Assembly: GCF_004959925.1 (NCBI RefSeq)
Contig: NZ_SPUW01000003.1
Location: forward strand, 1-64,000
DNA: 64,000 bases
Source of the DNA: Pseudooceanicola onchidii
Lineage (GTDB): Bacteria; Pseudomonadota; Alphaproteobacteria; Rhodobacterales; Rhodobacteraceae
Direction: 5' to 3'
The translations under genes and the position numbers were made by a program. Under the pieces are notes generated by a model. The model did no database searches. It was given only the letters and a program-made list of their open reading frames with translations, and had not been told where the DNA came from. Shown here piece after piece: positions 1 to 64,000 of the stretch; the first letter of the stretch is position 1, and each line of letters opens with the position of its first letter.

Positions 1-45
1 CTCATAACCTGAAGGTCGTAGGTTCAAATCCTACTCCCGCAACCA
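1..45 (+). tRNA. tRNA-fMet (CAT), 3' part, cut by window start
   Basis: Only the 3' half is present. The anticodon loop CTCATAA carries CAT, followed by the 3' anticodon strand, a short variable loop, a T arm GTAGG/CCTAC with loop TTCAAAT, the acceptor strand TCCCGCA, discriminator A and an encoded CCA. The string from the anticodon to the variable loop (CTCATAACC.GAAGGTCGT) matches the bacterial initiator tRNA rather than elongator tRNA-Met. The 5' half lies outside the window. Confidence 0.9.
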
Positions 46-48
46 ACA

Positions 49-90
49 CCGAACGCCCCGCGCCCCAAAGGCCGGGGCGTTCGGCGTTTG
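49..90 (+). terminator. Rho-independent-like terminator of tRNA-fMet
   Basis: A perfect 12-bp inverted repeat, CCGAACGCCCCG at 49-60 and its complement at 73-84, with a 12-nt loop, begins 4 nt after the tRNA CCA end. Only a short TTT follows, so it is a strong stem with a weak U tract. Confidence 0.7.
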
Positions 91-170
91 GGGGGGGGCT
101 GTCGCCAAACCTGTTGCGCAGAAAAAGACCGGAGGCCGCCCTGAGGGGCAGGGCGCCGACCTTTGGCAGC

Positions 171-890
171 TCACCAGGCTTCAACACTCGGCCGGATCTG
201 CGTCTCGAAGGTCCAGGCGTCCTTCGGTTGCTTCCAGAGCTGGATGTAGGTTTGAGCAACCGAGGCAGGGCGCATGAGGACGCGGTCGCGACCGGATTCG
301 GCCATGCGTTCGCGGACCCAGGCCGTGTCGACGCCGGAATCGATGACCAGATGCGCGACGTGGATACCCTGGGGCATGAGTTCCCGTGCTGCGGATTCGG
401 CCATGGCGCGCAGGCCGAACTTGGCGCTGGCGAAGGCCGCAAAGCCCTTTCCGCCGCGCAGGCCGGCCGTGGCGCCGGTGAAGAAGATGCAGCCCTCGTT
501 CCTTGGCAACATGGCCTTTGCGGCTTCGCGCCCGGTCAGGAAGCCGGCGTAGCAGGCCATTTCCCAGACCTTGCGAAAGACCCGTTCGGTGGTCTCGACG
601 TAGGGAAAGTTCACGTTGGCGCCGATGTTGAAGATACAGACCTCAAGCGGGGCCGTGGCCTCGGCTTCGGCCATGAACTGCACGACCTCGTCCTCCTTGC
701 GTGCGTCCAGCGACCGGGCGTGGATCGTGCCGCCTGCGGCCTCGATCTCTGCCACCAAGGGGGCAAGCTTGTCGCCGTTTCGACGTCCGGCGAAGATGGT
801 GAAGCCTTCGGCCGCGAAGGCCTTGCAGATTTCGGCGCCGATGAAATCGCCCGCGCCGACAACGGCCACGGTCCTGTTTCGGTTTTCCAT
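171..890 (-). CDS. SDR-family oxidoreductase with Phe at the catalytic Tyr position
   Basis: A 239-aa short-chain dehydrogenase/reductase fold. The N-terminal nucleotide-binding loop is GAGDFIG (residues 12-18), a variant of TGxxxGIG, and NIGAN (about 88-92) stands for NNAG. The usual YxxxK active site reads FASAK (F153, K157), so the catalytic Tyr is Phe, and the catalytic Ser region is TGAT. The start at 890 was chosen over an upstream in-frame ATG because AAAGGA lies 6 nt before it and the fold begins there. It lies 25 bp downstream of an HCCA-isomerase-like gene on the same strand, so the two are probably one operon divergent from an HxlR regulator. The substrate is unknown; with this substitution it may be a weak reductase or a non-catalytic member. 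Confidence 0.85.
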   Translation of the reverse strand: MENRNRTVAVVGAGDFIGAEICKAFAAEGFTIFAGRRNGDKLAPLVAEIEAAGGTIHARSLDARKEDEVVQFMAEAEATAPLEVCIFNIGANVNFPYVETTERVFRKVWEMACYAGFLTGREAAKAMLPRNEGCIFFTGATAGLRGGKGFAAFASAKFGLRAMAESAARELMPQGIHVAHLVIDSGVDTAWVRERMAESGRDRVLMRPASVAQTYIQLWKQPKDAWTFETQIRPSVEAW

Positions 891-915
891 GGGTTTTCCT
901 TTCCGTGGCGTGGTG

Positions 916-1521
916 TCAGAGCCGGGCGAGGTGGTCTTCGACGTCGCGCAGGCGGTCCTTGCCGAAGTAGATCTCGCCCTCGATGTGGAAGGTGGGGGAT
1001 CCGAAATCGCCTTGTTCCACGGCACGGGTGGTCAGATCCAGCAGCTCATCCTTGATGGGCTGGCTTTCGGCGTCCTGCATCAGGGTGTCGGCATCCAGGC
1101 CGGCGGCCGACAGCGTCGCGCGGGCGGCCTCCGGATCACCCATGTTCACCTGATCTTCCCACATGGCGGTGAAGACCGTGTCGACATAGGGCGCGAAGAC
1201 ATCCCTGTGGCGGGCCGCCACGGCGCCGCGCATCAGGCGCAGGGTGTTCACGGGGAAATGCGGGTTCCAGCTGAACCGGTTCAGCCCGTGGCGTCTGATG
1301 AAGCGGTCACGTTCTATGGCTTCGTATTCCAGCCGGTTCTTGATGCCCGCGAAGGCTTCGGCCGGGGACCGGTTGCCGGTGGCGCGAAAGACACCACCCA
1401 GAAGCACGGGCACGTAGGTGACGGTCGCGTCGTGCCGTTCGGCGATCCCCGGCAGGACCTTGTGCGCCAGATAGGCGTTCGGGCTGCCGAAGTCGAAGTG
1501 GAAGTCCACTGTTCTGGTCAT
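916..1521 (-). CDS. 2-hydroxychromene-2-carboxylate isomerase family (DsbA/kappa-GST fold)
   Basis: A 201-aa thioredoxin-fold protein of the HCCA isomerase/kappa GST family. In known members it is a glutathione-dependent isomerase of naphthalene-type aromatic degradation. The N-terminus DFHFDFGSPNAYLA carries the family's SP motif, with the Ser that normally activates glutathione. It lacks a CxxC motif, so it is not a thiol oxidase. GGAGGAG lies just before the ATG. It is first of a two-gene unit with the SDR at 171-890 and divergent from the HxlR regulator at 1691. The pair may act on aromatic or electrophilic compounds, but no pathway genes adjoin and the substrate is not assigned. Confidence 0.85.
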   Translation of the reverse strand: MTRTVDFHFDFGSPNAYLAHKVLPGIAERHDATVTYVPVLLGGVFRATGNRSPAEAFAGIKNRLEYEAIERDRFIRRHGLNRFSWNPHFPVNTLRLMRGAVAARHRDVFAPYVDTVFTAMWEDQVNMGDPEAARATLSAAGLDADTLMQDAESQPIKDELLDLTTRAVEQGDFGSPTFHIEGEIYFGKDRLRDVEDHLARL

Positions 1522-1632
1522 GCGGGTCTCCTCCCCCGGGGTGGATCAGAAGGCCGCGGGTGACGGGTGTCGGCCCCATGTCCTGACCGGCCCGTTGTCA
1601 ATCACGAGTCAGTTCTGAAATCGAACGTACTT

Positions 1633-1661
1633 TTGACATGGGTCCGCGTCAACGCTAAACC
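1633..1661 (+). promoter_or_regulatory. Sigma70-like promoter of the HxlR gene
   Basis: TTGACA (1633-1638), a 17-bp spacer and TAAACC (1656-1661) lie 30 bp before the HxlR start codon. The -35 is a perfect consensus and the -10 is moderate. Confidence 0.5.
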
Positions 1662-1690
1662 CGGAGGGCGATCTGTGACGGAGGCGTCGG

Positions 1691-2179
1691 ATGAAGTGGG
1701 ATGAGCTGGCAGAGCAAAGCTGTTCGATGGCGCGCACCTTGTCGGTGATCGGCGACCGCTGGACGCTGATGGTCTTGCGTGACTGCTTTCTCGGGGTGCG
1801 GCGGTTCGATGATTTCCAGCGTCGTCTCGGGGTGACGCGGGGTATCCTGTCGGACCGGCTCAGACAGTTGACCGAGGCCGGCGTGCTGGACAAGGTCGCC
1901 TACCAGGACCGGCCGCCGCGGCATGAATACAGGCTGACCCGCAGAGGGTTGGATCTGCATCCCGTGATCCTGTCGATCGTGCATTGGGGCGATGTGCACA
2001 TGGCCGGAGAGGCCGGGCGCCCGATCCTGCATCGGCACAAGACCTGCGGCGCGCTGTTCGACCCGGTGCTGAGCTGTTCTGAATGCGGTGAGCCCGTGCG
2101 CCCGCATGATGTCGAGGTGATCCGCGGCCCGGGTCATGCGGCGGACCGGCATATGCCACCGGACGAGGCCGAGGGCTGA
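1691..2179 (+). CDS. HxlR-family (DUF24) winged-helix regulator with C-terminal Cys cluster
   Basis: A 162-aa regulator. Residues about 8-105 are the HxlR winged helix: C11 sits in SCSMARTLSVIGDRW, the wing follows RGILSDRLRQL, and the start of the dimer helix contains HEYRLTRRGLDL. DUF24 proteins often sense electrophiles or quinones through a Cys near the N-terminus, and C11 is in that position. The C-terminal 40 residues contain TCG and SCSECGE, a likely metal knuckle common in the longer HxlR subtype. GGAGG lies 6 nt before the ATG. It is divergent from the HCCA-isomerase/SDR pair, which it probably controls. Confidence 0.9.
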   Translation: MKWDELAEQSCSMARTLSVIGDRWTLMVLRDCFLGVRRFDDFQRRLGVTRGILSDRLRQLTEAGVLDKVAYQDRPPRHEYRLTRRGLDLHPVILSIVHWGDVHMAGEAGRPILHRHKTCGALFDPVLSCSECGEPVRPHDVEVIRGPGHAADRHMPPDEAEG

Positions 2180-2201
2180 GGTTGGAGGGGTGGCAGGCGG
2201 G

Positions 2202-3011
2202 CTAAGCAGCACTCGCCAGAAACCGCCGGGTTGCGGTCATGACGTGCCGGATGACCGCGCGTGGCCCCTCGATTGCGGTCAGCCGGGTCATCGGGACTTC
2301 AAGCGCCAGGGGAAGGTCCGGGGGCAGGGCGGCCAGATAGGCCTTCAGGTCGATGCCCCCGTCGCCCGGCGGCAGGCGTTCGGCGCGGCCGGCGTGCAGC
2401 AGATCGTCGGTCGTGTAAGGCGGGTGCACCGGCGCGTCGCACAGATGTGCAAAACGCAGCCGGTCGGGTGTCAGCCGTGACAAGGTGCTCAGGTCGCTGT
2501 CGGATCGGTCGAAATGCAGGCTGTCCGGCAGAACGCCGACGGTCGGTCCGGCTGCGGCCGCGATGCCAAGTGCCGCGTCCAGTGTTGGCACCACCGTCCA
2601 GGGGAAGAACTCCAGCACCGTGCCCAGGCCCCTGGCGTTGGCGTGTTCGGTCAGGGCCGCCAGCGTGTCGGTCAGGCGGGACAGGTCGGGGTCGTAGGGG
2701 GCGGTGATGACCTCGCGCGCGCCAAGCGTGGCCCCCGCATCGAGAAACCGGTCAAGCGCCGCGACATCGGTATGGGGGTCTATCTTGACGAACTCGATGT
2801 CGTGGACGCGCAGCCCCGTGTCCCGCAGGGCGGCGGTCGTGGCGCGCATCAAGCCGGGGTCCTCCATCAGGGGATAGCCGGGGCTGATGTCGGTCACCCG
2901 GATAAGCCGCAGGCCGACGGCGTCGAAGCCTGCCTCGGCGGCCGCTTGGATCAGGTCCGGGGGCGGCAGGTCGATGGCCGTCAGATGGGCCAGGGACAAA
3001 GACCGGGTCAT
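2202..3011 (-). CDS. Sugar phosphate isomerase/epimerase-like TIM barrel
   Basis: A 269-aa AP-endonuclease-2/xylose-isomerase-like TIM barrel. Likely metal-binding strands are visible: VHDIEFVKI (about 69-77), TVLEFFPW (about 132-139) with a Glu ligand, VLPDSLHFDR, RFAHLCDAP and LALEVPMTR with the last Glu. This fold covers 3-dehydroshikimate dehydratases, IolE/IolI and hydroxypyruvate isomerases. Its start overlaps the stop of the FAD dehydrogenase by 4 nt (ATGA), so the two are translationally coupled and under the same LysR-type operator. By context it may act on a ring product of the dehydrogenase, possibly as a second dehydratase. That role is inferred, not shown. Confidence 0.82.
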   Translation of the reverse strand: MTRSLSLAHLTAIDLPPPDLIQAAAEAGFDAVGLRLIRVTDISPGYPLMEDPGLMRATTAALRDTGLRVHDIEFVKIDPHTDVAALDRFLDAGATLGAREVITAPYDPDLSRLTDTLAALTEHANARGLGTVLEFFPWTVVPTLDAALGIAAAAGPTVGVLPDSLHFDRSDSDLSTLSRLTPDRLRFAHLCDAPVHPPYTTDDLLHAGRAERLPPGDGGIDLKAYLAALPPDLPLALEVPMTRLTAIEGPRAVIRHVMTATRRFLASAA

Positions 3012-4699
3012 GCCGCGCCCCGGGCCGCGTGGCGCCCGGCGATATAGCCGAAGGTCAGCGCGGGGCCCAAGTTGATGCCACCGGCCGGATAGTGCCCGCC
3101 CATGACGCTCGCCATATCGGTGCCGGCGGCATAGAGCCCGGGGATCGGCCGGGCGTCCTTGTCCACAACACGGGCTGCGCCGTCGGTCTGCAACCCGGCG
3201 AAGGTGCCGAAGCTGCCGGGGATGACACGGACGGCATAGAAGGGCCCGGTGGCGATCGGGGCGAGGCAGGGGTTCGGGGTGACTGTGGGATCGCCCTGCA
3301 ACCGCATGTAGGGCGTGGTGCCGCGCCCGAATTCGGGATCCTCGCCCCGGGCCGCGCCGCTGTTGAAGGTGGCGACCGTCTGCGACAGGCCCTCGGGGTC
3401 GATGCCACAGGCGCGGGCCAGTTCGGGGATCGTCGCCGCGCGCGTCAGGTAGCCAGAGGTGATCCAGCGGCTAAGGGGCATCGGCGCGGGCCGGACGATG
3501 CCAAGGCCATATCGGCGGATGAACCTGTGGTCGCAGACCAGCCAGCTTTGCACCGGCTCGTCCTGCGGCGTGGCCTCGATCATCGCCTGAACATAGTCGT
3601 GGTAGCCAAGGCCTTCGTTGCAAAAGCGGGCGCCGGTGCGGCGCACGCCGATGACGCCGGGTTTGCCGCGGTCGATGATATGCGGGAAGGTGCCTGTCGT
3701 GCCATCGGGCCAGGTGACGGACGAGACGGGGCACCATGCGCCGGGGGCTGCCAGGGTGGTGGCCTGCCGTCCCCCGGCGGTTTCGCCAAGGCGCAGGCCG
3801 TCGCCGGCCGCACTGTCCACGGCAAGGGTGCGATGATCCCGGGCCCTCGGGAAGGTCGCATCGCGCCGGGCCGGGTCGTGGGGATAGCCACCGCAGGCCA
3901 GAACCACGCCCCGCGCCGCGCGGATGCGCCGGCTGCCGTTGACCGTCGCGCTGATGATCCGGCCGTCGTGCAGTTCAAGCGCCGTGATGGCGGCGTCCGT
4001 TCGAAGATCGACCTTGGCGGCCAGCGCGGCCTGCATCAGGCGGGCGACCAATGCGTTGCCATTGCGCAGATCCATCCCGCGGCGATGACGGGCCAGCGAC
4101 CACAGGTGTCGCCCCAGGCGTGTCGCCACGTGCAGGGCGGCGCGCGGCGATCGGGTGGCCGTCATGAAGGCGCGCAGGTCCGCGCCCGCCTGGATCGTCA
4201 TGCCGATGAACGAGGTTTCGCGCATCGGTCGGCGCAGGCGGTCGATCTCGGGCCCGAGGGCGCGCCCGTCGAAGGGGGCGGCGATCACCGACCGGCCGCC
4301 GGTTCCGGCCCCGGGCAGGTGCCCGTAGGTGTCCGGAATGCCCGCGCCACATTCGAAGGTCAGCCCGGCGTCTTCCAGAAACCCGATCATCTCGGGCGCG
4401 GTCGACAGGAAGGCCTCGACAAGCTCGGCGTTGAAGGTGTTGCCCTGAACGGCCTCCAGGTACCGGCGCGGACCGCTGGTGTCTTCGTCAAAGCCATGGC
4501 GACGCGCGACAGGGTTGCAGGGGGCCCAGATCCAGCCGCCGGACCAGGCGGTCGTGCCGCCAAGGACATGGGCCTTTTCGCACAGGATCACCTTCAGCCC
4601 CTGCCGTGCGGCGGCCAGTGCGGCGGTCAGCCCGGCCGCCCCGGATCCCGCCACCAGCAGATCGCAGTCGTCGTCCCAGTCTGTCGGTTGCTCTGCCAT
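3008..4699 (-). CDS. FAD-dependent dehydrogenase, 3-ketosteroid-1-dehydrogenase/fumarate reductase family
   Basis: A 563-aa flavoprotein. The FAD Rossmann motif is AGSGAAGLTAALAAARQG (near residue 18), followed by GGTTAWSGGWIWAP, the hallmark of KstD-like members. The C-terminus GGHYPAGGINLGPALTFG has Tyr and, four residues on, Gly, matching the Tyr/Gly active-site pair of 3-ketosteroid dehydrogenases. The family introduces double bonds next to ring ketones or reduces fumarate-like acids. The start at 4699 has GGAGG before it; an ATG 39 nt upstream lacks one and would extend the protein without homology. It is divergent from the LysR gene and coupled to the TIM-barrel gene. In a hydroaromatic cluster it could desaturate a keto-cyclohexane or keto-cyclohexene acid; a steroid substrate is unlikely because no steroid genes adjoin. 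Confidence 0.85.
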   Translation of the reverse strand: MAEQPTDWDDDCDLLVAGSGAAGLTAALAAARQGLKVILCEKAHVLGGTTAWSGGWIWAPCNPVARRHGFDEDTSGPRRYLEAVQGNTFNAELVEAFLSTAPEMIGFLEDAGLTFECGAGIPDTYGHLPGAGTGGRSVIAAPFDGRALGPEIDRLRRPMRETSFIGMTIQAGADLRAFMTATRSPRAALHVATRLGRHLWSLARHRRGMDLRNGNALVARLMQAALAAKVDLRTDAAITALELHDGRIISATVNGSRRIRAARGVVLACGGYPHDPARRDATFPRARDHRTLAVDSAAGDGLRLGETAGGRQATTLAAPGAWCPVSSVTWPDGTTGTFPHIIDRGKPGVIGVRRTGARFCNEGLGYHDYVQAMIEATPQDEPVQSWLVCDHRFIRRYGLGIVRPAPMPLSRWITSGYLTRAATIPELARACGIDPEGLSQTVATFNSGAARGEDPEFGRGTTPYMRLQGDPTVTPNPCLAPIATGPFYAVRVIPGSFGTFAGLQTDGAARVVDKDARPIPGLYAAGTDMASVMGGHYPAGGINLGPALTFGYIAGRHAARGAA

Positions 4700-4743
4700 G
4701 CCGGATCCTCCGTTCCCGACTTTGTTGTTCCGCTGCACCGGGA

Positions 4744-4786
4744 TAACGTCAAATGCTTGTTTGCGGCTTAGCGTAACCTGATGTTA
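4744..4786. promoter_or_regulatory. LysR operator, site 1 (lysR / FAD-dehydrogenase gap)
   Basis: TAACGTCAAAT (4744-4754), 19 bp, then TAACCTGATGTTA (4774-4786). The second element is a T-N11-A dyad typical of LTTR recognition sites. The first contains TTGACG on the minus strand, positioned as a -35 for the FAD dehydrogenase gene. The same pair with the same 19-bp spacing recurs, inverted, at 5735-5777. Confidence 0.8.
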
Positions 4787-4811
4787 AATCGATCCAGGGC
4801 AGGAGGGTGCG

Positions 4812-5720
4812 ATGCGCGAAATCACGTTAAGGCAGGTCGAAGTGATCCGGGCCGTCATGTTGCGCGGCACGATCAGCGGCGCGGCTGAATTGCTGGGGGT
4901 TTCGGCGCCCGGCATCTCCCGCCTCGTGAAGCACACGGAGGAGACCCTGGGGGTCAGGCTGTTCGAACGGCGCGCCGGATTGTTCGTGCCCTCGGTCGAG
5001 GCCGGGAAGGTCTTTGACCAGATCCGAGAGGTCTACAAGGGCGTCGAGAACCTGCAATCCGCGCTGGATTCCCTCCAGAAGGGCGAAGAGGTTCAGCTGT
5101 CCTTCGCCTCGGCGCCATCGGTCGCGCAGTTCATCGCGGCGCGCGCCCTGCGCAGCATCCGGGCGCGGTATCCTGACCTCTATATCGACCTGAACATCCT
5201 CAAGATCGAAGAGACGGCGGATTACCTGCTGCTGGAACGCGGCGAGTTCGTCATCATGAGCTCGGCCATCCACAACCCCGGCATCCAGAGCGACAAGCTG
5301 GCCCAGGGGCGTGTCGTGGCGATCCTGCCCGAAGGCCATCCGCTGGCCGATCAGGCCGTCGTGTCGGTGCATGATCTGGCGAAGGAAGACGTGGTGGGCA
5401 TCGATCCGTCCGATCCCTATGGCCGCATCATCTCGCGCCCATTCCGCGAGGCGGGCCTTGATATCCGTCACACCATGCGGGGCAGATTCGCGCAAACCAT
5501 CGTCAGCCTGGTGCGGCACGGGCTGGGCGTGGCGCTGATCGACGAATTTTCGGTGGCCGAAGTGTACCTGCCGGGCATCGTGCGCAGACCGATCGTGGAA
5601 GAGACCTTCATCGACATCTACGTGGTGACGAAGAAGGACAGGGTCCTGTCAAACTTCGCAGAATTCAGCATTCAGCAGTTCCGCAAGGAGATCATGGAGG
5701 CCGGCAGGAACTGGTCCTGA
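4812..5720 (+). CDS. LysR-family regulator of the hydroaromatic catabolic island
   Basis: A 302-aa LTTR. The N-terminal helix-turn-helix (about residues 5-62) includes TISGAAELLGVSAPGISRLVKHTEETLGVRLFER. From about 90 on is the periplasmic-binding-like effector domain (LSFASAPSVAQFIAARAL, and GLGVALIDEF at about 237-246). It sits between two divergent or forward target units, and both flanking gaps carry the same two-part operator. It most likely activates the FAD-dehydrogenase/TIM-barrel unit to its left and the tctCBA-dehydrogenase-quiC unit to its right, and represses itself. The effector is probably an intermediate such as dehydroshikimate or protocatechuate, which is inference. Confidence 0.92.
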   Translation: MREITLRQVEVIRAVMLRGTISGAAELLGVSAPGISRLVKHTEETLGVRLFERRAGLFVPSVEAGKVFDQIREVYKGVENLQSALDSLQKGEEVQLSFASAPSVAQFIAARALRSIRARYPDLYIDLNILKIEETADYLLLERGEFVIMSSAIHNPGIQSDKLAQGRVVAILPEGHPLADQAVVSVHDLAKEDVVGIDPSDPYGRIISRPFREAGLDIRHTMRGRFAQTIVSLVRHGLGVALIDEFSVAEVYLPGIVRRPIVEETFIDIYVVTKKDRVLSNFAEFSIQQFRKEIMEAGRNWS

Positions 5721-5734
5721 CCGGCGCCTCGGAA

Positions 5735-5777
5735 TAACTTCAGGTTAATGATGTGGCAATAATCGTATTTGACGTTA
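5735..5777. promoter_or_regulatory. LysR operator, site 2 (lysR / tctC gap)
   Basis: TAACTTCAGGTTA (5735-5747), 19 bp, then ATTTGACGTTA (5767-5777). This is the reverse complement of site 1 at 4744-4786 with identical spacing. The palindromic arm is nearest lysR in both sites, and the arm containing TTGACG is nearest the catabolic promoter in both, as expected for an LTTR recognition site plus activation site overlapping the -35. Confidence 0.8.
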
Positions 5778-5852
5778 ATGGATCGGATCGCGCATCACCA
5801 TGTCATCGAACGCGAGGAGGATCGCGTTCACTTTGACAACGGGAGGAACCTC

Positions 5853-6851
5853 ATGAAGCGTTTCGTACTTGGCGCCGTGTCGGCGCTTGTCCTCGGGGCA
5901 TCGGCTGCAGGCGCGGCCGATTATCCGTCCAAGGAAATTCAGGGCATCATCCAGTGGGGGGCCGGCGGGTCGACCGATACGGTGATGCGGTCCGTGACGC
6001 CCCATGCCGAAGAGGCGCTTGGCGGTTCGGTCGTGATGCAGAACATGACCGGCGGCGTCGGTGCCATTGCGTTGAACCACGTCGCAGGCCAGGCGGCCGA
6101 CGGCTACACCCTGCTGATGGGCGCGGAAAACCCGCTGCTCTACAAGGTCATGGGCCTTGGCGACAAGGACTATGGCGATTTCATCCCGGTCAGCATCCTG
6201 GCGCGCGGCACGCCCATCCTGGTGGCCAACCCCGATGCGCCGTTCGACGATTACGCAGGCATGATGGCCTACATCAAGGAAAACCCCGGTGAGTTGCGCG
6301 TGGGCGCCACCGGCCCCGGTGGTCTGCCGTCGGTCGTGACCGCGATGATCAACACCGTCGAAGGCGAGATGGACGTGATTTCCGTGCCTTACGATGGTGA
6401 CGGCCCGGCGCTGACCGCGCTGCAGGGTGGCGCCATCGACGTCATGCCTGCCGTTCTCGGCGCCGCGATCGAAGGCATCCGTGCCGGCAACATGAAGCCG
6501 CTGGCGATCTTCGATGTGGCGGCCAACGACAAGCTGCCCGAGGTTCCGCCGGTCACCGACTTCAACGACGCCTACAACACCTACCTGCCCTGGGGCCCGT
6601 TCTTCGGTGTCTTCGTGGCCAAGGGGACGCCGGATGACGTCGTCGCCAAGCTGGCGGATGCCTATGCCAAGGGGTCCGAGAATCCCGAGTTCAAGGAGCT
6701 GATGGACAACCGCGGCTTCTCGATGATGGGGATCTCCGGGGCCGAAGCCGAGGCGTTCCTGTCCAAGTGGCAGCAGGGCACCACCTGGCTGCTGCAGGAT
6801 GCAGGTCTGACCAAGGCGTCGCCCGAAGACTTCGGCATCGCCCGTCCGTAA
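5853..6851 (+). CDS. TctC/Bug-family periplasmic substrate-binding protein of a TTT transporter
   Basis: A 332-aa Bug (TctC) protein. A signal peptide (residues 1-22, MKRFVLGAVSALVLGASAAGAA) is followed by the mature start ADYPSKEI. Family motifs are GIIQWGAGGSTDTVMR near the N-terminus, and PDAPFDDYAGMMAYIKENPGELRVGATGPGG. It binds a carboxylated solute and delivers it to the TctAB membrane pair encoded next. The start at 5853 has GGGAGGAA before it; an in-frame ATG further upstream would translate through the operator half-site and lacks a signal peptide. It is the first gene of a five-gene unit, separated from tctB by a stem-loop that may set higher expression of the binding protein. The ligand is probably quinate, shikimate or a related acid, judged only by the downstream enzymes. 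Confidence 0.93.
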   Translation: MKRFVLGAVSALVLGASAAGAADYPSKEIQGIIQWGAGGSTDTVMRSVTPHAEEALGGSVVMQNMTGGVGAIALNHVAGQAADGYTLLMGAENPLLYKVMGLGDKDYGDFIPVSILARGTPILVANPDAPFDDYAGMMAYIKENPGELRVGATGPGGLPSVVTAMINTVEGEMDVISVPYDGDGPALTALQGGAIDVMPAVLGAAIEGIRAGNMKPLAIFDVAANDKLPEVPPVTDFNDAYNTYLPWGPFFGVFVAKGTPDDVVAKLADAYAKGSENPEFKELMDNRGFSMMGISGAEAEAFLSKWQQGTTWLLQDAGLTKASPEDFGIARP

Positions 6852-6889
6852 CCCGGACCGAACGGCGCCTGACGCCACCTGAGCACGTC

Positions 6890-6921
6890 GGCGCCGCACT
6901 TCGAACCCGGAGTGCGGCGCC
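6890..6921 (+). promoter_or_regulatory. Intercistronic stem-loop between tctC and tctB
   Basis: A perfect 11-bp stem, GGCGCCGCACT (6890-6900) and AGTGCGGCGCC (6911-6921), with a 10-nt loop, followed by TTTCATTT. It resembles a leaky terminator or 3'-end stabiliser of the tctC message, the usual way to make binding protein in excess over membrane subunits. Confidence 0.55.
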
Positions 6922-6960
6922 TTTCATTTCCGCCATCCGGCGGGCGGGGGAGGGAAACCC

Positions 6961-7530
6961 ATGAACATCGAAACGGATCATCACGACGGCACGTCCGACG
7001 CCACGCCCGGCGGGTACGAGAAGCAGCGGCGCCCCGGCGAACTGGTCTTCTGCGCCTTCCTGGCCCTGGCCAGCCTGTTTCTGGTCTGGGACGCCTGGGG
7101 CATCGAAAACGCCTTCGGCCCGAACGGCCTGTCGTCGCCCCGGGCCATTCCGCTGGCCACGACGCTGGTCATGGCGGTGTCGGCAATCGTGATCTTCGTC
7201 AAGGACATGCGCCTGCCCAAGGTGGCCGGTGAGACGGTTCGCAAGGACATCCTGCCTGTCACCGTCGTGATCCTTGCCCTGATGCTGGTGGCCTATGGCG
7301 TCGCGCTGAATTCGCTTGGGTTTCTGCCGACCTCGGCGCTTTTCCTGATCGTCGCGATCAAGCTGCTGGCGCGGCGCGGCTGGGCCTGGACGCTGGCCGT
7401 GTCGCTAGGCAGCCTGATCCTGATCTGGGTGATCTTCCGCATCGTCTTCACCGTGCTGATGCCGTCGGGGATCGTGCCCGAGGCGGAATTCATCCAACTG
7501 TTCCGCAACCTTCTTTCGGGGGCAAACTGA
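6961..7530 (+). CDS. TctB-family small membrane subunit of the TTT transporter
   Basis: A 189-aa inner-membrane protein with about five hydrophobic segments (around residues 24-44, 57-75, 85-106, 110-128 and 137-165), the size and topology of TctB. It is poorly conserved in sequence, as usual for this subunit. GGGGGAGGG lies before the ATG. Its stop shares one base with the ATG of tctA, so the pair is translationally coupled. Together with TctA it forms the ion-coupled permease fed by the TctC protein at 5853-6851. Confidence 0.88.
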   Translation: MNIETDHHDGTSDATPGGYEKQRRPGELVFCAFLALASLFLVWDAWGIENAFGPNGLSSPRAIPLATTLVMAVSAIVIFVKDMRLPKVAGETVRKDILPVTVVILALMLVAYGVALNSLGFLPTSALFLIVAIKLLARRGWAWTLAVSLGSLILIWVIFRIVFTVLMPSGIVPEAEFIQLFRNLLSGAN

Positions 7531-9047
7531 TGGACGCGATCCTTGCTTTCCTGACCGTCTTCACCCAGCCCGAACTGCTGTTGCTGGTCGGTCTTGGCAC
7601 CTTTGCCGGTGTCTACGTCGGGGCCATTCCCGGCCTGTCGGTGACCATGGCCGTGTCGATCCTGATCTCCTTCACCTTCTCATGGGATGTCTACCCGGCG
7701 ATTTCGCTGATGATCGGCATCTACATGGGCGGGGTCTATGGCGGGTCGCGCACGGCGATCCTTCTGAACATTCCCGGTGCGCCTTCGGCGATCGCCACGG
7801 CGCTGGACGGCTATCCGCTTGCCAAGCGCGGAGAGGCGGGGACCGCCATCGGCGTGACGACCGTGATGTCCTTCATCGGCGGGTTCATCGGCATCGGGGT
7901 GCTGGCCGTGGCCGCGCCCTTCGTGTCGGACTTCGCGCTGAAGTTCCAGCCGCGCGACTACATGCTGCTGGCGGTGCTGGGCATCCTTCTGGTCGGGTCG
8001 CTGTCAGAAGGCAGCCTGGTCAAGGGCATCTTCGCGGGCGCCCTGGGGATCGCCATCGGCGCCGTGGGCCGCGACCCGCTGACCTTCACCGAACGCTTCA
8101 CTTTCGACATCCCGCTGATGCAGGGCGGGATTTCCTTCATCGCCGTCATGATCGGCATGTTCGGCGTGTCCGAGGCGCTGATGCAGCTGCACCACGTCGA
8201 CAAGGATGCCGTCCGGCAGAAGATCAGCCGCATCGTGCCCTCGCTCGCCACGGTGAAGAAGCACCTGCCGCTGTCGATCCAGACGTCCTCGATCGGGGTG
8301 GTGATCGGCGCGCTGCCCGGCACGGGCGGGGATATCGCCGCGCTGATGGCCTATGACCACGCCAAGCGGGTGACCAAGAACCCCGAGCGTGACTTCGGTG
8401 ACGGCGCCATGGAGGGCCTTGTCGCGCCCGAGACGGCGAACAACGCCGCCGTTGGGGGCGCCTTCATTCCGATGATGACCCTTGGCATTCCCGGTGACGC
8501 GGTGACCGCGATCATGATCGGTGCGCTGTTCATCCACGGGCTGAACCCCGGGCCGATGCTGATGGTCGATCAGCCCGACATGTTCTGGTTCATCGTCGGC
8601 GCGCTGGTCATGGCCAATGTCTTCATGCTGATCTTCGGCCTGACCGGCATCAAGCTCTTTACCAAGATCGTCGAGATGCCGCGCGCCGTCCTGATCCCGT
8701 TGATCATGCTGCTGTCCATCGTCGGCGCCTATGCAGTCAACAATTCGCTGACGGATGTCTACTGGATGCTGGGCTTCGGCTTCTTCGGCTATTTCATGCG
8801 GCACTACGGCTATCCTCTCGGGCCGGTGATCCTTGGCGTGATCCTGTCGCGCCTGCTGGATGACAACTGGCGCCGCGCGATCATTTCCGAACGCGAGGAC
8901 CTGGGGCGCTTCTTCGGAGGGCTCTTCTCAAGCCCCTTGTCGACGGTGCTGTTCATCGCGGTGATCCTGATCTTCGTCAGCCAGACGCCCATCTGGACCC
9001 GCGCCAAGGCCCGTCTCTTCCCGGCACGCAAGGAGGTCAAGCAATGA
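7530..9047 (+). CDS. TctA-family large permease subunit of the TTT transporter
   Basis: A 505-aa, roughly 11-12 TM permease. Both family signature repeats are present: GAIPGLSVTMAVSILISFTF (near residues 32-51), GALPGTGGDIAALMAYDHAK (near 259-278) and GIPGDAVTAIMIGALFIHGL (near 319-338). It forms the secondary transport channel with TctB. The gene ends in an ATGA overlap with the shikimate dehydrogenase-like gene, so transport and first catabolic steps are translated as a block. The clustering argues that the imported acid is the dehydrogenase substrate or its precursor. Confidence 0.94.
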   Translation: MDAILAFLTVFTQPELLLLVGLGTFAGVYVGAIPGLSVTMAVSILISFTFSWDVYPAISLMIGIYMGGVYGGSRTAILLNIPGAPSAIATALDGYPLAKRGEAGTAIGVTTVMSFIGGFIGIGVLAVAAPFVSDFALKFQPRDYMLLAVLGILLVGSLSEGSLVKGIFAGALGIAIGAVGRDPLTFTERFTFDIPLMQGGISFIAVMIGMFGVSEALMQLHHVDKDAVRQKISRIVPSLATVKKHLPLSIQTSSIGVVIGALPGTGGDIAALMAYDHAKRVTKNPERDFGDGAMEGLVAPETANNAAVGGAFIPMMTLGIPGDAVTAIMIGALFIHGLNPGPMLMVDQPDMFWFIVGALVMANVFMLIFGLTGIKLFTKIVEMPRAVLIPLIMLLSIVGAYAVNNSLTDVYWMLGFGFFGYFMRHYGYPLGPVILGVILSRLLDDNWRRAIISEREDLGRFFGGLFSSPLSTVLFIAVILIFVSQTPIWTRAKARLFPARKEVKQ

Positions 9048-9889
9048 CCCGCCAGCTGAAACTGGGGCTGATCGGCGACAACATCGCCCGGTCCCGCGCC
9101 AACGTCCTGCACCGCCTGGCAGGTGCGCAATGCGGCCTCGAGGTCAGCTATGACCGGCTGGTGCCCAAGCTTATGGAGCGGGACTTCGACGGCGTCTTCG
9201 ATCACTGCATCGATGCGGGTTTCGACGGCATCAACATCACCTATCCGTACAAGGAACGTGCCGCTGCACGGGTGCAGGTCGACGATCCGCTGGTGCGGGC
9301 CATCGGGGCCGTGAACACGGTGATCTTCCACGCCGACGGGCCCAAGGGGTTCAACACCGACCATTCGGGGTTCATGGCGGGCTACCGCGCCGTCCGGGCT
9401 GAAAAGTCGACCGGACCGGTGCTGATGATCGGCACCGGCGGGGTGGGCAAGGCGGTGGCCTTCGGGTTGGCCGGGCTGGGCACGCGCTGTCTTCGGCTGG
9501 TCGACCGCGACCTCGCCAAGGCGGAAAAGCTGGCCGAGGCGCTTCAGGCCGTGGCGCCCGACATGGATATCTCGATCTGGATCAGCGCCGAAAAGGCGGC
9601 CGAGGGCAGCGCAGGCCTGATCAACTGCACCCCCGTCGGCATGGTCGGCCACGAGGGCACGCCGCTGGATCCGGCGGCGATGGCGGGGGCCGAGTGGGCC
9701 TTCGACGCCGTCTACACCCCGGTCGACACGCAGTTCCTGCAGGATGCGGGGGCCGCAGGGCTGTCGATCATCTCGGGGTGGGAGCTATTTTTTCATCAAG
9801 GCGTGCATGCGTGGTCGCTGTTCTCCGGCACCGGGGTGAACGAAGGCGCGCTTCGCCACAGCTTGCAACAAGAGGTCGAAACCGCATGA
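9044..9889 (+). CDS. Shikimate/quinate dehydrogenase-like (AroE family), catabolic type
   Basis: A 281-aa AroE-superfamily protein. The catalytic Lys (K70 in NITYPYKERA) and Asp (D106 in FNTDHSGF) are kept, and the NAD(P) loop is GTGGVGKA (about 129-136). In biosynthetic AroE the substrate carboxylate is held by two serines of an SxS motif; here it reads SRA (S17, A19), so the second Ser is lost, as in catabolic or specialised paralogues. It would oxidise shikimate to 3-dehydroshikimate or quinate to 3-dehydroquinate. It overlaps tctA by 4 nt and the downstream quiC-type gene by 4 nt (ATGA both times). Which acid it prefers cannot be told from sequence. Confidence 0.9.
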   Translation: MTRQLKLGLIGDNIARSRANVLHRLAGAQCGLEVSYDRLVPKLMERDFDGVFDHCIDAGFDGINITYPYKERAAARVQVDDPLVRAIGAVNTVIFHADGPKGFNTDHSGFMAGYRAVRAEKSTGPVLMIGTGGVGKAVAFGLAGLGTRCLRLVDRDLAKAEKLAEALQAVAPDMDISIWISAEKAAEGSAGLINCTPVGMVGHEGTPLDPAAMAGAEWAFDAVYTPVDTQFLQDAGAAGLSIISGWELFFHQGVHAWSLFSGTGVNEGALRHSLQQEVETA

Positions 9890-11763
9890 AAACCGCAATC
9901 GCCACAGTCTCGATCTCGGGGACGTTGACGGAAAAACTGGATGCCATCGCCGAGGCCGGGTTCGACGGGATCGAGATCTTTGAACAGGATTTCATCACCG
10001 ACACCGGCAGCGCGCGCGACGTGGGCAACCGGATCCGCGACAAGGGGCTTGAGGTCAGCCTGTTCCAACCCTTCCGCGACTTTGAAGGACTGCCGGATCC
10101 GTACCGTGCCAAGGCCTTCGACCGGGCTGAGCGCAAGTTCGACCTGATGCAGCAACTGGGTGCGGAGCTGGTTCTTGTCTGTTCCTCGGTCCACGCCAAG
10201 GCTCTGGGCGGCATCGACCGCGCGGCCGATGATCTGAGAGAGCTGGGCGAGCGTGCCGCGGCGCGCGGGCTTCGCATCGGATACGAGGCGCTGGCCTGGG
10301 GGCGCTATGTCAACGATCATCGCGACGCCTGGGAAATCGTGCGCCGGGCCGATCACCCGAACGTCGGCGTGATCCTCGACAGCTTCCATACGCTTGGCCG
10401 GGGCCTGGACCCCGAAACCATCCGCCGCATTCCCGGCGACCGGATCTTCTTTGTCCAGCTGGCCGATGCCCCGAAGATCGACATGGACCTGCTGTACTGG
10501 TCGCGTCACTTCCGGAACATGCCGGGCGAAGGCGACCTGCCGGTGACCGATTTCATGCGGGCGGTGATGGCTGCGGGCTATACCGGGCCGGTCAGCCTGG
10601 AAATCTTCAACGACCAGTTCCGGGGCGGCAGCGCCCGGGCCGTGGCGCGTGACGGCTATCGGTCGCTGATCGCGCTGATGGACGATGTGCGCCGCGCCGA
10701 ACCGGCCGTAGGCATCGACCTGCCGGCAATCCCGTCCCGCCAGTCGATCGAGGGCACCGCCTTTGTCGAATTCGCCACGCGCGGGGCCGAGGGGGATGCG
10801 CTCAAGGCGCAGCTGACCGCGCTCGGCTTTGCCGAAACCGGGCGGCACGTGTCCAAGGCGGTCTCGCTTTGGCAACAGGGCGACATCCGGTTCGTCGTGA
10901 ACGAGGAAACCTCCGATTTCGCCGGGTCGGCCTATAACATGCACGGCACCTCGGTCTGCGATGTGGGGCTCATGGTGTCCTCGGCGGCTGACACTATGGC
11001 CCGTGCGGCGGCTCTGGGCTCAAAGCCCTTCGCGCAGGCGCCCAGTGTCGGTCAGCTGGATATCCCCGCCATCCGGGGTCTGGGGGGCAGCGTGCTGCAT
11101 TTCCTCGACGACAGCCACGCGGACGTCTGGCAGGCCGAATTCGGCGCGACGCGCGCAGGCCCCGCCGGTGCGGGCCTGACCACGGTCGATCACGTCGCGC
11201 AGACCATGACCTATGACGAAATGCTCAGCTGGTCGCTGTTCTACGGGTCGCTGTTCGGCATGACCAAGGCGCCGATGGTGGACGTTGTCGATCCCGACGG
11301 GCTGGTCCGGTCACAGGCGCTTGGTGCCGATACCGGGGCGTTCCGGATCACCCTGAACGGCGCCGAAACGCACCGCACGCTGGCCGGGTCCTTCCTGGCC
11401 GACAGTTTCGGCGCGCCGGTGCAGCATATTGCGCTGACCACCGACGACATCTTCGCCACCGCCGATGCGCTGGCCGAAAAGGGGTTCGCCGCCCTGCCGA
11501 TCCCCGACAACTACTATGACGACCTGGTATCGCGGTTCGACCTGCCGGCCGAGGACCTGGCGCGCATGAAACAGCACCAGATCCTGTATGACGTCGACGA
11601 GGACGGGGCCTTCTACCAGCTTTACAGCCGCCCTGCGCCGAACGGTTTCTTCTTCGAGATCGTTCAGCGGACCGGCTATCAGGGCTACGGCGCGCCGAAC
11701 GCCCCGTTCCGCATCGCCGCGCAGAAGCGGCTGGGCCGGACAAAGGGCATCCCCGTCGAATAG
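9886..11763 (+). CDS. quiC: Fused 3-dehydroshikimate dehydratase / HPPD-like protein (QuiC type)
   Basis: A 625-aa two-domain protein. Residues 1 to about 285 are a sugar-isomerase-type TIM barrel with metal-ligand strands YEALAWGR, VILDSFHTLG, FFVQLADAP and VSLEIFND, as in dehydroshikimate dehydratases that make protocatechuate. Residues about 295-625 are a 4-hydroxyphenylpyruvate-dioxygenase-like vicinal-oxygen-chelate domain; the metal triad is visible as TTVDHVAQ, VQHIALTTDD and FFFEIVQRTGYQGYG. This fusion is known in bacteria as the quinate/shikimate enzyme QuiC, where the dehydratase domain is active and the HPPD-like domain has a less clear role. The start at 9886 overlaps the previous stop. 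It is the last gene of the LysR-controlled unit, and its product protocatechuate would need beta-ketoadipate genes located elsewhere. Confidence 0.9.
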   Translation: MKTAIATVSISGTLTEKLDAIAEAGFDGIEIFEQDFITDTGSARDVGNRIRDKGLEVSLFQPFRDFEGLPDPYRAKAFDRAERKFDLMQQLGAELVLVCSSVHAKALGGIDRAADDLRELGERAAARGLRIGYEALAWGRYVNDHRDAWEIVRRADHPNVGVILDSFHTLGRGLDPETIRRIPGDRIFFVQLADAPKIDMDLLYWSRHFRNMPGEGDLPVTDFMRAVMAAGYTGPVSLEIFNDQFRGGSARAVARDGYRSLIALMDDVRRAEPAVGIDLPAIPSRQSIEGTAFVEFATRGAEGDALKAQLTALGFAETGRHVSKAVSLWQQGDIRFVVNEETSDFAGSAYNMHGTSVCDVGLMVSSAADTMARAAALGSKPFAQAPSVGQLDIPAIRGLGGSVLHFLDDSHADVWQAEFGATRAGPAGAGLTTVDHVAQTMTYDEMLSWSLFYGSLFGMTKAPMVDVVDPDGLVRSQALGADTGAFRITLNGAETHRTLAGSFLADSFGAPVQHIALTTDDIFATADALAEKGFAALPIPDNYYDDLVSRFDLPAEDLARMKQHQILYDVDEDGAFYQLYSRPAPNGFFFEIVQRTGYQGYGAPNAPFRIAAQKRLGRTKGIPVE

Positions 11764-11799
11764 GGCAGGGCGGTTCCCCCGCGCGGGGGCAATGCGTGC

Positions 11800-11822
11800 G
11801 CCGCCCGGCTGGACCGGGCGGC
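11800..11822. terminator. Stem-loop between convergent quiC-type and cupin genes
   Basis: A 9-bp perfect stem, GCCGCCCGG (11800-11808) and CCGGGCGGC (11814-11822), with a 5-nt loop, placed between convergent genes. T tracts are poor on both sides, so it may act bidirectionally or as a 3' stabiliser. Confidence 0.45.
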
Positions 11823-11827
11823 TTGCG

Positions 11828-12223
11828 TCAGCCGTTGTAGTCGGCGTCGCTGACCTTTTCGAGCCACGTGACGGCCCCGTCGCCCAGGTTTTCCTGGATC
11901 GCGATGTGGGACATCGCCGTGTCGGGCGCCGCGCCATGCCAATGCCTTTGACCGGCCGGAAAGATCACCACGTCGCCGGCCGAGACCTCCTCGACCGGGC
12001 CGCCGTCGCGCTGGACGCGCCCGCGTCCGAAGGTGATGATGATCGTCTGTCCTGCCGGATGGGTGTGCCATGCCGTGCGCGCGCCCGGCTCGAACGTCAC
12101 ATGCGCGCCGCTGGTGCGGCCCGGGGCGGGCATCTGGAACAGCGGGTCAAGGCGCACGGTCCCGGTAAAATAGTCCTCGGGCCCGGGTCCTGACGGGGTG
12201 CTGCCGCTGCGAATGATCTGCAT
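11828..12223 (-). CDS. Cupin-domain protein
   Basis: A 131-aa single cupin. Motif 1 is [20 protein letters not shown] (about residues 47-66), with two His and a following Gln where a Glu is often found; motif 2 is [12 protein letters not shown] (about 93-104), with one metal His. The family includes carboxymuconolactone-decarboxylase-associated cupins and mandelonitrile-lyase-like cupins. The start at 12223 is preceded by AAGGA; a longer in-frame version would run into intergenic sequence without homology. It is convergent with the quinate-type operon and not obviously part of it. The substrate is not assigned. Confidence 0.85.
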
Positions 12224-12430
12224 GGGGTGGTCCTTCCGTGGGTCTGTGATCTGGGTGCCAATGTCGAAGATTGCAGGGCGCCGGTCAAAGGCGATCCCGC
12301 ATGTGCACAGAGGCAGGGTCGCACGATAGTGACGACGGTGCAGCGGCCGAGGGCTTGGCGTGCCGATGGGCACGTCATTGGGCGCGTCCAGATGGTGGCG
12401 CGGAGATCTGCGGATCAAGACTGAAGAAAG

Positions 12431-12505
12431 TGGCTGGGGTGGTAGGATTCGAACCTACGGTACACGGTACCAAAAACCGCTGCCTTACCGCTTGGCTACA
12501 CCCCA
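12431..12505 (-). tRNA. tRNA-Gln (TTG)
   Basis: On the minus strand the 75-nt gene has acceptor TGGGGTG/CACCCCA, anticodon stem GCGGT/ACCGT around loop TTTTGGT (anticodon TTG), T arm GTAGG/CCTAC with TTCGAAT, discriminator G and an encoded CCA. All stems close. Confidence 0.96.
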
Positions 12506-12590
12506 ACGTGACGCGCTGATTACTCTGGTCGCCGGATGGGTTCAAGCCCAAATCCGGCAAAAAACGCATCAAAGGACAGAAGGCCCGGGG

Positions 12591-13928
12591 TCACTCTGTC
12601 CGGGCGTCGGTGGTGAGGAGATCTTCCTGCTCGCGGGTGCGGCGTTCCTCGTCCACGATGGCCTCGAGTTCGTGTTCGGCATGGGCCTGCACGTCCTGCA
12701 CCTGCTCGGGGTCCGCGACCGGCGCGGGCGTGGCGGGGGCGGGGCGTTCGGGGGCCTGGCCAAGGCCTTCGCCACCGGCGCCGACCAGGCGGTAGGTGGG
12801 TTCGGGCATCTGCACCCCGGCCTCGGTCAGGGCGGCCATGCAGAGACGGATCGCCTCTCCTCGGGCGGCCTGAAGCGAGGTGTGGCGCTGGTCGATCCAT
12901 CCGATCAGGCGCAGGGTGACGGTGCTGTCGCCGATGCCGTCGATCCAGGCGTTCGGGGCCGGGGCCTGCAGCACGAAGGGCAGGGCGGTCAGGGTCTCTT
13001 TCGCGATCTGCGTCGCAGCGGCCATGTCGCTGTCGGGCGCGATGCCGATGTCGAACAGGAACCGGCGTTCGTCGTTGATCGAATAGTTGACGATCCGGCT
13101 TTTGAAGACGGTCGAATTCGGGATGCGGATGTGGTTGCCGTCGTAGCTGAGCAGGATCGTCGCGCGCGAGGTCAGGCGGATCACCTTGCCCTCGTCTCCG
13201 TTGATCTCGACCGCGTCATTGGGGCGGAAGGGCTGGCGGATCGACAGCATGACCGAGGCGATGAAATTCTCGACCGTGTCCTTCACGGCGAAACCGATGG
13301 CGAGGCCGATGATCCCCGCGGCGCCCAGGATGGTGGACAGAAGCGCCGTGGCGCCAAGGATATCCAGTGCCACGACAATGCCCGCAATCCCGAAGGCCAG
13401 CCGCACCACGGTGCGCAGGATGTCGGCGATGAAGGCATTGGGCGCGATCCGGTCCCAGGGCTGGCGCATCCGGGTGATCAGCGCGCCGATGAAGACCACG
13501 ACGAGGAAGGCGGTAAAGGCGATGGCCAGCAGCGGCAGCCAGGCGACGAAATCGGTGGCGCGTTTCTCGAACCGCTCGAGCGCGGGGTTGAGCCTTCGGG
13601 CCACATCGGTGGTCTCGGTCACCTGGTTGCGGATTGCCACCACGCCTTCGACCCGCGTGGCCAGGTCGTTCAGCTCGGTCGCGGCGCTGGCGTCGATGGT
13701 GGTGCCGCGCAGGGTGACGATGCCCGACGACACGGTGACGGTGACATCCTCGTAGCCCTCAAGCTCGGCCAGGATGGCGCGGATGCGGGTGGCGATGGCG
13801 GCGTCCTGTTGCGCGCTGTCGGCGACCGAAATCGTGCCGGTCGGCTGGTCCGAGGTCTGCGCCGAGGTCAGGGTTGCCGGGATCAGGCATAGCGCCGTCA
13901 GGCAGAGAACAGGCAGGATACGAAGCAT
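12591..13928 (-). CDS. MscS-family mechanosensitive channel with N-terminal BON domain
   Basis: A 445-aa protein. A signal peptide (about residues 1-23) is followed by a BON-like domain (about 35-105, ending VEGVVAIRNQVTE), three TM helices (about 127-150, 170-190, 195-215) and the MscS pore/beta core (GLAIGFAVKDTVENFIASVM, then IRQPFRPNDAVEI and the conserved RIPNSTVF). The cytoplasmic alpha/beta region ends near residue 380, and a Pro/Ala- then Glu-rich tail closes the protein. It is a stretch-gated channel for osmotic relief. The exported BON domain suggests an envelope or periplasmic contact. It lies between tRNA-Gln and an SH3-domain gene, all on the minus strand. Confidence 0.93.
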   Translation of the reverse strand: MLRILPVLCLTALCLIPATLTSAQTSDQPTGTISVADSAQQDAAIATRIRAILAELEGYEDVTVTVSSGIVTLRGTTIDASAATELNDLATRVEGVVAIRNQVTETTDVARRLNPALERFEKRATDFVAWLPLLAIAFTAFLVVVFIGALITRMRQPWDRIAPNAFIADILRTVVRLAFGIAGIVVALDILGATALLSTILGAAGIIGLAIGFAVKDTVENFIASVMLSIRQPFRPNDAVEINGDEGKVIRLTSRATILLSYDGNHIRIPNSTVFKSRIVNYSINDERRFLFDIGIAPDSDMAAATQIAKETLTALPFVLQAPAPNAWIDGIGDSTVTLRLIGWIDQRHTSLQAARGEAIRLCMAALTEAGVQMPEPTYRLVGAGGEGLGQAPERPAPATPAPVADPEQVQDVQAHAEHELEAIVDEERRTREQEDLLTTDARTE

Positions 13929-13985
13929 TTGCAGGCCGAAATCAGATCAAGGAATGGCCTGATCCTACCCGTCATGTCTGCGGGA

Positions 13986-14627
13986 TCAATCCCTTACCTC
14001 GTCGGCCTCGACCCCCCAAAGTGCGGATTTCGGCGACCAGCCCTTGTAGCCCGCGACCGAGACCCGGCACCAATCCAGAGTGCACTGGTGCAGCCGGGCG
14101 ATCACGCCGATTTCCAGCTGGGCCGCGACGGGGCTTTTTTCGTTCGGGCGGACATGCAGATCCAGCATGTCCTTCTGCACCAGAACCGTGCGGACCCCGG
14201 ACAGAAGCGAATGGTGGATCCAGCCGCCGGCCCCCTCCTGGTCGACGACGCGGCGCCAATGGCCGAATTCAGCGACGATCTGCAGCGGCATGTTGCGGCG
14301 CATGAAGACCCAGTCGATGCGGTGCGTGACGCTTGGTCCGCGGCGGACGTTGCCCTTTGTGGCCTTCATCGACACATAGCGGGGCAGGGGCAGGCGGGTG
14401 ATCGGGCCGACGCGCGGCTCTTCCGCTTCGGCCTGGGTCTGCTGAGGGATCTCTGCGGGCGGGCTCATCGCGGCCAGATCGACCGTGTTCGGCGCGGCGG
14501 GCGCCTCGGTCGTGGCGATGGTGTCGGTGGGCGTGTCGCCCTGCGCCAGGGCCGTGCCGCCCATCACACCCAGTGAACCCGTGATAACCAGTGAAAGCGC
14601 CAGTGCGCTCAACCATTTCTGCAACAT
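13986..14627 (-). CDS. Exported SH3-domain protein (COG3807-like)
   Basis: A 213-aa protein with a signal peptide (cleavage near TALAQG, about residue 29), a low-complexity Ala/Pro/Glu linker to about 75, then two bacterial SH3-like modules. The first contains GNVRRGPSVTHRIDWVF and FGHWRRVVDQEGAGGWIHHSLL; the second contains LDLHVRPNEKSPVAAQLEIG and WCRVSVAGYKGWSPKSALWG. Such domains bind peptidoglycan or act as periplasmic scaffolds. It is divergent from the hydroxyacid dehydrogenase gene. The exact partner is unknown. Confidence 0.87.
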   Translation of the reverse strand: MLQKWLSALALSLVITGSLGVMGGTALAQGDTPTDTIATTEAPAAPNTVDLAAMSPPAEIPQQTQAEAEEPRVGPITRLPLPRYVSMKATKGNVRRGPSVTHRIDWVFMRRNMPLQIVAEFGHWRRVVDQEGAGGWIHHSLLSGVRTVLVQKDMLDLHVRPNEKSPVAAQLEIGVIARLHQCTLDWCRVSVAGYKGWSPKSALWGVEADEVRD

Positions 14628-14735
14628 GGCCCTGCCCGAATTTGCCCCAAACGCGCCGGCGGTTCTTGTGCCTCCGGTTTCTTTGGGCCACTTTGCCCGT
14701 AACCTGAAGCCGTTGGAAGCCGGAGGAGGCCCTGA

Positions 14736-15722
14736 ATGTCAACTCGACGTCTGAGTGTTGTCGTTACGCGACGCCTGCCCAAGCGGGTCGAGGACCGCAT
14801 GGCGGAGCTGTTCGACGTCACCCTGGGGCCGGATGACCGCCCCATGACGCGGGCCGAACTGATGGAGGCGATGCGGACCGCGGATGTCCTGGTGCCCAAT
14901 CTGCGCGACCGGATCGACACCGGGCTGCTGGCGCAGGCGGGTCCGAACCTGCGCCTGATCGCGAACTACGGCGCAGGTGTTGATCATATCGACGTCGCGA
15001 CATGCCGCGAACGCGGGATCCTGGTGTCGAACACGCCTGACGTTGTCACCGACGACACCGCCGACATGACCATGGCGCTGATCCTGTCGGTCACCCGCCG
15101 CATCCCCGAAGGTCTGTCGATGATGCAGGGCGCCGGGTTCGAAGGCTGGAGCCCGAACATGATGCTGGGCGGCCGGATCGCCGGGCGTCGCCTGGGGATC
15201 CTCGGCATGGGGCGTATCGGTCAGGCCGTGGCGCGGCGCGCCAATGCCTTTGGTATGCAGGTGCATTACCACAACCGTCGCCGCCTGCGCGAAGAGACCG
15301 AAAAGGACCTGGGCGCGACCTATTGGGAAAGCCTGGACCAGATGGTGTCGCGCATGGACGTGCTGACGGTGAACTGCCCGCACACGCCCTCGACCTTCCA
15401 TCTGCTGAACGCGCGGCGGCTCAAGCTGATGAAACCCGAGGCCGTGATCGTCAATACCTCCCGCGGGGAGGTGATCGACGAAAACGCGCTGGCGCGGATG
15501 CTGAAATCGGGTGACCTTGCCGGCGCGGGCCTGGATGTCTTCGATCACGAAGGCGGGTCGGGGACCGAACTGAAGGGGCTGTCGAACGTCGTGCTCTTGC
15601 CGCACATGGGATCGGCCACGCGGGAAGGTCGGGCCGAGATGGGCGAAAAAGTCATCATCAATATCAAGACGTTCGCCGACGGGCATCGGCCACCGGATCA
15701 GGTCTTCCCCGCCATGCTGTGA
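14736..15722 (+). CDS. D-2-hydroxyacid dehydrogenase (glyoxylate/hydroxypyruvate reductase type)
   Basis: A 328-aa NAD(P)-dependent D-isomer 2-hydroxyacid dehydrogenase. The nucleotide loop is GILGMGRIGQAVARRA (about 154-169), the catalytic Arg is in VNTSRGEVID (about 240), the Glu follows in the LDVFDHEGG region, and His is in LLPHMGSAT (about 290). The family reduces glyoxylate or hydroxypyruvate, or formate in FDH relatives. The GANYGAGVDHID-type N-terminal loop resembles GyaR/GhrB. GGAGGAGG lies before the ATG. It stands alone on the plus strand, divergent from the SH3 gene. Confidence 0.92.
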   Translation: MSTRRLSVVVTRRLPKRVEDRMAELFDVTLGPDDRPMTRAELMEAMRTADVLVPNLRDRIDTGLLAQAGPNLRLIANYGAGVDHIDVATCRERGILVSNTPDVVTDDTADMTMALILSVTRRIPEGLSMMQGAGFEGWSPNMMLGGRIAGRRLGILGMGRIGQAVARRANAFGMQVHYHNRRRLREETEKDLGATYWESLDQMVSRMDVLTVNCPHTPSTFHLLNARRLKLMKPEAVIVNTSRGEVIDENALARMLKSGDLAGAGLDVFDHEGGSGTELKGLSNVVLLPHMGSATREGRAEMGEKVIINIKTFADGHRPPDQVFPAML

Positions 15723-15872
15723 CGCGGTTCGGGGCGATTTCACAAAACTGCAAAATCGACGCTGTACTTTTGTATGGGTGCGATTAATCGTTTATTTGGG
15801 ATTTCGGCAGAACTTGGTCGGTGACTGACCCGTCGCGTGGTGCGGCGGCACCACTGACCAGGAGGTGGTCGT

Positions 15873-16391
15873 TTGACTGACCTGTCGAAATTCGACGCCC
15901 CGCCGCCCCGCGCCTCGGAACCCGAATGGGGCCGGGAAGATTTTCTCAACACCCTCGTCGGTACGCTGTCCGAGACGATCGAACAGGTCGTCGGCCTGAA
16001 CGATGCGGAAACCTTCATCGGCATGGTCGGCCGCCGCATGGGCCAGTCTGCCGCCGCGCGCCTGCCGTGCCAGGGCAAGGCAACGCCCGAAGAGGTCGCC
16101 GAACACCTCAAGTCGTTCAAGGCCTCGATCGGTGGCACGTTCGAGGTGGAGTCGGTCGACGGTTCGAAGCTCACCTTCACGAATTCGCACTGTCCCTTCG
16201 CGTCCGAAGTGAACGGGCGGCCATCGCTGTGCATGATGACGACGAATGTCTTCGGACGGGTGGCGGCCGATGCGACGGGCTATGCCCGGGTCAATGTCGT
16301 TGAATCGCTGGCGCGGGGCCACGGGCGCTGTCTGGTGAAAGTAAATCTCGAATGGGAAGATGACGGAGATGGACAAGAGTTCTTCGGCTGA
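15873..16391 (+). CDS. MetOD1 (methanogen output domain 1)-like protein with conserved Cys
   Basis: A 172-aa protein resembling the domain named methanogen output domain 1, found attached to signalling proteins. Four Cys are present: C66, C107 in SHCPFASEVNG, C120 in PSLCMMTTNVFG, and C153. The CPF...LCMMT pair suggests a metal, cluster or redox site. The start is TTG at 15873, set by GGAGG 7 nt upstream; no ATG fits. Its last 32 nt overlap the next gene, so it is translationally coupled to a PAS-GGDEF cyclase and probably controls it. Assignment to the family is by recognition of the motif order. Confidence 0.75.
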   Translation: MTDLSKFDAPPPRASEPEWGREDFLNTLVGTLSETIEQVVGLNDAETFIGMVGRRMGQSAAARLPCQGKATPEEVAEHLKSFKASIGGTFEVESVDGSKLTFTNSHCPFASEVNGRPSLCMMTTNVFGRVAADATGYARVNVVESLARGHGRCLVKVNLEWEDDGDGQEFFG

Positions 16392-17322
16392 TCTGCCTGA
16401 CTTTGCCCGGGGCGCGATCGCGATCATTGCCCATCTTCCCGGGGTCGCCCTTCTGGCGGACGACACGGGACGGGTGCTGTTTGCCAACGACAGCTACTAC
16501 AAGGGGCTGCCGCGCGAATTGGGGCCAGGTGCGCCGCCGCCCCTGGATGCCATCCCCGAGGACATCGTGCAGGACGCCCTCGGGTCCACCAGCCCAAGCC
16601 TCCATTCCCTGCGTCTGCCGTCGGGGCGCAAGGCAGGTGTCGCCTGCATCGCCGTGCGATCCGAAGATCGCAGTCAATCCTATGTGCTGGTGCGTGAAGA
16701 CGGCCGTCAGGCGATCGTGGCCAAGTTCGTCACCGCGCAAGAAAGCGACCTGCCACCCCGCACGGACCAGACCGATCGCCTGTCCGAACAGGCGCGGCTG
16801 AAGGCCGAAGCGAACCACTGGCGCCTGCTTTCGATGTCCGACCGGCTGACCGGCCTGTTCAACGCGACGGGCTTCCGGGATCGCGTCAGTGCGGCCATGG
16901 AGGGCGAAAAGGTCGGCGCGCTGGTCTACGCCGACCTCAACGGCTTCAAGATGGTCAACGACACGCTCGGTCACGCGGCGGGGGATGAGGTGCTGAAGGA
17001 TATCGGCCAGGCTCTGCGGACGACGATCCGAAGCGGCGACATTGCCGGGCGCATGGGCGGCGACGAATTTGCAATCTACCTGCCGGGCTGTCCGCCGGAC
17101 GAACTGGAAAAGGTGGTCGAACGGTTGCGGGTCGCCATGTCCCGCCGCATTCCCGTCTCGCGCAAGCTGGGACAGACCCCTGTCGTGCTCAAGATCACGC
17201 CGGCGATCGGCACGGCCAGCTTCCCCGAGGAAGAACTGGCACTTGATGACCTGCTGCGTCGGGCGGACGCACGCATGTACGCCGACAAATCCGCGGCCAA
17301 GTCGCCGCGCCGACTGGCCTAA
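16360..17322 (+). CDS. PAS-GGDEF diguanylate cyclase
   Basis: A 320-aa cytosolic protein. A PAS-like sensor occupies about residues 15-120 (PGVALLADDTGRVLFANDSY), a coiled linker runs about 130-155, and a GGDEF domain about 155-318 has intact catalytic motif RMGGDEFA. The inhibitory I-site RSGD precedes it by the usual five residues, so the enzyme should both make c-di-GMP and be inhibited by it. It overlaps the MetOD1 gene by 32 nt, and its end overlaps the convergent adenosyltransferase by 4 nt. A start three codons later is equally possible. Confidence 0.93.
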   Translation: MTEMDKSSSADLPDFARGAIAIIAHLPGVALLADDTGRVLFANDSYYKGLPRELGPGAPPPLDAIPEDIVQDALGSTSPSLHSLRLPSGRKAGVACIAVRSEDRSQSYVLVREDGRQAIVAKFVTAQESDLPPRTDQTDRLSEQARLKAEANHWRLLSMSDRLTGLFNATGFRDRVSAAMEGEKVGALVYADLNGFKMVNDTLGHAAGDEVLKDIGQALRTTIRSGDIAGRMGGDEFAIYLPGCPPDELEKVVERLRVAMSRRIPVSRKLGQTPVVLKITPAIGTASFPEEELALDDLLRRADARMYADKSAAKSPRRLA

Positions 17323-17891
17323 CGGTTGGCGCCCGGGACCCAAAGCACGTCTGCGGCGCCGTCGTCATTTGCGATGCGACTGGCGACAAAGAACCAGTCC
17401 GACAACCGGTTGAGGTATTTGACCGCCACGGGATTGCAGCCTTCCTCGGTCATCAGCGCGACGGCAAGCCTCTCGGCCCGGCGCGAAACGGTCCGGCACA
17501 GATGCAGATGGGCGGCCAGCGGCGACCCGCCCGGCAGGACGAAACTGCGCAACGGCGTCAAGGCGGCGTTCATCGCGTCGATCTCGGCCTCCAGCCGATC
17601 GACCTGAGAGGCGATCATCCGCAGCGGCGGGTATTCGGCAGTGTCGTCCGCGTCCATGTCAGGGCGGCACAGGTCCGCGCCCAGATCGAACAGGTCGTTC
17701 TGAATGCGAGACAGGGCCGCGTCCATGTCGCCCTCGGCGTGCAGCCTAGCAAGGCCGATCGTGGCGTTGGTTTCGTCCGAGGTGCCGTAGGCCTCGACCC
17801 GAAGCGAAGGTTTGGGCACACGCGTGCCGTCCCCAAGGGCCGTGTCACCCGCGTCGCCCGTCCGCGTATAAATCTTGGAGAGGACGACCAT
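17319..17891 (-). CDS. Corrinoid adenosyltransferase, PduO type
   Basis: A 190-aa ATP:cob(I)alamin adenosyltransferase. The ATP/active-site N-terminus YTRTGDAGDTALGDG (about 8-22) is diagnostic, followed by RSFVLPGGS (about 114-122), CRTVSRRAERLAV and NRLSDWFFVASR (about 158-169). It makes adenosylcobalamin for B12-dependent enzymes. It is the second gene of a short minus-strand unit after the HIG1-like gene, whose stop lies 1 nt away, and it convergently overlaps the GGDEF gene by 4 nt. Confidence 0.94.
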   Translation of the reverse strand: MVVLSKIYTRTGDAGDTALGDGTRVPKPSLRVEAYGTSDETNATIGLARLHAEGDMDAALSRIQNDLFDLGADLCRPDMDADDTAEYPPLRMIASQVDRLEAEIDAMNAALTPLRSFVLPGGSPLAAHLHLCRTVSRRAERLAVALMTEEGCNPVAVKYLNRLSDWFFVASRIANDDGAADVLWVPGANR

Positions 17892-17892
17892 G

Positions 17893-18090
17893 TCAGTTGC
17901 CCCCCCGGATGAAGACGAACAGCAGGATCAGGGCCACGGCGATGAACTGGGCGATGATGCGGGCCTGCATGACCTTGTTGGCGCGCTTGCCGTCCGACCC
18001 GACGGCGAAGCCGCCGATCCCGTACAGCAGAATGCCCGCGACGACCGCGACGGCGATGGCGACGATGATGAAAAGCGGATCATTGATCAT
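17893..18090 (-). CDS. HIG1-domain twin-TM protein
   Basis: A 65-aa membrane protein with two TM helices (about 5-25 and 42-62) joined by a basic loop GSDGKRANKVMQARI, the layout of hypoxia-induced-gene-1 (HIG_1_N) proteins, which associate with respiratory oxidases. GGGAGG lies just before this ATG; a longer frame starting 60 nt upstream has no ribosome site and no TM. It sits immediately upstream of the corrinoid adenosyltransferase, probably co-transcribed. Confidence 0.82.
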   Translation of the reverse strand: MINDPLFIIVAIAVAVVAGILLYGIGGFAVGSDGKRANKVMQARIIAQFIAVALILLFVFIRGGN

Positions 18091-18163
18091 GGGAACCTCC
18101 CGGCGTTTCCCCAGATGTAGCGGGATGGCGCGGAAAAGCGAACCCGCCATAAGCGCGCAGGGC

Positions 18164-18994
18164 TCAGGCGCGCGACAGGATCCAGTCCATGGCCCGCGTG
18201 GGCAACAGGCGGCGCGCCACCGTCATCGCCTTGGTTGGCGTCGTCACGCGGTAGCGCGCGCGTGGCCTCGGATCTTCCAAGGCGCGGATCAGCGCCTGCG
18301 TCGTGGCCTCTGGTGTGAGCTCGAACCGGTCCCGCCCCTTCGCGTCGTAAAGCCGTTTCAGAAGGGACGCTCGATACTGCTCGGCCCGGGCTGACTGTTC
18401 CCAATCCACGAATTTTTCGAAATAGGTCGCGCTGTTACGGCGAAAGTCCGATGCGATCGGGCCCGGCTGGATCAGCACGACGTCGATCGGCGTGTCGCGC
18501 ATCTCGATCCGCAGCGTATCCGTCAGCCCTTCGAGCGCAAATTTCGACGCGATGTATGACGACCGCCAAGGGGCCGCGACAAAGCCCAACACCGACGAGC
18601 AATTGACGATCCGCCCGTGCCCCTGACGGCGCATCACGCGGATTGCACGCCGGGTCAGCTCGTGTGGGCCAAACAGGTTGGTCTCGAAAACCAGCCGAAG
18701 CCCGTCGCGCGGGATGTCTTCGTTTGCGCCGGGAAGGGCGATCGCGCCGTTGTTGAAGAGGGCATCCAGCGTTCCACCGGTTGACTCAATCACCGAGTCA
18801 AAGGCGGCATTCACGCTGGCGCTGTCTGTGTAGTCGAGGCGGAAACTGTCGAAACCTTCGCCTTGCAGGCGCGCGACGTCTTCATCCCTGCGGCAGGTCG
18901 CAAACACGCGCCAGCCGCGATCCCGAAGCCCATGCGCGGCATGATGGCCGATGCCGGATGAACATCCGGTAATCAGGATCGATTTTTTCGTCAC
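18164..18994 (-). CDS. SDR-family NAD(P)-dependent oxidoreductase
   Basis: A 276-aa classical SDR. The cofactor loop is TGCSSGIG (9-16), NNGA appears near residue 86, the catalytic Ser is in NCSSVLG (about 137) and YIASK (about 152-156) gives the Tyr/Lys pair. The length and C-terminus (a long loop with AEQYRASLLKRL) fit the group annotated as SDR oxidoreductases related to retinol/17-beta-HSD-like enzymes. The substrate is unknown. It is separated by 73 bp from the HIG1-like gene and lies 15 bp downstream of an SH3-domain gene on the same strand. Confidence 0.9.
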   Translation of the reverse strand: MTKKSILITGCSSGIGHHAAHGLRDRGWRVFATCRRDEDVARLQGEGFDSFRLDYTDSASVNAAFDSVIESTGGTLDALFNNGAIALPGANEDIPRDGLRLVFETNLFGPHELTRRAIRVMRRQGHGRIVNCSSVLGFVAAPWRSSYIASKFALEGLTDTLRIEMRDTPIDVVLIQPGPIASDFRRNSATYFEKFVDWEQSARAEQYRASLLKRLYDAKGRDRFELTPEATTQALIRALEDPRPRARYRVTTPTKAMTVARRLLPTRAMDWILSRA

Positions 18995-19009
18995 GCGGGG
19001 TCTTTAGCC

Positions 19010-19576
19010 TTAATCCGCCGAGCTGACCAGGAAATCGGCCATCCAGCCAATACGGCCCGAGTCGGACACGCGCAGCTTGAGCCAGCCATTGCCGGGCTCG
19101 GCCAGCACTTCCACCTCATCGCCGCGCTCTAGACGGCTGACGATGGAGTAGGCCGTGCCGGGGCCATTGCGCATGTTCACGCGATTGCCGGTCACGGCAC
19201 GCATGTCGGCGACGGCCTCGACCACTTCGGGTTGCACGGCGGCGGGGATGACGGTGGCGGTTTCTTCGTCCCGTTTCAGGACGTTGGAGAATGACGCAAG
19301 GACAGAAGGGTCGACCGCTGCCAGCTCAGCTTCTGCGGGAGCGCGAAGGTCATAGCTGGGGGCGGTGTAGGCGGCGCGGGTAACCTCGGCGGCGGGTTCG
19401 GGGCGCGGATCGGTGGCGCGTGTGGCTGCTTTCGCATCTGCGGAGGCCGTCGTGACGACGGGTTCGGCGGGCGCGGCTTCAGCTACGGGGCGGTTGGGCT
19501 GGAAATTCGCGCCGCCGCTCATCTCGTAAAGCGCCCATGCGAGAAATGCGAAGGTCAGGAAAATAAACTTGTACAT
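19010..19576 (-). CDS. Membrane-anchored SH3-domain protein
   Basis: A 188-aa protein: an N-terminal TM or uncleaved signal (about 2-18), an Ala/Pro/Glu-rich linker to about 120, then one SH3b domain with NRVNMRNGPGTAYSIVSRLERG, NGWLKLRVSDSGRIGWMADFLV. The RNGPG motif is typical. It is likely exported and peptidoglycan-associated. It is divergent from parC. Confidence 0.87.
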   Translation of the reverse strand: MYKFIFLTFAFLAWALYEMSGGANFQPNRPVAEAAPAEPVVTTASADAKAATRATDPRPEPAAEVTRAAYTAPSYDLRAPAEAELAAVDPSVLASFSNVLKRDEETATVIPAAVQPEVVEAVADMRAVTGNRVNMRNGPGTAYSIVSRLERGDEVEVLAEPGNGWLKLRVSDSGRIGWMADFLVSSAD

Positions 19577-19727
19577 CGTCCGATCCGTTGTCAGGGGTGT
19601 CGGGTAAACACTCGGGTAACCAATTGGTTCCCTTATAAAACGATTCGGTTGACGGGCAGAGTATGGAATTCCGGTCCATGGAAACTGTCATCTTTACGGT
19701 CGCAGGCCTGCAAGGTACACATCATCT

Positions 19728-22037
19728 ATGACCGACGTGATTGACGACCCCAACATGGATGGCAATGAGACGACCGAGCCGCTCTCTCGGGCGATTGGTG
19801 ACCGGTATCTGACCTATGCGCTGTCGACGATCATGCATCGGGCGCTGCCGGATGCGCGCGACGGGTTGAAGCCGGTGCACCGGCGTATCCTTTATGCGAT
19901 GCGCGAGTTGCGGCTGACGGCGGGCGGGCGGTTCCGGAAATCGTCCAAGATCTCGGGCGACGTGATGGGCAACTTTCACCCGCACGGCGACCAGGCGATC
20001 TATGACGCGATGGCGCGCCTGGCGCAGGATTTCAACGTGCGCTATCCGCTGGTCGACGGACAGGGCAACTTTGGCAACATTGACGGGGACAACCCTGCGG
20101 CGAGCCGGTATACCGAAGCACGTCTGACTGCCATCGCCGAGGCGATGATGGAAGGTCTGGCGGAAAATGCCGTGGACTTTCGCGACAATTACGACGGCAC
20201 ATTGTCCGAACCTGTCGTGCTTCCCGCAGCAATTCCCAACCTTTTGGCCAATGGGTCGTCGGGCATCGCGGTCGGTATGGCGACGAACATCCCGCCGCAC
20301 AATATTGACGAGCTGTGCAATGCCGCGCTGCACCTGATCAAGACGCCCGACGCGCGGGACGAGACGCTGCTGAACTTCGTGCCCGGCCCGGATTTCCCAA
20401 CCGGTGGCATCATGGTCGAGCCGCGCGAGAACGTGGCCGAGGCCTATCGCACCGGGCGCGGATCCTTCCGCCTGCGCGCGAAGTGGGAGGTCGAGGACCT
20501 GGGCCGTGGCCAGTGGCAGGTCGTCGTGACCGAGATCCCCTACCAGGTTCAGAAGTCCAAGCTGATCGAACGGATCGCCGACCTGATCCAGACCAAGAAG
20601 ATTCCGATCCTTGCCGACATCCGGGACGAAAGTGCCGACGACATCCGCATGGTGTTCGAACCCCGGTCGCGGTCGGTGGACCCGGATGTGATGATGAACA
20701 TGCTGTTCCGGAATTCGGATCTGGAAGTGCGGTTCAGCCTGAACATGAACGTGTTGATCGACGGTGTGACGCCGAAGGTCTGTTCTCTGAAAGAGGTGCT
20801 GCGCGCCTTCCTTGATCATCGCCGGGACGTGCTGATCCGCCGGTCCACGCACCGGATGGAAAAGATCGACCACCGGCTCGAAGTGCTGGAAGGCTTCATC
20901 ATCGCCTTCCTCAACCTCGACCGCGTGATCGACATCATCCGCTACGATGACGACCCCAAGGCCGCGCTGATGGCCGAGGACTGGTCGGTCAAGCGGGGGC
21001 GCGCGACGGACGAGGCCTCTTACATCTCGCCGATCGGGCTGGACGCGGAAGGCGAGCTGACAGAGGTTCAGGCCGAAGCGATCCTCAACATGCGTCTGCG
21101 CAGCTTGCGCCGCCTGGAAGAGCTGGAGCTGATCCGCGAACGCGACGCCCTGATGGAGGAACGCGCGGGGCTGGAGGATCTTCTGGACAGCGAAGACCGG
21201 CAGTGGTCCACGGTCGCCGACCAGATCCGCGAGGTCCGCAAGACCTTTGGCGCCAAGTCGGAAGGCGGCGCGCGGCGCACGCTGATCGAAGAGGCGGGCG
21301 AGGTCGAGGACGTTCCTCTCGAGGCGATGATCGAACGCGAACCGATCACCGTGGTCTGTTCGAAGATGGGCTGGGTGCGCGGCATGAAGGGCCACGTCGA
21401 TCTGACCCAGCAGTTCAAGTTCAAGGACGGCGACGAAGGACGGTTTGCCTTCCATGCTGAAACGACGGATCGCCTGCTGGTCTTCGGGACCAACGGCCGG
21501 TTCTACACCATGTCCGCCGCGAACTTGCCCGGCGGGCGCGGGATGGGCGAGCCGCTGCGTCTTATGGTCGATCTGCCGAACGAGGCCGATATCGTCGATA
21601 TCCTTATCCACAAGCCGGGGGGCAGGTTGCTGGTCGCGTCCAGCGCGGGCGACGGCTTCGTCGTGCCGGAAGACGAGGTTCTGGCCCAGACCCGCAGCGG
21701 CAAACAGGTTCTGAACGTCAAGGATGGCGTCACGGCCCTGGTCTGCAAGCGGGTTGACGGGGATGCTGTCGTGGTTGTCGGGGAAAATCGCAAGTTGCTG
21801 GTTTTCCCGATGGACGAATTGCCGGAAATGAACCGTGGCAAGGGCGTTCGGTTGCAGAAGTACAAGGATGGCGGTCTGTCCGATGTCACGACCATCACCT
21901 TGTCGAACGGCCTGTCCTGGCTTGATCCGGCGGGTCGCACCCGTACGGAGCCCGATCTGGCCGAATGGCTTGCCAAGCGCGCCACGGCGGGGCGCATGGC
22001 GCCGCGCGGGTTCCCGCGTGACAACAAGTTCACCTGA
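19728..22037 (+). CDS. parC: DNA topoisomerase IV subunit A
   Basis: A 769-aa type IIA topoisomerase subunit. Winged helix and active Tyr: Y128 in AASRYTEARLT. The N-terminal region has LKPVHRRILYAM and HPHGDQAIYDAM; the coiled-coil gate and a shortened C-terminal beta-propeller follow. The length and lack of a GyrA-box-rich full propeller identify ParC, not GyrA. Residue 89, equivalent to the quinolone-contact Ser of E. coli ParC, is Gln, and residue 93 is Asp. It decatenates sister chromosomes with ParE, which is not in this window. Confidence 0.95.
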   Translation: MTDVIDDPNMDGNETTEPLSRAIGDRYLTYALSTIMHRALPDARDGLKPVHRRILYAMRELRLTAGGRFRKSSKISGDVMGNFHPHGDQAIYDAMARLAQDFNVRYPLVDGQGNFGNIDGDNPAASRYTEARLTAIAEAMMEGLAENAVDFRDNYDGTLSEPVVLPAAIPNLLANGSSGIAVGMATNIPPHNIDELCNAALHLIKTPDARDETLLNFVPGPDFPTGGIMVEPRENVAEAYRTGRGSFRLRAKWEVEDLGRGQWQVVVTEIPYQVQKSKLIERIADLIQTKKIPILADIRDESADDIRMVFEPRSRSVDPDVMMNMLFRNSDLEVRFSLNMNVLIDGVTPKVCSLKEVLRAFLDHRRDVLIRRSTHRMEKIDHRLEVLEGFIIAFLNLDRVIDIIRYDDDPKAALMAEDWSVKRGRATDEASYISPIGLDAEGELTEVQAEAILNMRLRSLRRLEELELIRERDALMEERAGLEDLLDSEDRQWSTVADQIREVRKTFGAKSEGGARRTLIEEAGEVEDVPLEAMIEREPITVVCSKMGWVRGMKGHVDLTQQFKFKDGDEGRFAFHAETTDRLLVFGTNGRFYTMSAANLPGGRGMGEPLRLMVDLPNEADIVDILIHKPGGRLLVASSAGDGFVVPEDEVLAQTRSGKQVLNVKDGVTALVCKRVDGDAVVVVGENRKLLVFPMDELPEMNRGKGVRLQKYKDGGLSDVTTITLSNGLSWLDPAGRTRTEPDLAEWLAKRATAGRMAPRGFPRDNKFT

Positions 22038-22043
22038 TCAGGG

Positions 22044-24607
22044 TCAGTCCACTCCCCGGATAATCAGGACGACCCCGTTCTTTGTCATGGCGTCGTCCTG
22101 CAACAGGATCGGGTGGCTTTCGATTTCGATCGACATGCCGTCGTAGTCGCCGGTCGCGAACCCTGCTTCGCCGGTGTTCAGGGTTTCATCTGTCAGGCGC
22201 TTGAGGTTGACGAAGTCGAACCGGGGGCCGACCACGTCGAGGCCCGGTCGATATCGTGGTTCTGCAGCTGAAAACGCCGCGACATCAGCTGGCTGAAACG
22301 CCGGATGTGCCCGGACTGGTCCAGGAAGATGACTCCGACCTTCAGCTTGTTCAGAACCAGATCCATGTTCGAGTTCAGGTCCGACAGTTCCTCGATCTTC
22401 AGTTCGTGTTCCGCGCTGACGCTCACCAGCTCGTCGTTGACTGCGTGAAGCTCTTCGTTCGAGCTTTGCAGTTCCTCGTTCGACGCCTGCAGTTCCTCGT
22501 TCGAGGCCTGAAGCTCTTCGTTGGAGGCCTGAAGCTCTTCACCGCTGGCCTCGAGGCGTTCGGTGACCTGCTGCAGGGTCTCTTCGGTCAGGCGCAGGTC
22601 CCGCTCAAGCTCGGTGATGCGCTGCGACAGGATCGCCGCGTCATCGGTGACCACGGATGTCGGGTTTTCATTAGTCCCGTCCAGGGTGTAAGGCGCTTCG
22701 TCCAGCTTGATCGAGATCAGAAGGAACTGAGGATTGTCTTGGTATTCAAGCGGTTCGATGGTGAGGTTGCACCACTGCGGCTTGGAATTGTCGAATTCGA
22801 CCTTCACCTTGCGATTGTAGCTTTCCATCGCATTTCTGCGAAGCTTCTCAAGCCCGACGTTGATGGCAAAGTGCAGTGAGGGGTGCACGATGTCCTCGAT
22901 CGTCCAGTCGGCGAGGTTGTTCAGCGTGTCGATAAATGCGCTGGCCGCGCCGAACCAATTGAGCACGCGGCCGTCGGCCGAAATCAGGATGGAAGAGGGC
23001 GCGTAACGCTTCAGCAGCGCGCTGTAGCTGCGGATCAGAAGGTCACGGCTGCGCGGTTCGTTGATCTGGGGGGACGTCATATGATTGAGCCGGGGGACGG
23101 TAGGGATCGCATCGGGCGCATGTTCTCGTCTCGGGGTGCCGCGCGGTCGATCGGTCAGGAAGAAACGCCGATGCCCGTGCCGGTGAGAACTTTTCTGGAA
23201 GATGCGCCAGCGGGCGTTCACATTGGTGAATTCCTCGGCATAGCTGCCAAGGGTCTCGGATGGGCCAAGCAGCAGGTAGCCGTCCTTGCTCAGCCCGAAC
23301 AGGAACATCGAGATGATCCGCGACCGGGGTTCGGTATTGAGGTAAATCAGAAGGTTGCGGCACGAAATTAAATCAAGGTGCATGAAGGGCGGATCGGCCA
23401 GCGCATCATGGACCGAGAAGATCAGCTTCTGCCGCAGCGACGGATCGACCACGTATTGGTCGCGATGTTTCAGGAAATAGCGATCCCGCAGGGACTGGTC
23501 CATCTTGGCCAGGGCCTCTTCATCGAAAAGCCCGGCCGAGGCCTTGTCGATGGACCTGCGATGCACGTCCGTCGCGATCACCCTGAACCGGCACGACGAC
23601 TTGGCCGCGCGGATCGCTTCGCTCAGTTCGATCGCGATCGTATAGGCTTCTTCACCGCTTGCGCAGGCAGGGATCCAGATGCGGATCGGCGTGTCGTCCT
23701 GCTTGGCCGCGACCAGTTTGTCCAGGACGTTCTTGCGCAAGGCCGCGATGGCCTCGGGGTTGCGATAGAACTGGGTGACGCCGATCAGCAGGTCTTCGTA
23801 GAGCTCGTCCAGCGCGGCGGGGTTGGCAAGAAGCAGCTGGCGATATTCCTCGACGTTTCGAAAGCCGTGCAGTTCCTGTCGACGCACGATCCGCCGCTGG
23901 ACAAGGTCGGGCTTGTAGGCGCTGAAGTCCAGATTGGTGTGGTCTTTCAGAAGTCTCTGGATTTCCTCGGACATTTTCGCCGTGTCCAGCTGGTTCTCCT
24001 GCTGGTCAGTCTTCCCGGTTGAAAAGTAGTCGCGGATCGCCTGGGGCATGTCGGCGGCCGACATGATCCGGCTGACCGCTCCGGTCTTGAGGATCGACTG
24101 CGGCATCGACGAGAAATCGGCCTCGGTCGGCGTCTGCACGAAGACGGCCGCGCCCTGCGCGAACAGCGCCGTTGCCCCGCGCGCGCCGTCGGACCCCGAA
24201 CCCGAGAGGATCACGGCTGCGGTCGATTCCGGCGGACGATCGGCGATGGAATTCAGGAAGTAGTCGATCGGCAGGTGGGGCAGGGTGTCCGGATCGTCAT
24301 AGGCCTGGGTTCGAAACGTGTCGCCGTCAAGTCGTACGAATTCACTGGGTTTGTTCAGGTAGATCGTGTTCGGTTCGATCGAGAGACCGTCTGCGACGTG
24401 CTGGATCCGCAGGGTCGAGCGGCGTTCCAGGATGGCTTTCATCATCGACCGGTAGTCCGGCGATAGGTGCTGGATCACGACAAAGCACCACCCCGCGTCG
24501 ACGGGCGCGAGATTGAAGAATTCTTCAAGCGGTTCAAGACCCCCGGCTGATGCGCCGAGCCCCACGAGAGGAATTGTCTTGCCGTTCTGTGCCGTTTTGC
24601 CATTCAT
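22044..24607 (-). pseudogene. CheB-CheR-PAS fusion protein with a frameshift near the C-terminus
   Basis: The intact part (804 codons, 24607 to 22193) encodes a CheB methylesterase domain (LGASAGGLEP near residue 17, VIQHLSPDY, SGSGSDGARG), a CheR methyltransferase domain (about 215-480, with VTQFYRN, PACASGEEAYT, SCRNLLIYL), a PAS-like region, a long coiled coil of EELQASN heptads (about 705-745) and the start of a last PAS domain. After HDIDR (bases 22244-22258) the frame runs into a nonsense tail. The expected continuation (GLDVVGPRFDFVNLKRLTDE onwards, ending LIIRGVD at 22044) lies in the next frame, as if one G were missing from the GGG at 22243-22245. This could be a real lesion or a sequencing error. 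Only the terminal 70 or so residues are affected. Confidence 0.8.
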
Positions 24608-24691
24608 AGGGGAAAGCCGTTCGTTGCTAACGCATCATAAACGGCATTGCCCCGGCGGCAAACGAAAGTTGAAACAATCCGGAAGAATAAG

Positions 24692-25054
24692 ATGCCCCGA
24701 GTTTTGATCGCGGATGATGACGTTGAATATCTTTCTGTTTTTCAAAACGGGATCGAGATGCTTGGCCACGAAGTTTCCGTTGCGTCGTCGGCAGATCAGA
24801 TGCGCGTTTTGCTCGAGGACCGAGAATTCGACATAGTTTTCGTGGACGTAGTCATGCCCGGTGGCGGAGCAGTTACACTTGTACACGAGATCTTTGCGGT
24901 CGACCCAACCCTGCCGATCGTCGTCATTTCGGGTCAGTCCTTGCTATTCGACACGCCGCTATTGAAGGATGGTCTGCGCATGGCGCGGGCTGTGTTAAGG
25001 AAATCTGCATCTCTGCAGGATATCAACGCGACGATCCTGAAATACGTGACGTAA
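24692..25054 (+). CDS. Stand-alone receiver-domain response regulator
   Basis: A 120-aa single REC domain with acidic pocket IADDD (about 5-9), phosphoacceptor Asp in DIVFVDVVMPGGG (about 51-53), Thr/Ser position VVISGQS and Lys in AVLRKSAS. There is no output domain, so it works as a phosphorelay carrier or a protein-interaction switch. ATG at 24692 follows GGAAGAATAA. It is divergent from the CheB-CheR fusion and 50 bp ahead of a histidine kinase on the same strand, a likely partner. Confidence 0.9.
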   Translation: MPRVLIADDDVEYLSVFQNGIEMLGHEVSVASSADQMRVLLEDREFDIVFVDVVMPGGGAVTLVHEIFAVDPTLPIVVISGQSLLFDTPLLKDGLRMARAVLRKSASLQDINATILKYVT

Positions 25055-25104
25055 GCGTTTCTGGGCGAATTGCATTTCGGCGATGTTTCGACAGGTAGGG
25101 GGAA

Positions 25105-27396
25105 ATGGTAACGGTCGCACCACCTATAGCGAACGGCACGCCGGAAATGCTGGCGCGCCTTTGGTCATGGTGGCTCGCCATGGCTGTGCTCGTCTTGGCA
25201 GTTGCCAACCTGTTGCTCGGGTGGGGCCTCGGGCTGACTCTCCTCGTGCGCGGTGGCGACGCCATGGCGGCGATGGTGCCGGTCACCGGTGCGTGTTTCC
25301 TGGCGCTGGCGCTTGGTCAGATCCTGATCGTCGCGGCGCCTGCGGCGGGGGGAACTGCGCGTGCCCTGGCCATCGCCGCCCCGGTATTGGCGTGGGTGAA
25401 CCAGGTGATCTTCATGCTGAACCTGTCGCCGGACGCGCCCGGTGATCGCATGTCCATCGCAACGGCCGTGTTCGTGACGCTGATCGGGGCGGCGCAGATC
25501 ATGGACCTGTCCCGGCGGCTGCCGCTCGTGCTTTTGCTGACGGCGATCGCGGTTTCATTGGGCGGGGTCGTGGCGTTCCTGTTCGACGTCCAGGAACTTG
25601 AACAATATTCGTTGTTCAGGGGGCTGTCGATCCACACGTCCTGGGCGGTGTTCCTGTTGGCGCTGTCGGGCTTGTTGCTGCACCACGAGGTGCCTGCGGT
25701 CGAGGTGCTGTTTTCCTCGAACCCCGAGGGGCGGATGGCGCGGCGGTTCATGGCACCCGCCCTGCTGGTTCCGATCGGCCTGACGCTGGCGGGTGACCAT
25801 ATGACCGACATGGGATGGATCGGTCCGAAGGCCCGGCTGGCCCTGCTGGCCGTTGCATTGACGGCCGTGACCCTGTCGCTGGTGTTGAGTGTCGCGCTTT
25901 ATCAGAAGCGTCTGGGCCAGCAGGAAAATCGGGTCCTCAAGATGCTGGAGCTGATCCTGGAAGGGTTGGACACGGGGGTGGTCGTGCTGGGGGAGGACGG
26001 CGCGGCGGTTCTGACGAACCCGCGGCTGCACGACCTGATCGGCGACCAGTCCGCCAGCACCTGGTTGAAGACGGCAGATTTCCGGGGTCTTGAAAGCGGC
26101 GCTGAATTGACCGGGAACGCCCATCCGGTACGGCGGGCGCAATGGGGCGAAGGGGCGGTCATGGCGGCCTGGCGACGGCCGGACGGCAAGGAACTTGTGT
26201 TGCAGTTCATGGCCTTCGACGCCGGACTTGATGCACTCGGCAGCGGTCGGCGAGTGATCTCGGTGAACGACATGACGGACGCCTGGACGCTGCGCGCGAC
26301 CATGGCGCAGACGGAACGGATGAACGCCGTGGCGCAGCTGGCCTCGGGCGTCGCGCACGAGGTCACGAATATCTTCGGGATCATCAAGCTGGCCGTGGGG
26401 ACTGCCGAACTGATCGCGCCGACCAGCACTCCCGATCAATATGCGACGATCCTGAATGCCTGCCGGCGGGGCGGGGACCTGGCGGAACGGCTGCAGCGGC
26501 TCTCGGTCACTTCCTCCGGGCTCCGCCGGACCTTCGACATCGTGGCCGCGGTAATCGCCGCTACGGATCTGGCCGAACGCGGTCTGCCACGCGGCGTGGT
26601 CCTGGCGCGCGACCTCCCCGAGGAGGAGATCGCCGTGACCTGTGATCCGACGGATATCGAAATGGCGTTGCTGAACCTGGTGTTGAACGCGCGCAATGCG
26701 ATCGTCGAAGGTGCCGGGCGGGGCGCGATCGCGGTCCGTGTCCGGCGTGTCGGGCAAGAGGTCACGCTCAGCGTGTCCGACGATGGGCCGGGATTCGACC
26801 CCGCGCTGATCGAGCACCTGAAGGAACCGCAGGTCACCACGCGGGGCGCGGTCGGCGGCACCGGGTTCGGTCTGGCCCTGATCGACAGCTTCGCGCGGGA
26901 AACCGGTGGCCGGTTGGAGCTCTCGATCGGTGACGGCGGCGGGGCCGTGGCGCAATTGACCTTGCCGGTCGCCCGAAACACCTCGCCGCAGGAGCTGCCG
27001 CCCCGGCCGACACCCGTGGATCTGACCGGTATCCAGATCCTAATCGTGGAAGGGCACGAGACGCTGAAGGGCATGCTGCGTGCGTCCTTGACCACGTTGA
27101 ATGCGCTGGCGACGGATGCGGCGGATGCGGAAGATGCACTCAACCTGCTTGAGAACAAGGGGCGGTTCGACGTCCTGATCACGGCACTGCGGATCGAGGG
27201 CGAGATGGACGGCGTGGTGCTGGCGAAAACCGCGCAGGCGCGGCATCCCGGGTTGGAGGTGATCTTTGTGACATCCGACCGGGCGGTCGGGGATGCGTCC
27301 GATCTGCCGGGGCCGGTCTTGCACAAACCTGTCAATCTGGGCCTGCTGTCGCAGACGGTATCCGGGCTTGCGCGGGCCGATCAGGACAGGTCGTAG
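25105..27396 (+). CDS. Multi-TM hybrid histidine kinase with degenerate receiver
   Basis: A 763-aa protein. About eight hydrophobic segments fill residues 15-270, then a PAS-like domain (about 285-385), a HisKA helix with H418 in LASGVAHEVTNIFG, and an HATPase domain (N box LLNLVLNARNAI, G1 SDDGPGFD, G2 GGTGFGLAL). The C-terminal receiver (about 640-757) has lost key residues: the acidic pair reads VEGHE, and the phosphoacceptor Asp is Ala (LITALRI, near residue 694), though Lys in LHKPVN is kept. The kinase core looks functional and the receiver probably regulatory only. The lone REC protein just upstream is a natural target. It overlaps the convergent GGDEF-EAL gene by 16 nt. Confidence 0.92.
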   Translation: MVTVAPPIANGTPEMLARLWSWWLAMAVLVLAVANLLLGWGLGLTLLVRGGDAMAAMVPVTGACFLALALGQILIVAAPAAGGTARALAIAAPVLAWVNQVIFMLNLSPDAPGDRMSIATAVFVTLIGAAQIMDLSRRLPLVLLLTAIAVSLGGVVAFLFDVQELEQYSLFRGLSIHTSWAVFLLALSGLLLHHEVPAVEVLFSSNPEGRMARRFMAPALLVPIGLTLAGDHMTDMGWIGPKARLALLAVALTAVTLSLVLSVALYQKRLGQQENRVLKMLELILEGLDTGVVVLGEDGAAVLTNPRLHDLIGDQSASTWLKTADFRGLESGAELTGNAHPVRRAQWGEGAVMAAWRRPDGKELVLQFMAFDAGLDALGSGRRVISVNDMTDAWTLRATMAQTERMNAVAQLASGVAHEVTNIFGIIKLAVGTAELIAPTSTPDQYATILNACRRGGDLAERLQRLSVTSSGLRRTFDIVAAVIAATDLAERGLPRGVVLARDLPEEEIAVTCDPTDIEMALLNLVLNARNAIVEGAGRGAIAVRVRRVGQEVTLSVSDDGPGFDPALIEHLKEPQVTTRGAVGGTGFGLALIDSFARETGGRLELSIGDGGGAVAQLTLPVARNTSPQELPPRPTPVDLTGIQILIVEGHETLKGMLRASLTTLNALATDAADAEDALNLLENKGRFDVLITALRIEGEMDGVVLAKTAQARHPGLEVIFVTSDRAVGDASDLPGPVLHKPVNLGLLSQTVSGLARADQDRS

Positions 27397-29198
27397 GTCT
27401 GACGGAAGGTGCGCAGGTCGGCCCCCGAAAGAGGCCGGTCGAAGGCGTATCCCTGGGCCAGCGGACAGCCAAGCGCCCGCAGTGTCGCGATCTGCTGCTG
27501 GGTCTCGATGCCCTCGGCGATGACCGTCAGCCCCAGGCTGTCGCACATCGACAGCACGGCCTCGAGCACGGCGCGATCGCGGTCGCCTCCGGCCAGGCCA
27601 TCGACGAAGAACTTGTCGATTTTCACCATGTCGACGGGCCAGTTGGCGACGTGCCGCAGCCCGCCGTACCCCGTGCCAAAGTCGTCGAGGGCGATCAGCG
27701 CGCCACGGGCCCGCAACTCCTTGAGAGATCTGAAGATCTGGCCGTTGGGTTCGCCCAGCATCGTCTGTTCTGTCACTTCGATTGTCAGGCGGGCCCAGTC
27801 GAACCCGGTGTCGGCCACGGCATGCTGAACCTCGAAGGCAAACTCGGGGTTCATTAGGTCGAAGAAGGTCACGTTCAGCGCCAGCCTGAGCGGCAGGCCG
27901 GTCGGGGTCACGGCGTCGGCATAGTCGCGGAAGGCGGCATGCATGACGGTGCGGGTCATCAGTTCGGCCATGGTATGGTCGCGGAAGATGGCCGAAAATT
28001 CGGACGGCTCGAGGTTTTGTCCTGACTTGCTGCGCCAGCGCGCGAGGATTTCGAACCCGCTGCAGGCGCCGGTGTTCAGATCGACCACGGGCTGGAAGTA
28101 AGGCCGGATATCACCATCCGCCACGGCCGCGTGGAAGCGCCGGGACAGGTCGGCACTGTTGTAGCGGCGGTGCTGGCTGGGCTGGTAGATCGCGCTGAAA
28201 CTGCGCCCGGATTCCTTGGCGGCATAGAGCGCGGCGTCGGCGTGGGCATAGAGCGTCGGATAATCCTCGCCATGATCGGGGTACTGGCAGGCGCCGATGC
28301 TGATCTTGCCGAGATCGGGTTTGCCCAGCATCGCGCTGGCCCGCTGGATCGCCGTCCGGCTTCGGGTCAGCAACCCTTCGAGATAGGGGCGCCCGCTGGA
28401 CGGGATCGGGGTAAGGACGCCGAATTCATCCCCGCCGAGCCGCCCGATGATGCTGCCATCGGGAAAGGCCGAGCGCAGCGCACGGGAGATCGTCTTGAGA
28501 TACAGGTCCCCGAACTGGTGGCCATACAGATCGTTGATCAGCTTGAAGTGGTCGATATCCAGCGCCACGAAGGCCGCATTCGACAATCCGCTTTCAAGCC
28601 GGGAGCGCACCTTTTCCTCGAACGAGGCCGAGTTTTCCAACTGCGTCAGCGGGTCGATTTCCGCGATCCGCTGCAGGCGTGCGGCATGGTTGGCCAGGGT
28701 CACCACCTCGAGCGCGAGGTCGGACAGGCCATCATGCGCCGTCCAGATCATTTCCGCGCAGCGCGTCATGTGGCTGCAGATGTCGACGGTGGCCTGAAGA
28801 TTGCCGTTACCGGCGTGCAGGGCGAAGGCCAGGACGCCATGGGACCGGTCGCGTTGCCCGGCGAAGGGAAAGACCACGAGGATGTAGTCTGAGCCATGCA
28901 GCCGGACCTGCCGGGTCCGGCAGGGGCGTCCTGTCTTGAACCGCTGCGCGGTCTCGGCGTGATCGTCCTGATCGGTGTCGAGGCAGAATTCCTGCAGCGC
29001 CCGGTCGATCGGTCCTTCATCGGTCAGGGTGATCGGGTGGCTGCGATCCGCGGTGGGATCGCTGTAGATCAGCACCGCCGTGGCGGCGGCGGAGGTGGCG
29101 GATTGTGCGGTTTCGCGAATGACGGACATGAGAGGTTCAAGCTCTCGGCCGGTCAGTTCGATGTCGAATGTGCTGTCGTCGGTGATCGTGACGGTCAT
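27381..29198 (-). CDS. GGDEF-EAL protein, c-di-GMP turnover
   Basis: A 605-aa cytosolic protein. An N-terminal GAF-like region (about 20-165) is followed by GGDEF (about 175-335, motif RLGGDEFG, no RxxD I-site) and EAL (about 350-600). In the EAL domain the signature is FEILARW, keeping the metal Glu, with LNVTF, IEVTEQ, DDFGTGYG, VKIDKFFVDG, AEGIET and QGYAFDRPL, so all the main phosphodiesterase residues seem present. It may be bifunctional or mainly a phosphodiesterase. Its start faces the P450 gene tail and its end overlaps the histidine kinase by 16 nt. Confidence 0.94.
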   Translation of the reverse strand: MTVTITDDSTFDIELTGRELEPLMSVIRETAQSATSAAATAVLIYSDPTADRSHPITLTDEGPIDRALQEFCLDTDQDDHAETAQRFKTGRPCRTRQVRLHGSDYILVVFPFAGQRDRSHGVLAFALHAGNGNLQATVDICSHMTRCAEMIWTAHDGLSDLALEVVTLANHAARLQRIAEIDPLTQLENSASFEEKVRSRLESGLSNAAFVALDIDHFKLINDLYGHQFGDLYLKTISRALRSAFPDGSIIGRLGGDEFGVLTPIPSSGRPYLEGLLTRSRTAIQRASAMLGKPDLGKISIGACQYPDHGEDYPTLYAHADAALYAAKESGRSFSAIYQPSQHRRYNSADLSRRFHAAVADGDIRPYFQPVVDLNTGACSGFEILARWRSKSGQNLEPSEFSAIFRDHTMAELMTRTVMHAAFRDYADAVTPTGLPLRLALNVTFFDLMNPEFAFEVQHAVADTGFDWARLTIEVTEQTMLGEPNGQIFRSLKELRARGALIALDDFGTGYGGLRHVANWPVDMVKIDKFFVDGLAGGDRDRAVLEAVLSMCDSLGLTVIAEGIETQQQIATLRALGCPLAQGYAFDRPLSGADLRTFRQTYDLS

Positions 29199-29288
29199 TG
29201 CATCCCCTGCCTATGCGAGCGCCGGTATCGGGATCATACCTCAATCGGCATGAGCGTTCATCATTTGGTCAGAATGCTTAAAGATCTG

Positions 29289-30692
29289 TTAACGAACCGT
29301 GCGGTGGCGGGGCTCATGCGGGGTCGCCGTCAGCCAGACGCCACCTTCGGGGCGCAGGGTGATGATCATCACGGGCTTGGGTTTGCGCCCCTCAACCTGT
29401 TGAAAATGAAAGCGGGACAGAAGCGTCGACAGGATGATGACCGCCTCTTGCAGGGCAAACCCCATGCCGATGCAGATGCGGGGGCCGTCGCCGAAGGGCA
29501 GATAGCCATAACGGTCGACGGGCGTGCCATTGGCAAAGCGCGCCGGGTCGAAGGCATCGGGTTTGTCCCACAGCAGGCGGTTCCGATGCAGCGCATAGAC
29601 CGGGACCATCACCGTATCGCCGGGGCGGATTTCCCGGTCGCACAGCGTGTCCGCGGCCCGGGCGGTGCGCGACAGCAGGCCCGCGGGGGGATAGAGGCGC
29701 AGGGTCTCGTCAACGATCTGGCGGGTCAGCGGCAGGTTCGGCAGGTCGTTCATCGTGGCGGCGCGTCCCTGCAATACGCCGCGCGCTTCCTCGGCCGCCG
29801 CGCGCTGGATGTCGGGGGCAAAGGCACAGAGATAGAGCGCCCAGCCAAGGGTCAGTGCCGTCGTCTCGTGCCCCGCGACGATGAAGGTCAGCAGGTTGTC
29901 GCGGATTTCGGGGGTGCGCATCTGCCGCTGGGTCTCGGGATCCTGCCCGGCCATCAACAGGTCCAGCAGGTCGGGCACGCTGCGGCCTTGGCCCTTGCGC
30001 CGGTCGGCGATGGCGTCATCGGCGACCTGTTTCATGCGGGTGACGGCGTTGCCTGACAGGATGCGTCCGGGGCGGGGCACCCACCCGGGCATCCCAATGA
30101 TATCGAACAGGGAAACGCGCCCGGCCACATCGATATAACTGTCGATGGCCCGGTGCATGGCGGCGCGGTCGAAATGCTGTTCGCCCGACAGCGTCGTGTC
30201 GGAAATCACGTCGAAGGTGGTGCGCACCATCTCGTCATAGACGTTGACCGCGCGGGGGCTGGCGGCGGCGATGCGGTCGGCGGCGGCTTCGGCGGCGGCG
30301 GTCATGACCGGGGCGAGGTTGGCAATGTTGCGCGGCGAAAAGGCCGGGGCGGCAGCGCGGCGCTGCCAGCGCCAATGCGGCCCCTCGGCGATGAACAGGC
30401 TTTCGCCGATCGCGGGGCGCAGCAGGTTCTTGGTGACCACGGACTTCGGATAGTCTTCGACCTTCTCAAGCAGGACGCGCCGCAGCGCGGTCGGGTCCAT
30501 CACCATGTGCCAGCGCGCACCGGTCTTGCCGGAGACCATCGGCTGGCGCACCGCAAGCTCGGGCAGGATGTCCAGCAGATTGGCCCGGGCGGCCCTGAGG
30601 CTGCCGAAAAGGCCAAGTGGCCGGGTGACCAGAGGGGCCTTCACCGGCTCGGCCAGAGGGGCGGTTTCGGGGTGCATCGCGGTGTCGGTCAT
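29289..30692 (-). CDS. Cytochrome P450
   Basis: A 467-aa P450. The I-helix oxygen motif is VAGHETT, the K-helix ExxR motif is ETLRLYPP, the meander has FDPARF and the haem-Cys loop is FGDGPRICIGMGFA. It resembles the soluble self-standing bacterial P450s related to CYP102/fatty-acid-type enzymes (HETT and YPPA), and needs separate ferredoxin or reductase partners that are not adjacent. The start is uncertain: ATG at 30692 gives a typical length, and an in-frame ATG at 30800 would add 36 basic residues. The divergent lipoprotein gene starts at 30846. Confidence 0.92.
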   Translation of the reverse strand: MTDTAMHPETAPLAEPVKAPLVTRPLGLFGSLRAARANLLDILPELAVRQPMVSGKTGARWHMVMDPTALRRVLLEKVEDYPKSVVTKNLLRPAIGESLFIAEGPHWRWQRRAAAPAFSPRNIANLAPVMTAAAEAAADRIAAASPRAVNVYDEMVRTTFDVISDTTLSGEQHFDRAAMHRAIDSYIDVAGRVSLFDIIGMPGWVPRPGRILSGNAVTRMKQVADDAIADRRKGQGRSVPDLLDLLMAGQDPETQRQMRTPEIRDNLLTFIVAGHETTALTLGWALYLCAFAPDIQRAAAEEARGVLQGRAATMNDLPNLPLTRQIVDETLRLYPPAGLLSRTARAADTLCDREIRPGDTVMVPVYALHRNRLLWDKPDAFDPARFANGTPVDRYGYLPFGDGPRICIGMGFALQEAVIILSTLLSRFHFQQVEGRKPKPVMIITLRPEGGVWLTATPHEPRHRTVR

Positions 30693-30845
30693 CGGCGGCT
30701 CGGGCTGCGGACGGGCGGGGGTGGTTCGGAAAAGATAGGTGCGGCGGGGCGGGACGGCAACTTTCGAGCGTGGGGAAGGATTTGCAACGGCGGCGGGCAT
30801 CGTCTATCCGGGTTCAGCCTGTTCACGCGCTTCAAGGAGCCCCGC

Positions 30846-31445
30846 ATGATCCGTCATATCGCCGCTCTCATGCTTCTGATGCTGGCTGCGGCCTGCACCA
30901 GCACTGCCGACCTCAACGAGGCTCCGGCCGATCTGGGCAACTTCCGCCTGGGCCATAATGTCGTCGTCGCCTCGAAGGCGCGGCAATCGGCGCTGTCGCG
31001 TGGTGCGACGCAGGAAGAATGGGTGGCCTCGCTGACCGACGCGGTGGCCGAGCGGTTCGGGCGGTACGAGGGCGACCGTCTGTACCACATCGGCATTTCC
31101 GTCGAAGGCTATTCGATCGCGCCCGCCGGGGTGCCGCTGGTGGTGTCGCCGAAAAGCGTGCTGATCATCCGCGTGACGCTGTGGGATGACGCGCTGGGCA
31201 AGAAGCTGAATTCCGAGGCCAAGCAGTTCACCGTGTTCGAATCCCTCACCGGGGACACGCTTGTCGGGTCGGGCATCACGCAGACCAAGGAAGAGCAGAT
31301 GCAGAACCTGTCGCGCAACGCGGCCAAGGTGATCCAGACCTGGATGCTGGAAAATCCCGAATGGTTCCCGGGCCTTGGAGAGACCAAGCCTGCCGCCGCC
31401 GCGACCGTGACCGAAGAGCCAGCACCGGCGGTCGCCGAGGGTTAA
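30846..31445 (+). CDS. Putative lipoprotein, conserved Rhodobacterales type
   Basis: A 199-aa exported lipoprotein. The signal peptide ends in lipobox LAAAC (Cys at about residue 17). The body carries no motif I can name; a central segment (HIGISVEGYSIAPAGVPLVV, then VLIIRVTLWDDALGKKL) looks like a mixed alpha/beta domain, and an Ala/Pro/Glu-rich tail ends it. AGGAG lies 7 nt before the ATG, which is why a long upstream in-frame extension is rejected. It is divergent from the P450 gene and 102 bp before tuf. Confidence 0.8.
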   Translation: MIRHIAALMLLMLAAACTSTADLNEAPADLGNFRLGHNVVVASKARQSALSRGATQEEWVASLTDAVAERFGRYEGDRLYHIGISVEGYSIAPAGVPLVVSPKSVLIIRVTLWDDALGKKLNSEAKQFTVFESLTGDTLVGSGITQTKEEQMQNLSRNAAKVIQTWMLENPEWFPGLGETKPAAAATVTEEPAPAVAEG

Positions 31446-31460
31446 CATTCCGTTCGCGGC

Positions 31461-31489
31461 TTGAATAATCGTCCCGAACCCCTTACATC
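31461..31489 (+). promoter_or_regulatory. Candidate promoter of the first tuf gene
   Basis: TTGAAT (31461-31466), a 17-bp spacer and TACATC (31484-31489) lie about 58 bp before the tuf ATG. Consensus match is moderate; spacing is ideal. Confidence 0.4.
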
Positions 31490-31547
31490 GCCGCCGAAGT
31501 AAAACCGGGCTCTGGCGGCCCCCCAATCCACGAGGCTCCTGAGGAAG

Positions 31548-32723
<1,176 letters not shown>

Positions 32724-32732
32724 TCGACGGAC

Positions 32733-32757
32733 GGTGCGTGCCAGCACGCACCCTACG
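32733..32757. repeat. REP-like palindrome, GGTGCGTGC flavour, with CCTACG tail
   Basis: GGTGCGTGCCAGCACGCACC (9-bp stem, CA centre) followed by CTACG. The same 25 bases recur at 40586-40610. It lies 9 bp after the tuf stop and ahead of the terminator. Confidence 0.75.
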
Positions 32758-32765
32758 TAAAGCTG

Positions 32766-32794
32766 AAACGCCGCCCTTTCCGGGGCGGCGTTTT
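32766..32794 (+). terminator. Terminator of tuf copy 1
   Basis: An 11-bp perfect stem AAACGCCGCCC / GGGCGGCGTTT with a 6-nt loop and TTTT: a classical intrinsic terminator. Confidence 0.85.
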
Positions 32795-32905
32795 GCCGTT
32801 CCTTGACCCGGCGCGCCACGAGCCTTACCTAGGGGGCAACCGATGGAGGGTGCCGTGGACCAGTAACTGAATTTCCCTTTTCTCACGAAATGACAGGAGT
32901 TCAGA

Positions 32906-33568
32906 ATGCCGGTATCCCCCGACAGCGTCTTCATGGACGCGACCCTCACCCATCCCCTAACCCTGCCTGACGGTTCCGTTTATACGAATACGGTCTGGCT
33001 GAAATCGGTGATCGACCATCCCAATATCCACGTGGGCGACTTCACCTATTACAATGATTTCGACCCCGTGACCGATTATGCCGCCCGGATCGCGCCCTAC
33101 CTGCATCCCGGCGGGCCCGAGCATCTGCACATCGGGCGCTATTGCCAGTTCGCGCATGGCACGCGGTTCATCACCTCTTCGGCCAACCACCCGCTTGAGT
33201 GGTTCACGACCTATCCCTTCGCCGTGTTCGATCCCGACCAGATGCCTTATTTCGCGAAGGAATTCGCGCGGGGGCAGGACACGCGCATCGGTCATGACGT
33301 CTGGATCGGGCACAATGCGATGATCCTGCCGGGCGTGACGATCGGCAATGGCGTGATCGTCGGCGCGGGTGCCGTGGTGGCGCGGGATGTGCCGGACTGG
33401 TCAATCGTGGTCGGAAACCCCGGCCGGGTCGTCCGCCGCCGGTTCGACGAGGACACCTGCGCGGCGCTCGATGCACTGGCCTGGTGGGACCGCCCGCCCG
33501 AGGAGGTGCGCGATCTGGTGCCGCTGCTGGCCTCGGGGGATGTCGCCGCGCTCAGGGCGGTGGTCTAG
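32906..33568 (+). CDS. CatB-related O-acetyltransferase (xenobiotic acetyltransferase family)
   Basis: A 220-aa left-handed beta-helix acetyltransferase. The XAT hallmark [12 protein letters not shown] (about 91-102) holds the catalytic His, and the hexapeptide coil runs from [11 protein letters not shown] through [50 protein letters not shown]. The family covers CatB/Vat drug acetyltransferases but also many saccharide or envelope acetyltransferases, and chromosomal copies like this are usually not resistance genes. AGGAG precedes the ATG. It lies alone between tuf and zntB. Confidence 0.9.
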
Positions 33569-33666
33569 GTCGCGACCCAACCGGCGCGGCCCGGCGTGGT
33601 TTTCCCTTTCCCCGCCGGGCCGATGCCCTAATCTGACCCTCCCGACCCGCAGCCCAGGACAGGACC

Positions 33667-34644
33667 ATGCCCGACGCCAGCCCCATCCTCTTCGCCTATG
33701 CGCTGAACGGCCCGCAAAGCGGCCAGAAGCTGAGCGGCGACGACATCGATCGCACCCTGCGCGAAGATACCCTGGGCTGGGTGCATCTGAAGGCCGATCA
33801 CCACCAGGCCGAGGACTGGATCGCCGATCACATGCCCTACCTGGACGAAACGATCCCCGAGGCGCTGACCACGGCCTCGACCCGCAGCCGGGCCAGCCGG
33901 ATCGGCAAGGGGGTTCTTGCCGTGCTGCGTGGCGTCAACCTGAACGAGGGCAAGGATCCCGAGGACATGGTTGCCATTCGCATCTGGGCGGAACGGGCAC
34001 GGATCGTCACCCTGTCGCGTCAGCGGGTGCGCGCCTTGGAAGACATCGCGACTGAGATCGCAGCGGGGGAGGGGCCCGAGACCGCAGGCGAATTCCTGGC
34101 GCGGCTGGCCGAACTGCTGAACGCGCGGCTCGAGCCGATGATCGCGGATCTCGACGCGGAAACCGATGCGCTGGAAACCCAGGTGATCGGCGACCCGGAC
34201 CAGGACCTGCGGCACCGGATTGTCGCGATGCGCCTGCAGGTGATCGAGTTGCGCCGCCACGCCGCGCCGCAACGCGAGGCGCTGCAGCGGCTCGAAGGCG
34301 ATGATTTCGAGATCTTTTCCGACGTCGACCGCCGCCACATGCGCGAGGCGCGGGAAAAACTGGTGCGGCTGGTGGAAAACCTGGACGAGATGAAGGACAG
34401 CCTTGCGGTCCTGCGCGAAGAGCTTTCGGGCCAGATCTCGGACCGGCTGAACCGGCACATGTACATCCTGTCGATCCTGTCGGCGATCTTCCTGCCTCTT
34501 GGCTTCCTTACGGGCCTTCTGGGGATCAACGTCGGCGGCATGCCGGGGGCCGACAATCCGATGGCCTTCTGGCTGGTCTGCGGCGGGCTGGGGATCGTGG
34601 TGCTGATCCAGATCGCGATCCTGCGCCGGGCCAGGTGGCTGTGA
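33667..34644 (+). CDS. zntB: Zinc transporter ZntB, CorA family
   Basis: A 325-aa CorA/ZntB-type protein. The cytoplasmic alpha/beta funnel occupies about 1-240, a long pore helix and two C-terminal TM helices lie at about 265-287 and 299-318, and the signature GxN loop reads LLGINVGGMPG (about 284-294). The GIN rather than GMN motif, followed by GGMPG, is the ZntB form. It moves zinc or other divalent cations across the inner membrane. It is monocistronic, 85 bp upstream of tRNA-Trp. Confidence 0.92.
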   Translation: MPDASPILFAYALNGPQSGQKLSGDDIDRTLREDTLGWVHLKADHHQAEDWIADHMPYLDETIPEALTTASTRSRASRIGKGVLAVLRGVNLNEGKDPEDMVAIRIWAERARIVTLSRQRVRALEDIATEIAAGEGPETAGEFLARLAELLNARLEPMIADLDAETDALETQVIGDPDQDLRHRIVAMRLQVIELRRHAAPQREALQRLEGDDFEIFSDVDRRHMREAREKLVRLVENLDEMKDSLAVLREELSGQISDRLNRHMYILSILSAIFLPLGFLTGLLGINVGGMPGADNPMAFWLVCGGLGIVVLIQIAILRRARWL

Positions 34645-34729
34645 CGGGGGAAGATCCCGGAAATCGCGCGACGGCATCGAAAACCCGCTTGATCTTGTCC
34701 GGCGGCTGACCTATCCCACGACACGGCCT

Positions 34730-34805
34730 AGGGGTATAGCTCAGTTGGTAGAGCATCGGTCTCCAAAACCGAGGGTCGTGGGTTCGAGTCCCTCTGCCCC
34801 TGCCA
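34730..34805 (+). tRNA. tRNA-Trp (CCA)
   Basis: A 76-nt gene. Acceptor AGGGGTA/TGCCCCT, D arm with AGCTCAGTTGGTAGAGC, anticodon stem TCGGT/ACCGA with loop CTCCAAA (anticodon CCA), T loop TTCGAGT, discriminator G and encoded CCA. It sits in the usual bacterial place directly ahead of secE-nusG. Confidence 0.96.
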
Positions 34806-34842
34806 GCCGTCAATCCGAAATCGCTACGACCCGCAGGTCCCC

Positions 34843-34893
34843 GGCTTCATCTTGCCGGAAATACTCCGGGAGGTCCGGAGGGCAGCGCCCTCC
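34843..34893. repeat. Dispersed intergenic repeat, copy 1
   Basis: About 50 bp ending in a hairpin GGAGGGC-AGC-GCCCTCC (34877-34893), preceded by GAAATACTCCGGGAGGT. A near copy lies at 49421-49474 behind rpoC (GAAATACCTCGGGAGGT then GGAGGGC-AGG-GCCCTCC). It lies between tRNA-Trp and secE. Confidence 0.7.
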
Positions 34894-34994
34894 GCCGCGA
34901 CGCGCATCACGGGCGCCACGTTCGCCTTGAATTCGCGGGCTCCAGCCGTTATGTGACCGGCCACGGCACCGACGCCCCAATGACGGAAGACCCA

Positions 34995-35186
34995 ATGGCA
35001 AACCCGATCCAGTTCATCAACCAGACCCGTTCCGAGATCGCCAAGATCACCTGGCCGACCCGGCGGGAAGTGATGCTGACGACCGTGATGGTGTTCATCA
35101 TGGCGGCGCTGACCTCGGTCTTCTTCGCGCTTGTCGACCTGCTCATCCGCAGCGGTCTGCAGGGGCTTCTCAGCATCTTCGGCTGA
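34995..35186 (+). CDS. secE: Preprotein translocase subunit SecE
   Basis: A 63-aa short SecE with the conserved amphipathic start FINQTRSEIAKITWPTRREV and one C-terminal TM helix (about 28-55), the single-TM form of alphaproteobacteria. It stabilises SecY in the Sec channel. ATG at 34995 has GGAAG 6 nt upstream; longer in-frame starts at 34953 and 34980 have no ribosome site. First gene of the secE-nusG-rpl block. Confidence 0.95.
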   Translation: MANPIQFINQTRSEIAKITWPTRREVMLTTVMVFIMAALTSVFFALVDLLIRSGLQGLLSIFG

Positions 35187-35368
35187 CCGGGCGCCGCATT
35201 CGCCGTCAAAGTCTTGCCTTGGCGGTGCGAAATCGGTAGGTGACGCCTACTCCCCCGACATGGCCAGCGACGATTCGAGTTCAGCGGCCCCGTGTTTCGG
35301 GGATGGCCCGATCGGGCGGACGTAATTGAGGCAACCGGCATGGCCCGGGGAAGAAGGATCGTAGCGAG

Positions 35369-35902
35369 ATGGCGAAGCGGTGGTACTCGGTCAGTGTTCT
35401 GTCGAATTTCGAGAAGAAGATCGCGGAGCAGATCCGGACCTCGGTTGCCGAGCAGGGTCTTGAGGACGAAATCGAAGAAGTGCTGGTCCCGACCGAAGAG
35501 GTGATCGAGATCCGGCGCGGCAAGAAGGTCACGACCGAACGCCGCTTCATGCCCGGCTACGTGCTGGTGCGGATGGAGATGTCGGACCAGGGCTACCACC
35601 TGATCAACTCGATCAACCGCGTCACCGGTTTCCTGGGGCCGCAGGGCCGCCCGATGCCGATGCGTGACGCCGAGGTCGCCGCGATCCTGGGCCGCGTGGC
35701 CGAGGGCGAGGAAACCCCGCGCACCCTGATCCACTTCGAGATCGGCGAGAAGGTCAAGGTCAACGACGGTCCGTTCGAGGACTTCACCGGCATGATCGAG
35801 GAAGTCGACGACGACAACCAGCGCCTGAAGGTGTCGGTGTCGATCTTCGGCCGCGAGACCCCGGTCGAGCTGGAATTCACCCAGGTGACCAAGCAGGGCT
35901 GA
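35369..35902 (+). CDS. nusG: Transcription termination/antitermination factor NusG
   Basis: A 177-aa NusG. The NGN domain has [20 protein letters not shown] and [19 protein letters not shown]-type sequence (about residues 4-75), and the C-terminal KOW domain begins [20 protein letters not shown] (about 125-144). It binds RNA polymerase and Rho or S10. It is followed by a perfect terminator at 35928, so here nusG is not co-transcribed with rplK. Confidence 0.97.
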
Positions 35903-35927
35903 CACGCCCCGCGATCCGGACACGAAG

Positions 35928-35949
35928 AAGGGGCCCGCGGGCCCCTTTT
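35928..35949. terminator. Terminator between nusG and the convergent 191-aa gene
   Basis: The perfect palindrome AAGGGGCCCGCGGGCCCCTT (35928-35947) is followed by TT on the plus strand and flanked by AAG, so it can serve both converging transcripts. Confidence 0.85.
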
Positions 35950-35972
35950 GCTTGTGCCGGTGGTGGCGGTGA

Positions 35973-36548
35973 TCAGTCCGTGTCGGACGTGTTCGCGGCC
36001 CAGATCGGGGTGCCGTTGAAGGTCGTGTAGCGCGGCGTCGCCTTGCGGCCGCGCTCCAGCCAGGCGGCATGGGCCTCGGCGCGGGCGATGGCCTCGTCCG
36101 TCAGGCGCAGGTCCGGGCGGTTTTCCGACAGACGCGCATAAAGCTCCAGCCCGCGGGTCGAGATGATCGGCGTCACCGAATGCTGCAGACGCCATGTGCC
36201 GGAATTGATCCGCGCCACGATCCGCGCGGCCAGGGTCACCAGGGCCGGGGCAGACGTCGGGTCAGGGAAGACACGGAGCAGGATGGCGAAGCCGACCCAG
36301 AAGTCGGTTTCGGGGTGTTCAGCGATCTCGGCCAGGGCCTGCAGGTCGGCGGTCCTGCTGCGGCTCCACAGGCGGGTCATGACCAGTTCGGCCAGGTCTT
36401 CGTGACCGGCAAAGGGCACGGCGGCACTGAACAGGTCGGGGCGTTCGTCAAGCAGGTGGTCCAGGTAATCGACGGCCTCGTAACACCGGCGCGGAGCAGG
36501 GGCCGCATCCAGAATGCGCGCGGGGAACTGGTCTGTAAGTAGGGTCAT
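35973..36548 (-). CDS. Unrecognised 191-aa protein inside the nusG-rplK gap
   Basis: I do not recognise this family. It is 191 aa, soluble, largely helical by composition (LLDERPDLFSAAVPFAGHEDLAELVMTRLW; ALAEIAEHPETDFWVGFAILL), with no signal or TM. The region 100-190 contains ARIVARINSGTWRLQHSVTPIISTRGLELYARL. It lies on the strand opposite to its ribosomal neighbours, with its start 312 bp before rplK and its end facing the nusG terminator. Codon use looks normal for the genome. The helical repeats could be HEAT/TPR-like, but this is a guess. Confidence 0.7.
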   Translation of the reverse strand: MTLLTDQFPARILDAAPAPRRCYEAVDYLDHLLDERPDLFSAAVPFAGHEDLAELVMTRLWSRSRTADLQALAEIAEHPETDFWVGFAILLRVFPDPTSAPALVTLAARIVARINSGTWRLQHSVTPIISTRGLELYARLSENRPDLRLTDEAIARAEAHAAWLERGRKATPRYTTFNGTPIWAANTSDTD

Positions 36549-36697
36549 GATCGTTAACGTCTCGAGATCAAAAAAGTTCAGCGTGTTAAAGAAGGTTAAT
36601 GTGGCGGCCAGATGGCCGGACCGGGCTAATACGATGACGGTTCAATGGGGCCTGCAGACCAGATTCGCGCGAGGGATGCCAGTGCGGGTCGGATGAC

Positions 36698-36726
36698 TTG
36701 CAATATGGGGCTGTCGGGTGTATCCG
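36698..36726 (+). promoter_or_regulatory. Candidate rplK promoter
   Basis: TTGCAA (36698-36703), 17 bp, TATCCG (36721-36726), about 135 bp before the rplK start. Required in principle because nusG is closed off by a terminator; match to consensus is only moderate. Confidence 0.35.
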
Positions 36727-36817
36727 GCCGCCCTGTCGTGCGGGCATCGATTCCGCGCGGCGGATTCCCGTGGGAGGCGAGGGCGACGCGTTGTCCGGAC
36801 CTGACCACACGACGAAA

Positions 36818-36841
36818 GCCACTGGAACGCGTTCCAGTGGC
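36818..36841. promoter_or_regulatory. Perfect 24-bp palindrome just before rplK
   Basis: GCCACTGGAACG followed directly by its reverse complement, ending 19 bp before the rplK ATG and just ahead of its AGGAG. As RNA it folds to a 10-bp hairpin with a CGCG loop next to the ribosome site, so it may tune translation, for instance by L1 or L11 feedback, or be a protein-binding operator. Confidence 0.55.
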
Positions 36842-36860
36842 GTTGGAAAGGAGAAGGCCA

Positions 36861-37286
36861 ATGGCCAAGAAACTGATCGGCAGCCTCAAGCTGCAAGTGC
36901 CCGCCGGGCAGGCAAACCCGTCCCCGCCCGTGGGCCCCGCGCTGGGTCAGCGCGGCATCAACATCATGGAATTCTGCAAGGCGTTCAACGCCAAGACGCA
37001 GGAAATGGAGCCCGGCGCGCCGTGCCCGACCGTGATTTCCTACTACCAGGACAAATCCTTCACGATGGAAATCAAGACGCCGCCCGCGTCTTACTACATC
37101 AAGAAGGCGGCCAAGCTGAAATCCGGTTCGAAAGAGCCCGGTAAGTCGGTTGCCGGCCACATCACTGTCGCCCAGGTGAAAGAGATCGCCGAAGCGAAGA
37201 TGAAGGATCTGAACGCCAACGACATCGAAGGCGCGATGCAGATCATCCTGGGCTCCGCCCGCTCCATGGGCATCGAGGTGAAGTAA
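36861..37286 (+). CDS. rplK: 50S ribosomal protein L11
   Basis: A 141-aa L11. The N-terminal domain has [30 protein letters not shown], the proline-rich loop contacted by release factors and thiopeptides, and the C-terminal 23S-binding domain has [28 protein letters not shown]. It binds the GTPase-associated rRNA near EF-G and RelA. AGGAG precedes the ATG, and rplA starts 1 nt after the stop. Confidence 0.98.
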
Positions 37287-37287
37287 G

Positions 37288-37986
37288 ATGGGAAAGATTG
37301 GTAAGCGCACGATCGCTGCTCGCGAAGCTTTCGCCGGCAAGGAAGACATCTCGGTCGAAGACGCCGTTGCCCTGATCAAGGCCAACGCTTCGGCCAAGTT
37401 CGACGAAACCATCGAGATCGCGATGAACCTGGGCGTCGACCCGCGTCACGCCGACCAGATGGTTCGTGGCGTCGTCGGTCTGCCGAACGGCACCGGCAAG
37501 GACGTTCGCGTCGCTGTTTTCGCCCGTGGCCCCAAGGCTGACGAAGCGAAAGAAGCTGGTGCGGACATCGTTGGCGCCGAAGACCTGATGGAAACCATCC
37601 AGGGCGGCACGATCGATTTCGACCGCTGCATCGCAACCCCGGACATGATGCCGATCGTCGGCCGTCTGGGTAAGGTGCTTGGCCCGCGTAACCTGATGCC
37701 GAACCCCAAGGTCGGCACGGTGACCATGGACGTCGCGGATGCCGTCAAGGCAGCCAAGGGCGGTGAAGTCCAGTTCAAGGCCGAAAAGGCCGGTGTCGTG
37801 CACGCAGGTGTCGGCAAGGCGTCCTTCGACGATGCCAAGCTGATCGAGAACATCCGCGCCTTCGTGGATGCCGTCTCCAAAGCCAAGCCCGCGGGCGCGA
37901 AAGGCACCTACATGAAGAAGGTGTCCCTGTCGTCCTCCATGGGCCCGGGCGTGTCGGTGTCGATCGAAAGCGCGACCGGCAACTGA
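37288..37986 (+). CDS. rplA: 50S ribosomal protein L1
   Basis: A 232-aa L1. The L1-stalk protein signature [16 protein letters not shown] (about 131-146) and two-domain layout are present. In many bacteria L1 also represses its own operon by binding its mRNA. It is tightly linked to rplK. It is followed by a terminator at 38009, which splits the L11-L1 unit from rplJL. Confidence 0.98.
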
Positions 37987-38008
37987 TCCGCGCGATCAAC
38001 GGATAGGG

Positions 38009-38037
38009 AAGGGGCGTGCCGCTGGCGCGCCCCTTTT
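38009..38037 (+). terminator. Terminator after rplA
   Basis: Stem AAGGGGCG / CGCCCCTT (38009-38016 and 38028-38035), extendable inside by GC pairs, followed by TTTT. Intrinsic type. Confidence 0.75.
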
Positions 38038-38115
38038 CATTTGGTCGGATTGGTGGGGGCGGGGGACTCATTTTCTCCACATTCTGGGGGTAGCTTTTCG
38101 CAAAAAGGCAGGCAC

Positions 38116-39183
38116 ATGAGCACCGATACCCCTCTCTCCCGGCCCGCGTTGCGGTTGCTGCCCCGGTCGCGGCTGACCGTGGGCACCATTCTGCGTGAAC
38201 CGGTCGAGACGGTCGTGCGCTTCGTGGCGTGGTACCTGGCGCAGGAGGCCGACCGGATCGTGCTGTGCTTTGACGATCCTGCCGATCCGGCCGCCGATCT
38301 GATGTCCGGGGTCAGCCGGGTCGAGGTCATCCGCTGCACGACCGAGTTCTGGCAGAGGCTCGGCCTGGATCCGGCCGCGCGGTTCACCAAGCGACAGAAC
38401 GCCGCGATGAGCCATGTCTACGACACGGTCTGCGGTGGCTGGTTCCTGAACGTCGACAGTGATGAACTGCTTCACCTGGACGGGCGGACGCTGGCCGAGG
38501 AAGTCCAGGCCCAGCCCAAGGATGTCCCGACCTTCCGGGTGGAGCCGGTCGAACACCTGCAGACCCCGGACAGCCCCGGGCACCATTTCCGGTGCCTGAT
38601 GAAGCCCTGGATGCAGCGGCGGGTCTATGGCGACCTGGCCCCGGCGATGAAGGTGCGGGCCGGGCTGATGGGGCATGTGCACGGCAAGTCCTGCACCCGC
38701 GCCGGGTTGCCCGGCGTGACCCTGCGCCAGCATTGGGCGCAAGGCGCGGGCGGCGATCCGATCGAAGGTCCGGTGCTGGGCCGGGCCGAGGGCGCGCATC
38801 TGTTGCACTTCGTCGACCAGGGGTTCGAGACCTGGCGGGCCAAGCTGCCCTGGCGGCTGTCGTCGCGCGGGTTCCGCGGCCCGATCCGCGAGGTCATCTC
38901 CGCGGCCCTGGATCTGCCGGATCCCGTGCCGGAACTGCGCCGACTTTATGATCTGTTCTTCGTCTTCGATCGCGACAGGCTGGATCTGCTGGGCGAGGTG
39001 CGCGCGCGCTTGGATCTGGACGTGACCCCCGACGACCTGATTGGCCCGCAGTTGGGCAGCGAATTGCTGTTCTCGACCCTGCGCGCCGGGGCAGGGGGCA
39101 CAGAAGAGGCCGATCTGGTCGATGTCGAGCTTGCGCCGCTGTCCTTCGACTTTGCCGACCGCCCGCAGCGTCGGCTCGTGTAA
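38116..39183 (+). CDS. Glycosyltransferase family 2-like protein between rplA and rplJ
   Basis: A 355-aa cytosolic protein of the GT2-like group known from polysaccharide or capsule-type loci (Glyco_tranf_2_4 form). The N-terminal GT-A-like part has TVGTILREPVETVVRFVAWYLAQEADRIVLCFDDP, and the metal-binding region is WFLNVDSDELLHL (DSD). The remainder is less conserved and ends near RPQRRLV. ATG at 38116 follows AAGGCAGG; upstream in-frame sequence overlaps the rplA terminator. It lies on the plus strand inside the ribosomal block but between a terminator and the long rplJ leader, so it is likely its own unit. Acceptor and donor sugars are unknown. Confidence 0.8.
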   Translation: MSTDTPLSRPALRLLPRSRLTVGTILREPVETVVRFVAWYLAQEADRIVLCFDDPADPAADLMSGVSRVEVIRCTTEFWQRLGLDPAARFTKRQNAAMSHVYDTVCGGWFLNVDSDELLHLDGRTLAEEVQAQPKDVPTFRVEPVEHLQTPDSPGHHFRCLMKPWMQRRVYGDLAPAMKVRAGLMGHVHGKSCTRAGLPGVTLRQHWAQGAGGDPIEGPVLGRAEGAHLLHFVDQGFETWRAKLPWRLSSRGFRGPIREVISAALDLPDPVPELRRLYDLFFVFDRDRLDLLGEVRARLDLDVTPDDLIGPQLGSELLFSTLRAGAGGTEEADLVDVELAPLSFDFADRPQRRLV

Positions 39184-39604
39184 CGGCGGGCTGTCGCCGG
39201 GGCGGGGTCGGCGGTTTGCCGCGCCACGTTTTTTTGCTGCACCTGCGCGTGAAACGTGTTATTTTCCGTAACCATACAAAGCGACGTTGCGGTGCCGTTC
39301 CGGTGCGACGTCCCTTTCCGGGTGAAGTGAAGTCGAAAAGGTCTTCACTTTCCTTTTGCGATTCACTAAACCGCCACCTGTTGTTGCCCCGGATTCGGGG
39401 CCAATGACGATTCGTCCGAGACGGTGGGTTGGAGAGATCCTGTAATTCCTGCCTGAGACGGGTAAGACCCAGATTTCTTCGGTGGCTCCAGTAGAGCACC
39501 CGGGGCGAGATTGGACGGACCCGTAAGGACCCGAATAGTCGGGGCTTTATGTCCCGGCTGAACTGAGCCGGAGGGTCTGACCCTCCACTACTTGGAGTGA
39601 AACT
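39184..39604 (+). promoter_or_regulatory. rplJL leader region (421 bp), candidate L10 autoregulatory RNA
   Basis: No gene is seen. The left 150 bp are AT-richer (TTTTTTTGC, GTGTTATTTTCC) and may hold the promoter. The right part is structured: CCGGCT (39554-39559) pairs with AGCCGG (39566-39571), and overlapping it GGAGGG pairs with CCCTCC (39570-39586), so the two stems exclude each other, right before the ribosome site. Long rplJ leaders bound by L10-(L7/L12)4 are known in many bacteria, and this is the likely equivalent; I cannot confirm the consensus by eye. Confidence 0.55.
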
Positions 39605-40117
39605 GTGGATAGAGCCCAGAAAGAGAAAGTGGTCGACGAGCTCGGCCAGATCTTCGAAAGCTCTGGCGTTGTCGTGGTTGCCCACTACACCGGCCTCACG
39701 GTTGCTGAGATGCAGACACTGCGCGCAAAGGCTCGTGAAGCCGATGCAAGCGTCCGCGTCGCCAAGAACAGGCTTGCCAAGATCGCCCTGGACGGAAAGC
39801 CCTGCGAAAGCATCGGCTCGCTCCTGACGGGGATGACCGTTCTGACCTATTCCGAAGACCCCGTTGCAGCAGCAAAGGTGGCCGAGGACTTCGCCAAGGA
39901 AAACAAAAAGTTTGAGATCCTTGGCGGTGCAATGGGTGAGAACGCTCTTGACCGTGCCGGCGTTGAAGCCGTGTCGAAGATGCCGTCCCGCGAGGAGCTT
40001 ATCGCTTCCATCGTCGGCTGCATCGGCGCACCCGCTTCGAACATCGCCGGGGCAATTGGCGCACCTGCTTCGAACATCGCCTCCATCCTGTCCACGATCG
40101 AGGACAAGGCGGCGTAA
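39605..40117 (+). CDS. rplJ: 50S ribosomal protein L10
   Basis: A 170-aa L10. The N-terminal rRNA-binding part has [35 protein letters not shown], and the C-terminal helix anchors L7/L12 dimers. The start is GTG at 39605, preceded by GGAG 7 nt away. An Ala/Ile-rich near-duplicated segment, [11 protein letters not shown] then [11 protein letters not shown], sits in the L12-binding helix. Co-transcribed with rplL, 71 bp on. Confidence 0.97.
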
Positions 40118-40188
40118 GCAACCTGAGATACGGCGTAGGGTTGAACACCTTAACGTTGGAACACATCTAAAGATACGGAAACAGTAAA

Positions 40189-40572
40189 ATGGCTGATCTG
40201 AAGAAACTGGCAGAAGAGATCGTTGGTCTGACGCTTCTCGAAGCACAAGAACTGAAAACCATCCTGAAAGACGAGTACGGCATCGAGCCCGCAGCTGGCG
40301 GCGCTGTCATGATGGCCGGCCCCGCAGGCGGCGACGCCGGTGGCGCAGCTGAAGAAGAAAAGACCGAATTCGACGTCATCCTGAAGTCGGCCGGCGCTTC
40401 CAAGATCAACGTGATCAAAGAAGTCCGCGGCATCACCGGTCTGGGCCTGAAAGAAGCCAAAGAGCTCGTCGAAGCTGGTGGCAAGGCCGTCAAAGAAGGC
40501 GCGTCCAAGGCGGAAGCCGAAGAGATCAAAGCCAAGCTGGAAGCAGCTGGCGCAGAGATCGAACTCAAGTAA
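40189..40572 (+). CDS. rplL: 50S ribosomal protein L7/L12
   Basis: A 127-aa L7/L12. The N-terminal dimer domain (about 1-30), an Ala/Gly-rich hinge with [20 protein letters not shown] (about 36-55) and the factor-binding C-terminal domain ([36 protein letters not shown]) are complete. It recruits translation GTPases. Codon use is strongly biased, as in a highly expressed gene. Confidence 0.98.
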
Positions 40573-40577
40573 TCGGG

Positions 40578-40611
40578 GCGTAGGCGGTGCGTGCCAGCAC
40601 GCACCCTACGC
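40578..40611. repeat. REP-like palindrome, GGTGCGTGC flavour, with extended GCGTAGG/CCTACGC arms
   Basis: The same core as at 32733-32757, here with complementary outer arms GCGTAGG (40578-40584) and CCTACGC (40605-40611), forming a long hairpin 5 bp after the rplL stop. Confidence 0.75.
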
Positions 40612-40621
40612 GACGTTTATC

Positions 40622-40686
40622 AGGCTGAATCCGGGAAATCCGGGTTCAGCCGAACCTGTCTCAGAGAGGGCTTTTGCGAAAGCCCT
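40622..40686 (+). promoter_or_regulatory. Two stem-loops in the rplL-rpoB gap
   Basis: The first hairpin pairs GGCTGAATCC with GGGTTCAGCC (about 40623-40651). The second pairs AGGGCTTT (40667-40674) with AAAGCCCT (40679-40686) around a TGCG loop. Neither has a T tract. The place matches the attenuator/processing region that sets the rplL:rpoB ratio in other bacteria; here about 140 bp of unstructured leader follows to rpoB. Confidence 0.5.
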
Positions 40687-40829
40687 GCCTAAGGCGAGGT
40701 TCACAGGATCGGGAGGCCACCATACGGGAGGTGGCCAGGCATGGATCCGAACCCCCTGTTTCGAAAAGGGCGCAGTGCCGGGCCCGACGGCATTTGCGTT
40801 CTGATGTGAAACGAAAGGTGACTTACGTC

Positions 40830-44966
<4,137 letters not shown>

Positions 44967-44979
44967 GGCGCATGCCTTT

Positions 44980-44999
44980 GGGCGGTCTTCGGATCGCCC
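44980..44999 (+). promoter_or_regulatory. UUCG-capped hairpin between rpoB and rpoC
   Basis: GGGCGGTC (44980-44987), loop TTCG, GATCGCCC (44992-44999): an 8-bp stem with one G-U pair and a stable tetraloop. It probably marks a processing or stability point in the rpoBC message. Confidence 0.5.
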
Positions 45000-45037
45000 G
45001 CCCTCATCCCTCCCGCCCTGTCATCTAGGAAAAAGAC

Positions 45038-49279
<4,242 letters not shown>

Positions 49280-49302
49280 TCCGTAACTGGAATGCGTAAA
49301 TT

Positions 49303-49341
49303 ATCAGGCCCCCGGGGACACCCGGGGGCCTGATTGCTTTT
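49303..49341 (+). terminator. Terminator after rpoC
   Basis: A perfect 14-bp stem (ATCAGGCCCCCGGG and complement at 49321-49334), GACA loop, then TGCTTTT. It ends the rplJL-rpoBC unit. Confidence 0.88.
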
Positions 49342-49420
49342 GAGCAGGGGCTCTGCCCCCTTGGCCTGCGGCCAATTCCCCCGGGATATGAGAACCAGAG
49401 GAAGCCCGGACGCGCGCGCC

Positions 49421-49474
49421 CCTCTTCTTCTGGTCCGAAATACCTCGGGAGGTCTGGAGGGCAGGGCCCTCCAG
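49421..49474. repeat. Dispersed intergenic repeat, copy 2
   Basis: Contains CCGAAATACCTCGGGAGGTC and the hairpin GGAGGGC-AGG-GCCCTCC (49456-49472), matching the element at 34843-34893. Between it and the rpoC terminator is another small dyad, GGGGCTCTGCCCC, and GGCCTGCGGCC. Confidence 0.7.
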
Positions 49475-49551
49475 TTCCGCAAGGGCCGTCCTGCGCTTCC
49501 GTTTGGTCATGGGCCGTGGCATGGGTTTGCAACGACGACGGGGAGGGGCGG

Positions 49552-50442
49552 ATGCTGACCGACAACACGAAGGGCGCGCTGGTGATGGCGCTGTCGATGG
49601 CGCTTTTCACGCTCAACGATGCCTTCATGAAACTGCTGGCGGGGCAGGTGCCGCTGTATCAGATCCTGACGCTGCGCAACGGCGCGGTAACGCTGGCCTT
49701 CCTGGCGGTGGCCTGGGGAACCGGCGCCTTCCGGCGCGGGTTGTCGCGCCGGGATCTGGGCCTGTCGGTGCTGCGCGGTGTGGCCGAGGTCGCGACGGCC
49801 TATTTCTTCCTCAACGCGCTTTTCAACATGCCGCTGGCCAATGCCACGGCGGTCCTGCAGTTTGCGCCGCTGACCGTGATGCTGGCGGCGGCACTCTTCC
49901 TTGGCGAACCGATCGGCTGGCGGCGGATCACGGCGGCGCTGGTGGGGTTCTGTGGCGTGATGCTGATCGTGCGGCCGGGGCCCGAGGGGTTCAACCTTTA
50001 CGCCATCTATACCCTGATTGCGGTCGGCTGCCTGACGATGCGCGATATCGTGACCCGCAAGCTGTCGCGCGAGGCGCCGACGCTGCTGGTGACCTCGATC
50101 ACCTCGGGGATGATCTTTGTCTTCTATGGCGGGCTGGGGCTGGTCGAGGGCTGGGCGCCGCTGGACGGGCGGTCGGGCGCGCTGATCGGCGGTGCGGCGG
50201 TGATGGTTCTGGGGGCGTACCTGGCCTCGGTGCAGGCGATGCGCGTCGGTGAGGTCAGCTTCGTTTCGCCCTTCCGCTACACCGCGCTGATCTGGGGGCT
50301 GGTGCTGGGGCTGGTGGTCTTCGGGGACTGGCCGACCGGGCTGACGCTGCTGGGGGCGGCGATCGTGGTGGGGTCGGGGATCTATTCCTTCCTGCGCGAA
50401 GTGCGGGTGCGTCGGCGGGCGGCTCTGGCCACTATGCACTGA
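49552..50442 (+). CDS. DMT-superfamily (EamA) transporter
   Basis: A 296-aa integral membrane protein with ten hydrophobic helices in two EamA repeats (about 8-140 and 150-285). Typical repeat ends are seen: [42 protein letters not shown] in repeat 1 and [18 protein letters not shown] in repeat 2. It exports or imports small metabolites; the substrate is unknown. The start at 49552 is fixed by GGGAGGGG. It lies between rpoC and rpsL but behind a terminator, and its end overlaps the convergent glycosyltransferase by 11 nt. Confidence 0.9.
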
Positions 50443-51235
50443 AGATCGCGCGGACCCGTCGGACATCGACGCCGAACCGTGCGCGGATCAGCGCCTCTTC
50501 CTCTGGGGTGGGGGGGCGCAGGTCGTCGGGCAGGGCAGGGGCATCCTGACGGCTGTCGTTCCAGTCGCCGTAGCCCCGCAGGTACATCGGAGGACCGCCG
50601 ACGGGCACGCAGGTCATGAACTTTTCCAGCTTCACATGGCTGAAGTTCATCACCGTCAGCTGCACATCAGGTTCGAACATCACCGCCAGGGCGGCGGTCA
50701 TGAAAGGCGCGGTGGTGCGGCGCAGGCGCAGGCCCTCGGGGCCGGGTGCGGCGATGAAGCCGTCGCGGAAGTCGATGGCGATGTGGCGGTTGCCGGTCAA
50801 TGCCCGTGTCTGCGCGGCGGCCTCGGCCCTGAGGCGGGCGGTGAATTCCACCGCCACGCCGTCGTCGTCGTCCAGGCGGTATTGCAGCGTGATCCGTCCC
50901 TTGTCGCGGACCGAATTGATCGCGGCCTGCATCACCTTGCGATGCGGGCCGGGCGGATGGGCCTGGATCACGACCTGGGGGATATCGGCGGTCAGCCGGT
51001 CCAGCCTTGTGCGCCAGGCGGCGGGCAGGTCATCGCCCACCACGATCAGGAAGGTGAAATCGGGATCGGTCTGGGCGCGCAGGCCGGGCAGGGTAAAGGC
51101 CTCGAACGTGCGAAAGCGGGCCTCCATCCGGTCGGGGGCATAGAGGTAGGCGGCGCGGGTGGCCGGATCGTCGTGTTCGACCTGGAAGCCGCCGAGCGCG
51201 GGATAGGAGAAACGGCAAAGGCCGATGACCTGCAT
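50432..51235 (-). CDS. Glycosyltransferase, putative rhamnosyltransferase family
   Basis: A 267-aa protein of the group annotated as putative rhamnosyltransferases in Rhodobacterales. It begins [23 protein letters not shown]; the central [15 protein letters not shown] (about 117-131) is a probable metal/nucleotide-sugar DDDD motif, preceded by [20 protein letters not shown]. The start at 51235 follows AGGA; an ATG 15 nt upstream lacks a ribosome site. Long continuations of this frame across rpsL-fusA are antisense shadow, not gene. It faces the DMT transporter with an 11-nt convergent overlap. Confidence 0.8.
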
Positions 51236-51601
51236 GGGGGCGTCCTGCATGTTGCGCGGCGTGGTGGGCCGGGACGGATCCGGGCTTGTGACCGGCGGTT
51301 CGGCAGAGTATTGCAGCCGGACCGTTCGGCGGCAAGCCGGGCGGGGGGCCGTGTTGACAAGGGGTGCGACTCTGCGTATACGCGCGCCAATCGGCCCGGG
51401 GTCTCCCCGCCGGCTATCAAATTCGAAGTGGTCAAGATCCGGGTTGCAACGCCCCGATCCTCTGTAAAACCCGCCGCGTCGTTCCCCGCGAACGAGGGGA
51501 CGCATGCGGTTTTTTATGCGTTGCGTGGACGCGCGCAGCGTGAAGAGAGAAACGGCACCCACAAGGTGCGCACATATGTGAGAGATGGGGAATATCGCCC
51601 G
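51236..51601 (+). promoter_or_regulatory. 366-bp gap before rpsL: str promoter and leader
   Basis: No gene is seen. It holds a strong promoter (51354-51382, separate entry) and a leader of about 210 nt. In the leader, CCCC (51484-51487) pairs with GGGG (51496-51499), and next to it ACGCAT (51500-51505) pairs with ATGCGT (51516-51521) around a loop with six T, which could be an attenuator-like switch. In-frame extensions of rpsL through this region are not coding. Confidence 0.55.
51354..51382 (+). promoter_or_regulatory. Strong sigma70-type promoter of the str block
   Basis: TTGACA (51354-51359), exactly 17 bp, TATACG (51377-51382). The best promoter in the window, pointing at rpsL-rpsG-fusA-tuf. 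Confidence 0.75.
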
Positions 51602-51973
51602 ATGCCAACGATCCAGCAGCTGATCCGGAAACCCCGGCAGCCCAAAGTCAAACGCTCCAAATCCCAGCACCTGGAACAGTGCCCGCAGAAACGCGGCGTC
51701 TGCACCCGGGTCTACACCACCACGCCCAAGAAGCCGAACTCGGCAATGCGTAAGGTGGCCAAGGTTCGCCTGACCAACGGCTACGAAGTCATCAGCTATA
51801 TCCCGGGCGAAAGCCACAACCTTCAGGAACACTCTGTCGTCCTGATCCGTGGCGGCCGGGTGAAAGACCTTCCGGGCGTCCGTTACCACATTCTCCGCGG
51901 CGTGCTGGATACCCAGGGCGTCAAAGACCGTAAGCAGCGTCGTTCGAAGTACGGCGCGAAGCGTCCGAAGTAA
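51602..51973 (+). CDS. rpsL: 30S ribosomal protein S12
   Basis: A 123-aa S12. The decoding-site loop reads [15 protein letters not shown] with Lys at the streptomycin position 43, and the second loop [13 protein letters not shown] has Lys at 88, so it is the sensitive form. First gene of the str block; rpsG begins 12 bp on. Confidence 0.98.
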
Positions 51974-51985
51974 GAGGATTACCAG

Positions 51986-52456
51986 ATGTCCCGCCGTCAC
52001 GCCGCTGAAAAACGCGAAGTCCTGCCCGACGCCAAGTATGGCGATCGGGTTCTGACGAAGTTCATGAACAACCTGATGATCGACGGCAAGAAAGCTGTTG
52101 CCGAACGTATCGTCTACAACGCCCTCGAGCGCATCGAAGCCAAGGTCAAGCGCGCCCCGGTCGAGCTGTTCCACGAAGCTCTCGACAACATCAAGCCGTC
52201 GGTCGAGGTTCGCTCGCGCCGCGTTGGTGGTGCCACCTACCAGGTTCCGGTCGAAGTGCGCCCCGAGCGCCGCGAAGCCCTGGCCATCCGCTGGCTGATC
52301 AACGCGTCGCGTTCGCGCAACGAGAACACCATGGAAGAGCGCCTGGCGGGTGAGCTTCTGGATGCCGTCAATTCGCGCGGATCCGCCGTCAAGAAGCGTG
52401 AAGACACGCACAAGATGGCCGATGCGAACAAGGCATTCAGCCACTACCGCTGGTAA
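51986..52456 (+). CDS. rpsG: 30S ribosomal protein S7
   Basis: A 156-aa S7 with the usual basic start [40 protein letters not shown] and the C-terminal [21 protein letters not shown]-type tail. It nucleates the 30S head and in E. coli represses the str operon by binding the rpsL-rpsG gap; here that gap is only 12 nt. Confidence 0.98.
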
Positions 52457-52492
52457 TTCCGACCGAAACTTTTCGACCAAAGGCTGCATAAC

Positions 52493-54616
52493 ATGGCACG
52501 CGACTATCCCCTCCAGCGGTACCGGAACTTCGGTATCATGGCGCATATCGACGCCGGCAAGACGACCTGTTCGGAACGGATCCTGTTCTACACCGGCAAG
52601 TCCCACAACATCGGTGAAGTGCACGATGGTGCCGCCACCATGGACTGGATGGAGCAGGAGCAGGAGCGTGGCATCACGATTACCTCCGCTGCGACGACCA
52701 CGTTCTGGCAGCGCCAGGAAGAGCCGACCGCTGACGGTACCTCGGACACGAAGTACCGCATGAACATCATCGACACCCCCGGACACGTGGACTTCACCAT
52801 CGAAGTCGAACGTTCGCTGGCGGTTCTCGATGGTGCCGTTTGTGTTCTGGACGCCAACGCCGGTGTCGAACCGCAGACCGAAACCGTGTGGCGCCAGGCC
52901 GACCGGTACAAGGTTCCGCGGATCGTCTTCGTCAACAAGATGGACAAGATCGGCGCGGACTTCTTCAACTGCGTCAAGATGATCGAAGACCGCACCGGCG
53001 CGCGCGCCGTGCCTGTCGCCCTGCCGATCGGTGCCGAGAACGAGCTGGAAGGCCTGATCGACCTGGTCACTATGGAAGAGTGGGTCTGGAAAGGCGAAGA
53101 TCTGGGCGCGTCCTGGGAAAAAGGCCCGATCCGTGACGATCTGAAGGACGTGGCTGACGAGTGGCGTGGCAAGATGATCGAAGCGGCCGTCGAAGAAGAC
53201 GACGACGCGATGGAAGCCTACCTGGAAGGCGAAGAGCCTGACGTCGACACCCTGCGCAAACTGCTGCGCAAGGGCACGCTGGCGCTGCACTTCGTTCCGG
53301 TTCTTGGCGGTTCTGCCTTCAAGAACAAGGGTGTCCAGCCGCTGCTGAACGCCGTGATCGACTACCTGCCCAGCCCGCTGGACGTTGTCGATTACATGGG
53401 CTTCAAGCCGGGCGACGAAAACGAAGAGCGGAACATCGCACGCCGCGCCGACGATGACATGGCCTTTGCCGGCCTGGCGTTCAAAATCATGAACGACCCC
53501 TTCGTCGGTTCGCTGACCTTCACCCGGATCTACTCGGGCAAGCTCAACAAGGGCGACTCGATCCTGAACTCCACCAAAGGTAAGAAAGAGCGCGTCGGTC
53601 GTATGATGATGATGCACTCCAACAACCGGGAAGAGATCGAAGAAGCCTTCGCAGGCGACATCATCGCGCTGGCGGGTCTGAAAGACACCACCACCGGTGA
53701 CACCCTGTGTTCGGACAAGGAACCTGTCGTTCTTGAAACGATGACCTTCCCCGAGCCGGTGATCGAGATCGCGATCGAGCCGAAGACCAAGGGCGACCAG
53801 GAAAAGATGTCCCAGGGCCTTCAGCGCCTTGCGGCAGAAGATCCGTCCTTCCGCGTCGAGACCGACCTCGAGTCCGGTCAGACCATCATGAAGGGCATGG
53901 GCGAACTTCACCTCGACATCCTCGTCGATCGTCTGAAGCGCGAATTCAAGGTCGAGGCGAACATCGGTGCGCCGCAGGTGGCCTATCGCGAGACGATCTC
54001 GAAAGAGGTCGAGCACACCTACACCCACAAGAAACAGTCGGGTGGTTCGGGTCAGTTCGGTGAGGTCAAGCTCATCATCACCCCGACCGAAGCGGGCGAA
54101 GGCTATTCGTTCGAATCCCGCATCGTTGGTGGTTCGGTTCCGAAGGAATACATCCCCGGCGTCGAAAAGGGCATCAAGTCGGTCATGGACTCCGGTCCGC
54201 TGGCAGGCTTCCCGGTCATCGACTTCAAGGTCGCGCTGATCGACGGTAAGTTCCACGACGTCGACTCCTCGGTCCTCGCGTTCGAAATCGCGGCACGTAT
54301 GTGCATGCGTGAAGGGATGCGGAAGGCCGGTGCGAAGCTGCTGGAACCGATGATGAAGGTCGAAGTGATCACCCCGGAAGAATACACCGGCGGCATCATC
54401 GGCGACCTCACCTCCCGTCGTGGGCAGGTGTCGGGCCAGGAGCCCCGCGGCAACGCGATCGCGATCGACGCTTTCGTGCCGCTGGCCAACATGTTCGGCT
54501 ACATCAACACCCTGCGCTCCATGTCCTCGGGCCGCGCGCAGTTCACGATGCAGTTCGACCACTACGATCCGGTTCCGCAGAACATCTCGGACGAGATCCA
54601 GGCGAAATACGCTTAA
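52493..54616 (+). CDS. fusA: Elongation factor G
   Basis: A 707-aa EF-G. G1 is AHIDAGKTT (17-25), switch [15 protein letters not shown]3 [10 protein letters not shown]4 NKMDK. Domain IV has the conserved loop region ending [12 protein letters not shown] and the C-terminus [22 protein letters not shown]. It drives translocation. It is the third gene of the str block, followed by a back-to-back pair of REP-like palindromes before tuf. Confidence 0.98.
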
Positions 54617-54623
54617 CCCGGGT

Positions 54624-54675
54624 GGCGGGGGGAACCCCGCCCTACCCATCACCGTAGGGCGGGGATGACCCCGCC
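54624..54675. repeat. Inverted pair of REP-like palindromes, GGCGGGG flavour
   Basis: The first unit is GGCGGGG-GGAA-CCCCGCC then CTAC (54624-54645); the second, in opposite orientation, is GTAG then GGCGGGG-ATGA-CCCCGCC (54654-54675). Their CTAC tails face each other, and the pair occupies almost the whole fusA-tuf gap. A single copy lies at 58106-58128. Confidence 0.78.
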
Positions 54676-54701
54676 ATCCGTAAGACAAAAGGGAGCCTAC
54701 C

Positions 54702-55877
<1,176 letters not shown>

Positions 55878-55925
55878 TTCGTACAGGTCGCGCCTTCGGG
55901 CGCACCTTACGGATTGCAAAATACC

Positions 55926-55948
55926 GGAGCCCCGTTTATCGGGGCTCC
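55926..55948 (+). terminator. Stem-loop between tuf and rpsJ
   Basis: A 9-bp perfect stem GGAGCCCCG / CGGGGCTCC with TTTAT loop, but followed by AATCAATAAA rather than a T run. It may be a weak terminator or a processing site separating the str and S10 parts. A second small hairpin with TTCG loop (GCGCC/GGCGC) lies 20 bp upstream. Confidence 0.45.
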
Positions 55949-56029
55949 AATCAATAAAGGGTTCGACGAAGGGGCAGGGTGGTCCTGTTTCTTCCTCTCA
56001 ACTCAAACGCCGAAGAAGGCTGAATTGAC

Positions 56030-56338
56030 ATGTCAGGTCAAACCATTCGCATCCGGCTGAAGGCATTCGATTACCGCGTCCTGGATACGTCCACGCAGGA
56101 AATCGTCAACACGGCGAAGCGCACCGGCGCTCAGGTCCGTGGCCCGATCCCGCTGCCCAACAAGATCGAGAAGTTCACGGTTCTCCGTGGTCCTCACGTT
56201 GACAAGAAATCCCGCGATCAGTTCGAGATCCGGACGCACAAGCGTCTGCTCGACATCGTGGATCCGACCCCGCAGACGGTGGACGCGCTGATGAAGCTCG
56301 ACCTCGCCGCCGGCGTGGATGTCGAGATCAAGGTGTAA
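56030..56338 (+). CDS. rpsJ: 30S ribosomal protein S10 / NusE
   Basis: A 102-aa S10 with [61 protein letters not shown] and DVEIKV end. It works in the 30S head and, as NusE, in antitermination with NusB. First gene of the S10 block. Confidence 0.98.
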
Positions 56339-56352
56339 GGGAGGGACATCAG

Positions 56353-57195
56353 ATGCTCCGTTCCGGTATCATCGCAAAGAAAGTCGGCATGACCCGGCTT
56401 TTCATGGAAGACGGCAAGCAGATTCCTGTGACCGTCCTTCAGCTCGATACGCTTCAGGTCGTTGCACAGCGTACCGCTGACGCACATGGTTACACCGCCG
56501 TCCAGCTGGGCGCGGGCACGGCCAAGGCCAAGCGGACCTCGAAGGCCATGCGTGGCGTGTTCTCGGCTGCCAAGGTCGAACCCAAGCGCAAGATCGCGGA
56601 ATTCCGCGTCGACCCCGAGAACCTGATCGCCGTGGGTGAGGAAATCACCGCCGATCACTACTTCGAAGGTCAGTTCGTGGACGTCTGCGGCACCTCGATC
56701 GGTAAGGGTTTCGCCGGTGCCATGAAGCGGCACAACTTCGGCGGCCTGCGCGCGACGCACGGTGTCTCGATCTCTCACCGGTCGCATGGTTCGACCGGTC
56801 AGTGTCAGGACCCGGGCAAGGTGTTCAAGGGCAAGAAAATGGCCGGTCACATGGGTGCCGTCCGTGTCACCACGCAGAACCTGCAGGTCATCAAGACCGA
56901 CAGCGAACGTGGTCTGATCATGGTCAAGGGCGCCGTTCCGGGCACCAAAGGTGGCTGGGTCACGGTGAAAGACGCCGTGAAGAAGCCGTTCCCCGAGAAC
57001 GCGATCCTGCCTGCCGCCCTGCGTTCCGCAGCTGAAGAAGCCCGCAAAGCCGCTGAAGAAGCCGCTGCGCAGGCCGAAGCAGAAGCCAAGGCAGCTGAAG
57101 AAGCCGCCGCAGCCGAAGCCGCAGTCGCTGAAGAAGCAGCCCTGAAAGAGGCCGAGGCCGACATCGAGGCCGAGAAGAAGGAAGGCGACGAATGA
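56353..57195 (+). CDS. rplC: 50S ribosomal protein L3 with Ala/Glu-rich C-terminal extension
   Basis: A 280-aa L3. The core (about 1-215) is normal: [17 protein letters not shown], the central loop [34 protein letters not shown] and [15 protein letters not shown]. From about residue 218 a highly charged, probably helical tail of some 60 residues (repeats of [15 protein letters not shown]) follows, absent from the about 209-aa E. coli protein. Its last codons overlap rplD by 4 nt. The extension probably lies on the ribosome surface. Confidence 0.97.
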
Positions 57196-57806
57196 AACTC
57201 GACGTGATCAATCTGGACGGCTCCAAAGCCGGTTCTGTCGATCTCGGCGACGAGATCTTCGGCCTGGAACCGCGTGCGGACATCCTGCACCGCGTTGTGC
57301 GCTGGCAGCGTAACAAGGCGCAGCAGGGGACCCACAAGGTCCTGACCCGCTCGGAAGTCAGCTACTCGACCAAGAAGATCTATCGCCAGAAGGGCACCGG
57401 CGGCGCACGCCACGGGTCCAAGAAGGCCCCGATCTTCCGTCACGGCGGTATCTACAAGGGCCCGACGCCGCGCAGCCATGCGCACGACCTGCCCAAGAAG
57501 TTCCGCAAGCTGGGCCTGATGCACGCGCTGTCCGCCAAAGCCAAGGAAGGGTCGCTGGTCATCATCGACACCGCCGAAGCTGACGGCAAGACCTCGACGC
57601 TGGCCAAGCAGGTCAAGAACCTGGGCTGGAAGCGCGCACTGGTCATCGACGGTGCCGTGAACGAAGGCTTCGCCAAGGCCGCTGCGAACATCGCAGGGCT
57701 GGACGTGCTGCCCTCGATCGGCGCGAATGTTTATGACATCCTGAAGCGTGACACCCTGGTGATCACGAAGGCGGGTGTCGAAGCACTGGAGGCTCGACTG
57801 AAATGA
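57192..57806 (+). CDS. rplD: 50S ribosomal protein L4
   Basis: A 204-aa L4 with the tunnel loop [23 protein letters not shown] (about 56-78) and the conserved [18 protein letters not shown]. In E. coli L4 represses the S10 operon through the rpsJ leader; an equivalent leader is not evident here. It overlaps rplC and rplW by 4 nt each. Confidence 0.98.
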
Positions 57807-58099
57807 GCGCGAAGGCAGAACATTACGACGTGATCCGCAAGCCGGTCATCACCGAGAAGGCCACCATGGCGTCCGAACAGAACGCCGTTGTCTTCGAAGT
57901 GTCCCCGGAAGCGAACAAGCCGCAGATCAAGGAAGCCATCGAGGCTCTCTTCGGTGTGAAGGTGAAGGCCGTGAACACGACCATCACCAAGGGCAAGAGC
58001 AAGCGGTTCCGCGGTCGCCTCGGCACGCGGAAAGACGTCAAGAAGGCTTACGTGACGCTCGAAGAGGGCAACACGATCGACGTCTCGACCGGTCTTTGA
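57803..58099 (+). CDS. rplW: 50S ribosomal protein L23
   Basis: A 98-aa L23, with [20 protein letters not shown] at the start and [32 protein letters not shown]. It sits at the tunnel exit and docks trigger factor and SRP. It starts by ATGA overlap with rplD. It is followed by a REP-like element and a terminator, which interrupts the usual rplW-rplB junction. Confidence 0.98.
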
Positions 58100-58105
58100 A
58101 CGGAT

Positions 58106-58128
58106 GGCGGGGTGAACCCCGCCCTACG
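58106..58128. repeat. REP-like palindrome, GGCGGGG flavour, with CTACG tail
   Basis: GGCGGGG-TGAA-CCCCGCC then CTACG, 6 bp after the rplW stop. Same family as the pair at 54624-54675. Confidence 0.75.
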
Positions 58129-58136
58129 ATAACGGA

Positions 58137-58167
58137 AAGCCCCTCGCAGTGATGCGGGGGGCTTTTT
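58137..58167 (+). terminator. Terminator after rplW
   Basis: AAGCCCC.CGCA pairs with TGCG.GGGGCTT around GTGA, with TTTTT at the end: an intrinsic terminator inside the S10 block. Confidence 0.8.
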
Positions 58168-58252
58168 GCATGTGGATGGCGGTTCTGTGGCCAGGCCTGT
58201 AGGCGCAGAGGGCCACGTGCAGGGCTGTTGGGGCCGGTCATGCCGTGGGGGC

Positions 58253-58447
58253 TCAGTCGGCCTTCTTCTCTCCGAGGTAGAGGAGCAGCCCGACTGCCAC
58301 CATGGGGGTGCCAAGAATGGCCACAAGGACCCACAGGAACTGGCTGCGGTTCCGCTTCTCGGCCAGCTCGGCGGGGAAGAGGACGCAGAGCCAGACGAAG
58401 AGGATCAGGGCCACGAGCCAGATGAGCAGGGTAACTACAGAGTCCAT
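58253..58447 (-). CDS. Small two-TM membrane protein between rplW and rplB
   Basis: A 64-aa protein with two TM helices (about 3-24 and 38-58), joined by a polar loop AELAEKRNRSQ, and a charged end GEKKAD. The RNRS loop and layout look like a conserved small inner-membrane family, but I cannot name it. The ribosome site before the ATG is poor; in-frame sequence further upstream is not coding-like. It lies antisense to the flanking ribosomal genes. Confidence 0.6.
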   Translation of the reverse strand: MDSVVTLLIWLVALILFVWLCVLFPAELAEKRNRSQFLWVLVAILGTPMVAVGLLLYLGEKKAD

Positions 58448-58975
58448 CGAAGAGCGCACATTTTGAAAATTTCGCGCAATCTGGTGGGTGACACGGCATC
58501 GGTCAAGCCTCTCGTGACCCTTAAAAACCTGAGGTTGCGCAAGGATTTCTGCTGCTCTACCCGGGGTGGCGGAAATGGCGGTGGCATGCTGATGCGGGGC
58601 GATTTTCTGGCTGTTCTCCGCAGGGATCGCGGTCCTGGGTGGTCTAAATCGACGCCCACTTTGACCGCTGCGCGTATCGACTTGAGGGTCCTTGCGGGCT
58701 GTGGTCGGAAGGGCTTGATGGTCCGCCACGGCGGGCAGGGGTCTGCGTGGTGTCGCGGGGCTTGACCATGGGGGGCAAACCCCCTACACGACCCCATCCG
58801 CAGAAGCCCCGGATTCGTCCGGGGCTCTGTGTTTTGCGCAGGCTGCGTCTCGGACATGGCTCGCGTGCCTAACCGGGGACCTTCGGGGCCCTACACCACT
58901 GGTCCTCTCGTACATGGGGGCCTCAAACATAGCCGGGTGCAAACATCCGGCATTGCTAAACGGAAGACAGAAAGC
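58448..58975 (+). promoter_or_regulatory. 528-bp region before rplB: promoter and structured leader
   Basis: No convincing gene. Because rplW is terminated, rplB needs a promoter here; I see no perfect consensus. Close to rplB are GGGGACC (58875-58881) facing GGTCC (58901-58905), a hairpin CCGGGTG-CAAA-CATCCGG (58933-58950), and GGTCCTCTCGTAC (58901-58913), which is complementary to the 23S sarcin-ricin loop. In-frame extension of rplB to 58829 is not supported. Confidence 0.45.
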
Positions 58976-59818
58976 ATGGCACTCAAGTCGTATAAGCCGA
59001 CGACGCCGGGCCAGCGCGGGCTGGTGCTGATCGACCGTTCGGAGCTGTACAAAGGACGCCCCGTCAAGGCCCTGACCCAGGGTCTGACGAAGAACGGCGG
59101 CCGGAACAACACCGGACGGATCACGATGCGCCGCAAAGGCGGCGGGGCAAAGCGCCTCTATCGGATCGTCGATTTCAAGCGCAACAAGTTCGACATCGCG
59201 GCAACCGTTGAACGGATCGAATATGACCCGAACCGGACCGCATTCATCGCGCTGGTGAAATATGAAGACGGTGAGCAAGCGTACATCCTTGCGCCTCAGC
59301 GTCTGGCCGTTGGCGATCAGGTGATCGCCTCGGAAAAGGCCGACATCAAGCCGGGCAACGCAATGCCCTTCTCGGGTCTGCCGATCGGTACCATCGTCCA
59401 CAACATCGAGATGAAGCCCGGCAAGGGTGGTCAGATCGCACGCGCCGCGGGCACCTATGCCCAGTTCGTCGGCCGTGACGGTGGCTACGCCCAGATCCGC
59501 CTGTCGTCCGGTGAACTTCGCATGGTTCGCCAGGAATGCATGGCGACTGTCGGTGCCGTGTCGAACCCCGACAACAGCAACCAGAACTACGGTAAGGCCG
59601 GCCGCATGCGCCACAAGGGCATCCGCCCGAGCGTCCGCGGCGTCGTCATGAACCCGATCGACCACCCGCACGGTGGTGGTGAAGGCCGGACCTCTGGTGG
59701 TCGTCACCCGGTGACCCCGTGGGGCAAGCCGACCAAAGGTGCCAAGACCCGTAACCGCAACAAGGCGTCCAGCCGACTGATCATCCGGTCGCGTCACGCC
59801 AAGAAGAAGGGGCGGTAA
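58976..59818 (+). CDS. rplB: 50S ribosomal protein L2
   Basis: A 280-aa L2. It begins [21 protein letters not shown]; the conserved end has [29 protein letters not shown] with the His (HPHGGG) needed for peptidyl-transferase-centre assembly, and the basic tail ends HAKKKGR. First gene of the second part of the S10 block; rpsS follows after 3 bp. Confidence 0.98.
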
Positions 59819-59821
59819 TCC

Positions 59822-60100
59822 ATGTCGCGCTCTGTTTGGAAGGGTCCGTTCGTCGACGCCTACGTCCTGAAAAAGGCCGAGAAGGTTCGCGAGTCGGGCA
59901 AGAACGAAGTCATCAAGATCTGGTCCCGCCGTTCGACGATCCTGCCCCAGTTCGTGGGCCTGACGTTCGGCGTCTACAACGGCCAGAAGCACGTTCCGGT
60001 GAACGTGACCGAAGACATGATCGGCCAGAAGTTCGGTGAATATTCGCCGACCCGTACCTACTACGGGCATGCTGCCGACAAGAAAGCGAAGCGGAAGTAA
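59822..60100 (+). CDS. rpsS: 30S ribosomal protein S19
   Basis: A 92-aa S19, with [20 protein letters not shown] at the start, [21 protein letters not shown] in the centre and [21 protein letters not shown] at the end. It contacts S13 and the A-site finger in the 30S head. Tight spacing on both sides. Confidence 0.98.
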
Positions 60101-60103
60101 GTC

Positions 60104-60484
60104 ATGGCGAAGGAAAAGAACCCCCGTCGCGTGGCGGACAACGAAGCAATGGCCAAAGTGCGCATGCTCCGTACCTCCCCGCAGAAACTCAACCTGGTTG
60201 CGCAGCTGATCCGCGGCAAGAAGGTGGACAAGGCCCTCACGGACCTGACCTTCTCGAAAAAGCGGATTGCTGAGGACGTGAAGAAATGCCTTCAGTCCGC
60301 GATCGCGAACGCCGAAAACAACCACAACCTGGACGTCGATGACCTGATCGTCGCCGAGGCCTATGTGGGCAAGAACCTGATCATGAAGCGCGGGCGTCCC
60401 CGGGCTCGTGGCCGCTATGGCAAGATCATGAAGCCGTTTTCGGAGCTGACCATCAAGGTCCGCCAGATCGAGGAGCAAGCCTAA
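60104..60484 (+). CDS. rplV: 50S ribosomal protein L22
   Basis: A 126-aa L22. The tunnel beta-hairpin is [23 protein letters not shown], with no deletion at the macrolide-linked tip. The stop shares one base with the rpsC start (TAATG), so the two are coupled. Confidence 0.98.
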
Positions 60485-61209
60485 TGGGTCAGAAAGTCAA
60501 TCCGATCGGCATGCGCCTGCAGGTCAACCGCACCTGGGACAGCCGCTGGTACGCCGATACCAAGGATTACGGCGATCTTCTTCTGGAAGACGTCAAGATC
60601 CGCGAATTCATTCGCGAAGAGTGCAAGCAGGCCGGTGTGGCCCGCATCATCATCGAACGCCCGCACAAGAAGTGCCGTGTGACCATTCACACCGCACGTC
60701 CGGGTGTCATCATCGGCAAGAAGGGCGCGGACATCGAAGTTCTCCGCGGCAAGCTGGCCAAGATGACCGACAGCGAACTGCACCTGAACATCGTCGAGGT
60801 CCGGAAGCCGGAACTGGACGCCCAGCTGGTCGGCGAGTCCATCGCCCAGCAGCTCGAGCGCCGGGTTTCCTTCCGCCGCGCGATGAAGCGGGCCGTGCAG
60901 AACGCCATGCGCATGGGCGCCCTGGGTATCCGGGTGAACGTCGCGGGTCGTCTGGGTGGTGCGGAAATCGCGCGTACCGAATGGTACCGTGAAGGCCGTG
61001 TTCCGCTGCACACGCTGCGTGCCGACATCGACTACGCCCTGTCCGAAGCGATGACCCCCTATGGCATCATCGGCATCAAGGTGTGGATCTTCAAAGGCGA
61101 GATCATGGAGCATGACCCGCAGGCGCGTGATCGCCGTGCGCAAGAGCTTCAGGACGGTCCCGCCCCCCGTGGCGCCGGTGGTGGTAACCGCCGCGACCGC
61201 GACCGGTAA
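60484..61209 (+). CDS. rpsC: 30S ribosomal protein S3
   Basis: A 241-aa S3. The KH domain has [22 protein letters not shown], and the C-terminal domain has [25 protein letters not shown] and [18 protein letters not shown]. The mRNA-entry helicase residues (RRAMKR) are intact. A Gly/Arg-rich tail ends it. rplP follows 12 bp on. Confidence 0.98.
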
Positions 61210-61221
61210 GGAGAGCGTAAG

Positions 61222-61635
61222 ATGCTTCAACCGAAACGCACAAAATTCCGTAAGCAGTTCAAGGGTCGCATCAAGGGCGACGCCAAAGGTGGCTCTGACC
61301 TGAACTTCGGAACCTTCGGCCTCAAGGCCACCCAGCCCGAGCGTGTCAGCGCCCGTCAGATCGAAGCCGCCCGTCGGGCCATGACGCGTCACATGAAGCG
61401 TCAGGGTCGTGTCTGGATCCGGATTTTCCCCGACGTGCCCGTCACCGCAAAGCCCATCGAAGTTCGTATGGGTAAGGGTAAAGGCTCCGTGGACCGTTGG
61501 GTCTGCAAAGTGAAGCCGGGCCGGGTCATGTTCGAACTTGACGGTGTCTCGGAAGACGTCGCACGCGAGGCGCTGCGCCTGGCCGCGATGAAGCTTCCGG
61601 TCAAGACCCGCGTCGTGGTTCGCGAAGACTGGTAA
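61222..61635 (+). CDS. rplP: 50S ribosomal protein L16
   Basis: A 137-aa L16: [44 protein letters not shown]. The usual RMGKGKG loop is preserved and the conserved Arg (RVWIRIFPD context) is present. It is last in this run: rpmC and rpsQ do not follow, and a terminator comes 38 bp later. Confidence 0.98.
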
Positions 61636-61673
61636 ACCGCACCGGTCCTTGGACCGGATCGGGACAAGAAAAG

Positions 61674-61702
61674 AACCCCCGCTGTCGCCAGCGGGGGTTT
61701 TT
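61674..61702. terminator. Terminator after rplP
   Basis: A 10-bp stem AACCCCCGCT / AGCGGGGGTT with a 6-nt loop, followed by TTT and preceded by A-rich sequence, so it may work for both converging units. It closes the rplB-rplP unit. Confidence 0.88.
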
Positions 61703-61752
61703 CCATGTCCTTGGCCCGAATGCCCCCGGGCCAAGGCGCCGGGGGCAGGGGG

Positions 61753-62592
61753 TCAGGCGATCGTCGCCTTGACCGTCGCGGCCATCGGGGTCGTCGGGCG
61801 GCCGATCAGCGCCGACAACTGGCGCCCGTCATCATGCAGTGCGCCACCCTCGGCCGCGGTGTCGAACCCGGCGAAGGCCTGCGCCATCGGGGCCGGGAAG
61901 CCCGCGCCGGTCAGAACGCCCGCATAGTCGGCCTCGGGCATGTCGGCATAGGGGATGGTCTTTCCGGACTGGGACGACAGCTCGGCCGCGAGGTCTGACA
62001 GGGTGTAGGCCGTGTCGCCCGCCAGTTCATAGACCTTGCCATCGTGACCGTAGGCGGTCAGGACCGCGACGGCGGCGTCTGCATAGTCCTCGCGGCTGGC
62101 CGAGGCGATCTTGCCGTCGCCCGCACTGCCGACGAAGGCGCCGTGTTCCAGTGCCGAGGGGATCGAGGCCGCGTAGTTTTCGGTGTACCAGCCGTTGCGC
62201 AGGATGGTGGTCGGGATGCCCGCGGCGGCAAGCGCGGCTTCGGTGTCACGATGTTCCTGCGCCAGGCCGAGGGTCGAGCGGTCGGCATGCAGCACGCTGG
62301 TATAGACGATACGTGCGACGCCGGCGGCCTTGGCGGCGGTGATGACGTTCTGATGCTGGGCGGTGCGTTTGCCGATCTCGCTGGCCGAGACAAGCATCAG
62401 CGTGTCGATACCGTTCAGGGCCGGGGCGAGGGTGTCGGGTTGGTCATAGTCGAACGCCCGGACCTCGGTGCCCAGATCGGCGGCTTTTTCCGGCGACCGG
62501 GCCAGGGCTATGACGGGCTGACCGGCCGCGACAAGCTTTGTGATGATAAGGCGGCCAAGTTGGCCCGTGGCGCCGGTGACTGCGATGGTCAT
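61753..62592 (-). CDS. qorB: NAD(P)H:quinone oxidoreductase, QorB/NmrA-like
   Basis: A 279-aa atypical SDR of the NmrA/QorB group. The N-terminal cofactor loop is VTGATGQLGRLI (about 5-16), then FDYDQPDTL, ARIVYTSVLHAD, and the substrate-side LRNGWYTENY, all typical of E. coli QorB (YtfG). It reduces quinones with NADPH. It is divergent from an HxlR regulator with a conserved N-terminal Cys, the same arrangement as qorB-qorR, and an inverted repeat lies over its -35 region. Confidence 0.9.
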   Translation of the reverse strand: MTIAVTGATGQLGRLIITKLVAAGQPVIALARSPEKAADLGTEVRAFDYDQPDTLAPALNGIDTLMLVSASEIGKRTAQHQNVITAAKAAGVARIVYTSVLHADRSTLGLAQEHRDTEAALAAAGIPTTILRNGWYTENYAASIPSALEHGAFVGSAGDGKIASASREDYADAAVAVLTAYGHDGKVYELAGDTAYTLSDLAAELSSQSGKTIPYADMPEADYAGVLTGAGFPAPMAQAFAGFDTAAEGGALHDDGRQLSALIGRPTTPMAATVKATIA

Positions 62593-62623
62593 GGGAATAT
62601 CCTTTCCGTTTCCGATGACCTGC

Positions 62624-62653
62624 GATATACGGATGACGCTTACGGTTCGTAAG
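62624..62653. promoter_or_regulatory. qorB promoter with overlapping CTTACG dyad operator
   Basis: Perfect dyad CTTACG-GTT-CGTAAG (62639-62653). On the minus strand it overlaps a -35-like TTACGA (62652-62647), 17 bp before TATATC (62629-62624). A further half site, TGTAAGTA, lies at 62666-62673. It is probably the QorR-type regulator's binding site. Confidence 0.55.
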
Positions 62654-62681
62654 TACGCACAGAAATGTAAGTATCAAGAAA

Positions 62682-63086
62682 ATGTCTGACGCCGCTTCCA
62701 CACCCCTTGATGATGCCAGCCTGTCCGGGCGTTTCCTGCGCGGCGACCTGCTGTCCGCGAATTGTCCGTCACGCGATGTTCTCAAGCATATGACCAGCAG
62801 GTGGGGCGTTCTTGTCCTGATTGCGCTTGAGCATCAGACCCTGCGCTTCAGCGCATTGCGCCGGATGGTCGGCGGGGTCAGCGAGCGGATGCTGGCCCAG
62901 ACGCTGAAGTGGCTGGAAGGCGACGGGCTGGTCGAACGGATCGAATATGACGTGGTCCCGCCGCATGTCGAATACCGCCTGACTCCACTGGGGCAGGAGG
63001 GCGCGGCGAAGGTGCGCATCCTGGCCGATTGGATCGAGGGGAACATGCCCGCGATCAATCAGCACTGGCAGTCGCGTCAAGGCTAG
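62682..63086 (+). CDS. HxlR-family redox-type regulator (QorR-like)
   Basis: A 134-aa DUF24 winged-helix protein with C28 in SANCPSRDVLKHMTSRWGVL, the sensing-Cys position of QorR/YodB-type regulators. The wing VSERMLAQTLKWLEGDGLV and VEYRLTPLGQE are typical. The ATG at 62682 has only AAGAAA upstream. It is divergent from qorB, which it probably represses until quinones or electrophiles modify C28. Confidence 0.9.
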   Translation: MSDAASTPLDDASLSGRFLRGDLLSANCPSRDVLKHMTSRWGVLVLIALEHQTLRFSALRRMVGGVSERMLAQTLKWLEGDGLVERIEYDVVPPHVEYRLTPLGQEGAAKVRILADWIEGNMPAINQHWQSRQG

Positions 63087-63147
63087 CGAGACCTCGCATT
63101 GCCCCGCGCGATGCGGTAGGAGGCCCCGGAACACCCCGGAGAATCCC

Positions 63148-63768
63148 ATGGCCGACATCCGCACCCTTTTCGTCACCCCGCTGTATCGCGCCAAGCTGTC
63201 CGAACATGGCCCGAAGGTGGATACGGACGAGCTTGAAACCTCGTGCTATTCCATCGCCGAGGATGACGAAGCCGGGCAGGCGTGGTGCGAGGAAAACGGC
63301 TATCCCGGCTATACCTCCTATGCGTCGCTGACCGATCTGCCCTGGCGTTTCCCGATCTTCGCGGATGTGGTGAAGGCGCTGGACAAGCACGTCGCCGCCT
63401 TTGCCGAGACCTGCCAGTTCGATCTGGGGGACAAGGCGCTGGTGCTGGAGGATCTTTGGATCAACATCCTGCCCGAAGGCGGCACCCATTCGTCCCATAT
63501 CCACCCGCATTCGGTGATCTCGGGCACGACCTATGTCGCCATGCCGGACGGTGCATCCGCGCTGAAGCTGGAAGATCCGCGCCTGCAGATGATGATGGCC
63601 GCGCCGACCCGGCGGAAGGGCGCATCGGAAGACCTGAAGCCCTTCATCTATATTGCGCCGGAACCCGGCGAGGTGCTGCTGTGGGAAAGCTGGCTGCGCC
63701 ACGAGGTTCCGATGAACATGTCCGAAGACGACCGGATTTCGGTAAGCTTCAACTACAAGTGGGACTGA
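63148..63768 (+). CDS. TIGR02466-type putative 2OG-Fe(II) oxygenase
   Basis: A 206-aa double-stranded beta-helix protein of the group called TIGR02466 (2OG-Fe(II) oxygenase-like). The motif THSSHIHPHSVISGTTYVA (about 112-130) holds the first metal His region, and SWLRHEVPMNMSEDDRISVSFNY (about 182-204) the distal His and the Arg for 2-oxoglutarate. The substrate is unknown; members are common in marine alphaproteobacteria and phages. It is followed at 4 bp by the DUF3237 gene. Confidence 0.85.
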   Translation: MADIRTLFVTPLYRAKLSEHGPKVDTDELETSCYSIAEDDEAGQAWCEENGYPGYTSYASLTDLPWRFPIFADVVKALDKHVAAFAETCQFDLGDKALVLEDLWINILPEGGTHSSHIHPHSVISGTTYVAMPDGASALKLEDPRLQMMMAAPTRRKGASEDLKPFIYIAPEPGEVLLWESWLRHEVPMNMSEDDRISVSFNYKWD

Positions 63769-63772
63769 CCCG

Positions 63773-64000
63773 ATGACCGAGGGCAGGGACCCGCTCATCG
63801 TCATGCACCTGGACATGGGGCCGGCGCAGCAGATCACGGATGCGACCGGCGAGACGCGCCTGATCTACCACGTCAAGGGCGGCCACTTCACCGGCCCACG
63901 CCTGAAGGGCCGGGTGCTGCCCGTGACCGGCGACTGGGTCCGGGTCAAGGATGGTGCCATATCGATGGACGTCCGGGTCGAGCTTGAGACCGACGACGGT
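63773..64000 (+). CDS. DUF3237-family protein, 5' part, cut by window end
   Basis: 76 codons from ATG at 63773 run to the window edge. The sequence HVKGGHFTGPRLKGRVLPVTGDWVRV and SMDVRVELETDDG match the DUF3237 pattern (GPRLKG...GDW...LDVR...LETDDG). Function is unknown; the fold is a small beta-barrel. It is probably co-transcribed with the preceding oxygenase-like gene. Confidence 0.75.
   Translation, partial: MTEGRDPLIVMHLDMGPAQQITDATGETRLIYHVKGGHFTGPRLKGRVLPVTGDWVRVKDGAISMDVRVELETDDG

Follow-up and report, generated by a model that had tools for sequence, protein, structure and literature searches.

A gene for a LysR-type regulator in Pseudooceanicola onchidii (Rhodobacteraceae) has one copy of the same two-part sequence on each side, in mirror orientation, and the question raised by this locus is whether these sites serve the regulator gene that they enclose or the catabolic genes that lie beyond them. 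The locus lies in a 64,000-nucleotide stretch (positions 1 to 64,000 of contig NZ_SPUW01000003.1, assembly GCF_004959925.1), which is referred to throughout as the window. In our estimate, the probability is about 0.9 that the 43-bp unit is a LysR-type operator, composed of a recognition half (RBS) and an activation half (ABS) laid over the -35 box of the outward promoter, through which one regulator would switch two operons. The two sites would very probably turn on two neighboring gene sets for the catabolism of shikimate-like, plant-derived acids. The operator reading rests on the sequence of the sites, their conservation, their co-occurrence with the regulator, the position of -35 and -10 signals in relatives, and the movement of the sites with their target genes; binding, the inducer, the direction of regulation, and autoregulation are what we infer from these observations.

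Genes of the Cluster

The regulator gene, lysR (4812..5720, + strand), encodes a protein of 302 amino acids with an N-terminal HTH_1 domain (47.5 bits) and a C-terminal LysR_substrate domain (107.9 bits), both above the Pfam cut-off; its closest matches among solved structures are remote (CysB, E 2e-14), and Pseudooceanicola nitratireducens has a regulator 91% identical to it. Divergent from it lies a gene for an FAD-dependent oxidoreductase of the 3-ketosteroid delta-1-dehydrogenase-like type (3008..4699, - strand), which scores 803.8 bits against the NCBIfam PRK06134 subfamily model, above its cut-off, matches the model for 4-oxocyclohex-2-ene-1-carboxylate 5-dehydrogenase below cut-off, and has 3-oxosteroid 1-dehydrogenase (7p18) as its nearest solved chain. 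In tandem with it is a gene for a xylose-isomerase-like TIM barrel (2202..3011, - strand; PF01261). This protein is weakly related to the dehydratase domain of QuiC (E 1.1e-8 against the QuiC model, below cut-off), and its nearest solved chains are 2g0w (Lmo2234; E 6.7e-8) and 5hmq (E 2.4e-7). When it is aligned with that domain, E, D, H, and E are kept at positions that we take to be metal-binding, and an H replaces a Q.

On the other side, all on the + strand, are genes for a tripartite tricarboxylate (TTT) transporter, namely the receptor gene tctC (5853..6851; PF03401), tctB (6961..7530; PF07331), and tctA (7530..9047; PF01970), followed by a shikimate dehydrogenase homologue of the AroE family (9044..9889) and a quiC-like gene for a two-domain 3-dehydroshikimate dehydratase (9886..11763). 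The AroE homologue is above cut-off for PF08501 and below the cut-offs of the NCBIfam models, and it contains the NxTxPxK and NTDxxG motifs; the quiC-like product matches the QuiC model over residues 1-615 (E 1e-192, 642 bits, with a curated cut-off of 1200). Because the NCBIfam scores of both proteins lie below the curated cut-offs, their names are given by family and not by equivalog. The FAD gene start at 4699 (-) and the tctC start at 5853 (+) are the most likely starts as judged from open reading frames and sequence. Other contigs of the same genome hold two more AroE-family loci, and the genome encodes a protocatechuate 3,4-dioxygenase beta subunit that scores above cut-off; a route from shikimate through protocatechuate to ketoadipate is therefore plausible in this organism.

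The Two-Part Motif

The initial annotation had described a mirrored two-part motif with equal spacing on both sides of lysR, and exact copies (0 mismatches over 43 bp) do lie at 4744-4786 (+) and 5735-5777 (-), each with an 11-mer and a 13-mer arm set 19 bp apart. The comparative logo indicates that the outer arm is better taken as a 13-mer, (A/G)TATTTGACGTTA, which gives a revised unit of 13 bp, a 17-bp spacer, and 13 bp, with arm centers 30 bp apart; read outward, the unit is approximately TAACATSAKGTTA - 17 bp - RTATTTGACGTTA. The T-N11-A dyad, TAAC-N5-GTTA, adjoins lysR on both sides, as had been claimed. The left RBS (4774..4786, - strand) lies 25 bp ahead of the lysR start and the right RBS (5735..5747, + strand) 14 bp past the TGA stop codon. 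The left ABS (4744..4756, - strand) is assigned from the exact motif, the consensus of relatives, and the hexamer position, and the right ABS (5765..5777, + strand) from the exact motif, the logo, the -10 spacing in relatives, and the hexamer position. Within these, TTGACG at 4747-4752 and at 5769-5774 is assigned by hexamer position as the predicted -35 box of the FAD and tctC promoters, respectively. Dyad positions 1-4 and 10-12 are invariant or nearly so across 43 left-side and 61 right-side sites in relatives, which had been preselected by a motif sharing those letters.

No match to the 43-bp motif with up to 3 mismatches occurred in 100 dinucleotide shuffles. The motif had been offered as a searchable consensus, and it serves as one: a looser form with the dyad center left free, searched at up to 3 mismatches over the 3,671,680-bp genome, finds only the two places in the window, and its reversed control finds none in the whole 3.67-Mb genome. 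The bare dyad TAAC-N5-GTTA occurs at 8 places in the genome versus 10 for its reversed control, and specificity thus sits in the two-part unit.

Identical arms and identical spacing within one window could also reflect recent duplication of a single intergenic segment, with no selection for two operators. The two copies have different spacer sequences, a divergence that already contradicts such an origin; furthermore, the arms are retained in 49 related loci with both sites, and the two-part unit recurs before other genes. We consider duplication scarcely credible, and treat the copies below as two candidate operators.

Distribution of Sites Among Related Loci

Of 130 loci with the same regulator, the best 80 formed the comparative set, a choice biased toward close kin and including one truncated locus (L058). 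A scan with the 17-bp spacer over the 1,112,460 bp of these loci gave 128 matches at 16 or more of 21 positions, the threshold also used for the flank counts below, and 124 at 18 or more. Over the same sequence, the reversed motif gave 1 match at the lower threshold and 0 at the higher, and 20 letter-shuffled motifs gave between 0 and 8 at the lower and 0 each at the higher. With other spacers, at 18 or more of 21 positions, there was no match at 14, 15, 16, or 19 bp and one each at 18 and 20 bp. The flanks of lysR hold 121 of the 128 matches; the other seven (in L027, L037, L053, L055, L064, L072, and L078) lie away from lysR and precede a tctC-like gene (47% identity), an MHS symporter gene, or an ABC permease gene.

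Among the 80 loci, a two-part match lies upstream of lysR in 56, downstream in 65, on both sides in 49, and on neither in 8, and its presence follows that of the target genes. A downstream site occurs in 65 of the 66 loci in which tctC, quiC, or aroE lies in the 700 bp after lysR (the exception being L057) and in none of the 14 without one of these genes there. An upstream site occurs in 45 of 46 loci with a divergent FAD, TIM-barrel, or quiC gene, the exception (L078) having a weak match of 15/21, and in 11 of the 34 without one. Five of these 11 have another divergent gene, namely an MHS symporter (L045), an ABC permease (L057), or an aroE-like gene (L072, L073, and L074), and L006 has a site without explanation. 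The remaining five (L010, L026, L049, L050, and L063) have a perfect 8/8 dyad and an ABS decayed to 8-10 of 13 positions; a dyad kept perfect while the activation arm decays in the absence of a divergent homologue suggests separate roles for the two halves. The initial annotation had made its reading depend on the motif being present at orthologous clusters, and a site is found in all 42 loci in which the FAD gene is immediately divergent and in all 60 in which tctC is immediately downstream. A scan of each locus found no site at the FAD homologues that lie away from lysR in L042, L046, L059, L065, L076, L078, and L079.

The loci are related, as the tree shows, and these counts are thus not independent. 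A tree was built from 82 regulators, namely those of the window, of two distant rows, and of all 80 loci except L058. Mapped on it, the distribution of flank sites (both, downstream, upstream, or none) needs 12 changes, which indicates that targets have been gained and lost repeatedly while the motif was retained. The co-occurrence of sites and targets supports the proposal that the FAD/TIM pair and the TTT-transporter/AroE/quiC unit would form one regulon.

Sites Distant From the Regulator Gene

Eighteen genomes, picked for unusual gene orders, were re-searched at up to 3 mismatches, and sites were found in 17 of them at 30 places in total (reversed control, 2), some being lysR-flank sites already counted. 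At 28 of the 30 places, a quiC, aroE, tctC, FAD, MHS symporter, or ABC permease gene lies directly outward, with the symporter, permease, and second AroE queries taken from three of these places themselves (L127, L126, and L131); the two others are a decayed site of L026 (L147) and L150. For the symporter, the shikimate transporter is the second-best NCBIfam model, with both best and second-best models below cut-off. A search of 19 further genomes at up to 2 mismatches gave a match in 18 and none for the reversed control, and the off-flank places there precede genes for AroE (L165, the same place as L100), quiC (L161), the symporter (L173), and, in genome G212, the ABC permease (L148). Among seven genomes picked because quiC was missing from the locus, six carry quiC elsewhere, with a site at one. 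The idea that quiC always stands behind an operator was rejected, since five of the six genomes with a detached quiC have no site within the fetched stretch.

The genome of L049 holds lysR beside quiC on one contig and an FAD/tctC pair of sites on another. In the latter (L135/L146), two perfect sites stand back to back between divergent FAD and tctC genes with no intervening lysR, their starts 66 bp apart. A second such pair (L098; 20/21 and 17/21, starts 71 bp apart) lies between divergent tctC and TIM-barrel genes, again with no intervening lysR.

These arrangements bear on the proposal that both sites serve lysR itself, the left one being autoregulatory and the right one terminator-like or a roadblock, with no role at catabolic promoters. 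Such a role would fit the position of the sites at both ends of lysR, the five loci without a divergent homologue that keep a perfect dyad near the lysR start, and the fact that in 36 of 65 loci, and in five of eight distant Rhizobiaceae homologues, lysR stops on the first TAA of the right dyad. It is at odds with the absence of downstream sites from all 14 loci lacking a catabolic homologue there, and with the sites that precede quiC, aroE, tctC, FAD, and transporter genes at places remote from lysR, among them the L049 pair between divergent FAD and tctC; we consider it very unlikely. A terminator role for the right site was examined separately and rejected, there being no terminator-like site on the + strand between 4650 and 5900. 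Because the L049 sites sit between FAD and tctC while lysR is on another contig, the sites are best read as belonging to the promoters of the outward targets and not to lysR. The description of the two operators as brackets of the regulator gene thus stands as far as their flanking position is concerned, but not in the sense that they belong to that gene, since they travel with the target promoters.

Promoter Architecture and the Ends of the Regulator Gene

Promoter spacing was assessed in two sets: 43 left-side sites, of which 42 face FAD and one (L065) faces quiC, and 61 right-side sites, of which 60 face tctC and one (L027) faces aroE. A -10 signal was defined as a hexamer whose second letter is A and whose sixth is T. 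At a distance of 17 bp from TTGACG, 20 of the 43 left-side and 28 of the 61 right-side sites have such a signal; at 18 bp the numbers are 9 and 14, respectively, and at each of the remaining spacers from 5 to 39 bp, the signal occurs in at most 5 sites of either set. The peak at 17 bp places the -35 box inside the ABS, in agreement with the claim that, on either side of lysR, the arm containing TTGACG is located at the promoter of the outward gene, and puts the RBS center at about -63 and the ABS center at about -33, on the assumption of a start about 7 bp past a correctly assigned -10. In the window itself, the left promoter offers AACAAC and the right one GCATCA or CATCAC as candidate -10 signals, all of them weak, and a sigma-70 scan gave no hit. 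Weak -10 signals are as expected for a putative activator-dependent promoter and are not proof of one.

The left dyad lies 15-30 bp before the lysR start in 46 of 56 related loci (range 5-126 bp), and the lysR promoter therefore probably overlaps the operator, which makes autoregulation plausible; the regulator may repress its own gene through the left RBS. The upstream dyad is often lost where lysR has no divergent target. A test for autoregulation through a lone dyad gave a mixed result: besides the five loci with a perfect dyad and no divergent homologue, there are 24 that lack a two-part upstream site, and these hold at best 4-6 of 8 dyad positions near lysR, the level of most random 90-nt windows. 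At the other end of the gene, the lysR TAA stop doubles as the first half-site of the operator of the next operon in the 36 loci already mentioned (e.g., L006 at 7925), and one triplet thus both ends the regulator gene and opens the regulator's own predicted binding site.

Co-occurrence of Motif and Regulator

LysR-type regulators have T-N11-A dyads in common, and binding by the LysR of the window is a prediction; a different regulator might thus bind the motif and merely co-occur with lysR. Across 198 genomes of the family, this LysR was found at E 1e-40 in 16, and the strict motif (up to 1 mismatch) in 13, all of them within the 16, as opposed to 0 of the 182 genomes without it. The three genomes with the regulator but without the strict motif are G012 (51% identity), G114 (45%), and G175 (67%, with only a downstream site of 5 mismatches). 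Rearranged genomes also hold the motif together with the regulator, though often far apart, and in view of this association we judge a second regulator most improbable and retain the product of lysR as the predicted ligand of both sites.

Plasmid-Borne and Distant Homologues

Three Rhodobacterales plasmid copies of the cluster (from Alloyangia, Sagittula, and Thioclava) were examined from among 88 plasmid records with a match. All three show the canonical gene order (FAD/TIM, lysR, tct, aroE) and have both sites, at 19 to 21 of 21 positions. Genes of the tannase/feruloyl-esterase family lie near the plasmid cluster (L151, 15088-16731; L154, 2722-3423), and possibly link it to plant esters of quinate or shikimate. 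A separate observation concerns L063, from a record titled Enemella evansiae TN21-6 (Actinomycetota), which is a contig with a Rhodobacteraceae-type cluster; its site coordinates are identical to those of G002, a genome grouped with the family of the window. It seems that either the public name is mistaken or the assembly is a mixture.

Eight plasmid homologues from Rhizobiaceae share 42-46% identity with the window regulator. Three of these loci are annotated: in L152 the gene after lysR is of the QuiC type and lies in a pca region, and in L153 and L176 it encodes shikimate dehydrogenase. On pSymB of Sinorhizobium meliloti, a regulator homologue of 42% identity adjoins quiC. The dyad after lysR is kept at 7-8 of 8 positions in six of the eight loci and at 6 of 8 in the other two; the lysR stop is its first TAA in L152, L153, L174, L178, and L179. 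A GTATTTG or GTATTCG arm follows about 31 bp after the dyad start in seven of the eight, the stretch of L176 ending too early. The spacer is 18 bp instead of 17 (by eye, and by script for L174 and L178 only). In those two loci the activation arm reads GTATTTGCCGTTA or GTATTTGCAGTTA, as do some Paracoccus sites. A scan of the distant homologues (42-51% identity) with the spacer fixed at 17 bp reached at most 14 of 21 positions, but with dyad and arm present at 18 bp, it is the scan that fails and not the operator. Since dyad and arm follow lysR in Rhizobiaceae as well, a predicted two-part operator after lysR predates the Rhodobacterales set.

Proposed Mechanism and Function

In the general LysR model, a tetramer sits on the RBS in the absence of inducer; with inducer present, the tetramer changes its contact with the ABS and brings in RNA polymerase. 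Applied to this locus, the regulator would hold a strong recognition dyad (TAAC-N5-GTTA) together with an ABS (RTATTTGACGTTA) 30 bp, or about three helical turns, away, within which TTGACG would act as the -35 box of the outward promoter. The predicted inducer is most likely shikimate, 3-dehydroshikimate, or a related alicyclic acid; induced LysR would switch on the right operon (tctCBA, aroE, and quiC) and the left operon (the FAD dehydrogenase/TIM-barrel pair), and the left RBS, at the likely lysR promoter, may allow autorepression.

The relatives of the FAD enzyme include dehydrogenases that introduce a double bond into a six-membered ring beside a ketone. Given this kinship and the QuiC-like TIM barrel, a related cyclohexane acid may be the substrate of the left operon. 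More speculatively, and at less than even odds in our judgment, the regulon may be an unrecognized alicyclic-acid branch, in which the FAD and TIM-barrel enzymes would turn a relative of shikimate or quinate (such as a reduced or isomeric cyclohexane polyol acid) into protocatechuate or another aromatic compound and would partly replace QuiC. Paracoccus aurantiacus (L030), with an FAD/TIM/aroE/tct cluster, has no QuiC match genome-wide at E 1e-60.

The 43-bp consensus, with its very low background, picks out the regulon in Rhodobacterales as well as in some Rhizobiales, even where its genes lie at a distance from the regulator. It would place in shikimate-type metabolism the orphan FAD/TIM pair, a TTT transporter, an MHS symporter, and an amino-acid-type ABC permease. 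The two-output promoter pair could be used for an inducible system or a biosensor in alphaproteobacteria.

Comparison With Known Systems

In the textbook LysR layout of the BenM, CatM, CatR, and CbnR type, the RBS lies near -65 and the ABS near -35. The present system is similar in its HTH_1 and LysR_substrate domains, its T-N11-A dyad, a second site over the -35 box, and a divergent target, with RBS and ABS at about -63 and -33; it differs in having a complete operator pair at each end of the regulator gene and in its shikimate-type targets. QuiR of Listeria is a shikimate-responsive LysR-type regulator that controls 3-dehydroshikimate dehydratase and shikimate dehydrogenase genes. The likeness to it, which is one of description, lies in the regulator type and these two gene families; no QuiR-named chain is among the 60 of 76 PDB matches listed for the window LysR.

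ShiR and QsuR are known shikimate-related LysR regulators, and QsuR of Corynebacterium glutamicum is described as a chorismate-dependent LysR-type activator of shikimate/quinate utilization genes, its gene lying antiparallel to qsuA with three operator sites (PMC11258901). The present regulator resembles it, again by description, as a LysR-type regulator with shikimate-type genes. The back-to-back sites of L135/L146 and L098 recall ThnR, one LysR-type activator that is reported to serve two close divergent promoters, although its pathway differs in being that of tetralin (PMC4834489). Comparative genomics of LysR regulons for aromatic pathways is established (PMC6449761; PMC5343134), and a search of openly licensed PMC text found no report of this regulon, motif, or gene set under one switch. 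By position, the operators precede quiC, aroE, tctC, and MHS symporter genes, the predicted targets. The mechanism is that of the textbook, and what sets this shikimate-type LysR regulon apart is that it includes the orphan FAD dehydrogenase/TIM-barrel pair.
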